Shown piece by piece: positions 1 through 64,000 of a stretch of DNA of 64,000 nt (its first letter is position 1; each line of letters starts with the position of its first letter). A program made the translations under genes and the position numbers. The stretch lies in the NCBI RefSeq assembly GCF_003751945.1, contig NZ_RJKL01000001.1, forward strand, positions 6,758,001 to 6,822,000. Reading direction: 5' to 3'. The DNA is from Couchioplanes caeruleus (GTDB lineage: Bacteria; Actinomycetota; Actinomycetes; Mycobacteriales; Micromonosporaceae). The notes beneath the pieces were generated by a model. It did no database searches. It was not told where the DNA came from and saw nothing but the letters and a program-made list of their open reading frames with translations.

Positions 1-353
1 TCAGCGACGGGTCGACCAACATCCTCCCGGTCGGTTCCGACGTCGCCGTCCACGACGGCTGGGCGCTGCACTACCGCCTGGTGCGCCGCTCCCTGGAACG
101 AGGCTTCTACCAGGGCTGGGACCTGCACCCGGCGCAGTTGCCGACCCGCTTCGCGGCAACCTACGCCTTTTTCGCCGACGGGGTGGACGCGGCCGCCCTC
201 AGGCTCCGCCGCTACCTGGAACGCCAGTCGGGCGGCATCCTCGACGAACCCGCCACGGCCCGGGCCCTGGCCGGCTATCTGCTGCGCGGCCTCGACTGCG
301 GCGCCCTGGACACCGTGGGCTTCACCAGGGAGCAACTCACCGCCCTGACCTGA
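1..353 (+). CDS. CitE-like aldolase (DUF6986 family), C-terminal part
   Basis: The reading frame is open from the left edge (first full codon at base 3) to the TGA at 351-353, so only the last ~116 residues are present. The stretch ERGFYQGWDLHPAQ matches the GFxGKxxIHPxQ signature of the HpcH/HpaI aldolase and citrate lyase beta (CitE) superfamily, and the rest fits the actinobacterial DUF6986 aldolases. These are often found beside allantoinase and allantoicase, as here, which suggests a role in ureide or glyoxylate carbon metabolism. The substrate cannot be told from the sequence. The start lies outside the window. Confidence 0.72.
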   Translation, partial: SDGSTNILPVGSDVAVHDGWALHYRLVRRSLERGFYQGWDLHPAQLPTRFAATYAFFADGVDAAALRLRRYLERQSGGILDEPATARALAGYLLRGLDCGALDTVGFTREQLTALT

Positions 354-502
354 AATCCGCCCACCCCGAGACCACCCTGACGCGCCCGCCCGCCGCCCGT
401 TTGCGCGCTGTCGCCGTGGGCCGCCGCTGCCGGTCTTCTATTGCCGCTGCCGCTGCTGCCGCCCGGCCTTGGGCTCTGCCGCCCCCAGGTGCCGCTGACC
501 GG

Positions 503-1135
503 TCAGCCGCCCGAAATGCCGGTGCTCATGCCGGAGCCGCCGCTGCCGCGTCCCACGACGTTGGTCTTGACGGTGCCGTTGCCGACCTTGCCGGTGACCG
601 GCAGATTGAACGAGCGCCGAGCGGTGCGGTCACCCGCCGGAAAGTAGTCGCCGCCATCCAGGTACGTGCCCAGCGGCAAGCCCCGGACGTAGTTCGGCGA
701 ATGCCACAGGAAATACGGCGAACTCGAGCTGGGGTCGTCGCAGTTCTCCTCGTCCACGACCTCGCCACTCTCATCGGCGCAGTAGAAGACCTCGTCATAG
801 CCGGAGCCGTCAGACCCGTCGCCGGAGCCGGAGTCATCAGAGTCAGAGCCGTCGACGCCGGAGTCGGAGCCGTCGGAGCTGGAGAGGTCGGAGCTGGAGC
901 CGGCCGTGCTGGAGTTGGCCCCGCTGGAGCTGGCGCCGCCTGAGCGCGAGTTGCCGACGTTCGAGCTGCCACCGCCGGAGTCGGCGCTGTAGCCACCCGA
1001 GTCCGAGCTGTAGGCGGAACCCCAGGAGTCCAGGTCGTCGTCCGAGGAGGCGTCGCAGGCGGCCGTGCCACCGGCGGCGAGTGCGAGAAACGCGGCACTC
1101 AGCGCGACCTTGCGGGAACTCATGCGTCGGGTCAT
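503..1135 (-). CDS. Ser/Asp/Gly-rich putative lipoprotein
   Basis: A 210-aa protein starting at ATG 1135 (GGAG about 12 nt upstream); ATG 1123 is an alternative. The N-terminus is a signal peptide with basic residues, a hydrophobic stretch at 10-26 and a Cys at 27 in the context TAAC, a weak lipobox. Residues ~30-112 are almost entirely Ser, Asp and Gly. The C-terminal part (~117-180) has two cysteines, an aromatic YFLWHSPNY segment and a Gly-rich tail. It is probably an exported surface protein with a flexible acidic linker. Function is not recognised. It runs convergent to the aldolase gene and divergent from allantoinase. Confidence 0.65.
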   Translation of the reverse strand: MTRRMSSRKVALSAAFLALAAGGTAACDASSDDDLDSWGSAYSSDSGGYSADSGGGSSNVGNSRSGGASSSGANSSTAGSSSDLSSSDGSDSGVDGSDSDDSGSGDGSDGSGYDEVFYCADESGEVVDEENCDDPSSSSPYFLWHSPNYVRGLPLGTYLDGGDYFPAGDRTARRSFNLPVTGKVGNGTVKTNVVGRGSGGSGMSTGISGG

Positions 1136-1333
1136 GGGGTCGCGGGACTCCGTCCTGGTCAGGTGCCGCGCCGGAGGCGCTCGGCGAGCTCCTTTATAGC
1201 GGCACCGGACCAGGGCCGTCGGCCCTCGGAGCCGCCAAGATCGGAAACCCGACAACCGCGTGGGTTCAGGTGTTCTTGCGGGGGCTTCGTGTGACGTCGC
1301 CGTCCGGGGACCCGGGACCGTTAGGCTCGGTCC

Positions 1334-2647
1334 ATGGTCGATCTCGTAGTGCGGTCCCGCCGCGCCGTCATCCCCGACGGTGAACGTCCGGCCGCCGTCT
1401 CCGTCAGCGGAGGCCGCATCGTCGCCGTCGACGCGTACGAGGCGCCGGTCGACGCCGCCGAGGACGTCGATCTCGGCGAGCTTGCCCTGCTGCCCGGCCT
1501 GGTCGACACGCACGTGCACGTCAACGAGCCCGGCCGCACCGAGTGGGAGGGTTTCGCCACCGCCACCCGAGCCGCCGCCGCGGGCGGGATCACCGCCATC
1601 GTCGACATGCCGCTGAACAGCCTCCCGCCGACCGTCACCGCCGAGGCCCTCATCGTCAAGAAGGACGCCGCGGCCGGCAAGATCCACGTGGACGTGGGTT
1701 TCTGGGGCGGCGCGATCCCCGGCAACGCCTCCGATCTGCCCGCCCTGCACGCCGCCGGGGTGTACGGCTTCAAGGCCTTCCTGGCCGACTCGGGCGTCCC
1801 GGAGTTTCCACCGCTGCACGCGGGCCAGCTCGCCGAGGCGTTCGCCGCCGTGCCGGCCCTGTTCGTCGTCCACGCCGAGGACCCCGACCACCTGCACGCG
1901 GCCGCGCCGTCCTCCGCGTACGCGGACTTCCTCGCCTCCCGGCCACCGCGTGCCGAGGATGACGCCGTCGCCACCGCGATCGAGGCGGCCCGTGCCGCCG
2001 GCGCCCGGCTGCACATCCTGCACCTCTCCGCCGCCAGCGCCCTGCCGCTGATCGCCGCGGCCCGGGCGGACGGGGTGCGGGTAACCGCCGAGACCTGCCC
2101 GCATTACCTGACCCTCGACGCGGCCGAGATCCCGGCCGGTGCCACCGAGTTCAAGTGCTGCCCGCCGATCCGCGACGCCGCCAACCAGGATTTACTGTGG
2201 TCGGCCCTCGCCGACGGTTTGATCACGTGCGTCGTCAGCGACCACTCGCCCTGCACGCCCGACCTCAAGCGCCGCGACACCGGCGACTTCGCCGCCGCGT
2301 GGGGTGGCATCGCGTCGGTCCAGCTAGGACTGCCGGTCGTCTGGACGGCCGCCCGGGATCGCGGGCACAGTCTCGCCGACGTGGTCGCCTGGATGGCGCG
2401 CCGGCCCGCCGACCTCGTCGGACTCACCGGCAAGGGCCGGATCGCCGTCGGCCGCGATGCCGACCTCGTCGCCTTCGACCCGGACGCCACCTTCGTGGTC
2501 GATCCGGCGCGGCTGCACCACCGCAACCCCGTCACACCGTACGCGGGAAAGACCCTGAGCGGTGTCGTCCGCACGACCTGGCTGCGCGGCCGGGCGGTGG
2601 ACGGCGACGCCCCGCAGGGCCGTTTCCTCATCCGGGAGGTCTCCTGA
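1334..2647 (+). CDS. allB: Allantoinase
   Basis: A 437-aa cytosolic amidohydrolase of the dihydroorotase/allantoinase family, hydrolysing allantoin to allantoate in purine catabolism. The metal-binding HVHVNEPGR motif lies near residue 57, with K149 in GFKAFLAD as the likely carboxylated lysine, the downstream histidines in HAED and HLSAAS, and the catalytic Asp in VSDHSPC. Length is normal for AllB. The TGA overlaps the ATG of the allantoicase gene by one base (TGATG), so the two are translationally coupled. ATG 1334 gives the full beta-sandwich N-terminus. Confidence 0.95.
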
Positions 2648-3648
2648 TGGAAGAGTTCACCCGCCTGCCCGACCTTGCGTCGCGCATCTTCGGCGGTGGG
2701 GTGGTGTACGCCAACGACGAGTTCTTCGCCGCCGCCGACCACCTGGTCGACCCGGCCACCCCGGTGTTCGCACCCCAGACCTTCGGGCACAAGGGTCAGG
2801 TGTACGACGGCTGGGAGACCCGCCGCCGCCGCGAGCCCGGCCACGACGTGGCGATCGTGCGGCTGGGCGCTCCCGGCGTGGTCCACGGCGTCGACATCGA
2901 CACGGCGTTCTTCACCGGCAACTACCCGCCGTACGCATCGGTCGACGGCTGTGCGCTGGACGGCTATCCGGATGCGAAGCAGTTGGCCGAGGCGGATTGG
3001 GTGCCGTTGGTGCCGCGCTCGCCGCTGGCGGGCGACAGCCAGAATCTGTACGCCGTGGACTCGCGGCAGCGCTTCACCCACGTTCGCCTCACCATCTACC
3101 CCGACGGCGGCGTGGCCCGCCTGCGCGTGCACGGCGACGTGGTGCCCGACCCCCGCCTGCTGCCTGCCGTCATCGACGTCGCCGCGGCCGAGCACGGCGC
3201 CCGCATCGCGAGCTGCAGCAATATGTTCTACGGGCATCCACAGAACATGATCAACCCTGGGCTCGCCCGGTCGATGGGCGACGGCTGGGAGACCTCCCGC
3301 CGCCGCGACGACGGCAACGACTGGGTCCTGGTACAGCTCGCCGCGCCCTCCGTCGTCGAGCTCGCCGAGCTGGACACCAGCCACTTCAAGGGCAACGCGC
3401 CGGGCAGCGCGACCCTGCGCGGGATCGACACCCGTACGGGTCTGCTCGACGACCCGGACGACTGGTTCGAGCTGCTGCCGCAGATCAGGCTGAGCCCCGA
3501 CACCCGGCACCGCTTCCCTGTCCCGGTGGTGCCGGTCGCCACCCACGTCCGGCTCGACATCTTCCCGGACGGCGGCATGGCCCGGCTGCGACTGTACGGA
3601 CGTCCCGACGACGCGGTGCTCCGCGCACGGTACGAAGCGACCACCTGA
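2647..3648 (+). CDS. alc: Allantoicase
   Basis: A 333-aa allantoicase, hydrolysing allantoate to ureidoglycolate and urea. The two-repeat architecture of the family is clear. Each half carries a DGWETxRRR motif (near residues 55 and 217), a later aspartate-containing DTAFFTGN or DTSHFKGN motif, and an H-V-R-L-x-I-(Y/F)-P-D-G-G strand (near residues 148 and 302). The start ATG 2647 overlaps the allantoinase stop and begins with the family-typical N-terminus. It is the second gene of the allB-alc pair and completes the route from allantoin to ureidoglycolate together with the upstream gene. Confidence 0.95.
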   Translation: MEEFTRLPDLASRIFGGGVVYANDEFFAAADHLVDPATPVFAPQTFGHKGQVYDGWETRRRREPGHDVAIVRLGAPGVVHGVDIDTAFFTGNYPPYASVDGCALDGYPDAKQLAEADWVPLVPRSPLAGDSQNLYAVDSRQRFTHVRLTIYPDGGVARLRVHGDVVPDPRLLPAVIDVAAAEHGARIASCSNMFYGHPQNMINPGLARSMGDGWETSRRRDDGNDWVLVQLAAPSVVELAELDTSHFKGNAPGSATLRGIDTRTGLLDDPDDWFELLPQIRLSPDTRHRFPVPVVPVATHVRLDIFPDGGMARLRLYGRPDDAVLRARYEATT

Positions 3649-3762
3649 TCGGGTCTGCGCGCACGTGCCCGGAGCAACCGCGGCACGGACCGTGTAGAGA
3701 ATCGGCCGCGGGCTCCGACCCCCTGGTGCAAGCAAGTCCGGGGGAGTGAAGGAGTGAGGGTC

Positions 3763-4362
3763 ATGGCCAGAGTTGTCGCGGACATGTCGATGTCGCTCGA
3801 CGGGTTCGTCGCGGACCCGCAGGACGGTGTCGGGAAGCTCTTCGGCTGGTACGGCAACGGCGACGTCGAGATCCCGACCGCGGACCCGCAGTACACGTTC
3901 AAGGTGTCGCCGGCGAGCGCCGAGCACCTGCGCCCGGCACTGACCGGCGGTGTCGGCGCGCTGCTCGCCGGTCGGCGCATCTTCGACCTGACCGGCGGGT
4001 GGGGCGGGCGGCACCCGCTCGGCGTGCCGGTCTTCGTGGTGAGCCACTCGGTGCCGGACGGGTGGCCCCGTCCGGACTCCGACACCACGTTCTACACGGA
4101 CGCGTTCGCCGCGCTCGAGGCCGCGAAGAAGGAGGCCGGGGAACGGATCGTCGCCGTGTCCACGCCGACGCTGACCCGCCAGTACCTCGACGCGGGACTG
4201 CTCGACGAGATCGTGGTGTCGCTCGTTCCGGTGCTGCTGGGCAGCGGCATCCCGTTCTTCGGCGGCCTGGCGAAGACGCCTGTGGGCCTGGGCGATCCCA
4301 AGGTTGTCGCCGGTCAGGGCGTCACGCATCTCACCTATCCGGTGATCCGGGAACGGTCCTAG
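3763..4362 (+). CDS. Dihydrofolate reductase family protein (RibD C-terminal domain)
   Basis: A 199-aa protein of the DHFR/RibD-C superfamily, NADPH-dependent reductases of unknown substrate common in actinobacteria. It begins with the typical VVADMSMSLDGFVA strand and has the GALLAGRRIFD motif and a C-terminal LVPVLLGSGIPFF strand-loop that matches the family. ATG 3763 is preferred over GTG 3754 because the GAAGGAG Shine-Dalgarno ends 9 nt upstream of it. It is a stand-alone gene with a 114-nt gap after alc. Classical chromosomal DHFR (folA) and RibD are less likely given the short stand-alone form. Confidence 0.85.
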   Translation: MARVVADMSMSLDGFVADPQDGVGKLFGWYGNGDVEIPTADPQYTFKVSPASAEHLRPALTGGVGALLAGRRIFDLTGGWGGRHPLGVPVFVVSHSVPDGWPRPDSDTTFYTDAFAALEAAKKEAGERIVAVSTPTLTRQYLDAGLLDEIVVSLVPVLLGSGIPFFGGLAKTPVGLGDPKVVAGQGVTHLTYPVIRERS

Positions 4363-4496
4363 TCGATTCTGCACAGGGGATTTTCTACTGCACTCGCCGG
4401 CGGCCGCCGCGGGTTTTCCACAGTCCCGCTCACGGCCATCGGCGTTGTCCCCAGGGGCCCCGACGCGGGGTGCCTCCAAGCGCTACGGTCTCTCGC

Positions 4497-5666
4497 GTGG
4501 GACGGACAGTGACTCTCGTACTCGTCGATGGCGCCGGCGACGTGCTCGGCGCGTTGCCACCCTTCGACGTCGCGCTGCCGTGGTGGCAGGAGATCGCCGA
4601 CGTGGTGGAGGCGGCCAGGACACGTCATGGCGTAGGAGTCACGGTGCTGCGCCTGCTCGCGGCCGGCGAGGCGGCGCCGCCGGGTGGACCGGTCAGCTAT
4701 CTGGCGCAGGTCTGCGAGCCGGTGGGGGCGCCGCTGACACCGTACGATCCGGGCACCGATCAGTCCCCGCTACGCGCGCCGTGGGCCGTCCCCGGTGGGC
4801 CGGCAGCGTCGCTGCGCTGGGCGTTGAGCCGGCTCGGTCGTGACGATGTCGTGGCGGCGCAGCAGCGTACGTGGAACCTCTCGAGCATCTGGCGCCTCGA
4901 CGCCGGCGGCGTGCCGGTGGCCTGGCTGAAACAGGTACCGGCGTTCTTCGCGCACGAGGCGCCGCTGCTGCGCCTCGTCGCGGAGGCGGCGCCGGAACTG
5001 GTGCCGGAGGTGCTCGCGGCCGACGGCGCGGGACGCTCCCTGCTCGCCCACGTGCCGGGAGAGGACCGGTATGGCGCGGAGGCGTGGTTCTGCGCCCAGG
5101 TGGCGCGCGACTTCCACCCTGTGCAGGTCCACTTCACCGGCCGAGTGAGCGAGTTGCTCGCTGCCGGCGTGCCCGACCGGCGGTGGAACCACAACCGGCT
5201 GGCGCAGGTGGCGGCGCCGTGGCGGGACACCGTCGAGGGTCTGGACGAGCTCATGGAGGAGTTGCCGGCCCGGCTCGCCGCGATCGACGCGTGCGGTCTG
5301 CCGGACACGCTCGTCCACGGCGACCTGCACCCGGGGAACGTGCGCGAGTCGGCGGCGGGACGGGTCATTCTCGACTGGGGTGACGCGGCCGTGGCGAACC
5401 CGGCGTACGACATTCTGAGGCTGACGCAGGACCTGCCGGAAGCCGAGGCCGCGGCGTTGATCGGGGAGTGGGCGCGATGGTGGAGGAAGGCCGCCCCGGG
5501 CTGTGATGCGGAGACCGCGGCGGCGCTGATCCGCCCGGTGGCCGAGCTGCGGGCGGCGGCCGTTTACCAGGACTTCCTGGACCAGATCGAGGAGAGTGAG
5601 CGGCCCTATCACGAGGCGGACGTCCCGGAACGGCTGGCCGCGGCGGTGTCCGCCGCCCGCCTCTGA
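4497..5666 (+). CDS. Aminoglycoside phosphotransferase-like (APH) protein
   Basis: A 389-aa protein from GTG 4497. The C-terminal two thirds is a kinase-like APH domain: HGDLHPGNV near residue 274 is the catalytic loop and ILDWGDAAVANPAYD shortly after is the Mg-binding segment. The N-terminal ~100 residues form a separate alpha/beta region that resembles NUDIX-like domains sometimes fused to APH proteins, without a clear Nudix box. The substrate is unknown; such genes are frequently annotated as phosphotransferases and only a minority give drug resistance. No good Shine-Dalgarno is seen, so the start is moderately certain. Confidence 0.8.
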   Translation: MGRTVTLVLVDGAGDVLGALPPFDVALPWWQEIADVVEAARTRHGVGVTVLRLLAAGEAAPPGGPVSYLAQVCEPVGAPLTPYDPGTDQSPLRAPWAVPGGPAASLRWALSRLGRDDVVAAQQRTWNLSSIWRLDAGGVPVAWLKQVPAFFAHEAPLLRLVAEAAPELVPEVLAADGAGRSLLAHVPGEDRYGAEAWFCAQVARDFHPVQVHFTGRVSELLAAGVPDRRWNHNRLAQVAAPWRDTVEGLDELMEELPARLAAIDACGLPDTLVHGDLHPGNVRESAAGRVILDWGDAAVANPAYDILRLTQDLPEAEAAALIGEWARWWRKAAPGCDAETAAALIRPVAELRAAAVYQDFLDQIEESERPYHEADVPERLAAAVSAARL

Positions 5667-5927
5667 TGACGCCCGGCCCGGCGGCCTTCCGCCTCTCATG
5701 GCGTGGCGACCCCCGACCCCGCCTCTCCTGGCCTCCTGGGGGCCGCTCAGTCCGATTGGCGCTGTCCGCCCGCCTTGCTCTGCGCGGAAAGGGGTGATGT
5801 CAGGCGCGACGGTGGTGGGGTCCGGCCGGTTGCGCAGTTTGACGTTCATCGCCAGGCTGATCGTCTGGGCGTGGGATGGGAAGGTTCCGGTGCGGCGGCG
5901 GGAACCGGCACGTCTACGGTGGAGGGC

Positions 5928-7292
5928 GTGACCGATCTGCGTCGTCGCTTCGTCGAGCGGATCCGCCGCGACGGTGCGCCGCTCAGCCCGCAACTGTCGG
6001 CCGCCTTCGCCGCGGTCCCGCGCGAGGCGTTCGTGGTGGACGGCTTCCAGCGGCGTGACGGCACCTGGGCACGGCCAGGCAGCGCGGGGTTCCTCGAGGA
6101 CGTCTATCGCAACGACGTGCTGGTCACCAAGCTCGAGGCGGGGATACCGGTCAGCTCCTCGAGCCAGCCGTCGCTCATGGCCATCATGCTGGCCGCTCTG
6201 GACGTCCAGCCGGGGGACCGGGTGCTGGAGATCGGCGCAGGCACGGGATACAACGCCGCGCTGCTCACCGTGCTCGGTGCCCGCGTCACCACGGTCGATG
6301 TGCAGGCCGACGTGGTCGAACGAGCCCGCTCAGCTCTCGCCCGCACCGGCATCGCGGGCGTCCGCCTCCTCGCCGGCGACGGCTACGCGGGTGCACCGGG
6401 CGAGCGCTTCGACGGCGTGATCGTGACAGTCGGGGTCGCCGGCGTGTCCCCGTCCTGGCTCGAACAGGCCCAGCCCGGCCGGCTCACCAACGCCACCGCC
6501 CACGCCGGCCCACGTGCCGTCGGGGAGGAGTCGACCGCTCGGTCCGGCCTACCTGGCGCCGGGGAAGGGTCGGGCCCGGTCGGTGCCGGGAGAGAGTCGG
6601 CTGGGTGGTCCGGTCAGGTCGGTGCCGGGGACGAGCCGGTCGTTCGGTCCGGCCCGATCGTCGTGCCTGTCGAACATGCGGGCACCCACCCCGTCCTGGC
6701 TGTTCACGGCCTGCCCGGTCGGGCGGTCGGCTCGGTGCAGGACTCGGTGGGAGGTGCGGCTCAGGGCTCGGTGGGAGGTGCGGCTCAGGGTCTGGTGGAA
6801 GGTTCGGCCGCGGCCTCGGTCACGGCTCGGGTCGTGTGTCCGTCGGGCTTCATGACCGCGGCGGGCCCGCTCACCGCCCGGCACGCCCGTTCGCATCCCC
6901 ATCCCGTTCCGGCGGACTCCCTAGCTCCCTTCGGACATGCCGCCCCCTCCCGCTGGGACCGTCCGCTGGACTCTCTCGCCTACCGCGACCTCTGGTACGC
7001 GGCCGGCGTGTGGAGCACCCGCGCCACGCACGCGGCGGTGCCGGGACGGGACGGCAGCACGCTGATCCTGCTCGACGAGACGGGTACGGGCGGGGCGGCG
7101 ATCCTGCCCGACGGCTCGGTCCTCTCCAGCGGAGCCCAGGCACCCCGCTACGCGGCGGAGGCGACCGAGATCCTCGACCGCTGGGAGTCGGCGAACCGCC
7201 CGCCGATGCACGCCTGGCGGATCACCCTGGCCCTCACCGGCGACCCCGCCGCCCCCATCTGGTGCCCGGCGACCTGGGAACTGGACAAGTGA
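5928..7292 (+). CDS. Isoaspartate O-methyltransferase-like protein with low-complexity insertions
   Basis: A 454-aa protein whose first ~180 residues match protein-L-isoaspartate (PCMT-like) SAM methyltransferases: the SSSSQPSLMAIML segment, motif I VLEIGAGTGYNAALL at 99-113 and the FDGVIVTVGV strand. The expected PGGRIVVPL strand is split: PGR at 183-185 is followed by ~58 residues rich in Gly, Ser, Arg and Glu before IVVPVEHAG at 244-252. A second insert at ~265-296 holds an 8-residue tandem repeat. The C-terminal ~110 residues match actinobacterial methyltransferases that fuse a C-terminal domain. It could be functional with surface loops or be decaying. The start GTG 5928 follows GGAGG closely. 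Confidence 0.78.
   Translation: MTDLRRRFVERIRRDGAPLSPQLSAAFAAVPREAFVVDGFQRRDGTWARPGSAGFLEDVYRNDVLVTKLEAGIPVSSSSQPSLMAIMLAALDVQPGDRVLEIGAGTGYNAALLTVLGARVTTVDVQADVVERARSALARTGIAGVRLLAGDGYAGAPGERFDGVIVTVGVAGVSPSWLEQAQPGRLTNATAHAGPRAVGEESTARSGLPGAGEGSGPVGAGRESAGWSGQVGAGDEPVVRSGPIVVPVEHAGTHPVLAVHGLPGRAVGSVQDSVGGAAQGSVGGAAQGLVEGSAAASVTARVVCPSGFMTAAGPLTARHARSHPHPVPADSLAPFGHAAPSRWDRPLDSLAYRDLWYAAGVWSTRATHAAVPGRDGSTLILLDETGTGGAAILPDGSVLSSGAQAPRYAAEATEILDRWESANRPPMHAWRITLALTGDPAAPIWCPATWELDK
6743..6790 (+). repeat. 24-bp perfect tandem duplication inside a coding region
   Basis: Bases 6743-6766 and 6767-6790 are identical. The in-frame repeat encodes SVGGAAQG twice inside the second low-complexity insert of the methyltransferase-like gene. 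A partial third unit with substitutions follows. Confidence 0.85.
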
Positions 7293-7329
7293 CCCGCGAC
7301 CTGGCGATGAGAGAAATCCGGGGGGCTGG

Positions 7330-8052
7330 TCAGGCGCGCAGGAAGGCGAGCACTGCCAGCACCCGCCGGTTGGTGTCCTCGGCCGGTGGCAGGTCCAGCT
7401 TCGCGAGGATGTTGCCGACGTGCTTGCCGACCGCCGCCTCGGTCACGAACAGTCGTGCCGCGATGGCCGAGTTGGAGTGGCCCTCCGCGACCAGAGCCAG
7501 CACCTCACGCTCCCGGGAGGACAGAGCGGCGAGGGGGTCCTTGGGGCGGCGCAGCAGCCGGCGCACCACCTCCGGATCCACGACCGTTCCGCCGCTTGCC
7601 ACCGTGCGCAGTGCCGCCACGAAGTCCTGCACGTCGACCACGCGGTCCTTCAGCAGGTAGCCCACGCCGGCCCCCGAGCCGCTGTCCAGCAGTGCCGCCG
7701 CGTACTCGTCCTGCACGTACTGGCTGAGCACCACGACCGGCAGCCGCGGGCGTGCCCGGCGCAGGGTGACTGCCGCGCGCAGGCCTTCGTCGCGGAAGCC
7801 CGGCGGCATCCTGATGTCCGTCAGCACCAGGTCCGGGGCGTGCTCCGCGACCGCCGCGATCAACGCCTCGGCGTCGCCGACCGCCGCGACCACCTCGAAG
7901 CCGAAGCGGGCCAGCACGCCGGTCAGCCCCTCCCTCAGCAGAAGACCGTCCTCGGCTATCACCACCCGCGTCACCCCGGCAGAAGCACCGCGGGGAAGAT
8001 CTCCGCCGGGAGAGGCGCCTGTGGCCGCAACGCGGGCGGAGTCCCTGGTCAT
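7330..8052 (-). CDS. NarL/FixJ (LuxR-type) response regulator
   Basis: A 240-aa response regulator. The receiver domain begins around residue 28 (VTRVVIAEDG), with the phosphoacceptor Asp in LVLTDIRMPP near residue 79 and the conserved Lys in YLLKDRV. A LuxR-type HTH lies near the C-terminus (LSSREREVLALVAEG, then SNSAIAARLFVTEAAVGKHV). The ATG at 8052 overlaps the TGA of the upstream histidine kinase (ATGA), showing translational coupling; GTG 8061 is an alternative. The ~27 residues before the receiver are unusual, so the real start could be an internal GTG. It presumably acts on membrane or stress genes sensed by its partner; targets are unknown. Confidence 0.9.
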   Translation of the reverse strand: MTRDSARVAATGASPGGDLPRGASAGVTRVVIAEDGLLLREGLTGVLARFGFEVVAAVGDAEALIAAVAEHAPDLVLTDIRMPPGFRDEGLRAAVTLRRARPRLPVVVLSQYVQDEYAAALLDSGSGAGVGYLLKDRVVDVQDFVAALRTVASGGTVVDPEVVRRLLRRPKDPLAALSSREREVLALVAEGHSNSAIAARLFVTEAAVGKHVGNILAKLDLPPAEDTNRRVLAVLAFLRA

Positions 8053-9356
8053 GCCCGACACGGTAGCTCGACCCGTACCAGGGTCGGGCCGCCCTCGGGG
8101 CTGGCCAGCAGCAGCCGGCCGCCGACCGCCGCGACCCGGTCCGCCAGCCCGGTCAGGCCGGTGCCGCCCGCCGGGTCGGCGCCGCCGCGCCCGTCGTCGC
8201 GAATCTCCAGCACCAGAGCCTCTCCGGCCCGGGCGAGCAGGATGTCAGCCCGGCCGGCGCCGGCGTGCTTCACCACGTTGGCGAGCGCCTCGGAGGCCGC
8301 GAAGTACGCCGTACCCTCGACCTGCTCGGAGGGCCGGATCACCCCGTCCGCGACCGACACGGCGACCGGGAGCGGCGATCGGCCGGCCAGTTCGCGGAGC
8401 GCGGCCGGAAGGCCGAGATCGGTCAGTGCCTGCGGGCGGATTCCGTAGATCAGGTCGCGGAGCACCACCATCAGCTCCTTCGCCTGATCGTGAGCCTGGG
8501 CGAGCGGTCCGGCGGCGGGTGAGTCCTCGGGTACGTCCAGACGCGCCAGGCCCAGTTGCAGGGTCAGGCTGGTCAGCCGGTGTTGTGCGCCGTCGTGCAG
8601 GTCGCGTTCGATGCGGCGGCGTTCGAGGTCGAATGCGTCCACGAGCCGGGCCCGTGACTGCGCCACCTCTCGCAGGGCGGCTCCGGCCCGGTCGCCGAGG
8701 AGGGCACGTGCGGTGGCGGCCTGACCGGTCGCGATCAAACCTGACAGATATCCGAGTACGGGGATCAGCAGCATGCCGAGCAACGTGAACGGGATCGCCT
8801 GGCCGGGTGAGCGCACCGTGAACGACCCGACCGTCATGTCGGCCGTTGCCGTGCCGGCGACGAACGGGCTCGTCAGGAATGCCACGTCGATCAGGACGAG
8901 CAATCCGAACGCACCGTACGTGGCGGGGACGACGAGGCCGAGGAACGCGGCGTACAGCAGTGCGCGCCAGGTGGCCGTCTCGGCGTAGCGGGCGCGGATC
9001 CAGGCGAGCGGGCGCGTCGGCGCCGGCGGGTGCGGCGACGGCAGGGGCCGCGGGTCGATCAGGCCGATCCGGGCCCGTTCGACGGTCGCCAGCGGGATCG
9101 CGACGAGCGGGCCGAAGCCGGCGAAGAGCACCAGCGACACGAACATGAAGACCAGCATCCCGCCGTCGGGCAGAATGCCGTCGGGGAGCCGGGCCAGGGC
9201 GGTGACCCAGGGCAGGGCCAGCAGCGCCGTCACGGCGCCGATCGGGGCCGCGATGGGCAGGGCGGTCAGGATGTAGGCGAACGCCCGCCAGGGACCGGCC
9301 GAGACCAGGTAGCGGCGGCTCAGGAGGGCTCGCAGCGGAGCTTGATCGATGGGCAC
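8049..9356 (-). CDS. Sensor histidine kinase (HisKA_3 type)
   Basis: A 435-aa membrane histidine kinase partnered with the downstream NarL-type regulator. The N-terminal ~230 residues hold several hydrophobic segments and match the actinobacterial putative sensor domain. The phosphoacceptor lies in ERDLHDGAQHRL, and the HATPase part shows ANVVKHAGA (N box) and DDGRGGA with GLTGLADRV. GTG 9356 is chosen because a 7-bp hairpin sits at 9398-9415, just upstream of it, and the family has only ~20 residues before the first PWRAFAY segment. An upstream GTG near 9404 and the far start at 9458 are less likely. Confidence 0.88.
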   Translation of the reverse strand: MPIDQAPLRALLSRRYLVSAGPWRAFAYILTALPIAAPIGAVTALLALPWVTALARLPDGILPDGGMLVFMFVSLVLFAGFGPLVAIPLATVERARIGLIDPRPLPSPHPPAPTRPLAWIRARYAETATWRALLYAAFLGLVVPATYGAFGLLVLIDVAFLTSPFVAGTATADMTVGSFTVRSPGQAIPFTLLGMLLIPVLGYLSGLIATGQAATARALLGDRAGAALREVAQSRARLVDAFDLERRRIERDLHDGAQHRLTSLTLQLGLARLDVPEDSPAAGPLAQAHDQAKELMVVLRDLIYGIRPQALTDLGLPAALRELAGRSPLPVAVSVADGVIRPSEQVEGTAYFAASEALANVVKHAGAGRADILLARAGEALVLEIRDDGRGGADPAGGTGLTGLADRVAAVGGRLLLASPEGGPTLVRVELPCRA

Positions 9357-9397
9357 CGCGTCACCGTAGGCGAACGCGGGCCGGCGGCCCCAGCCGT

Positions 9398-9415
9398 CCA
9401 CGGATAGTTCCGTGG
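9398..9415 (-). terminator. Hairpin after the phospholipase D-like gene
   Basis: CCACGGA and TCCGTGG form a perfect 7-bp stem with a TAGT loop, 13 nt after the stop of the phospholipase D-like gene and 42 nt before the kinase start. No clear U tract follows, so it could be a weak terminator or a processing site. Confidence 0.45.
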
Positions 9416-9427
9416 GTATACCCAGCC

Positions 9428-11005
9428 CTACCAGGTGCCGGCGCGGCGCTCCCGCCACGGGCGGCCGTCGGGGTCGTAGACCAGGCGGTAGGCGGGCACC
9501 GCCCAGAGCCGCTGATGCCAGGCGAGCCGTTCGGTCTCGTGCGGCACCAGGCGCCCCGGTGGCCGGGGACCCCGCTCGCCGTCACGGTGCCAGTCACGCA
9601 GCGCGTCGGCGGAGGCGCGCACCGTCCGTACGGTGGATTCGGGGTCGAGAAGGTCCTCGTCGCCGGAACGGTCGAGATGCTCGCGCAGCAGTGTGAGCCG
9701 CAGCTCGCGCGCATAGACGCGCGCGCCGTCGCCCAACCCTGCCGGGTCGGTCGGCGCCCGCTCGTCGCGCGTGCGGTCCATCACCGCGCAGGAGAGCTCG
9801 CTGTCGTGCGTCCACGAACGACGGTTGAAGTTGTCGCTGCCGACGCTGGCCCACACGTCGTCCACGACACATACCTTCGCGTGTACGTAGACGGGTGCGC
9901 CGTCGTGGTTCTCGACGTCGAAGACGTGCACACGGTCGGGCGCGGCTCTGTGGCACAGCGCGACCGCCTCGGCCCGGCCCACCTGGTTGGGTGGCAGGGC
10001 GAACCTGCCGTCCACGTCCGGATGCCGCGGTACGACCGCGATCAGATGCAGCCCCGGATTGTCGTTGAGTGCGTCCGCGAAAAGCTGAGCGACCTCTTTG
10101 GACCACAGGTACTGGTCCTCGAGGTAGATCAGGCGCCGCGCCCGTTTGATGGCTTTCGTATATCCGCGCGCGATGCTGCGTTCGCCGAGCTTGGCGAAAC
10201 CGTACGGCGGACGCATGGCCGGGTAGGTCCGCAGCACCTGCACGTCGTGCGGCCCGCACTCGCCCGGATCCGGCGGCTGCGGCGGAAGGCGGTCGGCGCG
10301 CAGGTCGGCGTGGCGGAGGTGGTCGGCGACCGTGCTGATCGGCCCGTGCTGGTCCAGCGGCGCCGGGTCGGTCCAGCGCTCCCGGAACGCCAGGTCGAGG
10401 GCGCCGACCACCGGGCCGCGCAGGGCGAGCTGGACGTCGTGCCAGGGCGGATTGCTTCCGTACGCCTCGGCCATGGCCACCGCCTGCGGATCGCCGCGAT
10501 GGTCGGCGCCGTCCCTGCGGCTGTGGCAGAGATCGATCCCGCCGGCGAACGCGATGTCCTTCTCGGGCGCCCGCGGATGGCGCAGCACCACCAGCTTCTG
10601 GTGGTGCGAGCCGCCCCGGCGGATCCGCTGGTCGAGCAGCACCTCGCCGCCGGCGGCCTCGATCTCCTCGCCGAGGTTCCGGTTCTCCTCCTCGCTGTAC
10701 GCCAGCTTGTCGAGGTGTGAACGCCAGAGCAGGCCCTTGACCACGACACCACGCTTCGCGGCCGCGGCGAAGAGCTCGACGATCGTGGGGCCGTGATCGC
10801 GCATCCGCTCGTCCGGGTCGCCACGCCAGTCGGTGAAGAACAGGTGGTCGCCGTCGCCCAGCATCTCGACCTCGGTCACCAGGCGGTCGAAGTAGTTCTC
10901 GCCGTGAATGAGGGGCTCGACGGTGTTTCCCGGCGACCAGTTGGGTATCTGAGTGTCAGGGTTGCCGCGCTCGTCCGCGGTCAGGAACCACTCCTGGTGT
11001 GACAC
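9428..11005 (-). CDS. Phospholipase D-like protein
   Basis: A 525-aa protein of the PLD superfamily with two HKD regions. The second, HAKVCVVDD near residue 375 followed by GSDNFNRRS, is complete. The first, HHQKLVVLR near residue 134 followed by FAGGIDLCHSRRD, has Arg where the canonical HxK(x)4D has Asp; I recall similar variants in actinobacterial relatives. No signal peptide is visible, so it is probably cytosolic. Substrate (phosphatidyl or other phosphodiester) is not known. GTG 11005 is preferred because GGAAGGG lies 5 nt upstream; the frame extends to 11065. Confidence 0.85.
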   Translation of the reverse strand: MSHQEWFLTADERGNPDTQIPNWSPGNTVEPLIHGENYFDRLVTEVEMLGDGDHLFFTDWRGDPDERMRDHGPTIVELFAAAAKRGVVVKGLLWRSHLDKLAYSEEENRNLGEEIEAAGGEVLLDQRIRRGGSHHQKLVVLRHPRAPEKDIAFAGGIDLCHSRRDGADHRGDPQAVAMAEAYGSNPPWHDVQLALRGPVVGALDLAFRERWTDPAPLDQHGPISTVADHLRHADLRADRLPPQPPDPGECGPHDVQVLRTYPAMRPPYGFAKLGERSIARGYTKAIKRARRLIYLEDQYLWSKEVAQLFADALNDNPGLHLIAVVPRHPDVDGRFALPPNQVGRAEAVALCHRAAPDRVHVFDVENHDGAPVYVHAKVCVVDDVWASVGSDNFNRRSWTHDSELSCAVMDRTRDERAPTDPAGLGDGARVYARELRLTLLREHLDRSGDEDLLDPESTVRTVRASADALRDWHRDGERGPRPPGRLVPHETERLAWHQRLWAVPAYRLVYDPDGRPWRERRAGTW

Positions 11006-11101
11006 GGGCAGCCCTTCCGAGGTCGACGACGCCCTCACGGTAGGCCCCTCGAGGGCCACCCGCACCCTGAGTCGTAGCCACCCGTGCGAAGGACCCCTCT
11101 T

Positions 11102-11218
11102 ATGAGTAGCCAGCCGCTGACCCCGACCGACGCCACCACCTCCTCCGAACGAGGTCTACTCATCGCCGTCCTGCTGATGGTGGTGTTGGGCGTCGGCGCC
11201 ATGTTGCTCATCTCCTGA
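11102..11218 (+). CDS. 38-aa small membrane protein
   Basis: ATG 11102 to TGA 11216-11218 encodes 38 residues: a polar N-terminus of ~17 residues, then one strong transmembrane helix (LLIAVLLMVVLGVGAMLLI) reaching the C-terminus. GAAGGA sits 8 nt before the ATG. It is divergent from the phospholipase D-like gene. The composition, RBS and complete frame support a real small gene. Function is unknown. Confidence 0.6.
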   Translation: MSSQPLTPTDATTSSERGLLIAVLLMVVLGVGAMLLIS

Positions 11219-11319
11219 CGACCGGGGTTCTCACATTCTTATTACGGTGCTCACTGGTGTCGCTTTCGTGACGGAATGCGGGCAGCGCGAAAGCCGCTGA
11301 CTCCTCCATACTCCTCGGC

Positions 11320-12735
11320 ATGACGGGGGAGTCGGCTTTCAGCAGCGCATTGATCGAGGTCCCACCGGCCGAGGCGGCCACCGGCGCGACGAAGGTCGTC
11401 TGGACCCCGGAGCATGGTCCCCTGACGGTGACAATCCCACCCGGCACGGTGGACGGCGCGGTGGTGTGGGTGCCGACCCCGGCCGGCACAGTCGCGGTGA
11501 CGATCCGGGTGCCGACGGCTCTCACGCCCCCGCCGGTGACGGCACCGCCGTTCCCGGCGAGCGGCCCGCCGACGGCGACGCCCCCCTTTCCGGCGAGCGG
11601 TCCACCGGCGGCGCCACCCCTTCCGGCGAGCGGCCCGCCGGCGGCGGCCTACCCGCCGCCTGGATATCCGCCGGCCGATGGTTACCCGGCGCCTGGCGGT
11701 AACCCGCCTCCGGGCGCTTATGCGCCGTCCGGCGCCTACGTGCCGCCCGGCGCTTACGGCCCGCCACCTGCGAAACCGCGCACCGGCCGGCGCAATCTGA
11801 TCATCGGTCTCTCCCTGGCGGCCCTGCTCGTGGTCGGATGCTGCGGCGTCGGCCTCGCCTTCTCGCAATCCGACGACGACACGTCGGAGGCGGGCAAGCG
11901 CAGCGGCATCGGGGCGGCCACCCCCACCGGGACGGGCCCGATGAGCCCTCAGCAGTACGCCCAGCTCCTCGCCGCCTCGGACAACGCGATCAGGGTGCCG
12001 TTCGCGAAGCTCAACACCGGCGATCCGGCGGCGTTCGCCCGGGCGGCCCAGGCGGCGGCGCCCGTGATCCACGCCGAGGCGGGCAAGCTGCGCGCTACCG
12101 AGCCTCCGGCGGGCGCGCAGTCCGTGCACGCCCAGCTCACCCACCAGTTGGACAGCCTTGGCGACATGGTCGAGGACACGGCGGGCGCGAAGCAGGAGTG
12201 CCCGGCGGCCTCGCCGTTCGCGACGGTCCTGCGGTCCGGCTGGGCCGGCGGCCTGCGCGAGAACGCCAGGAAGTTGGCGGCGGCGGACACCACCTACAAG
12301 TTCGGCACCTTCCTGCCGGCGGCCCCCAAAGAACAGAAACGGCGACTGAAGAACGGGACCTTCGTCAAGCAGTCCGGCGCCGGCGGCCTCGGCCACCTGA
12401 AGATCAAGAACGGTGCGTCCGACACCACGATCTCCCTGGTTCCCAGCAAGGGCACGAAACCCAAACCCGTCTTCACCGTGTACGTGCGGGGCGGCGGCAC
12501 CTACACGGCCAAGGGCATCCAGGACGGCACGTACCGCATCTACACGGCATCGGGCGAGGACTGGAACGCGGACAAGAAGGGCTTCACCCGCGACTGCGCG
12601 TACAGCAAGTTCGACGACACCTTCAAGTTCACGACGACGGCGTCCTCCACATCCATCTGGACGATCACCCTGACCCCCGTCGTCGGCGGCAACGCCTCGA
12701 CCAGCGACGTCGACCCGAGCACCTTCCCCAACTGA
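11320..12735 (+). CDS. Membrane-anchored protein with DnaJ-C-like N-terminus and proline-rich linker
   Basis: A 471-aa protein. Residues ~11-64 read like the C-terminal substrate-binding fold of DnaJ: the VPPAEAATGATK segment, then LTVTIPPGTVDGAVV and TVAVTIRV. Residues ~68-151 are a Pro/Ala/Gly/Tyr-rich linker with three FPASGPP-like repeats. A transmembrane helix spans ~159-181 with CC in its core, and the remaining ~290 residues would be outside, ending in a beta-rich domain with two cysteines (~310-465). No J domain is present. There is no Shine-Dalgarno; a CATACT -10-like box 7 nt before the ATG hints at a leaderless mRNA. Function is unknown. Confidence 0.75.
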   Translation: MTGESAFSSALIEVPPAEAATGATKVVWTPEHGPLTVTIPPGTVDGAVVWVPTPAGTVAVTIRVPTALTPPPVTAPPFPASGPPTATPPFPASGPPAAPPLPASGPPAAAYPPPGYPPADGYPAPGGNPPPGAYAPSGAYVPPGAYGPPPAKPRTGRRNLIIGLSLAALLVVGCCGVGLAFSQSDDDTSEAGKRSGIGAATPTGTGPMSPQQYAQLLAASDNAIRVPFAKLNTGDPAAFARAAQAAAPVIHAEAGKLRATEPPAGAQSVHAQLTHQLDSLGDMVEDTAGAKQECPAASPFATVLRSGWAGGLRENARKLAAADTTYKFGTFLPAAPKEQKRRLKNGTFVKQSGAGGLGHLKIKNGASDTTISLVPSKGTKPKPVFTVYVRGGGTYTAKGIQDGTYRIYTASGEDWNADKKGFTRDCAYSKFDDTFKFTTTASSTSIWTITLTPVVGGNASTSDVDPSTFPN

Positions 12736-13052
12736 CCCCAGGGCCCGCCCGATCGCCGTCACCGCGACCGCCACCAGCGGCCATGTCGTCGAGTCGCGGG
12801 TCTCGCAGGCCCCGCGGCCGCGTTCCGTTTCTCGATCGAGGCCGCCGAGGCGTACGCCGACCCGAATGAAACCGGCCCGGGCGGAGCCTGTTCCCTGGTC
12901 CGGCCCGGCGTTCCCCGGAGCGTGTGGTTGTCGCCGCGGGAGTCGATCGCCCTCGTTCTCCGGAGCGTGCGGGACGGCGAGCGGGTCGCCGACCCGAAGC
13001 CGGCCGCCCTCGGGGTGGGTCGACGGTCCCGACGACGGCGTCGTGACCGGAG
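12736..13052. other. 317-nt convergent intergenic region
   Basis: Between two convergent genes. It contains short imperfect repeats around CCGGAGCGTG (near 12915 and 12958) and a bulged hairpin at its right end. No coding frame with convincing start and composition was seen. Confidence 0.5.
13024..13049 (-). terminator. Hairpin after the DUF4241 gene
   Basis: CGGTC/GACCG and ACGAC/GTCGT form a 5+5 bp stem with a 3-nt bulge and GGC loop, 3 nt past the stop codon. There is no U tract; likely an actinobacterial I-shaped terminator. Confidence 0.4.
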
Positions 13053-13757
13053 TCAGACCACGCGGAAGTCCGTGACGAAGGAAGCGACCTCTCCCTCCGC
13101 CGTCCGGCCGACAAAGGTGGCATACGCGCCTTCTCCCCAGCCGGTGCTCACCGCCACCACGCCGGCCCCGGTCGCGGGATCGGTGATCGCGCGGAGCGCG
13201 CCCGGCGCCGGAGGGCTTGGCTCCGGGAGGAAGACCCGCTCGACGCGCGCATAGGTCCAGGTCTTCAGCGCGGCCAGGGCGCACTCGTCGGCTAGCGTGC
13301 CGATGCCCGAATCGACCGGGTAAGCCCAGAAGCCGTCCTCGTCGAGTAGGGCCCGATCCGCGTCGGGCACGGCGGCAGGCTCCCACGCGACGACCGGTTC
13401 GTCGCGAATGGCGAGGTGCAGCGCGGCCGTCCGCCGATCCGACTCTGGCCGGTCGCGGGCGAGCGATGCCCGGTCGCGGGTGGGTGATCCGGACGGCGGG
13501 GAACCGGAGGCGAGGGCGGCGGCCGGGTGCACCACGGCCACCCAGGCCCGCAGGGGATACCGTCCCGGCGGGACGGTGACGGTGAACGGCGGCGTCTCGC
13601 CCGGATGCACCAGGGGATCGCACGCGACCACGCGACCGGTGGGCAGGGTCACGTCACCGAGCGGGACCCCGGTCAGGCGGTAGTCGCAGGCGTCGTCGAC
13701 GTGTCGAGCGCCCTCGACCAGCAGCCGATTCAGCATCTCGCCGATATCCACAGCCAT
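13053..13757 (-). CDS. DUF4241 domain protein
   Basis: A 234-aa soluble protein. The region from ~30 onward fits DUF4241: a VVACDPL turn near the N-terminus, a YPLRAWVAVVHP strand, the FWAYPVDSGIGTLADE motif in the middle, and a C-terminal GWGEGAYATFVG strand with SFVTDF. Members of this family occur widely, sometimes in polymorphic-toxin immunity contexts, but no toxin gene is visible here. The start ATG 13757 has no clear Shine-Dalgarno; GTG two codons later is possible. A Ser/Arg/Asp-rich stretch (~95-115) is a low-complexity insertion. Confidence 0.75.
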   Translation of the reverse strand: MAVDIGEMLNRLLVEGARHVDDACDYRLTGVPLGDVTLPTGRVVACDPLVHPGETPPFTVTVPPGRYPLRAWVAVVHPAAALASGSPPSGSPTRDRASLARDRPESDRRTAALHLAIRDEPVVAWEPAAVPDADRALLDEDGFWAYPVDSGIGTLADECALAALKTWTYARVERVFLPEPSPPAPGALRAITDPATGAGVVAVSTGWGEGAYATFVGRTAEGEVASFVTDFRVV

Positions 13758-13831
13758 GCCGGGAGGGTATCGGCGACCACCGACAGAATCGCGTGGCCGG
13801 CCGGCGCCCCGGAGAGCGGCGCGGTGGGCGT

Positions 13832-13872
13832 GAACGGGGTGGCGCGACCACGTTCGGCACGGCACCCCGTTC
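13832..13872 (-). terminator. Inverted repeat after the 146-aa hypothetical gene
   Basis: GAACGGGGTG at 13832-13841 pairs perfectly with CACCCCGTTC at 13863-13872 (10 bp, 21-nt loop), about 10 nt beyond the stop of the gene at 13883. Likely terminator without a U tract. Confidence 0.5.
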
Positions 13873-13882
13873 GCGGCGCGGC

Positions 13883-14323
13883 TCAGGTGCGAGCCGGGGA
13901 CCAGGCGCGGTAGTAGACGCGTGCCTCGTATCCGCTTCGGCTCAGGTGCCAGCCGAGGTCGTCGACGTCGAGGATCTCGGGGCGGCCGGCCAGCCAGGTG
14001 GCCGCCATGCCCAGGGTCTCGGCCGGGGTCGCGCCGGTGAAGGTCATGCAGCGGGCCCCGGTGTCGCCGGGCGCGGGTGCGTGGCGGGGGAGTGCCTGCG
14101 CCGTCATGGTCGGCTCGGGGCCGGTGACCACGGCGGTCGCTCCGATCGCCCGGCCGTCGCGGACGCCCTGGACGAACCAGTCGTTGATCGTCTCGTCGTG
14201 CTCGACGGCCCAGCCGCTGACCGAGCCGACGTCGGCGGCGATCGCGTGCTTGGCGTTGTCGAGGGCGGCATCCAGGGTGGCGAGCTCGAAATCCTCGCCG
14301 TTGTACTCGACCCGGTACGTCAT
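13883..14323 (-). CDS. Conserved hypothetical protein (146 aa)
   Basis: A 146-aa soluble protein starting MTYRVEYNGEDFELATL, with an alpha/beta pattern, a VEHDETINDWFVQGVRDG segment in the middle and a C-terminal YYRAWSP. No catalytic motif is recognised. The start ATG 14323 lacks a strong Shine-Dalgarno. It lies between the DUF4241 gene and the Clp-N gene in the same direction, with an inverted repeat behind it. I do not recognise its function. Confidence 0.65.
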   Translation of the reverse strand: MTYRVEYNGEDFELATLDAALDNAKHAIAADVGSVSGWAVEHDETINDWFVQGVRDGRAIGATAVVTGPEPTMTAQALPRHAPAPGDTGARCMTFTGATPAETLGMAATWLAGRPEILDVDDLGWHLSRSGYEARVYYRAWSPART

Positions 14324-14373
14324 GCCGCCCCCGATACCCGGTCACCGCCGGAAGTAGGCCTGTGAGGGAGCCG

Positions 14374-14979
14374 TCACGCCGCGTCGGCGTGCAGGGAGCG
14401 GGCGAGGTCGGCGCGCAGTTCGTCGGCGTCGACCCCGCGTTCCGCCAGGATCTGCGCGCCTGGGCCCCGCTCCTCGCGGAGGACGCCCAGCATGATGTGC
14501 TCGGGCGCGATGTAGTTGTGCTTGAGGCGGATCGCTTCCCGCAGGGACAGCTCCAGCACCTTCTTGGCCCGCGGCGAAAAGGGGATGTGGCCGGTGCCCC
14601 GCCGGAACAGGCCCTTGCGCTTCGGTGCGGGCTCGCGGGGCAGGTTCAGCGCGCCCGGCCCGAAGTTCTCCTCGATGGCCCGCCGGACCGCGTCCAGGTC
14701 GATGCCGATGGCCCGCAGGGCCTCGCGGTCGGCGGCGTCGGCGTCGGTCGCGGCCGTGCCGGTGTCCCCGCCGGCCCGACGGATGATCTCGGCGCGGGCG
14801 TAGCCGGCGTCGACCTGCTTCTCTCGCAGCGCCGGCGCCGAGGCGACCGGCCCGGCGGGGTCGGCCAGCAGGGCGAGCAGCACGTGCTCGGTGCCGATCG
14901 GTGCGTGGCCCAGCTCGCGGGCCTCGGCCTGGGCGCGGATGACCGTTTCCCGGGCGGCGCGGGTGAATCGCTCGAACAT
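14374..14979 (-). CDS. Clp N-terminal (ClpR) domain protein without ATPase
   Basis: A 201-aa protein that is a free-standing Clp repeat domain. The first repeat covers ~1-70 (MFERFTRAARETVI, then GHAPIGTEHVLLALL) and the second ~130-195 (FSPRAKKVLELSLREAIRL, then YIAPEHIMLGVL). These two repeats form the substrate- or adaptor-binding N-domain of ClpC/ClpA; the AAA+ modules are absent. It may act as an adaptor or decoy for the Clp protease. It follows the HTH gene by a single base, with GGGAGGA (inside the end of the HTH gene) as Shine-Dalgarno, so the two form one operon. Confidence 0.88.
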   Translation of the reverse strand: MFERFTRAARETVIRAQAEARELGHAPIGTEHVLLALLADPAGPVASAPALREKQVDAGYARAEIIRRAGGDTGTAATDADAADREALRAIGIDLDAVRRAIEENFGPGALNLPREPAPKRKGLFRRGTGHIPFSPRAKKVLELSLREAIRLKHNYIAPEHIMLGVLREERGPGAQILAERGVDADELRADLARSLHADAA

Positions 14980-14980
14980 C

Positions 14981-15217
14981 TCAGTCCTCCCGGAGATCCT
15001 GCATCGGCACGCGGCCCGCGTGTTTCTTGTGTACGCCCTGGCGGGTCACCTCGAGGGCGTCCGCGATTTCCTGCCAGGACCAGCCTTTCCGGCGCGCGTT
15101 GGCCACCTGCAGGTGCTCCAGGCCCTCGAGCAGGCGGCGCAGCGCCACCACCGCGCGCAGCCCGACCCGGGGGTCGGCGCTGCCCGCGGCGGCGGCGAGG
15201 TCGGTCGCTTCCGTCAT
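14981..15217 (-). CDS. Small HTH transcriptional regulator linked to Clp-N protein
   Basis: A 78-aa protein. Residues ~45-70 form a helix-turn-helix (GWSWQEIADALEVTRQGVHKK) of the sigma-70 region 4 or MerR-like type. ATG 15217 has no Shine-Dalgarno; instead a consensus promoter places the transcription start at or one base before the ATG, so the mRNA is probably leaderless. Two palindromes overlap that promoter, and autoregulation is the simplest reading. It is cotranscribed with the Clp-N gene. Relatives in other actinobacteria occur in the same pair. The exact regulon is unknown. Confidence 0.82.
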   Translation of the reverse strand: MTEATDLAAAAGSADPRVGLRAVVALRRLLEGLEHLQVANARRKGWSWQEIADALEVTRQGVHKKHAGRVPMQDLRED

Positions 15218-15265
15218 GCATGTCAACCTACGTTGACACGACGAGGATGTCAACCCAGGTTGACA
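15218..15265 (-). promoter_or_regulatory. Consensus promoter inside two palindromic operators
   Basis: On the minus strand TTGACA (15253-15248), a 17-nt spacer and TAGGTT (15230-15225) match the housekeeping promoter; the expected start point is at 15217-15218, the A of the ATG. Palindrome 1 (15221-15238, TGTCAACCTACGTTGACA, 7-bp arms) covers the -10; palindrome 2 (15248-15265, TGTCAACCCAGGTTGACA, 8-bp arms) covers the -35. Centres are 27 bp apart. These are probable repressor sites for the adjacent HTH protein. Confidence 0.75.
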
Positions 15266-15331
15266 CCGCGGGCACGGAAAGGCGCAGGCGTGAGGAAAGC
15301 GCGGAGTGGGGGAAGGCGCGGCTGCGGGCAA

Positions 15332-15390
15332 GCGCGGGGCGGGGGCTAGCGCGGGGCGGGGGCTAGCGCGGGTGCGGGCTGGCGCGGGGC
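15332..15390 (+). repeat. G-rich degenerate tandem repeat (17-bp unit)
   Basis: Two perfect 17-bp copies (15332-15348, 15349-15365), GCGCGGGGCGGGGGCTA, followed by decayed copies. Several runs of four or five G on one strand could form a G-quadruplex. It is intergenic, between the HTH promoter and the VOC terminator. Confidence 0.7.
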
Positions 15391-15449
15391 GTGGGGATGG
15401 GCGAGGCGCGGGGTAGAGCGGGGGCGGGCACGGGGAGAGCGCGGACACG

Positions 15450-15486
15450 GGAAAGGGGGCCGGTCGGCGCGACCGGCCCCCTTTCC
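15450..15486 (-). terminator. Strong 17-bp hairpin terminator after the VOC gene
   Basis: A perfect 17-bp stem (15450-15466 with 15470-15486) and GCG loop, flanked on the minus strand by an A/T-poor tail, starts 5 nt past the stop of the VOC protein gene. It is one of the strongest hairpins in the window and should insulate the HTH-ClpN operon from upstream transcription. Confidence 0.8.
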
Positions 15487-15491
15487 ACCCC

Positions 15492-16274
15492 TCATGCGCC
15501 GAAGGTCAACTCCATGCCCGACTGCGGCGTGTAGGACATGGTCAGTTCGATGGGAATCGCCGCCGGGGCCGCGATCGAGAACGGCACGCCCGCGGGGTCG
15601 AGCAGCTCGGCGTACGTGCCGAAGCCCATCGCGGTGGCACCGGAGACGACGGTCGCGCCGTAGGCCCGGGCGTCTTCCAGCGTCTCGACGCAGTCGGCGA
15701 CCTGGAACGCGGCCCGCCACCAGCTCCCGCCGCGGGACGGGGCGAGCCCGGCCATCGCGTCGTGGGCGGTGGTGATCCATTCGCCTCGGGTGCCGTCGCT
15801 GCCGTACTCGTCGCGTAGCAGCCAGCCGAACGCCTGGCCGTAGAAGTTGGCCGCGGCCACCGCGTCGTCGGTGAGCAGTTCCGGGAAGGTCATGGTGCTC
15901 GGCTCGCCGCCGAGCTGGGTTCCCGTGAAGCCGCGCGGCTCCCAGATGCCCAGCCGCGCGCCGGCGGGGTCGGCGATGACGGCGCTGCGGCCGCCGTTGT
16001 GGTCGGCCGGCTCGCTGACCAGCGAGCCGCCCGCCTCGCGCACCCGCATGATCGAGGACTCGAGGTTGTGCTCGGTGAGGTAGGTCATCCAGCCCACCGG
16101 CCGGTCGGCGCGGACGCGAGTGAGCCCGGCGACGGCGCGTCCCTGGAGCGTGAACCGGTCACCGGCCAATTCCCAGCCGAAGAGGCGGGTGTAGAAGTCC
16201 GCCGCCCGGGCGGGATCCGCACTCGCCAGCTCGACCCAGCAGGGTGTCCCCGGCGCAAAGCCCCGTATACGCAT
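15492..16274 (-). CDS. Two-domain VOC (glyoxalase-like) protein
   Basis: A 260-aa protein with two vicinal-oxygen-chelate modules. Module 1 (~1-120) has PGTPCWVELASADPARAADFY and ends DPAGARLGIWEP; module 2 (~130-260) has FPELLTDDAVAAANFY and ends DPAGVPFSI. It resembles actinobacterial glyoxalase/bleomycin-resistance-fold proteins; metal use and substrate cannot be set. ATG 16274 is chosen since AAAGGTG lies 7 nt upstream; an upstream ATG at 16298 is in frame. It is followed by a strong terminator. Confidence 0.85.
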   Translation of the reverse strand: MRIRGFAPGTPCWVELASADPARAADFYTRLFGWELAGDRFTLQGRAVAGLTRVRADRPVGWMTYLTEHNLESSIMRVREAGGSLVSEPADHNGGRSAVIADPAGARLGIWEPRGFTGTQLGGEPSTMTFPELLTDDAVAAANFYGQAFGWLLRDEYGSDGTRGEWITTAHDAMAGLAPSRGGSWWRAAFQVADCVETLEDARAYGATVVSGATAMGFGTYAELLDPAGVPFSIAAPAAIPIELTMSYTPQSGMELTFGA

Positions 16275-16428
16275 CGGCCGCACCTTTCGTCGCTCCATCG
16301 TGGATCACCTGCTGCGGAGGAGGTGCCGCCACTTTACAGCCATGAATACGCTCTGCCACTACGCAGGGGTTCAATGTCCTTAATAAACCACGATCTCGCG
16401 GGGTTGCGATTACGCACCGTTATGGCGA

Positions 16429-17697
16429 TTACTGAGCGTGTCGCTCTTCCGGGGTACGCGACCGTTCGTTGTATCGGTCCAGAAGCCGCATCACGGGCGT
16501 GGCCGCGACGCCGTGCAACACCACGCTCACCAGAACGACGAATGCCGCTGTCGCCCATACGACATCCACGTTCGGGAACGTGGCGTGGCTCGTGGCGTAC
16601 GCAAGGTAATAGAACGTACCGATTCCGCGGATGCCGAAGGTACCGATCACCCAGTGTTCCGCCGCGTGGCCCGGCGCACCGCGCAGCGAGAGGAACCCGG
16701 TCAGGGGCCGGACCACGAAGATCAGCGTCAGCCCGACCAGCGCGGCCGGCCAGGTGAGCGGCGCCAGCAGGCCGCCGACCACGGCCCCGCCCAGCAGCAG
16801 GAGCAGCAGGACCGTCAGCAGCCGCTCGATCTGCTCGGCGAAGTCGTGCAGCACCTGGTGATACTCGTGCGAGCGCTGCGCCGCCCGGATCCCTCGCGCC
16901 GCCACGAACACCGCCAGGAAGCCGTAGCCGCCGACGACCTCGACCAGCCCGTACGCCAGGAAGGTCGCCGCCAGGGCGAGAAAGCCCTCCGAATGGTGCG
17001 CGAGGCGAAGCGTGCGGCTGCGGGCGCGGAAGAACAGCACGCCGAGCAGCTTGCCGACGAGCCAGCCCCCACCGAGGCCGATGACGACCTTGTAGAGGAC
17101 ATCGACGAGCAGCCACTCGCCGAACCAGCTCTCGTGCGTCACCGCGGCCGTCGCCATCGCGATCGCGGCGTACACGAAGGGGAAGGCCAGGCCGTCGTTG
17201 AGCCCGGCTTCCGACGTCAGCGCGAAGCGGACCTCGTCCTCGGAGTCCTCCTCGTCGGTCGGCTCGCCCACCTGCACGTCGGAGGCCAGGACCGGGTCGG
17301 TCGGTGCGAGGGCCGCGCCCAGCAGCACGGCCGCTGCCGGCGCCAGGGCGGCCCACCACCAGCCGAGCAGGGCCACGGCCACGATCGTGACCGGCATGGC
17401 GACGGCCAGCAACCGCCAGGTCGACGTCCACCGCCGCCCGCCGAGCGGCCGGTCGATCTTCAGCCCGGCGCCCATCAGGGCGACGATCACACAGACCTCG
17501 GTGAGGTGCTGCGTCAGCCGCGGGCTGGCGAGCGGGTCGGCCTCCGGAAGACCCAGGGGTACGGCGAAGAGCACCATGCCCAGCGCCAGGAAGACGATCG
17601 GCATGGACAGGGGGCGGCGTTCGAGGACCCGCGGCAGGATGCCTGCCAGCAGGGCGCCCATACCGAAGATGGCGAAGAGGACGTCGGGGAGCTGCAC
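16429..17697 (-). CDS. Cation/proton antiporter (CPA1-type)
   Basis: A 422-aa integral membrane protein with about a dozen hydrophobic segments. It shows APTDPVLASDVQ near residue 130 and SEAGLNDGLAFPFV near 163, the signature regions of CPA1 Na+(K+)/H+ antiporters, with an acidic EEDSEDE loop between. It exchanges monovalent cations for protons across the membrane; the specific ion is not readable. The start is GTG 17697 with no strong Shine-Dalgarno. It is divergently placed from the SDR gene. Confidence 0.88.
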   Translation of the reverse strand: MQLPDVLFAIFGMGALLAGILPRVLERRPLSMPIVFLALGMVLFAVPLGLPEADPLASPRLTQHLTEVCVIVALMGAGLKIDRPLGGRRWTSTWRLLAVAMPVTIVAVALLGWWWAALAPAAAVLLGAALAPTDPVLASDVQVGEPTDEEDSEDEVRFALTSEAGLNDGLAFPFVYAAIAMATAAVTHESWFGEWLLVDVLYKVVIGLGGGWLVGKLLGVLFFRARSRTLRLAHHSEGFLALAATFLAYGLVEVVGGYGFLAVFVAARGIRAAQRSHEYHQVLHDFAEQIERLLTVLLLLLLGGAVVGGLLAPLTWPAALVGLTLIFVVRPLTGFLSLRGAPGHAAEHWVIGTFGIRGIGTFYYLAYATSHATFPNVDVVWATAAFVVLVSVVLHGVAATPVMRLLDRYNERSRTPEERHAQ

Positions 17698-17780
17698 GGG
17701 CCACAGACTGCCCGCCGTACGCCAAAAACATGCCGGTCGTGGCGCGGTTGCCCGTCGCTGTGCCGGGTAAGCGGCTCCGC

Positions 17781-18590
17781 ATGACCGTGCAAGGCGCCTG
17801 TCATCCCCGGGTCGCCGTCGTCACCGGCTCCGAGTCGGGCATCGGCCGGGCGATCGCCGTCGCCCTCGCCGAGGACGGGTACGACGTCGGCATCACCCGG
17901 CACCGCGACACCGCGCACGCCCAGCGCACCGCCGACGAGGTGCGCAAGGCCGGCCGGCGTGCCGAGATCCGGTCCCTGGACCTCACCCGGCTCCCGGGCG
18001 CGGCCGCCGTCGTGGACGATCTCGCCGAGGCGCTCGGCGGCATCGGCGTGCTGGTCAACTGCGCAGGTACGGGCACGGCTACGCCCCTGCTCGACACGCG
18101 CTGGGAACAGTGGCGCCAAGTCCTCGCCGTCGATCTCGACGGGCCCTTCCTGTGCGCCCAGCGCGCGGCCCGTCGGATGGTCGCGGCGCGGCGCGGCGGT
18201 CGCATCATCAACATCACGAGCGTGCACGAGACGGCGCCGCGGGTCGGTGCGGGAGCGTACTGCGCGGCCAAGGGCGGGTTGGGGCTGCTGACCAAGGTGC
18301 TGGCGCAGGAGCTCTCCGAGCACGGCATCACGGTCAACGCGGTCGCGCCGGGCGAGATCGCCACCGCGATGACCGGCCAGGAGGACGTCGATCCGCACAC
18401 CCGGCGGCGACCCGGCGTGCCGCTGGGGCGGCCGGGTGACGCCCGGGAGGTGGCGGCGGTCGTGGCGTTCCTCGCGAGCGCGCGTGCGTCCTATGTGACC
18501 GGCGCCACCTGGCCCGTCGACGGCGGGTTGCTGCTCATGGGCCCCCAGGCCGGCTCCCATCTGGCGGACGACGACTGGCGGCGGCCCTGA
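17781..18590 (+). CDS. Short-chain dehydrogenase/reductase
   Basis: A 269-aa classical SDR. TGSESGIGRAIA near residue 15 is the NAD(P)-binding TGxxxGIG, VNCAG follows, and the catalytic Ser is in NITSVHE with YCAAK supplying Tyr and Lys. The TDRARRPG... C-terminus ends in the usual YVTGATWPVDGG. The organisation resembles 3-oxoacyl-ACP reductase-like enzymes but the substrate is unknown. ATG 17781 is selected; the frame runs upstream to 17730. Its stop is directly adjacent to that of the convergent HAD gene. Confidence 0.9.
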   Translation: MTVQGACHPRVAVVTGSESGIGRAIAVALAEDGYDVGITRHRDTAHAQRTADEVRKAGRRAEIRSLDLTRLPGAAAVVDDLAEALGGIGVLVNCAGTGTATPLLDTRWEQWRQVLAVDLDGPFLCAQRAARRMVAARRGGRIINITSVHETAPRVGAGAYCAAKGGLGLLTKVLAQELSEHGITVNAVAPGEIATAMTGQEDVDPHTRRRPGVPLGRPGDAREVAAVVAFLASARASYVTGATWPVDGGLLLMGPQAGSHLADDDWRRP

Positions 18591-19262
18591 TCAGCCGGAC
18601 AGCTTCGTGATCGCCGAGCGGTCCAGGGCGGCGAGCAGGGCGGCGGGGTCGTCGTAGGTCTCGACGGCGCCCGCCGCCGTGAGCTCCTCGGCGCTGGTGC
18701 CGCCGCAGGCCAGCCCGATGCAGGGGATGTCGAGCTTGGCCGCCGCCTTGACGTCCCAGACCGCGTCGCCCACGAAGACGCTCTGCCGCGGGTCGACCCC
18801 GGACTGGTCCAGGGCGGCCTCCAGGATGTCCGGCGCAGGCTTGCTCTCCTCGGCGTCCGCCGACGACGTGGCCGCTGTGATCACGTCGTCCGCGTCGATG
18901 ACTTCGCGCAGCTTCGTCAGCTCGGCACCCTTCGCCGAGGAAGCCAGCACCACCGCGAGACCCCGGTCCGCACACGCGCGCAGCAGATCGGCGGCGCCGG
19001 GCAGGGGGCGCAGCCGCTCCCACCACGCGCCGTAGAGCACGTCGTGGGCGGTGGACAGCCATTCGTCGTCGGTGTCGCGGCCGTCGCCGAGAAGCTGATC
19101 GAGGATCTTGTCGGAGCCCATCCCGATCGCCCGGTGGATCTTCGCCATCGGCACGTCGTGGTCGTGCCGGCGCAACGCCTCCCACCACGCCACCGCGTGC
19201 AGGTAGGTGGTGTCCACCAGCGTGCCGTCGACGTCGAAGAGCACTCCCCGTGTGGTCGTCAT
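18591..19262 (-). CDS. HAD-family phosphatase (beta-PGM-like)
   Basis: A 223-aa HAD hydrolase. Motif I is LFDVDGTLVDT (residues ~8-18), motif II has VVLASSAK, the Lys is in ESKPAPD, and motif IV is VFVGDAVWDVKAA. A helical cap sits between motifs I and II. It likely dephosphorylates a small metabolite. The ATG overlaps the TGA of the upstream SpoIIE-type gene (ATGA), so the pair is translationally coupled. It could instead be a phosphonatase or beta-phosphoglucomutase relative. Confidence 0.88.
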   Translation of the reverse strand: MTTTRGVLFDVDGTLVDTTYLHAVAWWEALRRHDHDVPMAKIHRAIGMGSDKILDQLLGDGRDTDDEWLSTAHDVLYGAWWERLRPLPGAADLLRACADRGLAVVLASSAKGAELTKLREVIDADDVITAATSSADAEESKPAPDILEAALDQSGVDPRQSVFVGDAVWDVKAAAKLDIPCIGLACGGTSAEELTAAGAVETYDDPAALLAALDRSAITKLSG

Positions 19263-21403
19263 GTGCCCCGATTACCCCGTTCCGGCGGGGGTAGCAACAT
19301 CTCGAACCAGACCGTGGAACCGCGGACGGCGGGATCGGTGCCCCAGGTGTCGCTGAGCTCCTCGATCAGGCCCAGGCCGCGGCCCCGGCTGCTCAGGGTG
19401 TCCGTGTGGGCGCGGGTCACGCTGCCCCGCGTGCCGGTGTCGGCGACCGAGACCAGCAGGCGCTCCGCGCTGAGGTCGATGCGCACGTGCGCCGGCGTGC
19501 CGGCGTGCAGCAGGGCGTTCGTGGTCAGCTCGCTGGTGCACAGGATCGCCGCGCCGATCACCGGCTCCGGCACCCCCCAGTCGCGCAGGCGGGTGGTCAT
19601 CCACTGCCGGACCCGGCTCGGTCCGGTCGGCTCCGCCGGGACCCGCATCGTCGCCGACCGGCTCAGCGCCACCGCCCGCTCGACGGCGAGGACGGCCACG
19701 TCGTCGTCCGTACGCCCGGCGACGGCCGCCGTCGCCAGCGAGCACAGGTTGCGGGGGTCGCCGCTGGCGGCGCCGGCGGCCGCCGCCACAAGATCCGCGA
19801 GACCCGCGCCGAGCGGCCGGTCCCGGCGCTCGACCACGCCGTCGCTGAACATCAGGATCGAGTCTCCGGGTTCCAGCCGGACCGTGCTCGTCCGCCAGGA
19901 GCCGCCCAGCCCCAGCGGCGCGCCCGGCGGCACGGCGACCAGCTCGGCCGTGGCCCGACCCTGCCCGGCCCGGCGCAGCACCGGCGGGGGATGACCCGCG
20001 CTGCCCAGCGTGATCGTCCCGTCGCTCTGATCGAGCACGCCGTAGACGACGGTCACGAAGATCTCCTCGTTGCGCGACTCCGCACCCAGCGAGCCGACCA
20101 GCCGGTCGAGGCCGGCCAGCACGGTCTCGGGCGCGGGATCGGTGAGCGCGAGGGCGCGCAGCGCCGCCCGGACCTGTCCCATCACCGCGGCGGCGCGGAC
20201 GTCGTGGCCGGCGACGTCGCCGAGGACCATCGCGAGCCGGCCGTCGCTCAGCTCGAACGCGTCGTAGAAGTCGCCGCCCGCGGCGTTGCCGTCCACGCCG
20301 ACGTCGTAGCGCGCGGCGATCCGGAACCTGTCCAGCTCGGGCAGGTGTTCCGGGAGCATGCTGCGCTGCAGGAGCTGGGCGGTGCCGTGCTGCGCCTCGA
20401 ACCGCCGGGCCCGCTCCGCCGCCTGGGCGACCAGCTCGGCCGCGGCGTAGAGCAGTGCCCGCTCGGCCGGCAGCCAGGTGTGCGCGGTGCGGTAGCCGAT
20501 GGTGAGTGCGCCGTGCAGGGACGGGGTGCGCAGCGGCATCGCGGCGAGTGCCCGGATCCGGCGCTCGTGCCGGTCCGTCGCCACCCGCAGCAGCGGCGAG
20601 CCGTCGGGCTGGAACGAGGGACGGCCGCTCTGCGCCGCGATCACCATCGGGGACCGGGGGTCGTTGCCGATCCGCTTCCACAGCGGGGGCAGCCGCTCGT
20701 CGACCTCGTCCACCATCTCGCCCCGGATGCGCCGCACGTAGCGGAACTCCGCGCCGTCGTCCACCGCGAAGACGCAGTGGTCGACGTCGAAGGAGCTCAT
20801 CGCGTACGCCAGCACGACCCGGGCGACGTCGTCGATGGTGAGCGTGGAGGCTAGCCGCGCGGTCAGCTCGCCCAGGCTCTGCAGCCGGCGGGTCACCTGC
20901 GTGGTCTCGGCCGCCACGGTGAGGACGCCGACGACCGAGCCGTGCCGGTCGCGCACCACCGAGTGCCCGCGGGTGAACGACGCCTGCTCCACCTTTCCGG
21001 CGCGGGGGACCGACATCTGGGCCTCGGCCTCGAAGAAGGGCCGGCCCGTGCGGTACACGTCGTCGATGACCCCGCCGATCCCGGGCGCCTGCCAGAGGTC
21101 GCCGAAGACCTGGGCCGCCGGGCAGCCCATCGCCGCCGGGTGCTTGGCGCCGATGACCTCCGCGTACGCGTCGTTGTAGATGAGCAGGTAGTCGTCGCCG
21201 TACGCCAGCGCCATCGGCACCGGCGAGGCGAGCACCACCTCCACGGTGGCCTGGACGACCGGATCCCAGCTCTCCATCGGACCGAGCGGCGTGCTGTCCC
21301 ACGGCTGGGCACGCACGAGCTCGGCGCAGTCGGGAACGTGCCGTGCCGTCACCGCCACCTGTGCGGGCAGCGCCGTAGCCGAAGGGCTCCCCATGCCGAC
21401 CAT
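19259..21403 (-). CDS. PAS-GAF-SpoIIE phosphatase with anti-sigma-like kinase domain
   Basis: A 714-aa multidomain regulator. Residues ~30-150 form a PAS-like module (WDPVVQATVEV, LLIYNDAYAEVIG), ~170-330 a GAF-like module, ~360-560 a PP2C-type SpoIIE phosphatase (NAAGGDFYDAFEL, MVLGDVAGHD, LMFSDGVVERR), and ~590-710 an RsbW-like HATPase (CTSELTTNALLHAG, GRGLGLIEELS). Such proteins switch sigma factor/anti-sigma pathways by dephosphorylating an antagonist. ATG 21403 is one of two nearby ATGs (21394 is the other). It is coupled to the HAD gene. Confidence 0.92.
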   Translation of the reverse strand: MVGMGSPSATALPAQVAVTARHVPDCAELVRAQPWDSTPLGPMESWDPVVQATVEVVLASPVPMALAYGDDYLLIYNDAYAEVIGAKHPAAMGCPAAQVFGDLWQAPGIGGVIDDVYRTGRPFFEAEAQMSVPRAGKVEQASFTRGHSVVRDRHGSVVGVLTVAAETTQVTRRLQSLGELTARLASTLTIDDVARVVLAYAMSSFDVDHCVFAVDDGAEFRYVRRIRGEMVDEVDERLPPLWKRIGNDPRSPMVIAAQSGRPSFQPDGSPLLRVATDRHERRIRALAAMPLRTPSLHGALTIGYRTAHTWLPAERALLYAAAELVAQAAERARRFEAQHGTAQLLQRSMLPEHLPELDRFRIAARYDVGVDGNAAGGDFYDAFELSDGRLAMVLGDVAGHDVRAAAVMGQVRAALRALALTDPAPETVLAGLDRLVGSLGAESRNEEIFVTVVYGVLDQSDGTITLGSAGHPPPVLRRAGQGRATAELVAVPPGAPLGLGGSWRTSTVRLEPGDSILMFSDGVVERRDRPLGAGLADLVAAAAGAASGDPRNLCSLATAAVAGRTDDDVAVLAVERAVALSRSATMRVPAEPTGPSRVRQWMTTRLRDWGVPEPVIGAAILCTSELTTNALLHAGTPAHVRIDLSAERLLVSVADTGTRGSVTRAHTDTLSSRGRGLGLIEELSDTWGTDPAVRGSTVWFEMLLPPPERGNRGT

Positions 21404-21502
21404 GGGATGAGCGTAGCCCGCCTCGGCCGTTCGGACGATATGGCCACTGTACGTACGTCCGGTTGTGCCCGGTACGCACGGGTGATGTCGCGGACATGAC
21501 AA

Positions 21503-21531
21503 GGGCCGGCACCTCGGTGAGGTGCCGGCCC
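21503..21531 (-). terminator. 13-bp GC hairpin terminator
   Basis: GGGCCGGCACCTC and GAGGTGCCGGCCC pair perfectly with a GGT loop, about 50 nt beyond the stop of the 118-aa gene and ~100 nt before the SpoIIE start. It is likely to end transcription of the former. Confidence 0.7.
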
Positions 21532-21580
21532 GGAACGGTCGGTGTGGCCTGTCGGGTGAAGCGTGGGGTCGGTGGCGCTG

Positions 21581-21937
21581 TCAGCGGCCCTGGGGCAGGG
21601 TCCGGGCCAGCGTGCAGACCGCGAGCAGCCGGGTCAGCACCCAGTCGTCGGAGGCCCAGTCGATCGGGCCGACCGGCGCGCGCCAGCCGTGCTTGAAGGC
21701 CGCGTCGCGCACGCCCTCGGCGTAGGCGGCCAGGATCACCGGGGTGAGCGGCCGCACGTCGGTCGAGAGGCTGTCGCGGATGCCCGCCTCGTGCTGGTCG
21801 AGGGCGGCCAGCAGGCCCGGACTCTGTGCCGCGGCCTCGAGGCCGCTGACGCCGACGGTGGTCATCAGCTCGGCAAGGCAGGCGTGGGCGGAACGCAGGG
21901 CAGCACGGGCGGCAGCGCCGCTGAACAGACCATTCAT
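21581..21937 (-). CDS. Conserved hypothetical protein (118 aa)
   Basis: A 118-aa helical protein, MNGLFSG at the start and ending TLARTLPQGR. It contains HEAGIRDSLSTDVRPLTPVILAAYAEGVRDAA and a C-terminal DWASDDWVLTRLLAVCTL; it resembles small actinobacterial DUF6401-like proteins. No enzymatic motif is seen. The start ATG 21937 has no Shine-Dalgarno, and TACCTT 8 nt upstream could be a -10 giving a leaderless message. It is followed by a strong hairpin. Function is not known. Confidence 0.68.
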   Translation of the reverse strand: MNGLFSGAAARAALRSAHACLAELMTTVGVSGLEAAAQSPGLLAALDQHEAGIRDSLSTDVRPLTPVILAAYAEGVRDAAFKHGWRAPVGPIDWASDDWVLTRLLAVCTLARTLPQGR

Positions 21938-22030
21938 GAGTAGAAAAGGTAGGGAGGCCGGGGTAGCCAACGGTTCGCCTGATCGGTGCAGCTCGGTTGA
22001 ACCGCGTCCCGGTGGGGAACTGATCCCGGC

Positions 22031-22459
22031 ATGAGCGATGGTCCCGACGCTGCCCACCGCCGGCCCCCCGGGCTGGACGACGCCACGGTCGAAGCCCTCG
22101 GCAAGCTGAGCGAGGCCCTGGAGATGGTGGAGCGCGTGCGCGGCCACCTGTACTCGGTGCACCAGCTCATAGGCGAGGCCGACTTCAAGCTCGACGACGC
22201 CGTGGAGCTGTTCGAACGGGCGGGCCACCCTGCGGTGGCGCAGCGCATCCAGCACGAGCTGATCGGGCGTAACGTCCTCCCCGGCCGCTGGACGTTCCAG
22301 GTGGTCGAGGAGTTCGACGACGGGTACTACGCCGAGTTCCGGGGCATTGAGCGGGACGCCCGGGAGGAGCTCGCCCAGGGCAGGCGTCACCTCTGGGAGG
22401 CCGAGCTGAAGGAGCGTCGTCGTACCCACGGACGGGCGGGCCACGAGGCCCTGCCCTGA
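22031..22459 (+). CDS. Conserved actinobacterial hypothetical protein (142 aa)
   Basis: A 142-aa soluble, charged and helical protein. The middle HLYSVHQLIGEADFKLDDAV region and RTHELIGR-type loop followed by GRWTFQVVEEFDDGYY are characteristic of a widespread actinobacterial family of unknown function. The C-terminus is strongly basic (ELKERRRTHGRAGHE). The start ATG 22031 has no perfect Shine-Dalgarno. It is divergent from the 118-aa gene and convergent with the small membrane gene. Confidence 0.75.
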   Translation: MSDGPDAAHRRPPGLDDATVEALGKLSEALEMVERVRGHLYSVHQLIGEADFKLDDAVELFERAGHPAVAQRIQHELIGRNVLPGRWTFQVVEEFDDGYYAEFRGIERDAREELAQGRRHLWEAELKERRRTHGRAGHEALP

Positions 22460-22472
22460 CCGGCCGCGGTGG

Positions 22473-22676
22473 CTACTCGAGCTCGGCGCGCGGGCGGCGG
22501 CGCTGGGCGTCGTCGGCGACGATCACGGTGGCGACCAGAAGCGCCACGACGACCGCGAAGAGCCAGGAGGCATCGTCGATGAGCGACGCCGCCACGGGCG
22601 CCTGGAACGCGGCGAGCAGGAAGCCCACCCAGGCGAGACGACGCTGACGCTCGGAGAGGAAACCGGCAGAACGCAT
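22473..22676 (-). CDS. Small two-helix membrane protein (67 aa)
   Basis: A 67-aa protein with a basic N-terminus (LSERQRRLAW), two transmembrane helices (~14-33, ~37-55) separated by DDASW, and a polar arginine-rich C-terminus. This is a typical small actinobacterial membrane protein. Function is unknown. ATG 22676 is supported by composition only. Confidence 0.6.
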   Translation of the reverse strand: MRSAGFLSERQRRLAWVGFLLAAFQAPVAASLIDDASWLFAVVVALLVATVIVADDAQRRRPRAELE

Positions 22677-22899
22677 CCGGCTAGTGTTGCCGGATTCGGG
22701 CGCTTCGCCGTCACCCTTTCGGCCGATGCTGGGTTGACCGATGGTGCCTACTGCGCAACGTCATCGTCGCCCCACCGCCGGTACCAGCGGTCTGTTTCCC
22801 CTGTTCACAGTGTTGCCGTGGGGTCTGAAGGGACTGCCGGGGGCGGCCTGCGGCACGGTCAAGAGTGCTTTGTTGTTTTCTCGGGCGTTTGTACCTTTC

Positions 22900-23628
22900 G
22901 TGGAGAAGAACACGGGGCGGCGCGCCGCCCCTGCCGTCCTCGCGCTGCTGGGCGTGGCACTCGCGGCGTGCTCGCCGACCACGACCCTCAGCGCCCGGCA
23001 GATGCCTGCCGACGACGGACCGCAACCGCACGTCCAGGCCGGTGCGCTGCACGGGCGGACGGCGGCATTCCTCACCGTGCGTGACGCCGCCTCCCGGGTG
23101 GAGGTGCGGCTCGCGGAGCTCCCCGGTCTGCTCTACCGCGTGACCACCCCGGCGGACTCGGGACTGGCGCCGCAGGTCACCGGCGTGGCGGGACGGGTAC
23201 GGCTCGCCCTGGTGCCGACCGGCGCGGACGGGCCCGACACCGTCGAGGTGCTGCTCAACCGCCGGGTCCGGTGGGACCTGCGCCTGCCCGCCGGCGCCGG
23301 GGAGCACCACCTGGACCTGGCCTCGGGCCGGGTCCGGCGACTCGAGATCTCGGGGGCCGGGCTGGTCAGCATGCGGCTGCCGCCTCCGGTGGGTTCCGTG
23401 CCGATCACCCTGACCGGCACGGTCGGCGAACTGGCCGTCGCCGTGCCCGCCGGAACCGCCGTCAAGCTACGGCTCCGGGCGGGCGCGGGTCTGGTCGCGG
23501 TGCCGTGGGCGGCCCGGGTCCCGGCCCCGCCGGGCACTTCCCTCGCGCCGCCCGGCTGGAGTGCCGCCGGGAGCCGCTACCAGGTCGACGCCGCCGCCGA
23601 GGTGGGCAGCGTCACCGTCTGGGGCTGA
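22900..23628 (+). CDS. Putative lipoprotein with beta-rich domain
   Basis: A 242-aa protein from GTG 22900. The signal peptide is clear: a basic start, hydrophobic stretch, then LAAC lipobox with Cys at ~25. Downstream, repeated short beta strands (GEHHLDLASGRVRRLEISG, GELAVAVPAGTAVKL, and QVDAAAEVGSVTVWG) look like a beta-helical or DUF4097/LiaF-like fold. The frame is open to 22741, but starting there would put the lipobox after residue 75. No strong Shine-Dalgarno is seen, so the start is moderately certain. It probably sits on the outer face of the membrane. Confidence 0.7.
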   Translation: MEKNTGRRAAPAVLALLGVALAACSPTTTLSARQMPADDGPQPHVQAGALHGRTAAFLTVRDAASRVEVRLAELPGLLYRVTTPADSGLAPQVTGVAGRVRLALVPTGADGPDTVEVLLNRRVRWDLRLPAGAGEHHLDLASGRVRRLEISGAGLVSMRLPPPVGSVPITLTGTVGELAVAVPAGTAVKLRLRAGAGLVAVPWAARVPAPPGTSLAPPGWSAAGSRYQVDAAAEVGSVTVWG

Positions 23629-23633
23629 CCGTG

Positions 23634-23849
23634 TCAGTGCGGACCGGTGCGTCCCGTGGTGCTCGGCCGAACCTCGCGATCAGGGTCGGTCACCTGCGCG
23701 TCATGGCCGAACGCTTGTTCCTCGCCCGCGTCGTTGCCGGTGGGGTCGCCCTGCCCGTCGGTGTCCCAGCTCGCCATGGCGTCGCCGAGAGCCTGGGTGG
23801 AGAGCTTGTCCTCGTCGCGCCACACGCCGTCGTTCTCGCGATCAGTCAT
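23634..23849 (-). CDS. Small acidic hypothetical protein (71 aa)
   Basis: A 71-aa acidic protein (start MTDRENDGVWRDEDKLSTQ) that is probably largely disordered. GGTAGGT lies directly before the ATG. Its stop lies 5 nt from that of the convergent lipoprotein gene. No known domain. Supported by codon pattern and start context only. Confidence 0.5.
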   Translation of the reverse strand: MTDRENDGVWRDEDKLSTQALGDAMASWDTDGQGDPTGNDAGEEQAFGHDAQVTDPDREVRPSTTGRTGPH

Positions 23850-23950
23850 ACCTACCGCGTACCCACGAAAGGCCGCCGGAATCCCGGCGGCCCTCGATCG
23901 CGAACGGCTGAGCTGCCACGCAGCGGAAACCGATGCAAACCCCGTGACGG

Positions 23951-24415
23951 TTACGGCTGCGGGCGGTCCACCTCGCCGCGCCAGGCCCCGGTCTCGACGC
24001 CGCCGCGGCCCTCGATGTACTCCTTGAAGCGCTTCATGTCGCCCTTGACCTGGCGGTCGAGGAAGCCCAGCTTGTCGCCGGCCTGCTCCACCACACCGTC
24101 GGGCTCGAAGTCCATCTGGCACGTGACCCGGGTGTGGGTCTCGTCCAGGCGGTGGAAGGTCACGACGCCGGCCTGCTTGCTGCCCTCGATCGTGGTCCAG
24201 GCCACGCGCTCGTCGGGAAGCTGCTCGGTGATCTTGGCGTCGAACTCCCGCTTCACCCCGTCGATGTTCGTCTTCCAGTGGGTCGTCGTGTCGTCGAGCT
24301 GACGGATCTCCGTCACGCCGCCCATGAACCGGGGGAACTCCTCGAACTGGGTCCACTGGTTGTACGCGGTGCGTACCGGCACGTTGACGTCAACGGACTC
24401 GGTGACTGTACTCAC
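23951..24415 (-). CDS. SRPBCC (cyclase/dehydrase-like) protein
   Basis: A 154-aa START/Bet v1-like SRPBCC protein. It opens with the typical TESVDVNVPVRTAYNQWTQFEEFPRFM segment and has VTEIRQLDDTTTHW and a C-terminal helix (LGFLDRQVKGDMKRFKEYIE). Proteins of this family bind hydrophobic ligands; this type is the stress-induced coenzyme-Q-binding or polyketide-cyclase-like group. AAGGAGG lies 8 nt before GTG 24415, an excellent site. It stands directly downstream of a BrkB-like gene but is transcribed from the other side of it. Confidence 0.88.
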   Translation of the reverse strand: MSTVTESVDVNVPVRTAYNQWTQFEEFPRFMGGVTEIRQLDDTTTHWKTNIDGVKREFDAKITEQLPDERVAWTTIEGSKQAGVVTFHRLDETHTRVTCQMDFEPDGVVEQAGDKLGFLDRQVKGDMKRFKEYIEGRGGVETGAWRGEVDRPQP

Positions 24416-24473
24416 GGTGTTTCCCTCCTTATGGCTTTCCCGCCTGGGCTCAACGTGCCCGGCGCCCCGGCGG

Positions 24474-25454
24474 CTAAACCGTCCGGTCCGGCTCGTCCTC
24501 CGCGGGCTCCTTCGGCGGCAGCGGCGGGTCCGGATCCGTCTCGCCCGCCTGCAGATGCCGTCCGCGCTGCACCTCGGCGTTGATCTCCACGCCCAGCATC
24601 AGCGCGGAGTTGGCCAGGTAGAGCCAGACCAGGAAGGCGATGATCGCGCCGAGGCTTCCGTACGTCTCGTCGTACGAGCCGAAGTTGGCGACGTACAGCC
24701 CGAAGCCGAAGGAGGCGAGGACCCACACCAGCAGGGCCACCGCGCCGCCGAGGGTGAGCCAGCGAAAGCGCGGCTGCCGGACGTTGGGCGCGATCCAGAA
24801 CAGCAGGGACAGCAGCAGCATCAGGATCATCACCAGCACCGGCCAGCGCCCGATCGACCAGGCCGTGCGGGCGGTGCTGTCGGCGTGCAGGACGTTGCCC
24901 ACCGCGTCGACCAGCGGGCCGCTGATCACCAGGCCGGTGCCGACCACCGCCATGAGGACCAGCGCGACCGCGCTCAGGAGGATCTGCAGCGGCCGCAGCT
25001 TCCACACGGGGCGTCCCTCCTTGACCCCGTAGATGCGGTTCGACGCCCGGGTGAACACGCCCACGTAGGCGGATGCCGACCACAGCGCACCGAGCACGCC
25101 GAAGCCGAGCAGCGTCTTCGGGGAACCCTGCTCGACGATGACCGCGTCCAGGACCGCCCGGAAGTTGTCGTTGCCGACGACCGAGCCGGCGCCGAGGTCC
25201 TCCAGGATGCCGAGGATGGTGCTCACCGCCGTACGCCCGTCGGTCACGAGGTTGACCAGGGCGACCACGACGATCGCGACCGGGAAGACCGCCAGCACGG
25301 CGTTGTAGGTGAGGGCGGCGGCCAGGTCGGCGCACTCGTCGTCGAGGTAGCCGTTGGCGCTGCGCCACAGCACGCCCCGCCAGGTCGACCAGCGCAGTTG
25401 GCGGATGCCGCGGGGCAGGGACCGTACGGTCGGCCGGGTCGTGGCGGCAGTCAT
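24474..25454 (-). CDS. YihY/BrkB family membrane protein
   Basis: A 326-aa integral membrane protein with about six hydrophobic helices. The DDECADLAAALTYNAVLAVFPVAIV segment and the VFTRASNRIYGVKEGRP loop are typical of YihY/virulence factor BrkB proteins, which are membrane proteins of uncertain function (early reports called it tRNA-processing RNase BN, since withdrawn). The C-terminus after IAFLVWLYLANSALMLGVEINAE is a ~30-residue acidic proline-rich tail. ATG 25454 has GGAGCCGG upstream. Confidence 0.9.
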   Translation of the reverse strand: MTAATTRPTVRSLPRGIRQLRWSTWRGVLWRSANGYLDDECADLAAALTYNAVLAVFPVAIVVVALVNLVTDGRTAVSTILGILEDLGAGSVVGNDNFRAVLDAVIVEQGSPKTLLGFGVLGALWSASAYVGVFTRASNRIYGVKEGRPVWKLRPLQILLSAVALVLMAVVGTGLVISGPLVDAVGNVLHADSTARTAWSIGRWPVLVMILMLLLSLLFWIAPNVRQPRFRWLTLGGAVALLVWVLASFGFGLYVANFGSYDETYGSLGAIIAFLVWLYLANSALMLGVEINAEVQRGRHLQAGETDPDPPLPPKEPAEDEPDRTV

Positions 25455-25541
25455 CGCATCCGGCTCCCATCCGTCACTGCATGCGCATTGATCACTACCC
25501 AAATGGGGTTTGCCGCAAACGGCGCGGGGTACGACCCGCCC

Positions 25542-27131
25542 GTGGAGCGAGCGGACGCGATCGTCATCGGTGCGGGACACAACGGCCTGGTAGCGGCGAA
25601 CCTGCTCGCCGACGCGGGATGGGACGTCCAGGTCCTCGAGGCGACCCCGCATCCCGGCGGCGCGGTCCGCTCCGGCTACGTGACCGCGCCCGGATATCTC
25701 AGCGACCTCTTCAGCTCGTTCTATCCGCTGGGCTTCGCCTCCCCGGTCCTGCACGGCCTGGAACTCGGCGCGCACGGCCTGGAATGGACCCACGCCCCCG
25801 ACGTGCTGACCCACCTGTTGCCCGACGGCCGCGCCGCCACCGTCAACCGAGACCTCGCGACGAGCATGGCGTCGATGGAGCAGTTCGCGGCGGGCGACGG
25901 GGAGCGCTGGAAGCAGGCGTACGACGACTGGTGCGACGTCTCCGCGGACATGCTGAAGGTGCTCTTCACGCCGTTCCCGCCGGTGCGTTCCGGCCTGGGG
26001 CTGGCCCGCCGGCTGCGCGTCGGCGGCTCCCTGAGGCTGGCCCGGCGCCTGGTGCTGTCCGTCCGCGAGCTCGGCACCGAGCTGTTCCGGGGGGAGGGCG
26101 CCCAGCTCGCCCTGGCCGGCTGCGCGCTGCACACCGACCTGTCGCCCGAGGAGGCCGGGGGAGGGGTGTACGGCTGGCTGCTCGCCATGCTGGGCCAGCA
26201 GTACGGCTGGCCGGTCCCGGTCGGCGGCGCCCAGCGGATCACCAGTGCGCTGGTGGACCGCCTGCTGGAGCGCGGCGGCCGGATCGACTACGAGACCCCC
26301 GTGTCGCGGGTCCTGGTCGGCGGGGGCAAGGCGATGGGCGTACGCAGCGCCGACGGCCGCAACTGGCGCGCCTGCCGTGCGGTGATCGCGGACGTCCCGG
26401 CCCCCGCGCTGTACCTGGATCTGGTCGGCGAGCGTTGGCTCCCGCCGCGGCTCGTCGAGGACCTCGCGTTCTTCCGGTGGGACGGCGCCACGGTCAAGGT
26501 CGACTGGGCGCTCGACGGCAAGGTGCCGTGGAAGAACCCGGCCGCCGCCGGGGCGGGCACGGTGCATCTCGGCGCCGACCTCGACGGCCTGACCCGCTTT
26601 TCGGCGCACCTCGCCACCGACTCGATGCCGCCGCACCCGTTCCTGCTGCTGGGGCAGATGACGACGGCCGACGCGTCGCACTCGCCGGAGGGGACCGAGT
26701 CGGTGTGGGCGTACACCCACCTGCCCCACCGGGCCCGCTGGGAGGCCGAAGAGATCGAGGCGCACGTCGCCCGGATGGAGGCGGTGCTCGAGGAGCACGC
26801 ACCCGGCTTCGGGCGCATGGTCGCCGGGCGCAACGTGTTCTCCCCGGCCGAACTGGAGGCCGAGAATCCCTCGCTGGTCGGCGGCGCGCTCGGCGGCGGC
26901 ACGGCCGCGGCGTTCCAGCAGCTCTTCCTGCGCCCGATCCCCGGCCTGGGCCGGGCGGACACGCCGGTGGACCGGCTCTTCCTGGCGAGCGCGTCGGCCC
27001 ATCCGGGCGGCGGTGTGCACGGTGCGCCGGGCGCCAACGCGGCCCGCGCGGCGCTCACCCGCCACCGCTTCCTCACCGGCCGGGCCTACCGGGCCGTGAT
27101 CGACGCCGCCCACGCCGTCGTCTACCCCTAG
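25542..27131 (+). CDS. NAD(P)/FAD-dependent oxidoreductase (phytoene-desaturase-like)
   Basis: A 529-aa flavoprotein. The N-terminal DAIVIGAGHNGLVAANLLADAGW is the Rossmann GxGxxG and the following EATPHPGGA is the FAD-binding acidic end. The C-terminus has the second FAD motif with PGGGVHGAPGANAARAAL. This matches the amine oxidase/phytoene desaturase superfamily, in the group of actinobacterial FAD-dependent oxidoreductases of unknown substrate. GTG 25542 is preferred over ATG 25503. It is divergent from the BrkB gene and ends next to the convergent SDR gene. Confidence 0.88.
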   Translation: MERADAIVIGAGHNGLVAANLLADAGWDVQVLEATPHPGGAVRSGYVTAPGYLSDLFSSFYPLGFASPVLHGLELGAHGLEWTHAPDVLTHLLPDGRAATVNRDLATSMASMEQFAAGDGERWKQAYDDWCDVSADMLKVLFTPFPPVRSGLGLARRLRVGGSLRLARRLVLSVRELGTELFRGEGAQLALAGCALHTDLSPEEAGGGVYGWLLAMLGQQYGWPVPVGGAQRITSALVDRLLERGGRIDYETPVSRVLVGGGKAMGVRSADGRNWRACRAVIADVPAPALYLDLVGERWLPPRLVEDLAFFRWDGATVKVDWALDGKVPWKNPAAAGAGTVHLGADLDGLTRFSAHLATDSMPPHPFLLLGQMTTADASHSPEGTESVWAYTHLPHRARWEAEEIEAHVARMEAVLEEHAPGFGRMVAGRNVFSPAELEAENPSLVGGALGGGTAAAFQQLFLRPIPGLGRADTPVDRLFLASASAHPGGGVHGAPGANAARAALTRHRFLTGRAYRAVIDAAHAVVYP

Positions 27132-28136
27132 TCACCGGCGGCGCAGGACCCCCGCCGTGACCAGGCCCAGTCCCGCGCCCACGACCCCCGTGACCAGCGG
27201 CTTGTGCATGGTCGCCCACAGCGCGAACGAGCGCGACCGGCTCTGTGCGTCGAAGACGCCGTGCGCCCCGAAGTCACGGTCGTCGTCCACCGGCTTGTCG
27301 ACGTTGTCCTGCCAGGTCGCCGGGTCCACCGGCTCGCCGGTCTGCTGGCTCTGGTAGCCGCGCTTGTCCGTGGACAGCAGGCGGTCCAGGAACGCCGGCG
27401 CCACGATGTTGCCCAGGCGGGTCTTCAGGGTCGGGCCGCCCACGTTGATCTCGCGCTTGCCCCGGTCGGCGACCCAGAGCACGGCGCGGGCCACCACCTC
27501 CGGCTGGTAGATCGGGGGCACCGGCTGCGGGTGGTGGGGCAGCCGGGTGCGTACCCAGGAGAACTGCGGGGTGTTCACGGCAGGGAGCTGCACCATCGAC
27601 AGCTTGACCCGGTCGCCGTCGTGCAGCAGCTCCGCGCGCAGGGAGTCGTTGAAGCCCTGGATCGCGTGCTTCGACGCGCAGTACGGCGCCTGCAACGGAA
27701 TCCCTCGGTACGCCAGCGCCGAGCCGATCTGCACGACGGCGCCGCGACCGGCCGGGCGCATGTGGCGCAGGGCAGCCAGCGTGCCGTGGACCGTACCCAG
27801 GTAGTTGACCTCGGTGACGCGGCGGTACTCGGCCGGGCTGATGTCCCAGGCGGGCGCGAAGACCGACGCCATCGCGTCGTTGACCCACACGTCGATGCCG
27901 CCCCAGGCCGCCGCCACGTCGTCGGCCGCGTCCTGGAGCGCCGCCGCGTCCGCCACGTCGGCCCGGTAGGTGCGTACGTCGGCGGCTCCGGCGGCGCGGA
28001 CCTCCAGGGAAGCGCCCTCCAGGCCGGCCCGGCCGCGGGCGATCAGGGCCACCCGGGCCCCGCGCCGGGCGTAGGCCACGGCCACGGCGCGGCCGACCCC
28101 GGCGCTGGCTCCGGTGATCACGACGTTCCGACTCAC
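27132..28136 (-). CDS. SDR family oxidoreductase with C-terminal membrane tail
   Basis: A 334-aa protein with the classical SDR core (TGASAGVGRAVA near residue 8, NDAMASVF, QIGSALAYR with YCASKHA). The C-terminus adds ~90 residues including a hydrophobic segment (LVTGVVGAGLGLVTAGVLRRR) that should anchor it in the membrane. GTG 28136 overlaps the TGA of the upstream SRPBCC gene (GTGA), so the pair is coupled. The combination with a cyclase-like protein suggests a role on a hydrophobic substrate, but it is not shown. Confidence 0.9.
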   Translation of the reverse strand: MSRNVVITGASAGVGRAVAVAYARRGARVALIARGRAGLEGASLEVRAAGAADVRTYRADVADAAALQDAADDVAAAWGGIDVWVNDAMASVFAPAWDISPAEYRRVTEVNYLGTVHGTLAALRHMRPAGRGAVVQIGSALAYRGIPLQAPYCASKHAIQGFNDSLRAELLHDGDRVKLSMVQLPAVNTPQFSWVRTRLPHHPQPVPPIYQPEVVARAVLWVADRGKREINVGGPTLKTRLGNIVAPAFLDRLLSTDKRGYQSQQTGEPVDPATWQDNVDKPVDDDRDFGAHGVFDAQSRSRSFALWATMHKPLVTGVVGAGLGLVTAGVLRRR

Positions 28137-28579
28137 GGGCGGCTCTTCTCCCGCGTGGCGATGTCGCACAGACGCCGCAGCGACTCGATGTTGCGCCGAT
28201 GCAGCACCAGATCGTTGAGCTTGGTGTGCACCCATCGCAGCGGACCGGCGCCGAACGTCTCCTCCATCGTGATCCGGGTCCGGCCGCCCTCCACCGGGTC
28301 GAGCAGGATCCGCACGTGTGCCTCGCCCAGGGGCCAGAGACCGGCGCGGATCGTCAGCTCGCGCTCCGGCTCGCAGGTCAGCACCTCGGAGCTCTCGTGC
28401 AGCGAGAGCGGCCACGGGCCGGCCTTGTGATGCAGCCGCGACCCCGGAGCCGGCCACCCGGCGTCCACGTCGCGGATATGGACCGTGCCGACGACCCAGT
28501 CACTGTAGGTCCAGCCGTCCGCGAGGACGGCGAACACCTGATCCGGGCGGGCGGGGACGATACGCTGCACGATAGCCAC
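28133..28579 (-). CDS. SRPBCC (polyketide cyclase/START-like) protein
   Basis: A 148-aa SRPBCC protein; the C-terminal helix (WVHTKLNDLVLHRRNIESLRRLCDIA) is the fold's long helix. GTG 28579 is chosen (GGTGGGG upstream); the frame extends to a TTG at 28630. It shares GTGA with the downstream SDR gene, so the two are cotranslated. Ligand unknown. Confidence 0.82.
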   Translation of the reverse strand: MAIVQRIVPARPDQVFAVLADGWTYSDWVVGTVHIRDVDAGWPAPGSRLHHKAGPWPLSLHESSEVLTCEPERELTIRAGLWPLGEAHVRILLDPVEGGRTRITMEETFGAGPLRWVHTKLNDLVLHRRNIESLRRLCDIATREKSRP

Positions 28580-28698
28580 GAGCCCGGCATACCCCACCAG
28601 GCGATGTTTACGCTTTTGGGCCACGGGCAAGACCCACCGCGTACCGCCACCTCGACTCCGGTCTTCTCCGGGAATGATGCTGCCGCCAGGAGGATGAC

Positions 28699-29898
28699 TT
28701 GCGCATCGCGATGATCTCCGAGCAGGCGAGCCCGCTGCCCGCGAGCGACGCCCCGGCGGGCGCCCAGCAGCGGCACGTGGCCGAGCTTTCCGCGGCCCTG
28801 GCCGAGCTCGGCCACGACGTTCGCGTCTACACCCGGCGGGACGATCCGGACCTGCCCGCCATCGCCACGCTCGCCGGCGGCGTCCGCGTGCTGCACGTGC
28901 CGGCCGGCCCGGCGCAGGTGCTGCCCGAGAACGAGTTGCCGCGGCACATGGCCGACTTCGCGCAGTGGTTGCGTACCGAGTGGCGGGACACCGACTGGCT
29001 GCCCGACGTCGCGCACGCGCACTACTGGACCAGCGGCCTCGCGGCGATCACGGCCTCGCGCCAGGTCGGCGTCCCGGTCGTCCAGTCCTTCCACGAGATA
29101 GCCACCGGGGCGCAGCCCGGCCCCGGCGCCTCCCGTACGGGCTACGAACGCGCGCTGGGCCGGGCCGTCGACCGGGTGGTCGCCCAGAGCCAGGACGAGC
29201 TGCGCGGGCTGATCCGCATCGGGGTGCCCCGCTCGCGGCTGGCGGTCGTCCCGGGCGGCGTCGACAGCGACCACTTCACCCCGGACGGGCCGGCGGCCGA
29301 GCGGGACCCCGAGCGCCCCCGCATCCTCAGCGTCGGCCGCCTGGTCGAACGCAAGGGCTTCGGCGATGTCATCGAGGCCATGCGGTACGTGCCGGGCGCC
29401 GAGTGCGTCGTCGTGGGCGGTCCGCCCGCACGTGAGCTCGCGGCCGACCCGCAGGCCGAGAAGCTCCGGGCCATCGCCGAGCGCTGCCAGGTCGCCGACC
29501 GGGTGCGTCTCGTCGGCGGCGTCCGGGCCACGGACATGCCCCGCTGGTACCGCTCCGCCGACCTGTTCGTCGCCGCGCCCTGGCAGGAGCAGTTCGAGCT
29601 CGCCCCGCTCGAGGCGATGGCGTGCGGCGTCCCGGTGGTCGGCACCGCCATCGGCGGTCTCAACGAGACGGTCGTGGACGGCCTCACCGGCGATCTCGTG
29701 CCGACCCGCGACCCGCGCGCGCTCGGCGGCGCCCTGCGGCGCCTGGTCAACGACAAGGTCAGGCGCTTCGCGTACGCGACGGCGGCGCTGGACCGGGCCC
29801 GCCAGGCGTACTCCTGGAAGCGTGTGGCGTCGCAGCTCGGTTCGGTCTACTCGGCGGTCGCCGGTCGCCGCACCAACGAGGCGGAGGCCGTCGCCTAG
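28699..29898 (+). CDS. Family 4 glycosyltransferase
   Basis: A 399-aa GT4-like glycosyltransferase. The N-terminal Rossmann part has RIAMISEQASPLP and DVAHAHYWTSGLAA, and the C-terminal part has VGRLVERKGF and EQFELAPLEAMACGVPVVGT with the EX7E motif that binds the nucleotide sugar. It starts at TTG 28699 with AGGAGG 5 nt upstream; ATG 28711 is a weaker alternative. The substrate is unknown. Its stop overlaps that of a TetR remnant on the other strand. Confidence 0.9.
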   Translation: MRIAMISEQASPLPASDAPAGAQQRHVAELSAALAELGHDVRVYTRRDDPDLPAIATLAGGVRVLHVPAGPAQVLPENELPRHMADFAQWLRTEWRDTDWLPDVAHAHYWTSGLAAITASRQVGVPVVQSFHEIATGAQPGPGASRTGYERALGRAVDRVVAQSQDELRGLIRIGVPRSRLAVVPGGVDSDHFTPDGPAAERDPERPRILSVGRLVERKGFGDVIEAMRYVPGAECVVVGGPPARELAADPQAEKLRAIAERCQVADRVRLVGGVRATDMPRWYRSADLFVAAPWQEQFELAPLEAMACGVPVVGTAIGGLNETVVDGLTGDLVPTRDPRALGGALRRLVNDKVRRFAYATAALDRARQAYSWKRVASQLGSVYSAVAGRRTNEAEAVA

Positions 29899-30131
29899 GA
29901 GCCGAAGGTGCGCCGCACCATCTCGACGAGTACGGCGACGTCGGCGTCGACCATCGGCTCGCCGGTCATGCCCATCCGGTGGAGCAGGGTGCCGGTGCCG
30001 ACGTCGATGAGGAGCAGGACCCGGTCGTCCGGCTCGTCCAGCGCCGCTCCCAGCGCCGCCCGGTAGGGCTTCTGCAGGCGTCCGGACAGGATCGTGCGCA
30101 GGGCCGGATCGTTGATGGCGTCACTGAACAC
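29895..30131 (-). pseudogene. TetR-family regulator remnant (C-terminal domain only)
   Basis: About 78 residues in frame from a GTG at 30131: DAINDPALRTILSGR, DRVLLLIDVGTGTLLHRM and GEPMVDADVAVLVEMV look like the ligand-binding C-terminus of TetR regulators. No HTH can be found upstream in any minus frame; the preceding sequence is a pair of 28-bp repeats. The frame runs open further upstream but into low-information sequence. It is best read as a decayed or truncated gene. Confidence 0.6.
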
Positions 30132-30213
30132 GCCCGCGAACGCCGGCCCACCCCGGGCTCGCCGATCTTCGCCGCGGCCCAGCGGATGGTCGACGAGAGG
30201 GGTGGTGCGGGTG

Positions 30214-30276
30214 CGGCACCGGCGAGGCCTGACAGACCGCGGCGTGCTCGGCACCGGCGAGGCCTGACAGACCGCG
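30214..30276 (+). repeat. 28-bp direct repeat (two copies, 35-bp period)
   Basis: Bases 30214-30241 and 30249-30276 are identical over 28 bp (starting CGGCACCGGCGAGGCC). They stand where the N-terminal half of the TetR remnant would be expected. Confidence 0.85.
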
Positions 30277-30304
30277 CCCCGCCTCGGGCGAGGCGAGGCG
30301 CGGG
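30277..30304 (-). terminator. Hairpin after the 167-aa hypothetical gene
   Basis: CGCCTCG (30280-30286) pairs with CGAGGCG (30294-30300) with a 7-nt loop, ~30 nt after the stop of the gene at 30334. No U tract. Confidence 0.4.
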
Positions 30305-30333
30305 ACGGGTCAGCGGACGGGCGGGCGGAAACG

Positions 30334-30837
30334 TCAGCTCGCCAGGGCCTTCGCCAGCTCGTCGCGGAAGGCGCGCTCGCTGTCGGTGACCTGGTCGCCG
30401 CCGAGTCCCAGCACGCCGCCGGTCGAGGCCGCCCCGACCACGCTCTCGGCGATCTCCACCAGCCAGTGCTTGTACGTCTCCGCGTCGGACGGCGCGGCCT
30501 TGGCGGACAGCAGTGCCGCCGCCTCCCGCGCCCGGGTCACGACGTCCTGGGCGTAGCCGACCGGATCGGCGGGCTCGATGGCGGGCATCTCCTCGCCGCG
30601 GTCCGGGTCGCCGGTCGCGTCGAGCACCGCGCCGGCGACCGCGGTCACCAGCGGGCTCGCCGAGGCCCGGGCGTCCGAGATCTCATCAAGCCCCGCCGCG
30701 GTCTCCTGGCGGGTCTTGCGGGCGCTGTCGTGTGTCGCCACGCTCGCGGCGGTCAGCACCGACTGCGGCAGGCCGACGAGCAGCCCCCACTCGGCGTCGG
30801 TGAAGCCGAACTTCGCGTACAACGGTTCGTCGGTCAC
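30334..30837 (-). CDS. Conserved hypothetical protein downstream of RecQ-like gene
   Basis: A 167-aa helical soluble protein. The start VTDEPLYAKFGFTDAEWGLLVGLP is followed by two helical repeats, one containing GLDEISDARASASPL and a later one with TDSERAFRDELAKAL at the C-terminus; it resembles a widespread actinobacterial family of unknown function. GAGGA lies 5 nt before GTG 30837, which follows the RecQ stop by 8 nt, so it should be cotranscribed with RecQ. Function unknown. Confidence 0.7.
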   Translation of the reverse strand: MTDEPLYAKFGFTDAEWGLLVGLPQSVLTAASVATHDSARKTRQETAAGLDEISDARASASPLVTAVAGAVLDATGDPDRGEEMPAIEPADPVGYAQDVVTRAREAAALLSAKAAPSDAETYKHWLVEIAESVVGAASTGGVLGLGGDQVTDSERAFRDELAKALAS

Positions 30838-30845
30838 GGATGTCC

Positions 30846-32492
30846 TCACTTCTTCTTCTCGGCGACCAGAAGATCATGCTCTTCGATCACGGGGACGGAG
30901 AGGGTCTTGTAACCGACCTCCTCGAAGAGCACCGTCACCCGATCTTCCTCGTAGCCCATCACCATGCCGGAGCCCCACTCCGGGTGCCGCACGGTGCTGT
31001 GCACCGCGAACGGTGCGTCGCCGGTGGCCTCCTCGACGTCGGCGGCGACGCCCTCGACGCAGTTGTCGCAGTGGCCGCAGGGTTTGCGCACGTCCTCGCC
31101 GAAGTAGGCGAGCAGGGTCTGGGTGCGGCAGGCGCGGGACTCGGCGAAGCCGCGCATCATGTCGGTGCGTGAGCGCTGGACGACCTGCTGGCGCTCGTAC
31201 GCCGCGACCGCCGCCTCCGCCGCCGCGGCCGGCAGCGGGGCGAAGACCGGCACCGTCCACTTGTTGCCCTGGCCGGCGGTAGCGGCGCCGGCCTGCTCGA
31301 GCAGGCCGAGGAACTGGCCGAGCTTGCGCGGGCCGAGCCCGGTCCGCTCCTTCAGCGCGGTCTTCGTGGCCGGCCCGGCGCGCAGGGCGGCGGCCAGCTC
31401 GCGCAGCTCGGTGACGTCCGGGGCGCCGCCGGCGAAGAATCGCTGGATGGCCTCGTCCTCGGCGCGCCAGAGCAGCAGAGCCCGGCCGGGCTCGCCGTCG
31501 CGGCCCATCCGGCCGATCTCCTGGAAGTAGCTGTCCGGCGAGTCCGGCAGGGCGACGTGCGCGACCCAGCGGATGTTCGGCTTGTCGATGCCCATGCCGA
31601 ACGCCGACGTGGCCACCATGATGCCGACCCGGTCCTCGGTGAAGTCCTCGTGCCGCTGCCGGCGGGCGCCGGCCGCCATGCCGCCGTGGTAGAAGTCCGC
31701 GGCGTATCCGGCGTCGGTGAGCCGCGCGGCGAGGTCCTCGGCGGCGCGGCGGGTGGCGACGTAGACGATGCCGGGCCGCGGTGCCTCGTCGAGCAGCGCG
31801 GCGAGCCGCCGCCACCGGTAGTCCTCGTCCGGGCAGTGGGCCACCTCCAGGAAGAGGTTGCGCCGGTCCAGACCGGACACGTGGACCTCGGGCCGGCGCA
31901 GGTGCAGCCGTTCGATGATGTCCTCGCGCACGGGCGGCGAGGCGGTGGCGGTCAGGGCCAGCACCGGCGGGCGGCCGATGCCCTTGATGAGGTGCCCCAG
32001 CGACAGGTAGTCGGGGCGGAAGTCGTGTCCCCAGGCCGAGATGCAGTGCGCCTCGTCGACCGCCACCAGGCCCGGGCGCAGTGCGCGTACCTCCGCCATC
32101 CGTTCCGGGTCGCTGAGCTGCTCGGGGGTGATGAAGAGAAACTCCGCGCGGCCCTGCTGGATCTCGCGGATCGCCTCGCGCTGTTGCGCCGGGGTCTCCG
32201 CGCTGCTGACCCGGACCGCGCGGACCCTGGGGTCGTCGCGCTCGTTGAGGGCGGCGATCTGATCCTGCTGCAGGGCCAGCAGCGGTGAGATCACCACCGT
32301 CGGCCCGGGCAGCAGGACCGCGGGGATCTGGTAGATCGCCGACTTGCCGGCGCCCGTGGGGAGCACGACCAGGGCGTCCTTGCGCCGCAGCACGGCTCGC
32401 ATGGGCTTGAGCTGGCCGGGGCGCAGTGAGGGCCAGCCGAAGTGCTTGCGGGCGGCCCTGCGCAGGCGCGGCCCGTAGACGGGGATCTTCAT
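30846..32492 (-). CDS. recQ: RecQ-like ATP-dependent DNA helicase
   Basis: A 548-aa superfamily-2 helicase. Motif 0 is LRPGQL with Walker A VLPTGAGKS near residue 47, then ISPLLALQQDQ, DEAHCISAWGHDFRPDY (DEAH box and aromatic-rich loop), ALTATASP, FGMGIDKP and QEIGRMGRDG. The C-terminal CRTQ...CGHCDNC cluster is the RecQ zinc motif. An HRDC domain is not visible; the ~100-residue tail ending VIEEHDLLVAEKKK is distinct. It unwinds DNA in recombination or repair. It is followed by a coupled hypothetical gene. Confidence 0.92.
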   Translation of the reverse strand: MKIPVYGPRLRRAARKHFGWPSLRPGQLKPMRAVLRRKDALVVLPTGAGKSAIYQIPAVLLPGPTVVISPLLALQQDQIAALNERDDPRVRAVRVSSAETPAQQREAIREIQQGRAEFLFITPEQLSDPERMAEVRALRPGLVAVDEAHCISAWGHDFRPDYLSLGHLIKGIGRPPVLALTATASPPVREDIIERLHLRRPEVHVSGLDRRNLFLEVAHCPDEDYRWRRLAALLDEAPRPGIVYVATRRAAEDLAARLTDAGYAADFYHGGMAAGARRQRHEDFTEDRVGIMVATSAFGMGIDKPNIRWVAHVALPDSPDSYFQEIGRMGRDGEPGRALLLWRAEDEAIQRFFAGGAPDVTELRELAAALRAGPATKTALKERTGLGPRKLGQFLGLLEQAGAATAGQGNKWTVPVFAPLPAAAAEAAVAAYERQQVVQRSRTDMMRGFAESRACRTQTLLAYFGEDVRKPCGHCDNCVEGVAADVEEATGDAPFAVHSTVRHPEWGSGMVMGYEEDRVTVLFEEVGYKTLSVPVIEEHDLLVAEKKK

Positions 32493-32531
32493 CGCGCGGC
32501 CATTGTGCCCCGGGGCGTCGACACCGAAACG

Positions 32532-33482
32532 CTACGAGAGCTTGGGCAGCACGTGGTCGGCGTACAGGTCGAAGAGTCCCTGCCAGTGCGGCCCGGAGTT
32601 GGCGACGTAGATCTCGTCGAAGCCGGCCTGGGCGTACTTGTCGATCATTTCGAGGTGGGCCTGCGGGTCGTTGCCGCAGACGAACGCTTCCCTGACCATG
32701 TCCGGGGTGACGAGCTGGGAGGCCTGCTCGAAGTGCTGGGGGGAGGGCAGGACCTGGGAGAGCTCGCCCGGCACGCCGGCGTTCGGCCACTTCTCGTACG
32801 CGATCCGCGCGCCCTGCTCCTCGGTGGCCGCGAACGCCGCCTTGAACCCGGCCTGGCAGGTGCGGTCCCCGCCGCCGGCCGAACGGAACCGCCGCACCAG
32901 GTCGCCGTCGGGCATCACACTGATATACCCCTCGCCGATGCGGGCGGCGACGTCGACGGCCTTCGGTCCGAAGCCGGAGACCAGGATCTCGATCGGCTTC
33001 TCGGGCAGCGTGTAGATCCGGGCGTTCTCGACCGTGTAGTGCTTGCCGCGGTGGGAGACCACGCCGCCCTTCCAGAGCTTGCGCATGATCTCGACGGCTT
33101 CCTCGAGCATCTCGAGGCGTACGTCGGTCTCCGGCCAGGCGTCTCCGAAGATGTGTTCGTTGAGCGCCTCGCCGGTGCCCACGCCGAGCCGGAACCTCCC
33201 TGAAGTCAGGACCGCGCTGGTCGCGGCGGCCTGGGCGACGACGGCCGGGTGGATGCGTACGGTCGGGCAGGTCACCGCGGTGGTGATGGGAAGGCGGGAG
33301 GCCTGGCTGAGCGCCCCGATCAAGGACCAGACGAACGCGCTCTGCCCCTGTGCGTCGACCCAGGGGTGGTAGTGGTCGGAAATCCACAGTGCCGAGAAGC
33401 CGGCCCGTTCCGCGCCCTCGGCCTGGGCGATCAGCTCGGCGGGCGTGTACTCCTCGCAGGACAGGAAGTATCCGATTCGCAT
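32532..33482 (-). CDS. LLM-class F420-dependent oxidoreductase
   Basis: A 316-aa luciferase-like oxidoreductase with the IGYFLSCEEYTPAELIAQAE start, WISDHYHPWVD, and GRFRLGVGTGEALNEH. The pattern fits the F420-dependent G6PDH-like (TIGR03557) subgroup of actinobacteria. Substrate is not known. ATG 33482 is the only good start. It is a monocistronic-looking gene; the nearest neighbours are a 35-aa membrane protein and RecQ on the same strand, but with gaps. Confidence 0.9.
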   Translation of the reverse strand: MRIGYFLSCEEYTPAELIAQAEGAERAGFSALWISDHYHPWVDAQGQSAFVWSLIGALSQASRLPITTAVTCPTVRIHPAVVAQAAATSAVLTSGRFRLGVGTGEALNEHIFGDAWPETDVRLEMLEEAVEIMRKLWKGGVVSHRGKHYTVENARIYTLPEKPIEILVSGFGPKAVDVAARIGEGYISVMPDGDLVRRFRSAGGGDRTCQAGFKAAFAATEEQGARIAYEKWPNAGVPGELSQVLPSPQHFEQASQLVTPDMVREAFVCGNDPQAHLEMIDKYAQAGFDEIYVANSGPHWQGLFDLYADHVLPKLS

Positions 33483-33500
33483 GCGGGGCGGATACCCCGG

Positions 33501-33608
33501 CTACTTGCCGCCGAACATTCGCTTGATGGCCCAGAGCAGGATCAGGGCCGCGAGGGCGACGCCGAGCAGGCGCACGGCGTGCACCTCGGACCAGTCGACA
33601 CCAGACAC
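33501..33608 (-). CDS. 35-aa small membrane protein
   Basis: GTG 33608 to TAG 33501-33503 encodes 35 residues: a short acidic head (VSGVDWSEVH), one transmembrane helix (AVRLLGVALAALILLWAI) and a basic end (KRMFGGK). Its stop is 18 nt upstream of the LLM gene start, on the same strand. The compact helix-plus-basic-tail layout and clean frame support a real gene. Function is unknown. Confidence 0.55.
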   Translation of the reverse strand: MSGVDWSEVHAVRLLGVALAALILLWAIKRMFGGK

Positions 33609-33625
33609 GGGCGGAGCCTACCGGG

Positions 33626-33647
33626 TCTAATAGAAAGGTTTGTTGAC
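33626..33647 (+). promoter_or_regulatory. Imperfect palindrome before the GH3 gene (ROK-type operator candidate)
   Basis: AATAGAAAGGTTTGTT at 33629-33644 is an imperfect palindrome (5 of 8 positions agree between arms), ~65 nt upstream of the GH3 start. A/T-rich boxes of this look, with AAAG/CTTT cores, precede sugar-catabolism genes controlled by ROK-family repressors in actinobacteria. The regulator is not in the window. Confidence 0.4.
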
Positions 33648-33707
33648 TGAATCCATGGACGTGGGCGACCATAGGGCCGTCGATCGTCACCGGAGGTATA
33701 CGGACTC

Positions 33708-35282
33708 ATGCCGATTTCTGGCGAACTGCCCGAACTTGCCGCGACGGTGTTGCAGCCCGGATTCGTCGGCACGACGGTGCCCGACTGGGTGCGCCGCCGG
33801 CTCGCGGAGGGGCTCGGCGGCGTCGCGCTCTTCGCCCGCAACGTCGAGTCCGGCGCGCAGGTCGCGGCGCTGACCGCCCAGTTGCGCGCCGAGCGGCCCG
33901 ACGTCATCGTGGCCGTCGACGAGGAGGCGGGCGACGTCACCCGGCTCGAGTCGCGGCAGGGCAGCTCCCGCCCCGGCAACCTCGGGCTGGGTGCCGTCGA
34001 TGATCCCGAGCTCACCGAGGCCGTCGCCCGGGACCTGGGACTCGAGCTGGCGCACGCGGGCATCACCCTCGACTACGCGCCGGACACGGACGTCAACAAC
34101 AACCCCGACAACCCGATCATCGGGGTACGCGCGTTCGGCGCCGAGCCGCAATTGGTGGCCCGGCACGGCGCGGCCTGGATCCGTGGGCTGCAGGACGCCG
34201 GGGTCGCCGCCTGCGCGAAGCACTTCCCCGGCCACGGCGACACCGCCGTCGACTCGCACCACGACGTGCCGGTCATCGGTCACGACCGGGCCCGGCTGCG
34301 GGAGTGCGAGCTGGTGCCGTTCCGGGCGGCCGTCGCGGCCGGGGTTCAGTCGATCATGACGGGTCATCTGCTGGTGCCCGCGTACGACCCGGAGCTGCCC
34401 GCCACCCTGAGCCGGCGCATCCTGACCGGCCTGCTCCGCGAGGAGCTCGGCTTCGAGGGCCTGATCGTCACCGACGGCATCGAGATGCAGGGCGTGCGCC
34501 GGGCGTACGGGCTGGAGGGCGCCACCGTCCGCGCGCTCGCCGCCGGCGCCGACGCCATCTGCGTGGGCGGCGACCACGCCGACGAGCGGACGGCCGTCCG
34601 CCTGCGCGACGCGATCGTGGCGGCCGTCCGCGCCGGCGATCTGCCCGAGGAGCGGCTGCGCGATGCCGCGGCCCGGGTCCGCCGGCTCGCCGCCTGGACG
34701 CTGGAGCGGCAGACGGCGATCGGCGCCCGCGCGGTCGCCGACGCGGCGGGCTCCGCGGTCCCGGGCATCGCCGTCATCGGCGGCTCGGCGGTGGGCCAGG
34801 CCGCCGCCCGCCGTGCGGTCAAGGTGACCACCACCGGGGACGCGCCGGCGTTCCCGGTCGTCGCGCCGCACGTGGTGGAGTTCGCGCCGCCGCGCAACAT
34901 CGCGATCGGCGCCGAGACGCCGTGGGGGGTCGGCGCACCGCTGAGCCGGCTGCTGCCCGGCACCACCGCGGTCCGGCTCGGCGCCGACGACCTGGCCGGG
35001 GCGAGCGATCCGGCCGCCCGGGTCCTCGACGGCAGCGGAGGACGCCCGCTGGTGCTCGTGGTCCGCGACGCGCACCGGCACTCGTGGATCGCCGACGCGC
35101 TCGCGCGCACGCTGGCCGTACGCCCGGACGCGATCGTCGTGGAGATGGGCGTCCCGGTGGCGGTCAGCGGGGGGATGCACGTCGCCACCTACGGCGCCAC
35201 CCGGGCCTGCGGCCAGGCCGCCGCCGAGCTCATCGCCGGCGCGGCCGTCCCGGACCGCCACCAACGGGCGCTCGCCGCCTAA
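33708..35282 (+). CDS. Glycoside hydrolase family 3 (NagZ-like beta-N-acetylhexosaminidase)
   Basis: A 524-aa GH3 enzyme. The catalytic KHFPGHGDTAVDSHHDVP motif near residue 172 is the NagZ signature and VTDGIEM near 256 carries the nucleophile Asp. N-acetylhexosamine-releasing enzymes of this type act in peptidoglycan recycling or chitin-oligomer use. The C-terminal ~190 residues form a second alpha/beta domain. There is no signal peptide, so it is cytosolic. ATG 33708 has GGAGG 9-13 nt upstream. Confidence 0.9.
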   Translation: MPISGELPELAATVLQPGFVGTTVPDWVRRRLAEGLGGVALFARNVESGAQVAALTAQLRAERPDVIVAVDEEAGDVTRLESRQGSSRPGNLGLGAVDDPELTEAVARDLGLELAHAGITLDYAPDTDVNNNPDNPIIGVRAFGAEPQLVARHGAAWIRGLQDAGVAACAKHFPGHGDTAVDSHHDVPVIGHDRARLRECELVPFRAAVAAGVQSIMTGHLLVPAYDPELPATLSRRILTGLLREELGFEGLIVTDGIEMQGVRRAYGLEGATVRALAAGADAICVGGDHADERTAVRLRDAIVAAVRAGDLPEERLRDAAARVRRLAAWTLERQTAIGARAVADAAGSAVPGIAVIGGSAVGQAAARRAVKVTTTGDAPAFPVVAPHVVEFAPPRNIAIGAETPWGVGAPLSRLLPGTTAVRLGADDLAGASDPAARVLDGSGGRPLVLVVRDAHRHSWIADALARTLAVRPDAIVVEMGVPVAVSGGMHVATYGATRACGQAAAELIAGAAVPDRHQRALAA

Positions 35283-35336
35283 CGGCGGGCGCCCGGGCGG
35301 CCCCGGTGCCGCGGGCCGGTGGGCGGCCCGCGGCAT

Positions 35337-35424
35337 CGGGTGGCCGGGTGTGCGGCACCGGGTGGCCGGGTGTGCGGCACCGGGTGGCCGGGTGTGCGGC
35401 ACCGGGTGGCCGGGTGTGCGGCAC
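35337..35424 (+). repeat. 22-bp tandem repeat, four perfect copies
   Basis: Four identical 22-bp units (35337-35358, 35359-35380, 35381-35402, 35403-35424), starting CGGGTGGCCGGGTGTG. It is intergenic, between the GH3 gene and a lipoprotein gene. Length and spacing do not fit CRISPR. Confidence 0.95.
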
Positions 35425-35490
35425 GGGCGGTCCCGGCCCGCGTCGCGCTCCTCCGGCGGCCGGTGGATCCGCGGGCTGGCACCGCCCCCG

Positions 35491-35504
35491 TAGACTCGAT
35501 CACG
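35491..35504 (+). promoter_or_regulatory. -10 box for a probable leaderless transcript
   Basis: TAGACT at 35491-35496 is followed by 7 nt and then GTG 35504, placing a start point at the initiation codon. There is no Shine-Dalgarno. No convincing -35 is seen. Confidence 0.45.
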
Positions 35505-35827
35505 TGACGAAGACCGCCGCTCGCCCGCTCGCCGCCCTGTTCACCGCCGCCTTCGGCCTGGCCCTGCTCACCGGTTGCAGCAGCGACAACGTCTCCTGCG
35601 GGGTCGACCAGTGCACGGTCACGATCGACCGCACCGTCGACGCCAGCGCGGAGGTGCTCGGCGTCAAGGCGAAGTTCGTCAGCGCCGACCAGAACACGGT
35701 GACCCTCGAGGTGGCGGGGGAGCAGATCCAGCTCACCAAGGGCCAGCAGGCGGTCGACGTCGGCGGTCTGCAGGTCTCCCTGGACAGCATCAAGGCCGAC
35801 TCGGTGAGTTTCCAGGTCTCCCGTTAA
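35504..35827 (+). CDS. Small lipoprotein (107 aa)
   Basis: A 107-aa protein with a signal peptide ending in LTGC (lipobox, Cys at residue 25). The mature part has two more cysteines near the start and mostly beta strands (VSCGVDQCTVTIDRT, TLEVAGEQIQLTKGQQAV). It should be anchored to the outer face of the membrane. It has no known domain. A -10 box 7 nt before GTG 35504 suggests a leaderless mRNA. Confidence 0.72.
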   Translation: MTKTAARPLAALFTAAFGLALLTGCSSDNVSCGVDQCTVTIDRTVDASAEVLGVKAKFVSADQNTVTLEVAGEQIQLTKGQQAVDVGGLQVSLDSIKADSVSFQVSR

Positions 35828-35887
35828 CACACCTCGGCCGGGTCCGGGGCAGGTTTGGGAAAACCCGCCGCCGGTCACATAGCGGCC

Positions 35888-36709
35888 ATGACAGCCTCCT
35901 CGCACGTCCGCTCCACAGCCTCCCGGGCGGCGGACAGTAAGCCGCTCGAATATCTCGCCCGCGGTGGCTTCATCGCGTACGGGCTCATCCATCTGATCTT
36001 CGCCTGGATCGCGCTGCAGCTCGCCTTCGGCGACCGTGCCGGGGAGAGCGACCAGTCCGGCGCCCTGCAGACGCTCGCCCAACAGCCGATGGGCAGGACG
36101 CTCGTCGTCGTCACCGTGGTCGGCATGATCAGCCTGGCCCTGTGGCAGGCGCTCGAGGCGGCCATCGGGGAGAGCGGCGAGCGGGACCGCACGGCGCTGG
36201 CCGAGCGCTTGCTCTCGGGCTGCCGGACGATCCTGTACCTCTACTTCGCCTGGGTGGGCATCAAGATCCTGCGTGGCGCCAACGCCTCCACCGGGGACAG
36301 TCAGCAGCAGAGCGCCTCGAGCCTCATGGACAACACCGGCGGCAGGTTCCTCGTCGGCCTCATCGGCGTGGTGGTCGTCGGCATCGGCGTCGGCCTGGTG
36401 ATCTACGGGGTCAAGAAGAAGTTCGAGAAGCACCTGAACACCCACCAGATGAGCGGTACGGTGCACAGGACCACACGCCGACTCGGCGTCGCCGGCTACT
36501 CCAGCAAGGGCGTCGCGTACGGCATCGCCGGCGGCCTGATCGTGGCCGCCGCCGTCACCTACGACGCGGGCAAGGCCCGCGGCCTGGACGCCGCGCTCAA
36601 GACCCTGGCCGGTCAGGAGTACGGCCCCTGGCTCCTGGCACTGATCGCCCTCGGCATCGGGGCCTTCGGCATCTACTGCTTCTTCCAGGTCCGGTACCGC
36701 AAGGTGTGA
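35888..36709 (+). CDS. DUF1206 membrane protein
   Basis: A 273-aa protein with the DUF1206 architecture: three similar pairs of transmembrane helices (LARGGFIAYGLIHLIFAW, MGRTLVVVTVVGMISLALWQAL, SSKGVAYGIAGGLIVAA). ATG 35888 is used; the frame goes further upstream to 35855. Members of this family are common in actinobacteria and have no known function. Confidence 0.85.
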   Translation: MTASSHVRSTASRAADSKPLEYLARGGFIAYGLIHLIFAWIALQLAFGDRAGESDQSGALQTLAQQPMGRTLVVVTVVGMISLALWQALEAAIGESGERDRTALAERLLSGCRTILYLYFAWVGIKILRGANASTGDSQQQSASSLMDNTGGRFLVGLIGVVVVGIGVGLVIYGVKKKFEKHLNTHQMSGTVHRTTRRLGVAGYSSKGVAYGIAGGLIVAAAVTYDAGKARGLDAALKTLAGQEYGPWLLALIALGIGAFGIYCFFQVRYRKV

Positions 36710-36802
36710 TCAAGGTCTGACCTTCCCCGGCGAGGGTTCTTTTCCGGCGCGGGCGGGGCAAGCTGGATCGCTGGCAACGAACCCTGGTGAGGAGAGGGAA
36801 CC

Positions 36803-38065
36803 GTGACCAGCCTTCTGAGCGCCCTGCTCGCCGTCGTCGTGGCGGCCGGGACCGCGATCGTGATCGTCGAGTCGCTGCACCTGGTCCTTCAGCGCCTCGG
36901 CCGCCGTTCGTCCTTGCTCTGCGACCTGACGACCACCGCGCACCGTCCGTTCCTGGCCACCGTCACGGTCTTCGCCGTGCAGGTGGCCGTTCGCGGCTTC
37001 GCGGGGGAGTTCCCGGGCCGCGGCGGCGTCCTGCACACCCTGGTGATCCTGGTGATCGCCGCCGTCGCCTGGCTGATCGGCGCGCTGCTGCTCGTCCTCG
37101 AGGACGTCGCGCTCGCCAAGTGGCGGATCGACGTCCCGGACAACATGAAGGCTCGCCGGCTCAAGACCCAGGTGCAGATGCTGCGCCGGGTCACCGTGGC
37201 CGCGATCGTGGTGATCACCCTCGGCGTCGTGCTGATGACCTTCCCCGGCGTACGGGCGCTCGGCGCCAGCGTGCTCGCCTCCGCCGGCCTCATCTCGGTG
37301 ATCGCCGCGCTGGCCGCGCAGAGCACGCTCGGCAACGTCTTCGCCGGGCTCCAACTCGCCTTCAGCGACGCCGTGCGGATCGACGACGTCGTGGTGGTCG
37401 AGGGGGAGTGGGGCCGCATCGAGGATCTCACGCTGACGTACGTCGCCGTGCAGATCTGGGACGACCGGCGGCTCATCCTGCCCACCTCGTACTTCACCAC
37501 CAAGCCGTTCCAGAACTGGACCCGCACGGGATCCGCCGTGCTGGGCACCGCCGAGATCGACGTCGACTGGTCGGCGCCCGTCGAGTCGTTGCGCGCCGAG
37601 CTGCGGGCCGTGTGCGAGGGCACCGAGCTGTGGGACGGCCGGGTCTGCGTACTCCAGGTGACGGAGGCGGTCGGCGGCATGATCCGACTGCGGGCGCTGG
37701 TGAGCGCGCACGACGCGGGGTCACTGTGGGACCTGCGCTGCCTGGTGCGGGAGCGACTGGTGACCTGGGTCTTCGCGCACCGCCGTGACTCCCTTCCGCG
37801 GACAAGGACCGACGTGGGCATGGATCATGGGTACGCCGGGTCGGCGCTCGACGGCAACGCGGCCGCGAGCCCGGCCAGGGGTCGCCGCGGCGGCCTCGAC
37901 CGGCGTGGAGACGATGAGGCCGTCGACGACGCCCGGGTCTTCAGCGGCACGGGCGACGGCGACGAAAGGGCTGCGGCTTTTTCCGGGCCGGACGAGAAGA
38001 TTTCCGGGGCCGCGGAACCGACCTCGGAACCGGAACTTCCGGTGGTGGTCACGCCCTCGCGGTGA
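36803..38065 (+). CDS. MscS-family mechanosensitive channel
   Basis: A 420-aa protein with three or four N-terminal transmembrane helices and the MscS pore/beta region: VIAALAAQSTLGNVFAGLQLAFSDAVRIDDVVVVEG (near residue 170) followed by WGRIEDLTLTYVAVQIWDDRRLILPTSYF. Residues after ~330 are a polar acidic tail of ~90 residues without family similarity. It relieves turgor during osmotic downshock. GTG 36803 has GGAGAGG 6 nt upstream. Confidence 0.92.
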   Translation: MTSLLSALLAVVVAAGTAIVIVESLHLVLQRLGRRSSLLCDLTTTAHRPFLATVTVFAVQVAVRGFAGEFPGRGGVLHTLVILVIAAVAWLIGALLLVLEDVALAKWRIDVPDNMKARRLKTQVQMLRRVTVAAIVVITLGVVLMTFPGVRALGASVLASAGLISVIAALAAQSTLGNVFAGLQLAFSDAVRIDDVVVVEGEWGRIEDLTLTYVAVQIWDDRRLILPTSYFTTKPFQNWTRTGSAVLGTAEIDVDWSAPVESLRAELRAVCEGTELWDGRVCVLQVTEAVGGMIRLRALVSAHDAGSLWDLRCLVRERLVTWVFAHRRDSLPRTRTDVGMDHGYAGSALDGNAAASPARGRRGGLDRRGDDEAVDDARVFSGTGDGDERAAAFSGPDEKISGAAEPTSEPELPVVVTPSR

Positions 38066-38145
38066 CCGCTGCTGACCACGTCTGCGACACGAGGATTGAT
38101 TCCGGGTCGTGCAGGGCATACAGCGTGCAGGGAAAGGAGGACACC

Positions 38146-38583
38146 ATGGCCGATGTCCTGAACGGTAGCCCGGCCCGTCCGGGGACCGACCAGTCCACCT
38201 CGGAACTGGTCCAGAAGGCGAGCGAGCAGATCTCCCGCCTCGTCCGGGACGAGATCGCACTCGCCAAGGCGGAGCTCGCGGAGAAAGGCAAGCACGCCGG
38301 CATCGGTGTGGGTCTGTTCGGCGGGGGCGGCGTGCTCGCCCTGTACGGCGTCGGCGCGCTCCTCGCCACGCTGATCATCGTGCTGGACCTCTTCCTGCCG
38401 CTGTGGCTCGCCGCCCTGATCGTCACCGTGGTGCTGTTTGCCTCGGCCGGCGTGCTGGCGCTGCTCGGCAAGAGGCAGGTGTCCCAGGCGGTTCCTCCGG
38501 AGCCGAAGTCCGCCATCGAGAGCGCGAAGGCGGACGTCGACGAGGTCAAGCACGCGATCAAGAACGCTAGGAGCCGGGCATGA
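38146..38583 (+). CDS. Phage holin X-family (Actinobacterial holin) membrane protein
   Basis: A 145-aa protein, first of a three-gene operon. It has an amphipathic N-terminus (SELVQKASEQISRLVRDEIALAKAELAEKG), two transmembrane helices and a basic C-terminus with an Ala/Lys-rich helix; this is the PF07332 actinobacterial holin-X family. Despite its name it is usually chromosomal, not phage. AAAGGAGG precedes ATG 38146. Its stop overlaps the next start (ATGA). Confidence 0.85.
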   Translation: MADVLNGSPARPGTDQSTSELVQKASEQISRLVRDEIALAKAELAEKGKHAGIGVGLFGGGGVLALYGVGALLATLIIVLDLFLPLWLAALIVTVVLFASAGVLALLGKRQVSQAVPPEPKSAIESAKADVDEVKHAIKNARSRA

Positions 38584-39017
38584 GCGACAAGAACGGTGGG
38601 TCGGGGACCAAGCCCGACGTGGACGCACTTCGTGCGGAGATCAAGCAGACCCGCGCGGAGCTGGGCGAGACCGTCCAGGCCCTTGCCGCGAAGGCGGACG
38701 TGAAGGCGCGCGCGAAGGAGCAGGTCGAGATCACCAAGGCCAAGGCGAAGGCCCAGGTGCACGAGGCGACCGAGAAGGTGCGCGGTGCGGCGGCGACCGC
38801 CGCGGCGGCGGCCTCCGGCAAGGTCCGCGCGGCCACCTCACAGGCCGAGGACAAGATCGCCCCCGCCATCGACATGGTCCGCGAGACCGGCGCGCTGGAC
38901 AAGGCGCAGGAGGCCCGCGAGCAGGTGAAGCGCAACCCCGTCCCGTTCGCGGCGGTGGTCGCGGCCGGAGTGGCGCTGGTGGGCATCATCCTGATCGTGC
39001 GGGGGAGGCGCCGGTGA
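38580..39017 (+). CDS. DUF3618 protein
   Basis: A 145-aa protein with the DUF3618 start (DALRAEIKQTRAELGETVQALAAKADV), an extended Lys/Ala-rich amphipathic helix and a C-terminal transmembrane helix (VVAAGVALVGIILIV). It is coupled to the upstream and downstream genes by 4-nt overlaps. Members of this family occur with holin-X and DUF4235 proteins; function is unknown. Confidence 0.88.
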   Translation: MSDKNGGSGTKPDVDALRAEIKQTRAELGETVQALAAKADVKARAKEQVEITKAKAKAQVHEATEKVRGAAATAAAAASGKVRAATSQAEDKIAPAIDMVRETGALDKAQEAREQVKRNPVPFAAVVAAGVALVGIILIVRGRRR

Positions 39018-39286
39018 GCGGCAAGCTGCAGAAGGTCGCGTACAAGCCGGTGGGCCTGTTGCTGGGCATCGGCGCCGGCGCCGTGGCCGGATTCCTCTTC
39101 AAGGAGATCTGGAAACTGGCCTCCGGCGGCGACGACGCACCGAACGCCACCGACGAGGATCGCGGCTGGGGCGAGATCATCGCCGCGGCGGCGCTCCAGG
39201 GTGCGATCTTCGCGACGGTGAAGGCCCTCGTCGACCGCGGTGGGGCGACGGGCGTCCGCAAGATTACCGGCACCTGGCCGGACTGA
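39014..39286 (+). CDS. DUF4235 protein
   Basis: A 90-aa protein (GTG 39014, GTGA overlap). Two membrane helices (LLLGIGAGAVAGFLFKEIW and IIAAAALQGAIFATVKAL) and the YKPVG start are typical of DUF4235. It completes the three-gene operon and is followed by a strong terminator. Function unknown. Confidence 0.88.
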   Translation: MSGKLQKVAYKPVGLLLGIGAGAVAGFLFKEIWKLASGGDDAPNATDEDRGWGEIIAAAALQGAIFATVKALVDRGGATGVRKITGTWPD

Positions 39287-39313
39287 TCGGCGCCCTCTGT
39301 ATCGATAACCGTC

Positions 39314-39345
39314 AAGGCCCTCGGCGACTGCCGAGGGCCTTTTCC
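39314..39345 (+). terminator. Rho-independent terminator of the holin-X/DUF3618/DUF4235 operon
   Basis: AAGGCCCTCGGC and GCCGAGGGCCTT pair over 12 bp with a GACT loop, followed by TTTCCC. Starts 28 nt after the DUF4235 stop. Confidence 0.9.
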
Positions 39346-39404
39346 CTTGCCCCGGGAGTCGATGGGATTCGGCCAAGGGGAAGCTTTCGGGGCCGTTCTT
39401 CGGG

Positions 39405-39555
39405 TACAGTGTGGCCAGTTTTTGTGTAAGTGGTTCAGGTGGTAGGTCTTCTGCAGGAGACCGCTCCTTCTGAAAGGCCGTTCGCGGCGCCGCTGCTCGA
39501 AAACGACCATCGGCCCCGCATCACCGGGCCGGCATTTTCAGAAGGAGAGTTCAGC
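39405..39555 (+). promoter_or_regulatory. Cold-shock gene promoter and structured leader
   Basis: TACAGT at 39405-39410 is a -10 candidate, giving a leader of ~139 nt. In it, CTCCTTCTGAAA (39464-39475) is perfectly complementary to TTTCAGAAGGAG (39536-39547), which contains the AAGGAG Shine-Dalgarno of the cold-shock gene. An alternative local pair exists between AGGAG (39455-39459) and CTCCT (39464-39468), so two folds are possible. Confidence 0.65.
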
Positions 39556-39759
39556 ATGGCGCAAGGAACCGTGAAGTGGTTCAACGCAGACAAGGGCTTC
39601 GGCTTCATCACCGTCGACGGCGGGGGTGCTGACGTGTTCGTCCACTTCTCGGCCATCCAGACGAGCGGCTACCGCACTCTGGAAGAGAACCAGCGGGTCG
39701 AGTTCGAGATCGCCCAGGGTCAGAAGGGCCCGCAGGCGGAGCAAGTTCGCCCCCTCTGA
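39556..39759 (+). CDS. csp: Cold-shock protein (CspA family)
   Basis: A 67-aa OB-fold protein with RNP1 (GFGFITVD) and RNP2 (DVFVHFSAI), ~100% of a normal Csp. It binds single-stranded RNA and DNA. ATG 39556 has AAGGAG 9 nt upstream, sequestered in a predicted stem. It is monocistronic with its own terminator. It may be a general RNA chaperone rather than cold-specific. Confidence 0.96.
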
Positions 39760-39822
39760 GACCAACCAGCCGGCCGTCGGCCGGCAGCCGATCGCCTGGC
39801 GGAGATCGGCTCTAGCAGGGAG

Positions 39823-39852
39823 GCCCCGCGTCCTGGTGACAGGTCGCGGGGC
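39823..39852 (+). terminator. Terminator after the cold-shock gene
   Basis: GCCCCGCG pairs with CGCGGGGC (8 bp) and inner CCTG with CAGG, loop GTGA, followed by TTCTTTA after 5 nt. About 63 nt beyond the csp stop. Confidence 0.7.
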
Positions 39853-39870
39853 TGACTTCTTTATGGCCTG

Positions 39871-40107
39871 TCAGGATTCCGCGCGGTGGTCCTGCTGAGC
39901 GGCAAGCTGTTGCTTGAACCGGGCGCGGACCCGGACCCCCGTCACCATCAGGGCCACCCCCGCCACCGCCACCACCGGGCCCGCCACGGCCATGGCGGTC
40001 ACGCCGCTCAGCACGCTGTCGTGCACCAGGTCCAGGCCCTGTGCCGTCCAGAGGACGCCCAGCACGAGCGCGAGCAGGCCTCCGGTCAGCCAGAGCCAGC
40101 CCTTCAT
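39871..40107 (-). CDS. Small membrane protein (78 aa)
   Basis: A 78-aa protein (start MKGWLWL) with two transmembrane helices and a basic, Gln-rich end. The WLWLTGGLLALVLGVLWTAQGL pattern is common in small actinobacterial membrane proteins. GGAGG lies ~11 nt before ATG 40107; a longer in-frame version from ATG 40167 would overlap the end of the aldo/keto reductase gene by 14 nt. It is downstream of that gene on the same strand. Confidence 0.68.
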   Translation of the reverse strand: MKGWLWLTGGLLALVLGVLWTAQGLDLVHDSVLSGVTAMAVAGPVVAVAGVALMVTGVRVRARFKQQLAAQQDHRAES

Positions 40108-40153
40108 CGGCACGCCGTCCTCCGCAGCCGGGCCCTGCCCTGGCTGCCCCTGC

Positions 40154-41131
40154 TCACCAGCGGCCATGGACCTGGGCCCGGATCAGCTCGTCGTAGACCG
40201 CGCCGACCGCCGCGTGTGCCTCGGGCGGCAGGGCGGGCAGGCCGGCCACCGCGGCGTTGCCGCGGGCCTGCCCGGCGTTGCGGGCGCCCGGAATCACCAC
40301 GGTCACCGCCGGGTGGTCCACAATCCAGCGCAGTGCGAACTGGGCCATCGTCATCCCCTCCGGCACGTACGGCCGCAGCCGGCGCACCGCCGCAAGTCCG
40401 GTGCCGAAGTCGACGCCGGAGAAGGTCTCACCCACGTCGAAGGCCTCGCCGTGGCGGTTGTAAGTGCGGTGATCGTCCGCACCGAACGTGGTGTGCTCGT
40501 CGTACCGGCCCGAGAGCAGTCCGGAGGCCAGCGGGACCCGGGCGATGATGCCGACGCCCGCCTGCTGTGCCGCCGGCAGGACCCGTTCGAGCGGCTTGAG
40601 CCGCAGGGCGTTCAGGATGATCTGCACGCTCGCGGTGCCGGGCCGAGCGATCGCCGCGAGGGCCTCGTCGGTCGTCTCGACGCTGACGCCCCACGCCGCG
40701 ATGCGCTTCTCCTGCACCAGGGTGTCGAGGGCGTCGTAGACCGCCTCCGTGTGCAGGACCGCGGCCGGCGGGCAGTGCAACTGCACCAGGTCGAGGGTGT
40801 CGACGCCGAGGTTGGCGCGGGAACGGTCGGTCCAGGCGCGGAAGTTGTCGAGTGTGTAGTTCTCCGGCTCCTGCGGCATCCGGCGGCCCATCTTGGTGGC
40901 CACCATCAGGCCCGGCGCTTCCCGCAGGAAGCTGCCGATGATCCGCTCGCTGCGGCCGTCGCCGTACACGTCGGCGGTGTCCAGGAAGGTCACGCCGGCG
41001 TCCACGGCGGCGCGGAGGGTGGCGTGCGCGTCGTCCTCGCTCACCTCACCCCACTCGGCGCCGAGCTGCCAGGCGCCGAGACCGATCACCGCGACTTCCC
41101 GCCCCAGGCGGCCGAACCTGCGCTTCTCCAC
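40154..41131 (-). CDS. Aldo/keto reductase
   Basis: A 325-aa AKR. The core shows GLGAWQLGAEWG, TFLDTADVYGDGRSE (catalytic Asp and Tyr), KMGRR and LVQLHCPPAAV near the His position, with a C-terminal RWIVDHPAVTVVIPGA cofactor segment. NADPH-dependent reduction of carbonyls is expected; the substrate is unknown. The start GTG 41131 is used (frame open to 41170). It is divergent from the methyltransferase gene across a palindrome. Confidence 0.88.
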   Translation of the reverse strand: MEKRRFGRLGREVAVIGLGAWQLGAEWGEVSEDDAHATLRAAVDAGVTFLDTADVYGDGRSERIIGSFLREAPGLMVATKMGRRMPQEPENYTLDNFRAWTDRSRANLGVDTLDLVQLHCPPAAVLHTEAVYDALDTLVQEKRIAAWGVSVETTDEALAAIARPGTASVQIILNALRLKPLERVLPAAQQAGVGIIARVPLASGLLSGRYDEHTTFGADDHRTYNRHGEAFDVGETFSGVDFGTGLAAVRRLRPYVPEGMTMAQFALRWIVDHPAVTVVIPGARNAGQARGNAAVAGLPALPPEAHAAVGAVYDELIRAQVHGRW

Positions 41132-41163
41132 GACGGCGAGCCTAGTCTGCCGGTGATACCCTG

Positions 41164-41191
41164 CAAACAAGACGTACGTACGGTTTGTTTG
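41164..41191 (+). promoter_or_regulatory. Near-perfect palindrome between AKR and methyltransferase genes
   Basis: A 28-bp palindrome with CAAACAA (41164-41170) and TTGTTTG (41185-41191) arms around an ACGTACGTAC centre. It lies 32 nt before one start and 8 nt before the other. TetR-family operators often look like this; no regulator gene is near. Confidence 0.6.
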
Positions 41192-41199
41192 GAGGCCTC

Positions 41200-41979
41200 G
41201 TGTGGGATCCCGCCGCCTACCACCGCTTCGGCAACGAGCGGTCGCGTCCCTTCGCCGACCTGATGGCGCGCGTCGGCGCGGAGCACCCGCGCGCGGTCGC
41301 CGACCTCGGCTGCGGCACCGGCGAGCTCACCGAAACCCTCGCCGAGCGGTGGCCCCGGGCCCGCGTCGCCGGGCTGGACTCGTCCGCGGAGATGATCGCG
41401 ACGGCGGGTGCGCGCGGCGGGCGCGCCGAGTTCCGCCTCGGCGACCTGGCGCAGTGGCGGCCCGATCCCGACACCGACGTGGTGGTCACCAACGCCGCGT
41501 TGCAATGGGTCCCCGGCCACGGCGAGATGCTGAGCCGTTGGATCCGGACGCTGCCTCCGGGGGCCTGGCTCGCCCTGCAGGTGCCGGGAAACTTCGACGC
41601 GCACTCGCACCGGCTGCTGCGGGAGGTCGCCCGCAGCCGGCCGTATGCGGCGGTGCTCGGCGACCTGGTGCGCGAGGCCCCGGTCGACGACGCCGCCGGA
41701 TACGCCAACCGTCTGCTCGCCGAGGGCGCGCGCGTGGACGCATGGGAGACGACGTACGTACACCTGCTGAGCGCCGCCGGCGACGACCATCCGGTGCTGC
41801 GCTGGATGGAAGGCACCGCCCTGCGGCCCGTCAAGGCGGCGTTGGACGGCACGGCGTGGCGCGCTTTCCGGGCCACCCTCGGTGCGAAGCTGGCAGCGGT
41901 CTACCCTACCCGGAGCGGAATGGTGGCGTTCCCGTTCCGCCGGATCTTCGTCGTGGCCCACGTCCAGGAGGAAAAGTGA
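41200..41979 (+). CDS. Class I SAM-dependent methyltransferase (trans-aconitate methyltransferase-like)
   Basis: A 259-aa methyltransferase with motif I VADLGCGTGELT near residue 40, LDSSAEMIATA, DVVVTNAALQWV and a C-terminal FPFRRIFVVA. The pattern matches the trans-aconitate 2-methyltransferase group. GTG 41200 has GGAGG 5 nt upstream. It is cotranslated with the deaminase by GTGA overlap. The TetR-like palindrome lies directly before the RBS. It may act on a small carboxylate, not tested. Confidence 0.85.
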   Translation: MWDPAAYHRFGNERSRPFADLMARVGAEHPRAVADLGCGTGELTETLAERWPRARVAGLDSSAEMIATAGARGGRAEFRLGDLAQWRPDPDTDVVVTNAALQWVPGHGEMLSRWIRTLPPGAWLALQVPGNFDAHSHRLLREVARSRPYAAVLGDLVREAPVDDAAGYANRLLAEGARVDAWETTYVHLLSAAGDDHPVLRWMEGTALRPVKAALDGTAWRAFRATLGAKLAAVYPTRSGMVAFPFRRIFVVAHVQEEK

Positions 41980-42998
41980 CCGAGCTGGCCTCGTTCATCG
42001 CCGGCCTGCCCAAGGCCGAGCTGCACGTGCACCACGTCGGCTCGGCCTCGCCACGCATCGTCGCCGAGCTGGCAGCCCGGCACGAGGGCAACTCGCCGGT
42101 CCCGGCCGACCCGGCCGCGCTGGCCGACTACTTCGCCTTCCGCGACTTCGCGCACTTCATCGAGGTCTACCTCAGCGTCGTCGACCTGATCCGCGACGAC
42201 GAGGACGTCCGGACGCTCACCTACGAGGTCGCCCGGGAGCTCGCCCGCCAGCAGGTCCGGTACGCCGAGCTCACCGTCACGCCGTACTCGCACGTGAACC
42301 GCGGCATTCCGGCGCCGGCGTTCTGCACGGCCATCGAGGACGCCCGCGCGGGCGCGGCCCGCGACTTCGGCATCGAGCTGCGCTGGTGCTTCGACATCCC
42401 GGGCGAAGCCGGGCTGCCCGCCGCCGAGGAGACGCTGCGCATCGCGCTGGAGGAGCGGCCGGACGGGCTGATCAGCTTCGGCCTCGGCGGTCCGGAGATC
42501 GGCGTACCACGGCCGCCGTTCAAGCCGTACTTCGACAAGGCCCGCGCGGCCGGGCTGCACAGCGTCCCGCACGCGGGGGAGACCACCGGGCCGGGCACGA
42601 TCTGGGACGCGCTGCGCGACCTGGGCGCGGAGCGGATCGGCCACGGCATCACCGCCGCGCAGGACCCCCAGCTCATGGCCCATCTGGCGGATCACCGGAT
42701 CCCGCTCGAGGTGTGTCCGACGTCGAACGTGCGGACCCGGGCCGTGACGTCGATCGAGGAGCATCCACTCCCGGCGCTGGTCGCCGCCGGGGTGACCGTC
42801 ACCATCAACTCGGACGACCCGCCGATGTTCGGCACCACGCTCGAGGAGGAGTACGCCGTCGCGGCGCACCTGCTCGGCCTCGACGCGGCCGGCGTGGCGG
42901 ACCTCGCCCGGGCCGCCGTCACCGCGTCGTTCCTGCCCCACGCGGGCAAGGAGCGGCTGCTCACCGAGATCGGCGACTACGCCGCCGGCCACGCCTGA
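41976..42998 (+). CDS. Adenosine deaminase family protein
   Basis: A 340-aa amidohydrolase. HVHHVGSASP near residue 19 is the metal-binding HxH, and HAGET near 196, RIGHG near 222 and SDDPPMF near 280 complete the ADA motifs. It deaminates adenosine or a related nucleoside. In streptomycetes a close relative acts on aminodeoxyfutalosine in menaquinone synthesis, so that is an alternative. The GTG at 41976 overlaps the methyltransferase stop. Confidence 0.9.
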   Translation: MTELASFIAGLPKAELHVHHVGSASPRIVAELAARHEGNSPVPADPAALADYFAFRDFAHFIEVYLSVVDLIRDDEDVRTLTYEVARELARQQVRYAELTVTPYSHVNRGIPAPAFCTAIEDARAGAARDFGIELRWCFDIPGEAGLPAAEETLRIALEERPDGLISFGLGGPEIGVPRPPFKPYFDKARAAGLHSVPHAGETTGPGTIWDALRDLGAERIGHGITAAQDPQLMAHLADHRIPLEVCPTSNVRTRAVTSIEEHPLPALVAAGVTVTINSDDPPMFGTTLEEEYAVAAHLLGLDAAGVADLARAAVTASFLPHAGKERLLTEIGDYAAGHA

Positions 42999-43108
42999 CG
43001 CCGCCCGCGTCCGCGTCGGCGGGCGTTTCGCGTCGACCGGCGTCCGCGTCGACCGGCGTCTGCGTCGGCCTGTGGCGGGCCCTGGTCCGCGCCGGCCGGG
43101 GTGAGTGG

Positions 43109-43270
43109 TCAGGGGCGGTGGGCGTAGAGCGGGTCCTGCCAGATCGCCAGGACGGCGACGATCCCGATCGTCAGGATCGCTACCACCCGCACGACCCTCC
43201 GCCGGTGGAAGAACGGGTTCCGGTCGTCCTCGTCGGTCTCCGGTCCGGTGCGTACGTCCGTGTCGAGCAT
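43109..43270 (-). CDS. Small membrane protein (53 aa)
   Basis: A 53-aa protein with an acidic/basic N-terminus (TGPETDEDDRNPFFHRRR), one transmembrane helix (VVAILTIGIVAVLAIW) and a short tail. GGGAGAG lies 5-6 nt before ATG 43270. It follows the large secreted protein gene by 23 nt on the same strand, so they may be cotranscribed. Function unknown. Confidence 0.6.
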   Translation of the reverse strand: MLDTDVRTGPETDEDDRNPFFHRRRVVRVVAILTIGIVAVLAIWQDPLYAHRP

Positions 43271-43293
43271 CGTCTCTCTCCCTCGCCCGGACC

Positions 43294-45642
43294 TCAGCCG
43301 GGCACCGCCGTCCAACTCTGGTGCCGGGCCTGCTCCGGGCGCTGCAGCACGAGCAGCCGGGCCGTGCCGAAGCGCTGCTCGCCCACCCCGGCGGTCAGGT
43401 CGCCGCCGCTGGTCCGCAGGCTGAAGCCGTGGTCGGTGGCGAAGAGCTTCCACCGCTCGCTGCCGGCCGCGGCGCAGTCGCCCTGCACCAGCGGCGCCCC
43501 GGCCACCGGGTTGCCGCCGAGCGGCACCACGCACTTTCCGGTCGCCCGCGACTGCAGCGAGAAGCTGTCGTTCCCGGCCGGGACGAGCTTCCACTGCTGC
43601 TGGGAACCGCCGTCCGCGCTGCCCAGCGTCAGCGGCGTGCCGTTCGCGGTGCGGGCCGCGTAGAGGTCGGCCGCGCCGCCGGTCAGCGAGTTCTTCAGCA
43701 CGAACCAGGAGTTGGCCGCGGGTCGGCCCGCGGGCGCCGACTGGGCGAGCGCCCGGGCGGCGTATCCGGCCGTGCTGCGGATGGTGACCTGGTACTTGCG
43801 GTCCGGCCGCAGCCCGATCAGCCGGGCGCGGGTCGCCGTGGTCCTGGCGATGGTCTTGCCGTCGACGTCCACCTCGTACTCCGACCTCGGGGCCGCCTCG
43901 CTCCAGATGAGCCGGACCGAGGTGCTCGTCGACTCGCGGACCTCGAGCACGGCCTGCACGGCGGCCTGCCGGCCGGCCTGGCCCGCGGCGTGGGCGACCG
44001 GCTCGGTCACGGGCCCGCCGGCCGGGGGTCCGGCCGGTCCGCCCGGGGCGTCGCCGCCGCCGTCGGCCTCGCCGCCCCCGGTGGTGCCGCCGCCGGTTCG
44101 GCCGTTTCCGGTGGCGCCGTCGTTAGCGGCCTTGCCGGCGCCGGTGGTGCCGCCGTTGGTCCCGCCGTTCCCGGTGGTGCCGCCGCCGGTCTTGCCGTTT
44201 CCGGTGGTGCCGCCGTTGGTCCCGCCGTTCCCGGTGGTGCCGCCGCCGGTCTTGCCGTTTCCGGTGGTGCCGCCGTTGGCCTCGCCGCCCCCGGTGGCGC
44301 CCGGTGTCGGGCTCGTGGCGCCCGGGGGCGCCGTGGCGGACGCTCCGGCGGCGTTCGGTGCGCCCGGTGGCTCGTCCCCGCCGTCGCTGCGCAGCAGGAA
44401 CTCGCTCTGCGCCACGTTCCAGTTCTTCGCCAGGTAGCTGTCCGGGCGGGGGTCGGTGCTGAAGTAGTCGTCGTGCCCGCAGTCGAGGCGAATCTCCTGC
44501 TTCTTCGGGCACACCGGTCGAAGCTGTTCGCCGGAGCGGTCCGGGTAGCACAGCGGGTCGTGGTCGTCGGTGCAGCTACCTGCGCCGGTCGAGTTGGGGG
44601 AGTCGCGCAGCAGCGCGCCGAGCATGTGGGTCGTCTCGATCGCCGCGACCGCCGAGCTCCAGCAGCCGGCGTCGACCCGCCCGTATGACGGCCCGCCGTT
44701 GTTGCGGTTGCCGAGCCCCGGCCGGTTGTCGGCGACGAACGTGCCGATGCCGCAGTACACGTTCGCGTCCGCGAAGATCAGGTATTTGCGGTCGTTGCGG
44801 TCGTAGCCGAGGGTCTGCAGCGCCGCGATGGTGCTCGTGAAGGAGGCGAGCGCTCCCTCGGGCAACTGCACTTCAGCGACGTCGACGCGGCACTGCGGCG
44901 TGGTCACGTACCTGATGTGCCGCGAACCGCCGGTCTCGGCCGCGCTGGCGTCGAAGATCTGGTCGACGCCGGCCGCCCAGTTCCGGATCGAGCCGAGGTA
45001 GCCGGAGTAGCGGCTCGGCGTGCCGAACTCGTGCAGGTAGAGCGCCTGGATGCGGTTGCCCGTACGCCCGTCGCCCTCGCACGCCACGTCGTGCGCGCCC
45101 ATGACGAAGTCGGCCTGGCCCGGTGCGGCGTCCGGGATCAGCGCGGGCGCACCCGGCGCGAGCGATGTGCCGCCCTCGTCGCGCACGATCTCCGCGTCCG
45201 GCGGCACCGACGCGGCCTCGCGACGCGGCTCGGCGGGCTCGGGAACCTTGCCTGTCACCGGGGTGACGTCGTTGCCGACCTCCAGCCCGGCGGGCGCCGG
45301 GTCCGGACCGTGGGTGCAGGTCTCGGCGTCGAGCTCGTACGTGCCCGCGCAGAGCGAATCCTTGCCGGCGGGCACCAGGCCGTCGTAGACCAGGCCCCGG
45401 CCCGGGTCGTCGTCCGGCAGCGACGCGTACGTGATGCGCTCGCGGTCCTTCGCCCCGGAACCCCACCGGCCGTCGACGACGCTGGGGCCGATCACGCCGC
45501 CGATGACGAGCACGGTGATGCCGAGCAGCACGGGCAGCAGCCGGTGCGCGGCCGGGGTCGTGTGCCGCCGGCCGCGGTCGCGGGCTGAGCGCCGCCGCTG
45601 CGGAGCCTCCCCACGATTCGCAGGCCGTCGGTGGGCGGACAA
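43294..45642 (-). CDS. Secreted multidomain protein: degenerate metallopeptidase-like, FN3 and ricin-like domains
   Basis: A 782-aa protein from TTG 45642 (AGGAG 5 nt upstream). A signal-anchor helix lies at ~34-57. Residues ~178-421 resemble actinobacterial secreted zinc-metallopeptidase-like domains, with CTDDHDPLCY and LDCGHDDYF; the expected HExxH reads IETTH at 335-339 (I codon at 44638-44640), so the first His is lost. ~451-543 is a Gly/Thr/Asn linker with DNA-level repeats. ~560-625 fits FN3 (VRLIWSEAAPRSEYEV). ~640-782 fits a ricin-B-like lectin. It is probably a carbohydrate-binding, non-catalytic surface protein. Confidence 0.72.
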   Translation of the reverse strand: MSAHRRPANRGEAPQRRRSARDRGRRHTTPAAHRLLPVLLGITVLVIGGVIGPSVVDGRWGSGAKDRERITYASLPDDDPGRGLVYDGLVPAGKDSLCAGTYELDAETCTHGPDPAPAGLEVGNDVTPVTGKVPEPAEPRREAASVPPDAEIVRDEGGTSLAPGAPALIPDAAPGQADFVMGAHDVACEGDGRTGNRIQALYLHEFGTPSRYSGYLGSIRNWAAGVDQIFDASAAETGGSRHIRYVTTPQCRVDVAEVQLPEGALASFTSTIAALQTLGYDRNDRKYLIFADANVYCGIGTFVADNRPGLGNRNNGGPSYGRVDAGCWSSAVAAIETTHMLGALLRDSPNSTGAGSCTDDHDPLCYPDRSGEQLRPVCPKKQEIRLDCGHDDYFSTDPRPDSYLAKNWNVAQSEFLLRSDGGDEPPGAPNAAGASATAPPGATSPTPGATGGGEANGGTTGNGKTGGGTTGNGGTNGGTTGNGKTGGGTTGNGGTNGGTTGAGKAANDGATGNGRTGGGTTGGGEADGGGDAPGGPAGPPAGGPVTEPVAHAAGQAGRQAAVQAVLEVRESTSTSVRLIWSEAAPRSEYEVDVDGKTIARTTATRARLIGLRPDRKYQVTIRSTAGYAARALAQSAPAGRPAANSWFVLKNSLTGGAADLYAARTANGTPLTLGSADGGSQQQWKLVPAGNDSFSLQSRATGKCVVPLGGNPVAGAPLVQGDCAAAGSERWKLFATDHGFSLRTSGGDLTAGVGEQRFGTARLLVLQRPEQARHQSWTAVPG
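44141..44279 (-). repeat. 60-bp direct repeat encoding a Gly/Thr/Asn linker
   Basis: Bases 44161-44219 and 44221-44279 match base for base, and the preceding 20 nt begin the same pattern. They encode alternating GGTTGNG and GKTGGGTT units in the linker of the secreted protein. Confidence 0.9.
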
Positions 45643-45884
45643 ACCTTCTCCTCGTGCTTCGGGAGCGCGGTGGGAGGGGGTTATGGGGTGACCACCTCCC
45701 ACCGCGAGGGGGCTTCGCCGGTCCCGCCACTGGGGACGTGGTGTGGGTTCGGCACCGGGAAGCCGGATGGGATCGCCGTTGAGCGTGCCAGCCCGGCCGC
45801 GCCAGGGGAACGCCCTTAATACAGATCTAAGCAATACTTCGACCATCCGGGGTAATTGCTCGGGGCGCTTCCGCCCGGGCCGTT

Positions 45885-47297
45885 TCATGCATCATCCGTA
45901 CGCTGGAGCGGCCGTTTGCGCTTCCCCGGATCGCGCTCACGGGCCAGGCGGCCCACCAGCCCGAACCGACTCGCCTGCTTCGGCGGGGCCTCCGCGTCGG
46001 CGAGCAGCATCACCACGCTGGCGCCGCCCATCGCGGCCCGGGCCAGGCTGACCGAGCCCCCGGCGGCCTGCGCGGCCCGCCGGGCGATGTCCAGGCCCAG
46101 GCCGGTCGAGCCCTGCTCGCTCTGGCCGCGCTGCATGGCCTTCTCCGGGTCGTCGATGCCCGGGCCGGCGTCGTCGATCCGCAGCGCCACCCAGCCGTCG
46201 CGGCGGGAGAGGCTCACCTCGAACGCCGTGCCCTGCGGGGTGTAGCGAAAGACGTTGCCGAGCACCGCGTCCAACGCCGCCGCGAGCTCCGCGCGCGCCA
46301 CCGGCACCGGGATGCGAAGCTGGGCGCCCACCACGCGATACTGCCGGTTCTGGTCGCCGGCCAGGGCGGACCAGAAGACCATGCGGTCGCGGACCACCTC
46401 GGCGGCGTCGGACAACCCCTCCTCGGGCGCGTCGGCGACCTGCGCGGCGACCGCGGCCCGGGTGGTGTTGATGAGCTGGTCGACCTCGCCTTCGAGGGTG
46501 ACGATCGCCTGCCGGATGCGCCGGATGCCGCGCCGGCGGTCCAGCTCGGCGGCGGAGAACTCGCCGATGTGGGTGTCGTCGGGGTCGAGCGCCTCGGCGT
46601 CCAGGCGCAGGACGGTCAGCGGCGTGCGCAGCCGGTGGGACAGGTCGGCGACCAGCTCCCGCTCGCTGGTGCGCGAGGTGACCAGGCGGTCGGCCATGCG
46701 GTTGAAGGCGTAGCCGGCCTCGGCGAGCTCGCGAGGCCCGGACGGGTGGATGCGGACGCCCAGGTCGCCGCCGCCCACCGCCATCGCGGCGTGCACGAGG
46801 TTGCGCACCGAGGCGACGGCGCCCCGGGCCAGCCGGTCCACGACGATCACCGCACCGATGATCAGCCCGAGCATGATGCCGAGCAGGATCCACCAGTCGC
46901 GGGCGGTGCCCTCGGCCAGCTCGGTGTCGCTCACGAAGGCCTCGACGACCGACGTCTTGCCACCGACCGTCACAGGCTGTAACCGAACGACGCCTCCGTC
47001 CACCTCGATCTCGGTGGGTGCGGTGCCGCGGCCGGCCGCGACGAGATCCTCCGCCGGGACGCGGCTGTTCTGCGTGGTGCCGGGGGCGTGCAGGACGACC
47101 CCGCCGCCGGCCGCCTTGACGGCCGCATCGACGCCCTTCCTGCCGGCGCCGGCCGCGACCGCACCGGCGACGGCGGCGCTGCGCCGCTCGGCCTCGGCCA
47201 TGGCGCCGTCGCGGTGGTTCGTGCGCAGCTCCCAGCCCAGGGGGACGAGGAAGGCGAGGGTAGCGACGGCGGTGGTGGCGGCGGTGACACAGGCCAG
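45885..47297 (-). CDS. Sensor histidine kinase (OmpR partner), probable CTG start
   Basis: A membrane histidine kinase of about 470 aa from CTG 47297: transmembrane helix, extracellular loop of ~100 residues, second helix (WILLGIMLGLIIGAVIVV), HAMP, then DLSHRLRTPLTVL (phospho-His) and HATPase motifs (GNVFRYTP, DDAGPGID, GSTGLGLDIA). No ATG/GTG/TTG exists in frame between 47450 and the end of helix 1. AAGGG at 47307-47303 sits 5 nt before CTG 47297 and overlaps the regulator stop, so a CTG start with coupled translation is favoured; ATG 47450 would overlap the regulator by 145 nt. Confidence 0.8.
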   Translation of the reverse strand: MACVTAATTAVATLAFLVPLGWELRTNHRDGAMAEAERRSAAVAGAVAAGAGRKGVDAAVKAAGGGVVLHAPGTTQNSRVPAEDLVAAGRGTAPTEIEVDGGVVRLQPVTVGGKTSVVEAFVSDTELAEGTARDWWILLGIMLGLIIGAVIVVDRLARGAVASVRNLVHAAMAVGGGDLGVRIHPSGPRELAEAGYAFNRMADRLVTSRTSERELVADLSHRLRTPLTVLRLDAEALDPDDTHIGEFSAAELDRRRGIRRIRQAIVTLEGEVDQLINTTRAAVAAQVADAPEEGLSDAAEVVRDRMVFWSALAGDQNRQYRVVGAQLRIPVPVARAELAAALDAVLGNVFRYTPQGTAFEVSLSRRDGWVALRIDDAGPGIDDPEKAMQRGQSEQGSTGLGLDIARRAAQAAGGSVSLARAAMGGASVVMLLADAEAPPKQASRFGLVGRLARERDPGKRKRPLQRTDDA

Positions 47298-47305
47298 CCG
47301 GGCCC

Positions 47306-47995
47306 TTAGTCCGGGGCCACCAACCTGAATCCGACTCCCCGCACGGTGCGCAGGTAGCGAGGTTTCGCCGCGGACTCGCCCAGTTTCCGACGTAGCCAGT
47401 ACAGATGCACGTCGATCGTCTGGTCCTCGCCGACTGACGGCTGTCGCCATACCTCCTCCAACAGCTCACGACGGGAGACCACCCGGCCCGGGCGTGCGGC
47501 CAGGTAGGCCAGCAGGTCGAATTCCTTACGGGTCAGGGCCAGTTGCTGGTCGGCCAGGGTGGCACTGCGCTCACCGACGTCGACCCGCAGCTCGCCGACC
47601 TCGTGCACGGCGGGCTGCGCGGTCCGGCTGGCCCGGCCGACGCGGCGCAGCACCGTGGTGATCCGCGCGTCGAGGTGGGCGCCGGTGAACGGCTTGACCA
47701 TGTAGTCGTCGGCGCCGGCCCGCAGCAGCTTCACGACGGTCTGCTCGTCGTCGCGGGCAGTCGCGATGATGATCGGCACGTCGGTGATGCCGCGCAGCAT
47801 CCGCAGCGCGTCCGAGCCGTCGAGGTCGGGCAGGCCGAGGTCGAGCACCACCAGGTCGGGGGTCTCCGAGGCCACCCGGCGCAGGGCGTCGAGGGCCGTC
47901 CCGACGGCGTGCACGGCGTGCCCCCGGTCGGCCAGCGACCGGAGCATCGCACCGCGCACGACGTGGTCGTCCTCGACGAGCAACACCGTGGCCAT
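47306..47995 (-). CDS. OmpR/PhoB-type response regulator
   Basis: A 229-aa regulator with the receiver start ATVLLVEDDH, phosphoacceptor Asp in VVLDLGLPD near 52, the conserved Lys in YMVKPF, and a winged-helix DNA-binding domain (LTRKEFDLLAYLA, then VDVHLYWLRRKLGE and RYLRTVRGVGFRL). It works with the kinase immediately downstream. ATG 47995 lacks a Shine-Dalgarno; TACCTT 6 nt upstream could give a leaderless mRNA. Confidence 0.93.
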   Translation of the reverse strand: MATVLLVEDDHVVRGAMLRSLADRGHAVHAVGTALDALRRVASETPDLVVLDLGLPDLDGSDALRMLRGITDVPIIIATARDDEQTVVKLLRAGADDYMVKPFTGAHLDARITTVLRRVGRASRTAQPAVHEVGELRVDVGERSATLADQQLALTRKEFDLLAYLAARPGRVVSRRELLEEVWRQPSVGEDQTIDVHLYWLRRKLGESAAKPRYLRTVRGVGFRLVAPD

Positions 47996-48227
47996 GCGAA
48001 GAAGGTACTGCCCTTGGCAAGGGGATCCGAATTCGTCATTGAGCGGTGCTGCTCGAATACGAAGAGTGACTGAATAGAGCGGTCGGAAGGGTTCACCCGT
48101 GTCGTCGGCACTCTTTCCCGGCACCGGCCCCGGGACCGGCGGATCGGGTGGCCGCGTCGCGTCAGGGTGAGGAAACGGACCTACTAGCATCGGGGGCGAA
48201 TCGCTCGTCAACTGAAGGAGAACCACC

Positions 48228-50201
48228 GTGTCCGCAGCTCTGGTCGTACCGGCGGGGACGACGGCGGCCGACGCGGTGGCCGCCGCCGGCCTCCCGCAGT
48301 CCGGTCCCAAGGCGATCGTCGTGGTGCGTGAGTCCGACGGGCGCCTGCGCGACCTCGACTGGACGCCGGCGCGGGACACCGACGTCGAGGCGGTGCCCAT
48401 CGACTCGCCGGACGGGCTCGACGTGCTGCGCCACTCGGCCGCGCACGTGCTCGCCCAGGCCGTGCAGGACGTGTTCCCGGAGGCCAAGCTGGGCATCGGG
48501 CCGCCGATCCGGGACGGGTTCTACTACGACTTCGACGTCCAGAAGCCGTTCCAGCCCGACGACCTGACCAAGCTCGAGAAGCGCATGCAGGAGATCGTCA
48601 AGGCCGGGCAGACCTTCCGGCGGCGCGAGTACGGCTCGCTCGACGAGGCCAAGGCGGAGCTGAAGAACGAGCCGTACAAGCTGGAGCTCGTCGACATCAA
48701 GGGCGACGTGGACGCCGAAGCCGCGGCGGTCGGCGCCGGCGAGCTGACCCACTACGACAACGTCGGCAAGGACGGGGAGCGGGTCTGGGGCGACCTGTGC
48801 CGCGGCCCGCACCTGCCCAGCACCCGGATGATCCCGGCGTTCAAGCTGATGCGCTCCGCCGCCGCATACTGGCGGGGCAGTGAGAAGAACCCGCAGCTCC
48901 AGCGGATCTACGGGACCGCCTGGCCGAGCCGCGACGAGCTGAAGGCGTACCTGAACCGGCTCGCCGAGGCCGAGCGCCGCGACCACCGCAAGCTCGGCAC
49001 CGAGCTGGACCTCTTCTCCTTCCCCGACGAGATCGGCAGCGGCCTGGTGGTCTTCCACCCCAAGGGTGGCGTGATCAAGCGGGAGATGGAGGACTACGTC
49101 CGGGCGCGGCACATCGAGGAGGGGTTCCAGTACGTCGGCACCCCGCACATCTCCAAGGAGAACCTCTTCCACACCTCGGGCCACCTGCCGTACTACGCGG
49201 ACACGATGTTCCCTCCGATGCACATGGAGGGCGCCGACTACTACCTCAAGGCGATGAACTGCCCGATGCACAACCTGATCTTCAGGTCGCGCGGGCGGTC
49301 ATACCGTGAGCTGCCGATGCGGCTGTTCGAGTTCGGCTCGGTCTACCGCTACGAGAAGTCCGGCGTGGTCCACGGCCTGACCCGGGTGCGGGGCCTGACC
49401 CAGGACGACTCGCACTCGTACGTCACCGCCGAGGACGCCCCCGCCGAGATCAAGCACCTGCTGAACTTCGTGCTGTCGCTGCTGCGCGATTTCGGCCTGG
49501 ACGACTACTACCTGGAGCTGTCCACCCGCGACCCGAAGAGCGACAAGTTCATCGGCTCGGACGAGCAGTGGGAAGTCGCCACCAAGGTGCTCGAGGACGT
49601 CGCGGTGGAGTCCGGGCTCGACCTGGTGCTCGACCCGGGCGGCGCCGCGTTCTACGGCCCGAAGATCAGCGTGCAGGCGAAGGACGCGATCGGCCGTACT
49701 TGGCAGATGTCGACCATCCAGTACGACTTCAACCAGCCGGCCCGCTTCGGCCTGGAGTACCAGGCGGCCGACGGCTCCCGCCAGGAGCCGGTGATGATCC
49801 ACTCAGCGAAGTTCGGCTCGATCGAGCGGTTCTTCGGCGTGCTGGTCGAGCACTACGCGGGCGCCTTCCCGGCCTGGCTGGCCCCGGTGCAGGTGGTCGG
49901 CATCCCGATCCGCGACGACCACGCGGGCTACCTCGAAGAGTTCGTCGCGCGCCTGCGCAAGGAGGGCATCCGGGCCGAGGTCGACCACTCGACCGACCGG
50001 ATGCAGAAGAAGATCCGCACCGCCCAGCAGCAGAAGATCCCCTTCATGGCCATCGCCGGCGACGACGACGTCCAGGCCGGCACGGTCTCCTTCCGCTACC
50101 GCGACGGCTCGCAGCGCAACGGAATGGCGCTGGACGAGGCGGTCGCCCACGTGGCCGAGGTGGTGCGCTCCCGGGTCAACACCGGACCCTCCGCGGCCTG
50201 A
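48228..50201 (+). CDS. thrS: Threonyl-tRNA synthetase
   Basis: A 657-aa class II synthetase with an N-terminal TGS-like domain (~1-60), editing domain ([11 protein letters not shown] near 69) and a catalytic core: motif 2 [12 protein letters not shown] with MNCPMHN giving the zinc Cys, and motif 3 near 540. C-terminal anticodon-binding domain. It charges tRNA-Thr. GTG 48228 has AAGGAG 7 nt upstream. No T-box leader was seen. It is the first gene of the conserved block. Confidence 0.97.
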
Positions 50202-50223
50202 GGGCCGGCATTAGGGTGGGCGG

Positions 50224-50757
50224 GTGAGCGACGTGGGGGAACCGGACGGTCTCGATCGGCTCTGGACGCCGCACCGGATGGCGTACATCTCCGGTGCGGA
50301 CCGGCCCGAGGGAGGGTACGAGAAACCGTCCGGCTGCCCCTTCTGCGTCGCGCCGGGGTTGCCGGAGAGCGAGACCCTGGTGGTGGCGCGCGGCGAGGCG
50401 GTCTTCGTGGTGCTCAATCTGTACCCGTACAACCCGGGGCACCTGCTGGTGTGCCCCTACCGGCACGTGGCCGACTACACCGACCTGACCGGGCCGGAGA
50501 CGGCGGAGCTGGCGGAGTTGACCCAGCGGGCGATGCGCGTGATCCGCCAGGCGAGCAGCCCGCACGGCTTCAACCTGGGGATGAACCAGGGCGCGGTGGC
50601 GGGCGCCGGCATCGCCGCGCACCTGCACCAGCACGTGGTGCCGCGGTGGGGCGGCGACGGCAACTTCATGCCGGTGATCGGCCGGACCAAGGTCCTGCCG
50701 CAACTGCTCGGCGACACGCGCGAACTGCTCGCGAAGGCCTGGGCCGCGGGGACCTGA
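50224..50757 (+). CDS. HIT-family protein (AP4A phosphorylase-like)
   Basis: A 177-aa HIT protein. The triad motif is HLHQHVVPRW near residue 138; upstream, GCPFC and YPYNPGHLLVCPYRH are typical of the actinobacterial diadenosine tetraphosphate phosphorylase (Rv2613c-like) group. It degrades ApnA-type dinucleotides. It directly follows thrS (22 nt), which produces AP4A as a side product. GTG 50224 is the start. Confidence 0.9.
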   Translation: MSDVGEPDGLDRLWTPHRMAYISGADRPEGGYEKPSGCPFCVAPGLPESETLVVARGEAVFVVLNLYPYNPGHLLVCPYRHVADYTDLTGPETAELAELTQRAMRVIRQASSPHGFNLGMNQGAVAGAGIAAHLHQHVVPRWGGDGNFMPVIGRTKVLPQLLGDTRELLAKAWAAGT

Positions 50758-50807
50758 GCGGACCGCCCCGGGATTCCGGCGCAGACCTGGGTGGGCCCGT
50801 GCCGGGT

Positions 50808-50838
50808 CCCGGCGGCGACCCGGATGGGTCCCGCCGGG
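50808..50838. terminator. Bidirectional hairpin between HIT and EF-G2-like genes
   Basis: CCCGGCGG/CCGCCGGG and GACCC/GGGTC build a 13-bp stem with one bulged C and a GGAT loop. It lies between convergent stops at 50757 and 50851 and probably terminates both. Confidence 0.75.
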
Positions 50839-50850
50839 TCCGGGCGGCGG

Positions 50851-53001
50851 TCACTTCGCGGCGGCGTGCTCCTTGCGGACCGCGTCGGCCAGGTGGACCG
50901 GCATCGGTTCGTGCCGTGCGTACGTCCGGGAGAACGTGCCCGCCCCCGACGTGAGGGCGCGCAACTCCACGGCGTAGCGCAGCAGTTCGGTCGCCGGCAC
51001 CTCGGCGCGGACGAGGCTGTGCTCCCCGTCGGCGTCGGTGTCGGTGCCCATCGGGCGGCCCCGGCGGCCCGAGAGGTCGCTCATCACGGCGCCGACGTAC
51101 GTGTCCGGCACCCGCACGACGATCTCGTCGACCGGCTCCAGCAGCGTCATCTGGCCCTGCTCGGCGGCCTCGCGCAGGGCGAGCGCCCCCGCGGTCTGGA
51201 ATGCGGCGTCGGAGGAGTCGACGCTGTGCGCCTTGCCGTCCACCAACGTCACGCGCAGGTCGACGACCGGGTAGCCGGCCACGATGCCGCGCTCGAGCTG
51301 TGCCCGGACGCCCTTCTCGACCGACGGGATGTAGTTGTGCGGCACCGCGCCGCCGACGACCTTGTCCACGAACTCGAAGCCCGTGCCGCGGGGCAGGGGC
51401 GTCACCTCGATGTCGCAGACCGCGTACTGGCCGTGCCCGCCGGACTGCTTCACGTGCCGGCCGTGTCCCTTCGATGCGGTGCCGAAGGTCTCCAGCAGCG
51501 CGACCTTCACCGGCTCGGTCTCCAGGTCGGCGCCGCCGGAGCGGAGCCGCTCCAGCACGACGTCGGCGTGGGCCTCGCCCATGCACCAGAGCACGAGCTG
51601 GTGGGTGCTCGCGTTGCGTTCCAGGCGCAGCGTCGGGTCGCCGGCCACCAGCCGGGCCAGGTTCTTGGCCAGGGTGTCCTCGTCGGAGCGCGTCTTGGCC
51701 ACGACGGCGATCGGCAGCAGCGGCTCGGGCATGGTCCAGGGCCGCATGAGCAGCGGCTGGTCCTTGCCCGAGATCGTGTCGCCGGTCTCGGCACTGCCCG
51801 ACTTGGTGATCGCGCAGATGTCCCCGGCGGCGCAGGCGGGCACCTCCCGCAACTGCGCGCCCAGCGGCGAGTAGACGTGCGCGATGCGCTCGTCGGCGTC
51901 GTGGTCGGGGTGGCCGCGGTCGGTCAGGCCGTGCCCGGAGACGTGCACCGTCAGCTCGGGACGCAGGGTGCCGGAGAAGACCCGGACCAGCGAGACCCGT
52001 CCGACGTGGCGGTCGATCGTCGTCTTGACCACCTCGGCGACCAGCGGGCCGGCCGGGTCGCAGGTCAGCGGTGGGCGCGGGCTGCCGTCCACGCCGGTGA
52101 CCACGGGCAGGTCGTGCTCCAGCGGCGAGGGCGCCCCGGTGGCCAGCGCGTCGAGCAACGCGTCGAGGCCGACGCCGGTGCCCGCGCAGACCGGGATGAC
52201 CGGATAGAAGTTGCCCCGGGCCACCGCCTTCTCCAGGTCCGGCACGAGGGTGTCGGTGCTGATCAGCTCGCCGGCGACGTACCTGTCCATCAGGGTCTCA
52301 TCCTCGCTCTCGGCGATGATCCCCTCGATGAGCAGGTCGCGGTCGTCCCGGATCGGGTTGAGGTGCTCGGGCTCGGCCTCGGCGGTGCGCGGCGGATAGC
52401 CCTGCGAGTAGTCCAGGACTTGCAGGGTCACCAGCCCGATCAAACCCGCGACGGAGCTGCCGTCGTCGCCGAGCATCGGCTGATAGATCGGCATGACGTT
52501 CTCGCCGAACGCCTCCTGGCAGTCCTGCAGGGTCTGGTCGTAGTCGGCGCGGGGATGGTCGAGCCGGGTGATGGCGACCGCGCGGGGCATACCCACGGCG
52601 GCGCACTCCTCCCAGAGCGCGGTGGTCGCCTCGTCCACCCCGTCGACGGCGGACACCACGAAGAGGGCGGCGTCCGCGGCCCGCAGGCCGGCGCGCAGCT
52701 CACCGACGAAGTCGGCGTATCCGGGGGTGTCCAGAAGATTGATCTTGATGCCGTCGTGGACGACGGGCGCGCACGCGAGCGAGACGGACCGCTGCTGGCG
52801 TATCGCCGCGGGGTCGTGGTCGCAGACCGTGGTGCCGTCGGCCACCGTTCCGGCGCGCGGGATCGTGCCGGTCGCGGCGAGTAGCGCCTCGACCAGCGTC
52901 GTCTTTCCCGCTCCGGAGTGGCCCACCAGCACCACGTTGCGTACTCTGCCGGGCTCGGTCACCACCGGCCCCGCCGAGTTGTCCTGGGTCTTCTGCGCCA
53001 T
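50851..53001 (-). CDS. fusA2: EF-G-like translational GTPase (EF-G2 family)
   Basis: A 716-aa GTPase of the EF-G family. G1 is GHSGAGKTT near residue 26, G3 DTPGYADF near 92, G4 region TRLDHPRAD; the later domains III-V are present (GEAHADVVLERL, TYVGAVMSDLSGRRG). It resembles the second EF-G-like protein of mycobacteria (FusA2) rather than the main EF-G, since it sits outside the str operon. Function may be ribosome-related. AGGAGG lies 10 nt before ATG 53001. It is convergent to the HIT gene. Confidence 0.85.
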   Translation of the reverse strand: MAQKTQDNSAGPVVTEPGRVRNVVLVGHSGAGKTTLVEALLAATGTIPRAGTVADGTTVCDHDPAAIRQQRSVSLACAPVVHDGIKINLLDTPGYADFVGELRAGLRAADAALFVVSAVDGVDEATTALWEECAAVGMPRAVAITRLDHPRADYDQTLQDCQEAFGENVMPIYQPMLGDDGSSVAGLIGLVTLQVLDYSQGYPPRTAEAEPEHLNPIRDDRDLLIEGIIAESEDETLMDRYVAGELISTDTLVPDLEKAVARGNFYPVIPVCAGTGVGLDALLDALATGAPSPLEHDLPVVTGVDGSPRPPLTCDPAGPLVAEVVKTTIDRHVGRVSLVRVFSGTLRPELTVHVSGHGLTDRGHPDHDADERIAHVYSPLGAQLREVPACAAGDICAITKSGSAETGDTISGKDQPLLMRPWTMPEPLLPIAVVAKTRSDEDTLAKNLARLVAGDPTLRLERNASTHQLVLWCMGEAHADVVLERLRSGGADLETEPVKVALLETFGTASKGHGRHVKQSGGHGQYAVCDIEVTPLPRGTGFEFVDKVVGGAVPHNYIPSVEKGVRAQLERGIVAGYPVVDLRVTLVDGKAHSVDSSDAAFQTAGALALREAAEQGQMTLLEPVDEIVVRVPDTYVGAVMSDLSGRRGRPMGTDTDADGEHSLVRAEVPATELLRYAVELRALTSGAGTFSRTYARHEPMPVHLADAVRKEHAAAK

Positions 53002-53288
53002 CCCTGACGCACCTCCTGTCAGCCGGTCGGCGGCCATTCTCCCAAGAATCCGGTCGATATGGACGTACGTGGCCGCCTGGTGCGATGGCGCGTCGCACCA
53101 CCCGGCCGCGGCGAACGGGGATTTTCCCGGCTGTTACGACGCTGTCCTAGGATCTGACACCCACCGCAGTCGCCCGCGCAACCCCCTGTAGTCAACCGAG
53201 GGCGTGACCACGGATCCCGGTGACGATTCGGCGACGCAGGACCGGGGCCGTACCGCGGTTCGCGGCGCGCCGATATGGTGGGACGGCC

Positions 53289-53942
53289 ATGGCAAAGATC
53301 GTCAGCGTGCCCGCCCGGGCCATCGTCGCGTACGGCGTCGACCCGACCGCCCGCTTCCTGCTGCGTCGCGGCGTCTCCCCGAACGCGGTCACCGTCGCCG
53401 GCACCATCGGCGTGCTCGTCGGTGCCTGGTTCGGCGCCCAGGGGATGCTCCTCTGGGGCACGGTGATCGTCACCGCGTTCGCGCTGACGGACGCCCTCGA
53501 CGGCACGATGGCGCGCATGCGCGGCCCCGCCGGCCAGTTCGGCGCGTTGCTCGACTCGTCGATGGACCGCATCGCCGACGGCGCGGTCTTCGGCGCCGTC
53601 GTCTACTACCTGGCGACCGAGGGCAATCCGTACGGCGGCGTGTGGGCCGCCCTCGTCTGCCTCGTCGGCGGGCAGGTCGTCTCCTACGTCAAGGCGCGCG
53701 CGCAGAGCCTCGGCCTCAACGCCGACGTCGGCATCGCCGAGCGCCTCGAGCGCCTGGTGATCCTGGGCATCGGCGGCCTGCTCGGCAGCGCCGATCTGGA
53801 GTGGGGGCTGCCGGCCGCGCTCTGGGTGCTCGCCGTCCTGTCGCTGATCACCGTCCTCCAGCGGCTGGTCCACGCCGCCCGCTCCGACCGTCCCGGCGCC
53901 GCGCCGCCGGACCCCGTCGCCCCGGCGGGCGATGCCTCGTGA
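53289..53942 (+). CDS. pgsA: Phosphatidylinositol-phosphate synthase (CDP-alcohol phosphatidyltransferase)
   Basis: A 217-aa membrane enzyme with the CDP-OH-P motif DALDGTMARMRGPAGQFGALLD spanning ~76-97, in which the second Asp pair binds metal, and several transmembrane helices. In actinobacteria it makes phosphatidylinositol phosphate from CDP-DAG and inositol 1-phosphate for PIM and LAM synthesis. ATG 53289 is used. Its stop overlaps the acyltransferase start (GTGA). The order with acyltransferase and pimA supports the role. Confidence 0.93.
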   Translation: MAKIVSVPARAIVAYGVDPTARFLLRRGVSPNAVTVAGTIGVLVGAWFGAQGMLLWGTVIVTAFALTDALDGTMARMRGPAGQFGALLDSSMDRIADGAVFGAVVYYLATEGNPYGGVWAALVCLVGGQVVSYVKARAQSLGLNADVGIAERLERLVILGIGGLLGSADLEWGLPAALWVLAVLSLITVLQRLVHAARSDRPGAAPPDPVAPAGDAS

Positions 53943-54829
53943 AGGACCGGCTCACCGAGCTCGGGTACGCCGCGGGGTGGCGGCTCGTGCGCACGCTGCC
54001 GCTGCCGGCCGCGCGCGCGATCTTCAACGCCGCCGCCGACCGGGCCGCCCGCGGCAACGGCCCGGGGACCCAGCGGCTGCGCCGCAACCTGCGTCAGGTG
54101 GTCGGGCCCGATATGGGCGACGCCGAGCTCGACGAGCTGGTGCGGGCCGGGCTGCGCTCGTACGCCCGCTACTGGATGGAGGCCTTCCGGCTGCCGTCGC
54201 AGTCCCGCGAGCAGTTCCTCGACGGCTTCCATCTGGTGAACGAGGAGGAACTGCACAAGGCCGTCGCCGACGGCAAGGGCGTCGTCCTCGCGCTGCCGCA
54301 CGTCGGCAACTGGGACGCGGCCGCCGCCTGGCTCGTCTCCCACGACTACAAGATGATCACCGTCGCCGAGCGCCTGCGGCCCGAGGGGCTCTTCGAGCGC
54401 TTCGTCGCGTACCGGGAGAAGCTCGGGATGGAGGTGCTCCCGCTGACCGGCGGCGAGCGGCCCCCGCTCGACGTGCTCGCCGAGCGGCTCGTCCAGGGCT
54501 GGGCGGTGGCGCTCCTGGCCGACCGTGACCTGTCCGCGCGCGGGGTCGAGGTGCGGTTCTTCGGCGGCCGCACCCGGATGCCGCCCGGCCCGGCGCTGCT
54601 CGCGCTGCGCACGGGCGCCCCGCTGTTCGCCGCGGACATCTGGTTCTCCCCGGAGCGGGCCATGGCCCGGGTGCGCCGCATCGAGCCCGCCACCGAGGGC
54701 GCCCTCGACGTGCGCGTCAAGGAGACAACCCAGCGGATGGCGGACGCGTTCGAGGTGGGCATCGCCGAGCACCCGCAGGACTGGCACATGCTCCAGAAGC
54801 TGTGGCTCGATCAGAGCGCCCGGGTCTGA
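53939..54829 (+). CDS. PIM acyltransferase (lauroyl/myristoyl acyltransferase-like)
   Basis: A 296-aa protein of the LpxL/HtrB acyltransferase family. ALPHVGNWD near residue 119 carries the catalytic HxxxxD. It acylates phosphatidylinositol mannoside (Rv2611c ortholog) at the inner face of the membrane. GTG 53939 overlaps the upstream stop. There is no N-terminal signal; membrane association is through hydrophobic patches. Confidence 0.93.
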   Translation: MKDRLTELGYAAGWRLVRTLPLPAARAIFNAAADRAARGNGPGTQRLRRNLRQVVGPDMGDAELDELVRAGLRSYARYWMEAFRLPSQSREQFLDGFHLVNEEELHKAVADGKGVVLALPHVGNWDAAAAWLVSHDYKMITVAERLRPEGLFERFVAYREKLGMEVLPLTGGERPPLDVLAERLVQGWAVALLADRDLSARGVEVRFFGGRTRMPPGPALLALRTGAPLFAADIWFSPERAMARVRRIEPATEGALDVRVKETTQRMADAFEVGIAEHPQDWHMLQKLWLDQSARV

Positions 54830-54842
54830 GGGGCGGGGCAGC

Positions 54843-55997
54843 GTGCGGATCGGGATCGTCTCGCCGTACTCCTTCGACGTGCCGGGCGGCGTGCAGAACC
54901 ACATCGTCGACCTCGCCGAGGCGCTGATCGGGCTGGGCCACGAGGTCAGCGTGCTGGCGCCCGCCGACGAGGACGCCGAGCTGCCGCCGTACGTGGTGGC
55001 GGCCGGGCGCGCGGTGCCGCTGCCGTACAACGGGTCGGTCGCGCGGATCGCGTTCGGGCCGGTCTCCACCGCCCGGGTGCGGCGGTGGCTGGCTCGCGGC
55101 AAGTTCGACGTGCTGCATGTGCACGAGCCGATGACGCTCAGCCTGTCGCTGCTCGCCGTGCTCTCCGCGCGCGGGCCGGTCGTCGCGACCTTCCACACGG
55201 CCATAACGCGCTCGCGCGCGCTGTCGGCCGCGCAGGGCCTGCTCCAGCTCGTGGTCGAGAAGATCACCGCCCGGATCGCGGTCAGCGAGCTCGCCCGCAA
55301 GGTGCAGGTCGAGCATCTCGGCGGCGGCGCGGTCGAGATTCCCAACGGCGTGGCGGTGGCCAAGTTCGCCGACGCGCTGCCGCTGCCGGGCTGGCCCGCC
55401 GAGGGTGGCACGCTGGGCTTCCTGGGCCGCTTCACCGAGCCGCGCAAGGGCTTCGACCTACTGCGTACGGCGTTCGTCTCGCTCGCCCGCGAACGCCCGG
55501 GACTGCGCCTGCTGGTGGCCGGCCCCGGCGACCGCGACGAGCTGTTCAAGGGCGTTCCCGCCGACCTGCGCGGCCGGATCGAGTTCCTCGGGCTGGTCAG
55601 CGAGGAGGAGAAGGCCCGCATGCTGCGCAGCGTCGACGTCTATGTGGCGCCGAACACGGGCGGCGAGTCCTTCGGCATGATCCTCACCGAGGCGATGGCG
55701 GCCGGCGCGACGATCGCCGCCAGCGACCTGGACGCGTTCCGCCGGGTCCTCGACGGCGGGCGGGCGGGTGCCCTCTTCCCGACCGGCGACGTGGCCGCGC
55801 TCACCAGGCTGCTCGGCGAGCTCCTCGACGATCCGCAGCGTCGCGCTGAGCTGGCCATGTGCGCACGGAGCGTAGTCAAGACGTTCGACTGGCCCAGCGT
55901 GGCCCAACGCGTTCTCGAGGTGTACGCGACCGCGATCGAGGCGACGGACGGCCGGGTTTTCGACGACGAGTGGGCCGAACCACGCCACGGGGCGTGA
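54843..55997 (+). CDS. pimA: Phosphatidylinositol mannosyltransferase PimA
   Basis: A 384-aa GT4 enzyme that transfers mannose from GDP-mannose to PI. GGVQNHIVDLAEAL near 15 is the loop binding the donor, HVHEP near 95, LGRFTEPRKGF near 196 and GGESFGMILTEAMAAG near 272 (EX7E). It starts at GTG 54843, 13 nt after the acyltransferase stop. It is the third gene of the PIM operon. Confidence 0.95.
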   Translation: MRIGIVSPYSFDVPGGVQNHIVDLAEALIGLGHEVSVLAPADEDAELPPYVVAAGRAVPLPYNGSVARIAFGPVSTARVRRWLARGKFDVLHVHEPMTLSLSLLAVLSARGPVVATFHTAITRSRALSAAQGLLQLVVEKITARIAVSELARKVQVEHLGGGAVEIPNGVAVAKFADALPLPGWPAEGGTLGFLGRFTEPRKGFDLLRTAFVSLARERPGLRLLVAGPGDRDELFKGVPADLRGRIEFLGLVSEEEKARMLRSVDVYVAPNTGGESFGMILTEAMAAGATIAASDLDAFRRVLDGGRAGALFPTGDVAALTRLLGELLDDPQRRAELAMCARSVVKTFDWPSVAQRVLEVYATAIEATDGRVFDDEWAEPRHGA

Positions 55998-56022
55998 CTC
56001 TCCGACACGATCAGGCACTACG

Positions 56023-56553
56023 ATGCCCCGCATGTGGTGGGTCCTGGGTGCGCTCGCGGTGGTGGCTGTGCTGGCGTACCTCGCGTGGACCGCGCACCGT
56101 GTGAAACGGGTCCATGTCCGGGCCCAGTCGGGCGCCCGGGCCCTCGACTCGCATCTGATGCGCCGCGCCGCCGCGGCGGCCGTCGTCGCCGAACGCGCCG
56201 ACCTCACCGAGCTCTATCTGGCCGCCCGCCTGGCCCTCGACGCCGCGCCGGACGAGCGGGAGGCGGCCGAGAACGACCTCACCCGGCAGCTTCAGGCCGC
56301 GGAGCTGACCGGCGCCGACCCGGCCACCGCCATCCTTGTGGCCACCAGCCGCCGGGTCGTGCTCGCCCGCCAGGTGCACACCGATCTGGTCCGTGACGCC
56401 CTGACCGCCCGCGGCCGCACCCTGGTGCGTCTGCTGCGCATGGCCCGGCAGTACGAGCGCCCGCGCTACTTCGAGATCGTCGATCCGACACTGCCCGTGC
56501 CGCCGGCTCCGCGTCCGGCCGAGCCTGCCGACCTGCGCATCCCCGCGGTCTGA
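56023..56553 (+). CDS. Conserved membrane-anchored protein (176 aa)
   Basis: A 176-aa protein with an N-terminal transmembrane helix ([18 protein letters not shown]) and a helical cytoplasmic part, then a short proline-rich tail. It occurs in many actinobacteria between pimA and pdxS. In M. tuberculosis this region holds a related membrane protein. No enzymatic motif. Function unknown. Confidence 0.75.
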
Positions 56554-56665
56554 GCTATCGGCCGCGCCCCGCGCAGGCCACCGGGGGGTCGATTGGCCAT
56601 CGGCCGACACCCGCCGGGTGCGTAAAATTCTCACGAATCCCGACCTCGTGAGGAGTCCAGTCACC

Positions 56666-57574
56666 GTGTCCGAGACCGCGCCCGACAGCCAGCCCACCAC
56701 CGGTACCGCCCGCGTGAAGCGCGGTATGGCCGAGATGCTCAAGGGCGGTGTGATCATGGACGTGGTCACGCCGGAGCAGGCCAAGATCGCCGAGGACGCC
56801 GGCGCGGTCGCCGTCATGGCGCTCGAGCGGGTGCCCGCCGACATCCGCGCCCAGGGCGGCGTGTCCCGGATGAGCGACCCCGACATGATCGACGGCATCA
56901 TCGCCGCGGTCTCCATCCCGGTCATGGCCAAGGCCCGCATCGGCCACTTCGTCGAGGCCCAGGTGCTGCAGTCGCTCGGCGTCGACTACATCGACGAGTC
57001 CGAGGTGCTGACCCCGGCCGACTACGCCAACCACATCGACAAGTGGGCGTTCACCGTCCCCTTCGTCTGCGGCGCGACCAACCTCGGCGAGGCGCTGCGC
57101 CGCATCACCGAGGGTGCGGCCATGATCCGCTCCAAGGGCGAGGCCGGCACCGGTGACGTCTCCAACGCCACCACGCACATGCGCACCATCCGGGGCGAGA
57201 TCCGCCGTCTGACCTCGCTGGCCGAGGACGAGCTGTTCGTCGCGGCCAAGGAGCTGCAGGCGCCGTACGACCTGGTCAAGGAGGTCGCGGCCACCGGCAA
57301 GCTGCCCGTCGTGATGTTCACCGCCGGCGGCATCGCCACCCCGGCCGACGCGGCGATGATGATGCAGCTCGGCGCCGAGGGCGTCTTCGTCGGCTCCGGC
57401 ATCTTCAAGTCCGGCAACCCGGCGCAGCGCGCGGCCGCCATCGTCAAGGCCACCACCTTCCACGACGACCCCGACGTCGTCGCCAAGGTCTCCCGCGGCC
57501 TGGGCGAGGCCATGGTCGGCATCAACGTCGAGGAAATCCCCCAGCCCCACCGCCTCGCCGAGCGCGGCTGGTAA
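56666..57574 (+). CDS. pdxS: Pyridoxal 5'-phosphate synthase subunit PdxS
   Basis: A 302-aa lyase subunit. [18 protein letters not shown] at the start, [12 protein letters not shown] and [13 protein letters not shown] are hallmarks; the catalytic lysines lie in this context. With PdxT it makes PLP from ribose 5-phosphate, glyceraldehyde 3-phosphate and glutamine-derived ammonia. GTG 56666 has GAGGAG 9 nt upstream. Confidence 0.97.
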
Positions 57575-57584
57575 GAAGACACCC

Positions 57585-57610
57585 GCCGCGCCGGTCCGGA
57601 CCGGCGCGGC
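57585..57610 (+). terminator. Perfect palindromic terminator after pdxS
   Basis: A 26-bp perfect palindrome (13-bp arms, GCCGCGCCGGTCC and its complement) 10 nt after the pdxS stop. It has no U tract; strong stop expected. Confidence 0.7.
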
Positions 57611-57728
57611 ACCGCGTCCTGGCGGCGTCGCGTGTCCGCGCCCGCGGCGCGCCCGGCGCTCACGGCCGGGCCCGCGCTCCTGGAGTGAGCCCCACCGGGT
57701 TTCACCACTCACGCAGAATGAAGGGTGC

Positions 57729-57766
57729 GGAGGGCCGTTCAGGAGCCCCTGGGCGACTGGCCCTCC
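57729..57766 (+). other. Structured region upstream of pdxT
   Basis: GGAGGGCC/GGCCCTCC arms (8 bp) enclose a small CAGG/CCTG stem, ~90 nt before the pdxT start. It could be an attenuator, terminator or leader element; no U tract. Confidence 0.4.
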
Positions 57767-57854
57767 GTGCCCGGCCTCGGCGGGAGCGGCGGCCTGCACC
57801 ACCCACTCAGGCACGACATCAAGCTCTTGACCTTGATCTGAAATCGGCGGAACC

Positions 57855-58460
57855 ATGAACATCGGAGTCCTCGCCCTCCAAGGCGACGTTCGCGAGCACC
57901 TCACCGCCCTCGCCGAGAGCGACGCCCTGGCGCGCCCGGTCCGCCGGCCGGAGGAGCTCGACGAGGTCGACGCGCTCGTCATCCCCGGCGGCGAATCCAC
58001 GACCATGAGCAAGCTGGCCGTCACCTTCGGCATGCTCGACCCGATCCGCAAGCGGATCGCCGACGGCATGCCCGTGTACGGCTCCTGCGCTGGCATGATC
58101 ATGCTGGCCACGACCGTGCTCGACGGCCGGCCGGATCAGGAGTCGTTCGCCGGGATCGACATGACCGTGCGGCGCAACGCCTTCGGCCGGCAGGTCGACT
58201 CGTTCGAGGCCGCCGTGCGCATCGAGGACGTCGAGGGCGACGATTTCCACGCGGTCTTCATCCGCGCGCCCTGGGTGGAGGAGGTCGGCGACGACGTGCG
58301 GGTGCTGGGCCGCGTCGCGGACGGGCCCGCCGCCGGTAGGATTGTCGCCGTTCGGCAGGGGAACCTGCTCGCCACGGCTTTCCACCCGGAGCTCACCGGC
58401 GACCTGCGCGTCCACCGGTACTTCGTCGAGATGGTCCGCCACGCCGCAGACGCACGGTAG
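57855..58460 (+). CDS. pdxT: Pyridoxal 5'-phosphate synthase glutaminase subunit PdxT
   Basis: A 201-aa class I glutaminase. GSCAGMI carries the nucleophile Cys near residue 80, and FHPEL near 178 completes the His/Glu pair. It supplies ammonia to PdxS. It is separated from pdxS by a 280-nt gap with a terminator and a structured element, unlike the short spacing usual for pdxST. ATG 57855 is the start. Confidence 0.97.
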
Positions 58461-58479
58461 CAAGACACGGAGGTTACGC

Positions 58480-59232
58480 ATGTCCGGCCACTCAAAGTGG
58501 GCGACGACCAAGCACAAGAAGGCCGTCATCGACGCCAAGCGCGGCAAGATGTTCGCCAAGCTGATCAAGAACGTCGAGGTGGCGGCCCGCGTCGGCGGCG
58601 GTGACCCGGCTGGTAACCCCACGCTCTACGACGCCATCCAGAAGGCGAAGAAGAGCTCGGTTCCGAACGACAACATCGACCGTGCCGTCAAGCGCGGCTC
58701 CGGCCTCGAGGCCGGCGGTGCCGACTGGCAGACGATCATGTATGAGGGCTACGGCCCGAACGGCGTGGCGATGCTCATCGAGTGCCTCACCGACAACCGC
58801 AACCGCGCGGCCACCGAGGTGCGCACCGCGCTGACCCGCAACGGCGGCACGTTCGCCGACGCCGGCTCGGTGTCGTACCTGTTCAACCGCAAGGGCGTGG
58901 TGATCGTCCCCAAGGGCGAGCAGTCCGAGGACGACATCATGCTCGCCGTGCTCGACGCGGGCGCCGAGGAGATCAACGACCTGGGCGACTCGTTCGAGGT
59001 GGTCAGCGAGCCCGGCGACCTGGTCGCCGTCCGCACCGCCCTGCAGGACGCCGGCATCGAGTACGACTCGGCCGAGTCCTCCCTGGTGCCGACGATGACC
59101 GTGGAGGTCGACGAGGAGGCCGCCCGCAAGGTTCTCAAGCTGATCGACGTGCTCGAGGACTGCGACGACGTGCAGAACATCTTCGCGAACTTTGACGTCA
59201 GCGACGAGATCATGGCAAAGATCGACGCCTAG
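58480..59232 (+). CDS. yebC: YebC/PmpR-family protein
   Basis: A 250-aa protein of the YebC family, now known to help translate proline stretches or act as regulator in some bacteria. The [26 protein letters not shown] start, a middle domain with YEGYGPNG, and the C-terminal third are all typical. AGG lies upstream of ATG 58480; 20 nt after pdxT. Confidence 0.95.
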
Positions 59233-59246
59233 CTCCGGCGTTCTCC

Positions 59247-59284
59247 GCAACGGCCGTCCGGGTCCCGTCCCGGGCGGCCGTTGC
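59247..59284. terminator. Hairpin between convergent yebC and hypothetical genes
   Basis: GCAACGGCCG and CGGCCGTTGC pair over 10 bp, and inner CCGGG with CCCGG extends the stem. It lies between stops at 59232 and 59287 and should end both transcripts. Confidence 0.75.
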
Positions 59285-59286
59285 GC

Positions 59287-59799
59287 TCATCCGGCTCCGG
59301 ACGCCTGGGACATGACGTGGACGAGGCCGCCGACCAGCAGGATCCCGCCCGCGCACACCCGGGCGTAGTGGTGCCAGAGATGTCGCCGGTAGGCGTGCAC
59401 CCAGGCGATCTCCGCCTCGGCCACGACGCCGGTGTTCTCGCGTACGGTCGTCGGCAGCAGAGGCGTCAGCCGTTGTGCGACCGACACCGCTGCGGGCCTG
59501 CCCCTCGTCGCGGACGGGAGCGCTCGGGCGTGGACCGTGACCTCGACCGGTTGGATCCCGTCCTCACACCACTCGGCGGTCCGCCGGGCCAGGCGGCGTT
59601 CGAGGTAGTCGCCGCGCAGGTCCCGGTGGTGCAGGCGGCTCTGGAATTCCAGCCGGCGCCAATGACCGGCCAGGTCGGTGAGCACCGCCGTCGCGGTCGT
59701 GGATCCGTCGTCGCCGCACCGGCGGGAGGCTTCCCGGCGCAACGGGCCCAGGCGCGCGGCCACGAACGTGACGTAGTCCTGCGGAGGCTCGGCGTCCAT
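59287..59799 (-). CDS. Hypothetical protein with C-terminal helix (170 aa)
   Basis: A 170-aa protein (start MDAEPPQDYVTFVAARL). It has helical, arginine-rich segments (LEFQSRLHHRDLRGDYLERRLARR) and one C-terminal hydrophobic stretch (VCAGGILLVGGLVHVM), so it may be tail-anchored. No family recognised. It faces yebC and is divergent from ruvC. Confidence 0.6.
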   Translation of the reverse strand: MDAEPPQDYVTFVAARLGPLRREASRRCGDDGSTTATAVLTDLAGHWRRLEFQSRLHHRDLRGDYLERRLARRTAEWCEDGIQPVEVTVHARALPSATRGRPAAVSVAQRLTPLLPTTVRENTGVVAEAEIAWVHAYRRHLWHHYARVCAGGILLVGGLVHVMSQASGAG

Positions 59800-59888
59800 C
59801 TCTCCATGGTCGAGTGACGCCGGTCACCGCACAAGGGCCCGAGGTGCGTGTGTCGCTCGGAGGCCTTGGGACGAAGGGTACTAGTGTG

Positions 59889-59904
59889 TCGAACACACGT
59901 CCGA
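59889..59904 (+). promoter_or_regulatory. LexA-type SOS box before ruvC
   Basis: TCGAACACACGTCCGA matches the actinobacterial LexA box TCGAAC-N4-GTTCGA at 11 of 12 conserved positions, 15 nt before the ruvC start. It suggests DNA-damage induction of ruvCAB. Confidence 0.7.
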
Positions 59905-59919
59905 GGAGAGGGGGCGCTC

Positions 59920-60480
59920 GTGCGGGTGCTCGGCATCGACCCCGGCCTCACCCGGTGCGGCGTCGGGGTGGTCGAGGGAGTGCCCGGACGCCCGTGCACG
60001 CTCATCGGCTACTACGTCGTCTACACCGAGCCCGATGACGACATCGCCCTGCGGCTGCTGCATCTCGACCGCTCGCTGGCCGACCTCGTCGCGGAGCACC
60101 GCCCCGACAGCGTCGCGGTGGAGCGCGTCTTCAGCCAGCACAATACTCAGACCATCACGGGTACGGCCCAGGCCAGCGGCATCGGGATCCTGGCCGGGGC
60201 GCGCGCGGGGCTGCCGGTGCAGACGTACACGCCCAGCGAGGTCAAGGCGGCGGTGACCGGCTCCGGCACGGCCGGCAAGGCGCAGGTGACCAGCATGGTC
60301 ACCCGGCTGCTCGGCCTCGACGGCCCGCCCCGCCCGGCCGACGCGGCCGACGCCCTCGCGATCGCCATCTGCCACATCTGGCGCGGCGGCACCCGGTCCC
60401 GGCTGCAGGCCGCTGCGGCGAAAGCCGCCCGCACCCCCCGTCCTTCCGCCCCGGCCCGCAGGACAGGAGCTCGCCGATGA
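59920..60480 (+). CDS. ruvC: Crossover junction endodeoxyribonuclease RuvC
   Basis: A 186-aa Holliday-junction resolvase. [12 protein letters not shown] contains the first catalytic Asp (near 7), VERVF has the Glu, and [12 protein letters not shown] has the last Asp pair. GTG 59920 has GAGGAG upstream. First gene of ruvCAB; the stop overlaps the next start. An SOS box lies upstream. Confidence 0.96.
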
Positions 60481-61075
60481 TCGCCAGCGTGCGCGGCGTG
60501 GTCGCCGCCATCGCCCCCGACAGCGCCGTCATCGAGGTCGGCGGCGTCGGCCTCGCCGTGCAGTGCGCGCCCGGCACGCTCGCCGGCCTGAAGGCGGGCG
60601 CCGAGGCCCGGCTGGCGACCAGCCTGGTCGTGCGCGAGGACTCGCTGACCCTCTACGGCTTCGCCGACGACGACGAGAAGCACCTGTTCGAGCTGCTGCA
60701 GACCGCGAGCGGCGTCGGGCCCCGGCTCGCCCAGGCAGTCCTGGCCGTGCACCAGCCCGAGGCCGTCCGCCGCGCGATCTCCGCCGGAGACATCGCCGCG
60801 CTCACCCGGGTGCCGGGCATCGGCAAGAAGGGCGCGGAACGCCTGGTGCTGGAGCTGCGCGACCGCATCGGCGCCGTCTCGCTGGCCCCGGACGGGGTCG
60901 CGGGCGCGCTCGCCGGCGGCTGGCAGGACCAGGTCCGCCAGGGCGTCGTGGCCCTCGGCTGGTCCGCCCAGCAGGCCGACCAGGCGGTGGCGGCGGTCGC
61001 CGAGTCCCTCGACGGCGAGACGCCCCCGGTGCCGATGCTGCTGCGCCAGGCCATCCGCCTCCTGGGCCGGACCCG

Positions 61076-61079
<4 letters not shown>
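60477..61079 (+). CDS. ruvA: Holliday junction branch migration protein RuvA
   Basis: A 200-aa junction-binding protein: N-terminal OB fold ([12 protein letters not shown]), helix-hairpin-helix pair ([14 protein letters not shown] and [13 protein letters not shown]) and a C-terminal domain that binds RuvB. Coupled to ruvC (ATGA) and to ruvB (ATGA). Confidence 0.96.
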
Positions 61080-62134
<1,055 letters not shown>

Positions 62135-62267
62135 TGTGAACGTGACGTGTGCCGCGTACGGATCTCCCAGGTAGAAGGATTAGACTCGCCGCCGTCCAGC
62201 GGGGTGTCTATTTCGCCACACCGCGCGCCCTGTGCCGCGGTAGTGGCCCCACGGAAGGTTCTCCCTC

Positions 62268-62651
62268 GTGTTTTCAGCAGCTCAAGCGCAGGGCGGCGGC
62301 AGCTTCATGCCGTTGCTTCTGATCGCCCTGCTCTTCGGCGTCATGTATTTCATGATGATCCGCCCGCAGCAGAAGCGGCGCCGCGAGGCGCAGGCCATGC
62401 AGTCGGCGCTGGGCCCGGGCGATGAGATCGTCACCATCGGCGGCCTGCACGCCACCGTCGTCGCGGTCGACGACGACGTCGTGACCGTCGAGATCGCCCC
62501 CGGGGTCAACGCCCGCTACGCGCGCCCGGCGATCGCCCGTGTGGTCAAGCCGGAGACGGTGGCCGCCGCCGAGGAGCCCGTCGTGGCCGAGCCGGCCGCC
62601 GACGAGCCGGTTCAGAGCCCGGTCGTCGAGACCCGCAAGACCAACGACTGA
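62268..62651 (+). CDS. yajC: Preprotein translocase subunit YajC
   Basis: A 127-aa protein with a single N-terminal transmembrane helix (LLLIALLFGVMYFMMIRPQQKRRRE), the YajC core (GDEIVTIGGLHATVVAV) and a C-terminal acidic tail. It is part of the SecDF-YajC accessory complex. GTG 62268 has GGAAGG about 9 nt upstream. Confidence 0.95.
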   Translation: MFSAAQAQGGGSFMPLLLIALLFGVMYFMMIRPQQKRRREAQAMQSALGPGDEIVTIGGLHATVVAVDDDVVTVEIAPGVNARYARPAIARVVKPETVAAAEEPVVAEPAADEPVQSPVVETRKTND

Positions 62652-62661
62652 CGTCGCGCCC

Positions 62662-62684
62662 GCGGCCCGCGCCCGGCGGGCCGC
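62662..62684 (+). terminator. Perfect 9-bp hairpin between yajC and secD
   Basis: GCGGCCCGC and GCGGGCCGC pair perfectly with a GCCCG loop, 11 nt after the yajC stop. Without a U tract, it may be a processing or partial terminator. Confidence 0.5.
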
Positions 62685-62863
62685 CAAGGCGTAATCCACA
62701 GCGGGTCGCGGGGCGGGGCACCTGAACGGCCCGTCGTTGTGAATAATCGTCGCGGGGCATTCCGGCCGGATCGCCTTTTCCGGTCCGACGCCGCCTGCCC
62801 TGCCCTTTCCCCACCTGCGGCCGCGCTCCCGCGGCAGCTCTCAGCACGAGGAGATCGACAGTC

Positions 62864-64000
62864 GTGGCACGACCACCACAGGGACAACCGCATCCCGGGC
62901 GGCAACTCGCCGTGCTCGGTCTCCTCTTCGCCATCCTCTATGCGCTGGTGTTCTGGGGGCCCGGCACCAAGGGGCTCGGCTACGAGGAGCGGCTGCACCC
63001 CCGGCTCGGCCTCGACCTCATCGGTGGCACGCAGGCCACCTACGTCGCCTCGCTCGCCAACGGCCAGGCGCCCAGCCGGGAGAGCATGGAGGAGTCCCGG
63101 AAGATCATCGACCAGCGGGTCAACGCCCTCGGCGTGGCCGAGGCCGAGGTGGTCGTCGAGGGCAACCGCAACATCGTGGTGTCCGTCGCCGGTGAGGCGA
63201 ACGACCAGCTCAAGACCGTCGGCCAGGCGGCGCAGATGCGCTTCCGCAAGGTCGTCAAGGTGACCGGCGACAGCGCCGCGGTGGCGGCCAACCCGCCCAC
63301 GGCGGCGCCGAGCGCGGCACCGAGCGGCGCCGCGTCGCCGAAGCCCAGCACGTCGGTCAAGGCGACCAAGGCGCCGGCCGTGACCGGCAGCTCCGCCCCG
63401 TCCGCCGGCACCGGCGGCCAGGGCGGCGGCGAGCGGGCGCCCGCGCCCAGCGCCAGCGCGTCCGCGCCCGCGGCCGCACCTTCGGCGCCGGCGCCGGCGC
63501 CGTCGCCGTCCGCCTCGACTCCCGCCCCGGTCAGCGCCGACGTCAAGGAGCAGCGCGCGGCGATCGCGAAGAAGGTCGGGGCGGCGGCGTGGGCCGCGGC
63601 CGAGAAGCTGACCGACCCGGTCGACCTCTCCACCAACCCGGCGGCCGGTCTGCCCTACAAGGCGTTCGGCACGCTCAGCGGCGAAGAGGTCAACGCGCTG
63701 ACGCCGGAGATGCAGTTCAACGTCCCGACGATCGGCTGCGACCAGCTCAACAAGCGGACCGCCGGCGCGATCGACGACGAGAAGTCCAAGGTCGTCGCGT
63801 GCCAGAGCGGCGCGAAGATGATGCTCGACGTCGCCAAGGTCGTCGGGACCGACATCGACACCGCCACCCCGCAGCTCGACCAGACGACCGGCCAGTGGGT
63901 CGTCTCGCTGGACTTCACCAGCTCCGGGCAGTCCAAGTGGACCGAGCTGACGCGTGAGGCGTTCCAGCCGGCCGCGAACGATTCCTGCCTGAGCGCCGCG
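62864..64000 (+). CDS. secD: Protein translocase subunit SecD, N-terminal part
   Basis: The frame from GTG 62864 is open to the right edge (379 residues, no stop). The N-terminus has a transmembrane helix (LAVLGLLFAILYALVF) and the SecD start (LGLDLIGGTQATYV), then the P1 domain with VNALGVAEAEVVVEG. Residues ~137-225 are an Ala/Pro/Ser/Lys-rich insertion; such inserts occur in actinobacterial SecD but their length varies. It pulls preproteins across the membrane using the proton gradient. GAGGAG lies 9 nt upstream. The rest lies outside the window. Confidence 0.93.
   Translation, partial: MARPPQGQPHPGRQLAVLGLLFAILYALVFWGPGTKGLGYEERLHPRLGLDLIGGTQATYVASLANGQAPSRESMEESRKIIDQRVNALGVAEAEVVVEGNRNIVVSVAGEANDQLKTVGQAAQMRFRKVVKVTGDSAAVAANPPTAAPSAAPSGAASPKPSTSVKATKAPAVTGSSAPSAGTGGQGGGERAPAPSASASAPAAAPSAPAPAPSPSASTPAPVSADVKEQRAAIAKKVGAAAWAAAEKLTDPVDLSTNPAAGLPYKAFGTLSGEEVNALTPEMQFNVPTIGCDQLNKRTAGAIDDEKSKVVACQSGAKMMLDVAKVVGTDIDTATPQLDQTTGQWVVSLDFTSSGQSKWTELTREAFQPAANDSCLSAA

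What the first reader, a model, noticed from the sequence alone, without database searches (positions are those of the whole stretch)
14374..15265. Leaderless HTH-ClpN operon with two palindromes covering its promoter
A 78-aa HTH protein and a Clp N-domain protein without ATPase form a coupled operon. A near-consensus promoter (TTGACA, 17 nt, TAGGTT) sets the transcription start at the ATG, and two perfect palindromes (TGTCAAC...GTTGACA, centres 27 bp apart) lie exactly on the -35 and -10. This is a compact autoregulated switch in which a DNA-binding protein is paired with a Clp adaptor-like domain; the Clp-N protein could deliver the regulator, or another substrate, to ClpCP.
Basis: partly seen in the sequence, partly recalled or inferred. 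Interest (0 to 1): 0.82.

Follow-up and report, generated by a model that had tools for sequence, protein, structure and literature searches.

The report
Two-gene relative of mycobacterial ClpC2
A small DNA-binding protein and a stand-alone copy of a protease's docking domain are made from one apparently self-controlled promoter in actinobacteria; the pair is a two-gene cousin of a known mycobacterial antibiotic-sensing repressor, and it suggests which part of that repressor reads the DNA.

Summary
The HTH gene (14981-15217, minus), the Clp-N gene (14374-14979, 1-nt gap) and two perfect TGTCAAC-N4-GTTGACA palindromes over the -35 and -10 are there, the only exact copies in the 8.4-Mb genome. 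The design is conserved: 176 of 195 distinct loci carry paired sites, against 2 of 3900 control windows. It is close to something published. Mycobacterial ClpC2 (Taylor 2023) fuses an HTH-like domain to Clp-N, represses its own promoter through paired CGTCAAC-N5-GTTGACG sites and is released by cyclomarin. The window holds a split sister lineage with N4 operators; the same genome also keeps a fused N5 copy. New here: the two-gene form; recognition-helix/operator co-variation, which places DNA reading on the HTH; ClpC2's recognition helix lies between its two crystallised pieces; and a ribbon-helix-helix-like head fused to Clp-N with its own repeated motif. Best reading: an autorepressed decoy/sensor operon responding to ClpC ligands. 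Delivery of the regulator to ClpCP is untested and not favoured. No binding or ligand response was measured.

The parts
14981..15217 (-). HTH gene, 78 aa, start ATG at 15217, stop TGA 14983-14981; predicted recognition helix residues 59-66
   Evidence: AlphaFold2 mean pLDDT 91.6, helices 3-10, 16-43, 48-55, 59-66; profile of 21 relatives (window included) matches ClpC2 N-terminal chain 8ada at E=7.7e-5
14374..14979 (-). Clp-N gene, 201 aa, Clp_N repeats, no AAA+ ATPase
   Evidence: Pfam Clp_N 5.8e-28, no other family at E<=1; closest solved relatives are ClpC1 N-terminal domains, best E=2.3e-31; ClpC1 Phe2 and Phe80 equivalents kept
15248..15265 (.). distal operator TGTCAACCCAGGTTGACA, covers the -35
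   Evidence: conserved in relatives
15221..15238 (.). proximal operator TGTCAACCTACGTTGACA, covers the -10; ends 3 nt before the ATG
   Evidence: conserved in relatives
15248..15253 (-). -35 element TTGACA
   Evidence: sequence
15225..15230 (-). -10 element TAGGTT (TANNNT type), 17-nt spacer
   Evidence: sequence; TA at loop positions 2-3 in 143 of 161 proximal against 3 of 161 distal sites; not found by the sigma-70 scan

Best explanation
The operon is a split (two-protein) sister lineage of the fused autorepressor ClpC2. The HTH protein, as a dimer, binds the two palindromes and blocks its own leaderless promoter. The Clp-N protein is a soluble mimic of the ClpC substrate-docking domain that senses, and at high level soaks up, things that bind ClpC: unfolded or tagged clients, or cyclic-peptide antibiotics of the cyclomarin kind. 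When Clp-N is occupied, repression is lifted and both proteins rise. Shown by comparison: homology of both parts to ClpC2 domains, conserved operators and geometry, co-variation of helix and operator. Inferred: repression rather than activation, contact between the two proteins, ligand sensing, and the sponge role.
For: HTH profile matches 8ada, the ClpC2 N-terminal piece, at E=7.7e-5, and the fused 236-aa frame of the same genome at E=2.9e-10; that fused protein matches 8ada at 1.3e-24 and the ClpC2 Clp-N chain 8ad9 at 6.2e-29. 176 of 195 distinct loci carry a site pair 27-29 bp apart; control 2 of 3900 windows, and 0 of 3900 against 167 of 195 at total mismatch <=3. 154 of 161 split loci with the pair have a second ORF that matches a Clp-N model built without split sequences. 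All 12 fused ClpC2-type loci examined have paired N5 sites, 10 perfect in the core and 2 (L214, L219) with one or two mismatches. Recognition-helix residue X in [S/T]-X-Q against half-site position 2: R gives G in 563 of 576 half-sites, K gives G in 88 of 88 (N4) and 44 of 44 (N5), A gives A in 22 of 32. ClpC1 Phe2 and Phe80 equivalents are both kept in 132 of 161 split Clp-N proteins. Taylor 2023: ClpC2 represses its promoter and cyclomarin releases it.
Against: No binding, expression or ligand data exist here for the split form. The fused and split Clp-N domains are separate lineages (fused clade SH-aLRT 100 in a quick tree), so ligand response need not carry over. 29 of 161 split Clp-N proteins lack one or both aromatic residues. 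A separate Clp-N must contact the HTH for the switch to work as in ClpC2, and nothing here shows that contact. Taylor 2023 assigned DNA contact to Clp-N arginines R185/R189 and found a double mutant weaker in gel shift, which argues for some Clp-N part in binding. 10 of 32 half-sites of the class-A group keep G, and that group is one set of paralogues, so the change may be a single event. 19 of 195 loci have no pair.
Confidence: 0.66

Rival explanations
1. Adaptor model of the first reader: the HTH protein represses, and the Clp-N protein hands the HTH protein or another substrate to ClpC-ClpP, so that regulated degradation controls the operon.
For: Close coupling (gap -4 in 87 and +1 in 30 of 167 split loci with a second ORF) makes linked production likely; Clp-N is closest to ClpC1 N-domains.
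Against: Clp-N is the docking domain of ClpC itself, not a fold known to me as docking onto ClpC; in the studied relative it competes with ClpC1 for a ligand (PMC10030653, section 13).
Confidence: 0.12
2. The Clp-N protein, not the HTH, reads the operator, as Taylor 2023 proposed for R185/R189 of ClpC2.
For: R185 equivalent is Arg in 141 of 161 split Clp-N proteins; the published double mutant binds less DNA.
Against: The R185 equivalent is also Arg in this genome's ClpC (R93), and Taylor found ClpC1 to bind the operator with little specificity; the R189 equivalent is Arg in only 63 of 161 split proteins and Gln in ClpC, while the operators stay much the same; operator base follows the HTH residue.
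Confidence: 0.06
3. Toxin-antitoxin-like module: the HTH is an antitoxin-type repressor and Clp-N its partner.
For: RelI, an antitoxin, is a distant relative of the HTH (9sdc, E=6.3e-8); NAR 2026 suggests that at least some RelI homologues emerged from ClpC2.
Against: The partner is a Clp-N domain, not a RelE-type toxin; Pfam gives Clp_N alone, and NCBIfam gives only sub-cut-off matches to Clp ATPase models.
Confidence: 0.05
4. The HTH is an activator, or the sites belong to another regulator acting in trans.
For: Similar paired sites stand before an alpha/beta hydrolase in some relatives (loci L013, L016, L018), and exact single or paired sites occur at other genes too (L009, L010, L025), so other genes can carry them.
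Against: Sites cover both -35 and -10, the usual place of a repressor; exact sites in this genome occur only at this operon; helix/operator co-variation ties the neighbouring HTH to them.
Confidence: 0.11

Closest known systems
ClpC2 (Rv2667) of mycobacteria, Taylor et al. 2023 Commun Biol, PMC10030653 (abstract, passages, sections 7, 11, 13 read)
   Same: Homologous DNA-binding/dimer domain and Clp-N domain without ATPase; two palindromes with GTCAAC/GTTGAC half-sites over -35 and -10; leaderless start; autorepression shown there.
   Different: One fused protein there, two proteins here; N5 operators there, N4 here; separate Clp-N lineages. Ligand response known there, unknown here.
RelI antitoxin of RelS-RelI, NAR 2026, PMC13284704 (passages and section 22 read)
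   Same: Distantly related small HTH protein; that paper already states a partial similarity to ClpC2 within an HTH region.
   Different: Partner is a ribonuclease toxin, not Clp-N; the authors report no likely inverted repeats upstream.
N-terminal domain of ClpC/ClpC1
   Same: Clp-N sequence and the two aromatic residues of the cyclomarin pocket.
   Different: No AAA+ ATPase domains; longer stretch between the two repeats (alignment).
ClpC3 of Mycolicibacterium smegmatis (MSMEG_3761 in PMC10454040; also PMC10864484, PMC10746685, PMC10914731; passages only)
   Same: Described in PMC10864484 as a small Clp protein that shares the ligand-binding site of ClpC1.
   Different: Whether it has an HTH partner or these operators was not tested; its sequence was not identified here.

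Membership tests
ClpC2 (fused autorepressor) | N-terminal domain homologous to ClpC2 residues 4-72 (8ADA) | tested here: met
   HTH profile against 8ada E=7.7e-5, model positions 16-52 on residues 36-72; the single sequence alone did not list 8ada at E<=1
ClpC2 (fused autorepressor) | Clp-N domain and no AAA+ ATPase | tested here: met
   Pfam Clp_N in 3 stretches, no other family at E<=1
ClpC2 (fused autorepressor) | both domains in one polypeptide | tested here: not met
   two ORFs, TGA-G-ATG
ClpC2 (fused autorepressor) | operator CGTCAAC-N5-GTTGACG | tested here: not met
   N4 here; N5 in 12 of 12 fused loci; same half-site core
ClpC2 (fused autorepressor) | two operators over -35/-10 just before a leaderless start | tested here: met
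   by sequence geometry only, transcription start not mapped
ClpC2 (fused autorepressor) | Clp-N falls in the ClpC2 clade | tested here: not met
   quick tree of 56 rows: 10 fused rows form a clade with SH-aLRT 100; the window lies outside
ClpC2 (fused autorepressor) | binds cyclomarin and is released from DNA by it | not testable with these tools
   F96, F172, E181 equivalents are kept in the window; binding not measured
RelS-RelI toxin-antitoxin | RelE/BrnT-type toxin encoded beside the HTH | tested here: not met
   operon partner is Clp-N
ClpC adaptor protein | binds ClpC and delivers a substrate | not testable with these tools
   no interaction data

The most novel reading that the evidence does not exclude
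In actinobacteria the ClpC docking domain has become a portable sensor of ClpC load or ClpC-targeting antibiotics that is joined, by different routes, to DNA-binding heads which repress their own promoters: HTH in a separate protein (two paralogous operons in this genome), HTH fused (ClpC2), and a CcdA-like ribbon-helix-helix head fused, with TAACCCC/GGGGTTA motifs upstream. The HTH paralogues keep apart through spacer length (N4 against N5) and one helix residue that reads half-site position 2.
Probability: 0.35. Interest if true: 0.82.

Novelty: new variant of a known kind. Interest (0 to 1): 0.64.

Why it matters
It extends an antibiotic-sensing decoy, studied so far in mycobacteria, to streptomycetes and their relatives, a group that includes producers of ClpC-targeting peptides (recalled). 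It splits sensor and DNA reader into two proteins that can be tested separately. It also predicts that the DNA-reading helix of ClpC2 lies at about residues 73-83, between the two pieces that were crystallised (4-72 and 94-252), which would amend the published placing of DNA contact on the Clp-N domain.

Tried and rejected

Loci without a pair or of mixed kind. 19 of 195 had no site pair: L030, L194, L198 (one perfect-core site), L069 and L192 (one site at 1 mismatch, that of L192 far upstream), L065, L073, L223, L224 (one site at 2), L063, L072, L202, L220, L225 (only sites at 3) and L064, L188-L190, L222 (none). L188-L190, L192, L220 and L222-L225 gave no Clp-N hit and are distant HTH families. 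The 176 with a pair are 161 split, 12 Clp-N fusions with N5, L186 and L187 (HTH proteins with another domain; poor sites, and no pair under the stricter core test) and L204 (an HTH-Clp-N open frame with poor N4 sites in a 74%-complete genome, perhaps a frameshift; counted in the 176 but used for no claim about fusions). Of 161 split loci with a pair, 7 lack a confirmed Clp-N second ORF: L145 and L149 lie near contig ends, L068 is weak (E=8.5e-5), L120 and L136 gave a frame without Clp-N, L191 and L193 had no second ORF of 120 aa starting within 150 nt; one search had seen Clp-N in L120 and L149. Samples are not independent: of 195 loci 52 are Streptomycetaceae, 58 are of the window's family by group code and 12 are named Micromonosporaceae.

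Papers: the listings showed no paper on the two-gene form; only open-licence PMC papers are held and only top rows were seen. Hoi 2023 (Cell) was seen only as cited in other papers. Figures of PMC10030653 are not held, so which gene its Rhodococcus alignment row shows is unknown.

Full report
What is there. On the minus strand, 15265 to 14374, lie two 18-bp palindromes, a promoter whose -35 sits in the distal and whose -10 sits in the proximal palindrome, a 78-aa HTH gene and, one base after its stop, a 201-aa gene with Clp_N repeats and no ATPase. The two exact TGTCAAC-N4-GTTGACA sites are the only ones in the 8.43-Mb genome. The best-listed relatives of the genome's fused protein carry names of Actinoplanes and related genera (120 of 8000 scored are listed), so the window is most likely from that group.

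Conservation. 50 of 60 relatives searched (the window's genome included) have an HTH match at E<=1e-3; all 36 of the window's genus in that set have one at E<=1.7e-37. In a draw over the phylum, 35 of 198 genomes, the window's own included, have it at E<=1e-12. Of 195 distinct HTH loci taken from several searches, 176 have two sites 27-29 bp apart; 161 of these are split loci, all with a 4-base gap, spaced 27 (106), 28 (52) or 29 bp (3). In random 190-bp windows of the same loci, 2 of 3900 have any such pair and none at total mismatch <=3, against 167 of 195 real loci. Named genera include Streptomyces, Micromonospora, Dactylosporangium, Amycolatopsis, Lentzea, Nocardia and Rhodococcus, and one MAG is labelled Nitriliruptorales. 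The loci are unevenly sampled.

The promoter. TA stands at loop positions 2-3 in 143 of 161 proximal but 3 of 161 distal sites, as expected if the proximal loop carries a TANNNT -10. All 161 have an in-frame start codon within 6 nt of the proximal site, 156 at 2-3 nt. Leaderless transcription is thus likely, but no 5' end was mapped, and a plain sigma-70 consensus scan does not see this promoter.

Link to ClpC2. Taylor et al. 2023 (PMC10030653; abstract, passages and sections 7, 11 and 13 read) showed that mycobacterial ClpC2 binds cyclomarin with its Clp-N domain, dimerises by its N-terminal domain and represses its own promoter; they describe CGTCAAC-n5-GTTGACG sites, repeated in many of the actinobacteria they analysed, over -35 and -10 with a leaderless start. 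A profile of 21 window-type HTH proteins matches the N-terminal ClpC2 chain 8ada at E=7.7e-5. The window's genome also holds a fused HTH-Clp-N frame (G000:C1:214032-214592) that matches 8ada at 1.3e-24 and 8ad9 at 6.2e-29. Twelve of 12 fused loci examined have paired N5 sites 28-29 bp apart, and the only two exact N5 sites of this genome are at the fused gene. In a quick tree of 56 rows the 10 fused Clp-N domains form a clade (SH-aLRT 100) outside which the window's protein lies; 25 of 53 inner branches of that tree are unresolved. The window is therefore a split sister lineage, not ClpC2 itself.

Which part reads DNA. The 8ada chain is 72 residues long and the profile alignment runs to its last residue, at the end of the first HTH helix. 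In the genome's fused protein, AlphaFold2 (mean pLDDT 86.3) puts helices at 61-68 and 72-79, the second being the recognition helix; the residue equivalent to 8ada's last (V72) is V70. Residues K72, Q73, A74, Q76, K77, R78, F79 and V80 are invariant in the 42 sequences aligned. The other crystallised piece starts at residue 94. The recognition helix thus fell between the two solved pieces. NAR 2026 (PMC13284704; passages and section 22 read) already notes an HTH region in ClpC2; the consequence for DNA contact is my inference. In 185 loci with a site pair and a readable helix, the residue X of [S/T]-X-Q predicts half-site position 2: R gives G in 563 of 576 half-sites, K gives G in 88 of 88 (N4) and 44 of 44 (N5), A gives A in 22 of 32 with G in the other 10. 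The A class (8 loci) is one paralogue group, so this may be one evolutionary change. By contrast, the Clp-N arginine proposed to touch DNA (R185) has an Arg equivalent in ClpC itself, and the R189 equivalent is Arg in only 63 of 161 split proteins. The published mutant data for R185/R189 remain a real argument for some Clp-N part. The dimer salt bridge D46-R57 of ClpC2 lines up with E31 and R42 of the window protein (my reading of the alignment); R42 is invariant and E31 at least 90% conserved in the 34 sequences.

The Clp-N protein. Its nearest solved relatives are ClpC1 N-domains (best E=2.3e-31), nearer than ClpC2 (8ad9, 1.3e-17). ClpC1 Phe2 and Phe80, the equivalents of the cyclomarin-contacting F96 and F172 of ClpC2, are both kept in the window and in 132 of 161 split proteins. 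This allows, but does not show, binding of ClpC ligands. Nat Commun 2026 (PMC12913811, passages) reports that ecumicin and ilamycin bind ClpC2 without inducing it, so binding alone does not guarantee a response.

Wider picture. The genome has a second split pair with CATCAAC/TATCAAC-type sites (HTH G000:C1:6274822-6275028, Clp-N downstream) and a 236-aa protein with a CcdA-like head (E=3.3e-4, just under the Pfam cut-off) fused to Clp_N. That fusion is found at E<=1e-30 in 6 of 121 genomes, the window's own included. In the stretch of about 110 bases shown before each of the 6 genes there is at least one exact TAACCCC or GGGGTTA; the window's genome, L273 and L277 have exact copies in both directions, the other three have inexact partners (read by eye; no chance control was run). 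Only the window's own copy starts within a few bases of the motif. This is the basis of the novel case; none of it has been tested experimentally.

Verdict. The sequence observation is right and not chance. The system is a new variant of a known kind. The repressor part is well supported by comparison, the sensor/sponge part rests on analogy, and the adaptor idea is open but less likely.

Noticed in passing
own genome G000:C1:6867623-6868330 (minus), outside the window; relatives L273-L277: A ribbon-helix-helix-like (CcdA-type, E=3.3e-4, under the cut-off) head fused to Clp_N, with TAACCCC/GGGGTTA motifs before the gene; 6 of 121 genomes searched, own included, have it at E<=1e-30.
   Followed up: partly
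own genome G000:C1:6274802-6275028 and downstream (L005, L217, L237): Second split HTH/Clp-N pair with CATCAAC/TATCAAC-type operators 28 bp apart and an Ala in place of Arg in the recognition helix.
   Followed up: yes
L013, L016, L018 around position 1501-1518: Same-type palindrome pairs before an alpha/beta hydrolase gene in relatives of the genus; in L013 the gene starts right after the proximal site.
   Followed up: partly
L009, L010, L025 around position 1501-1518: Exact TGTCAAC-N4-GTTGACA sites away from any HTH/Clp-N pair; in L025 the site lies between two divergent ORFs, one looking TetR-like by eye.
   Followed up: no
L194 (G109): A related HTH gene with one CGTCAACCATGGTTGACG site is followed by a gene whose product starts like a Sir2-type deacetylase, by eye.
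   Followed up: no
window 15279-15441: Degenerate G-rich tandem repeats (periods 6-50) lie between the operon's promoter and the glyoxalase-like gene.
   Followed up: no
window 13883-14323 (minus): ORF of 146 aa just downstream of the Clp-N gene with no Pfam match at E<=0.01.
   Followed up: no
literature: The name ClpC2 also denotes a Clp ATPase in Streptomyces (PMC12607617, passages); that is a different gene.
   Followed up: no
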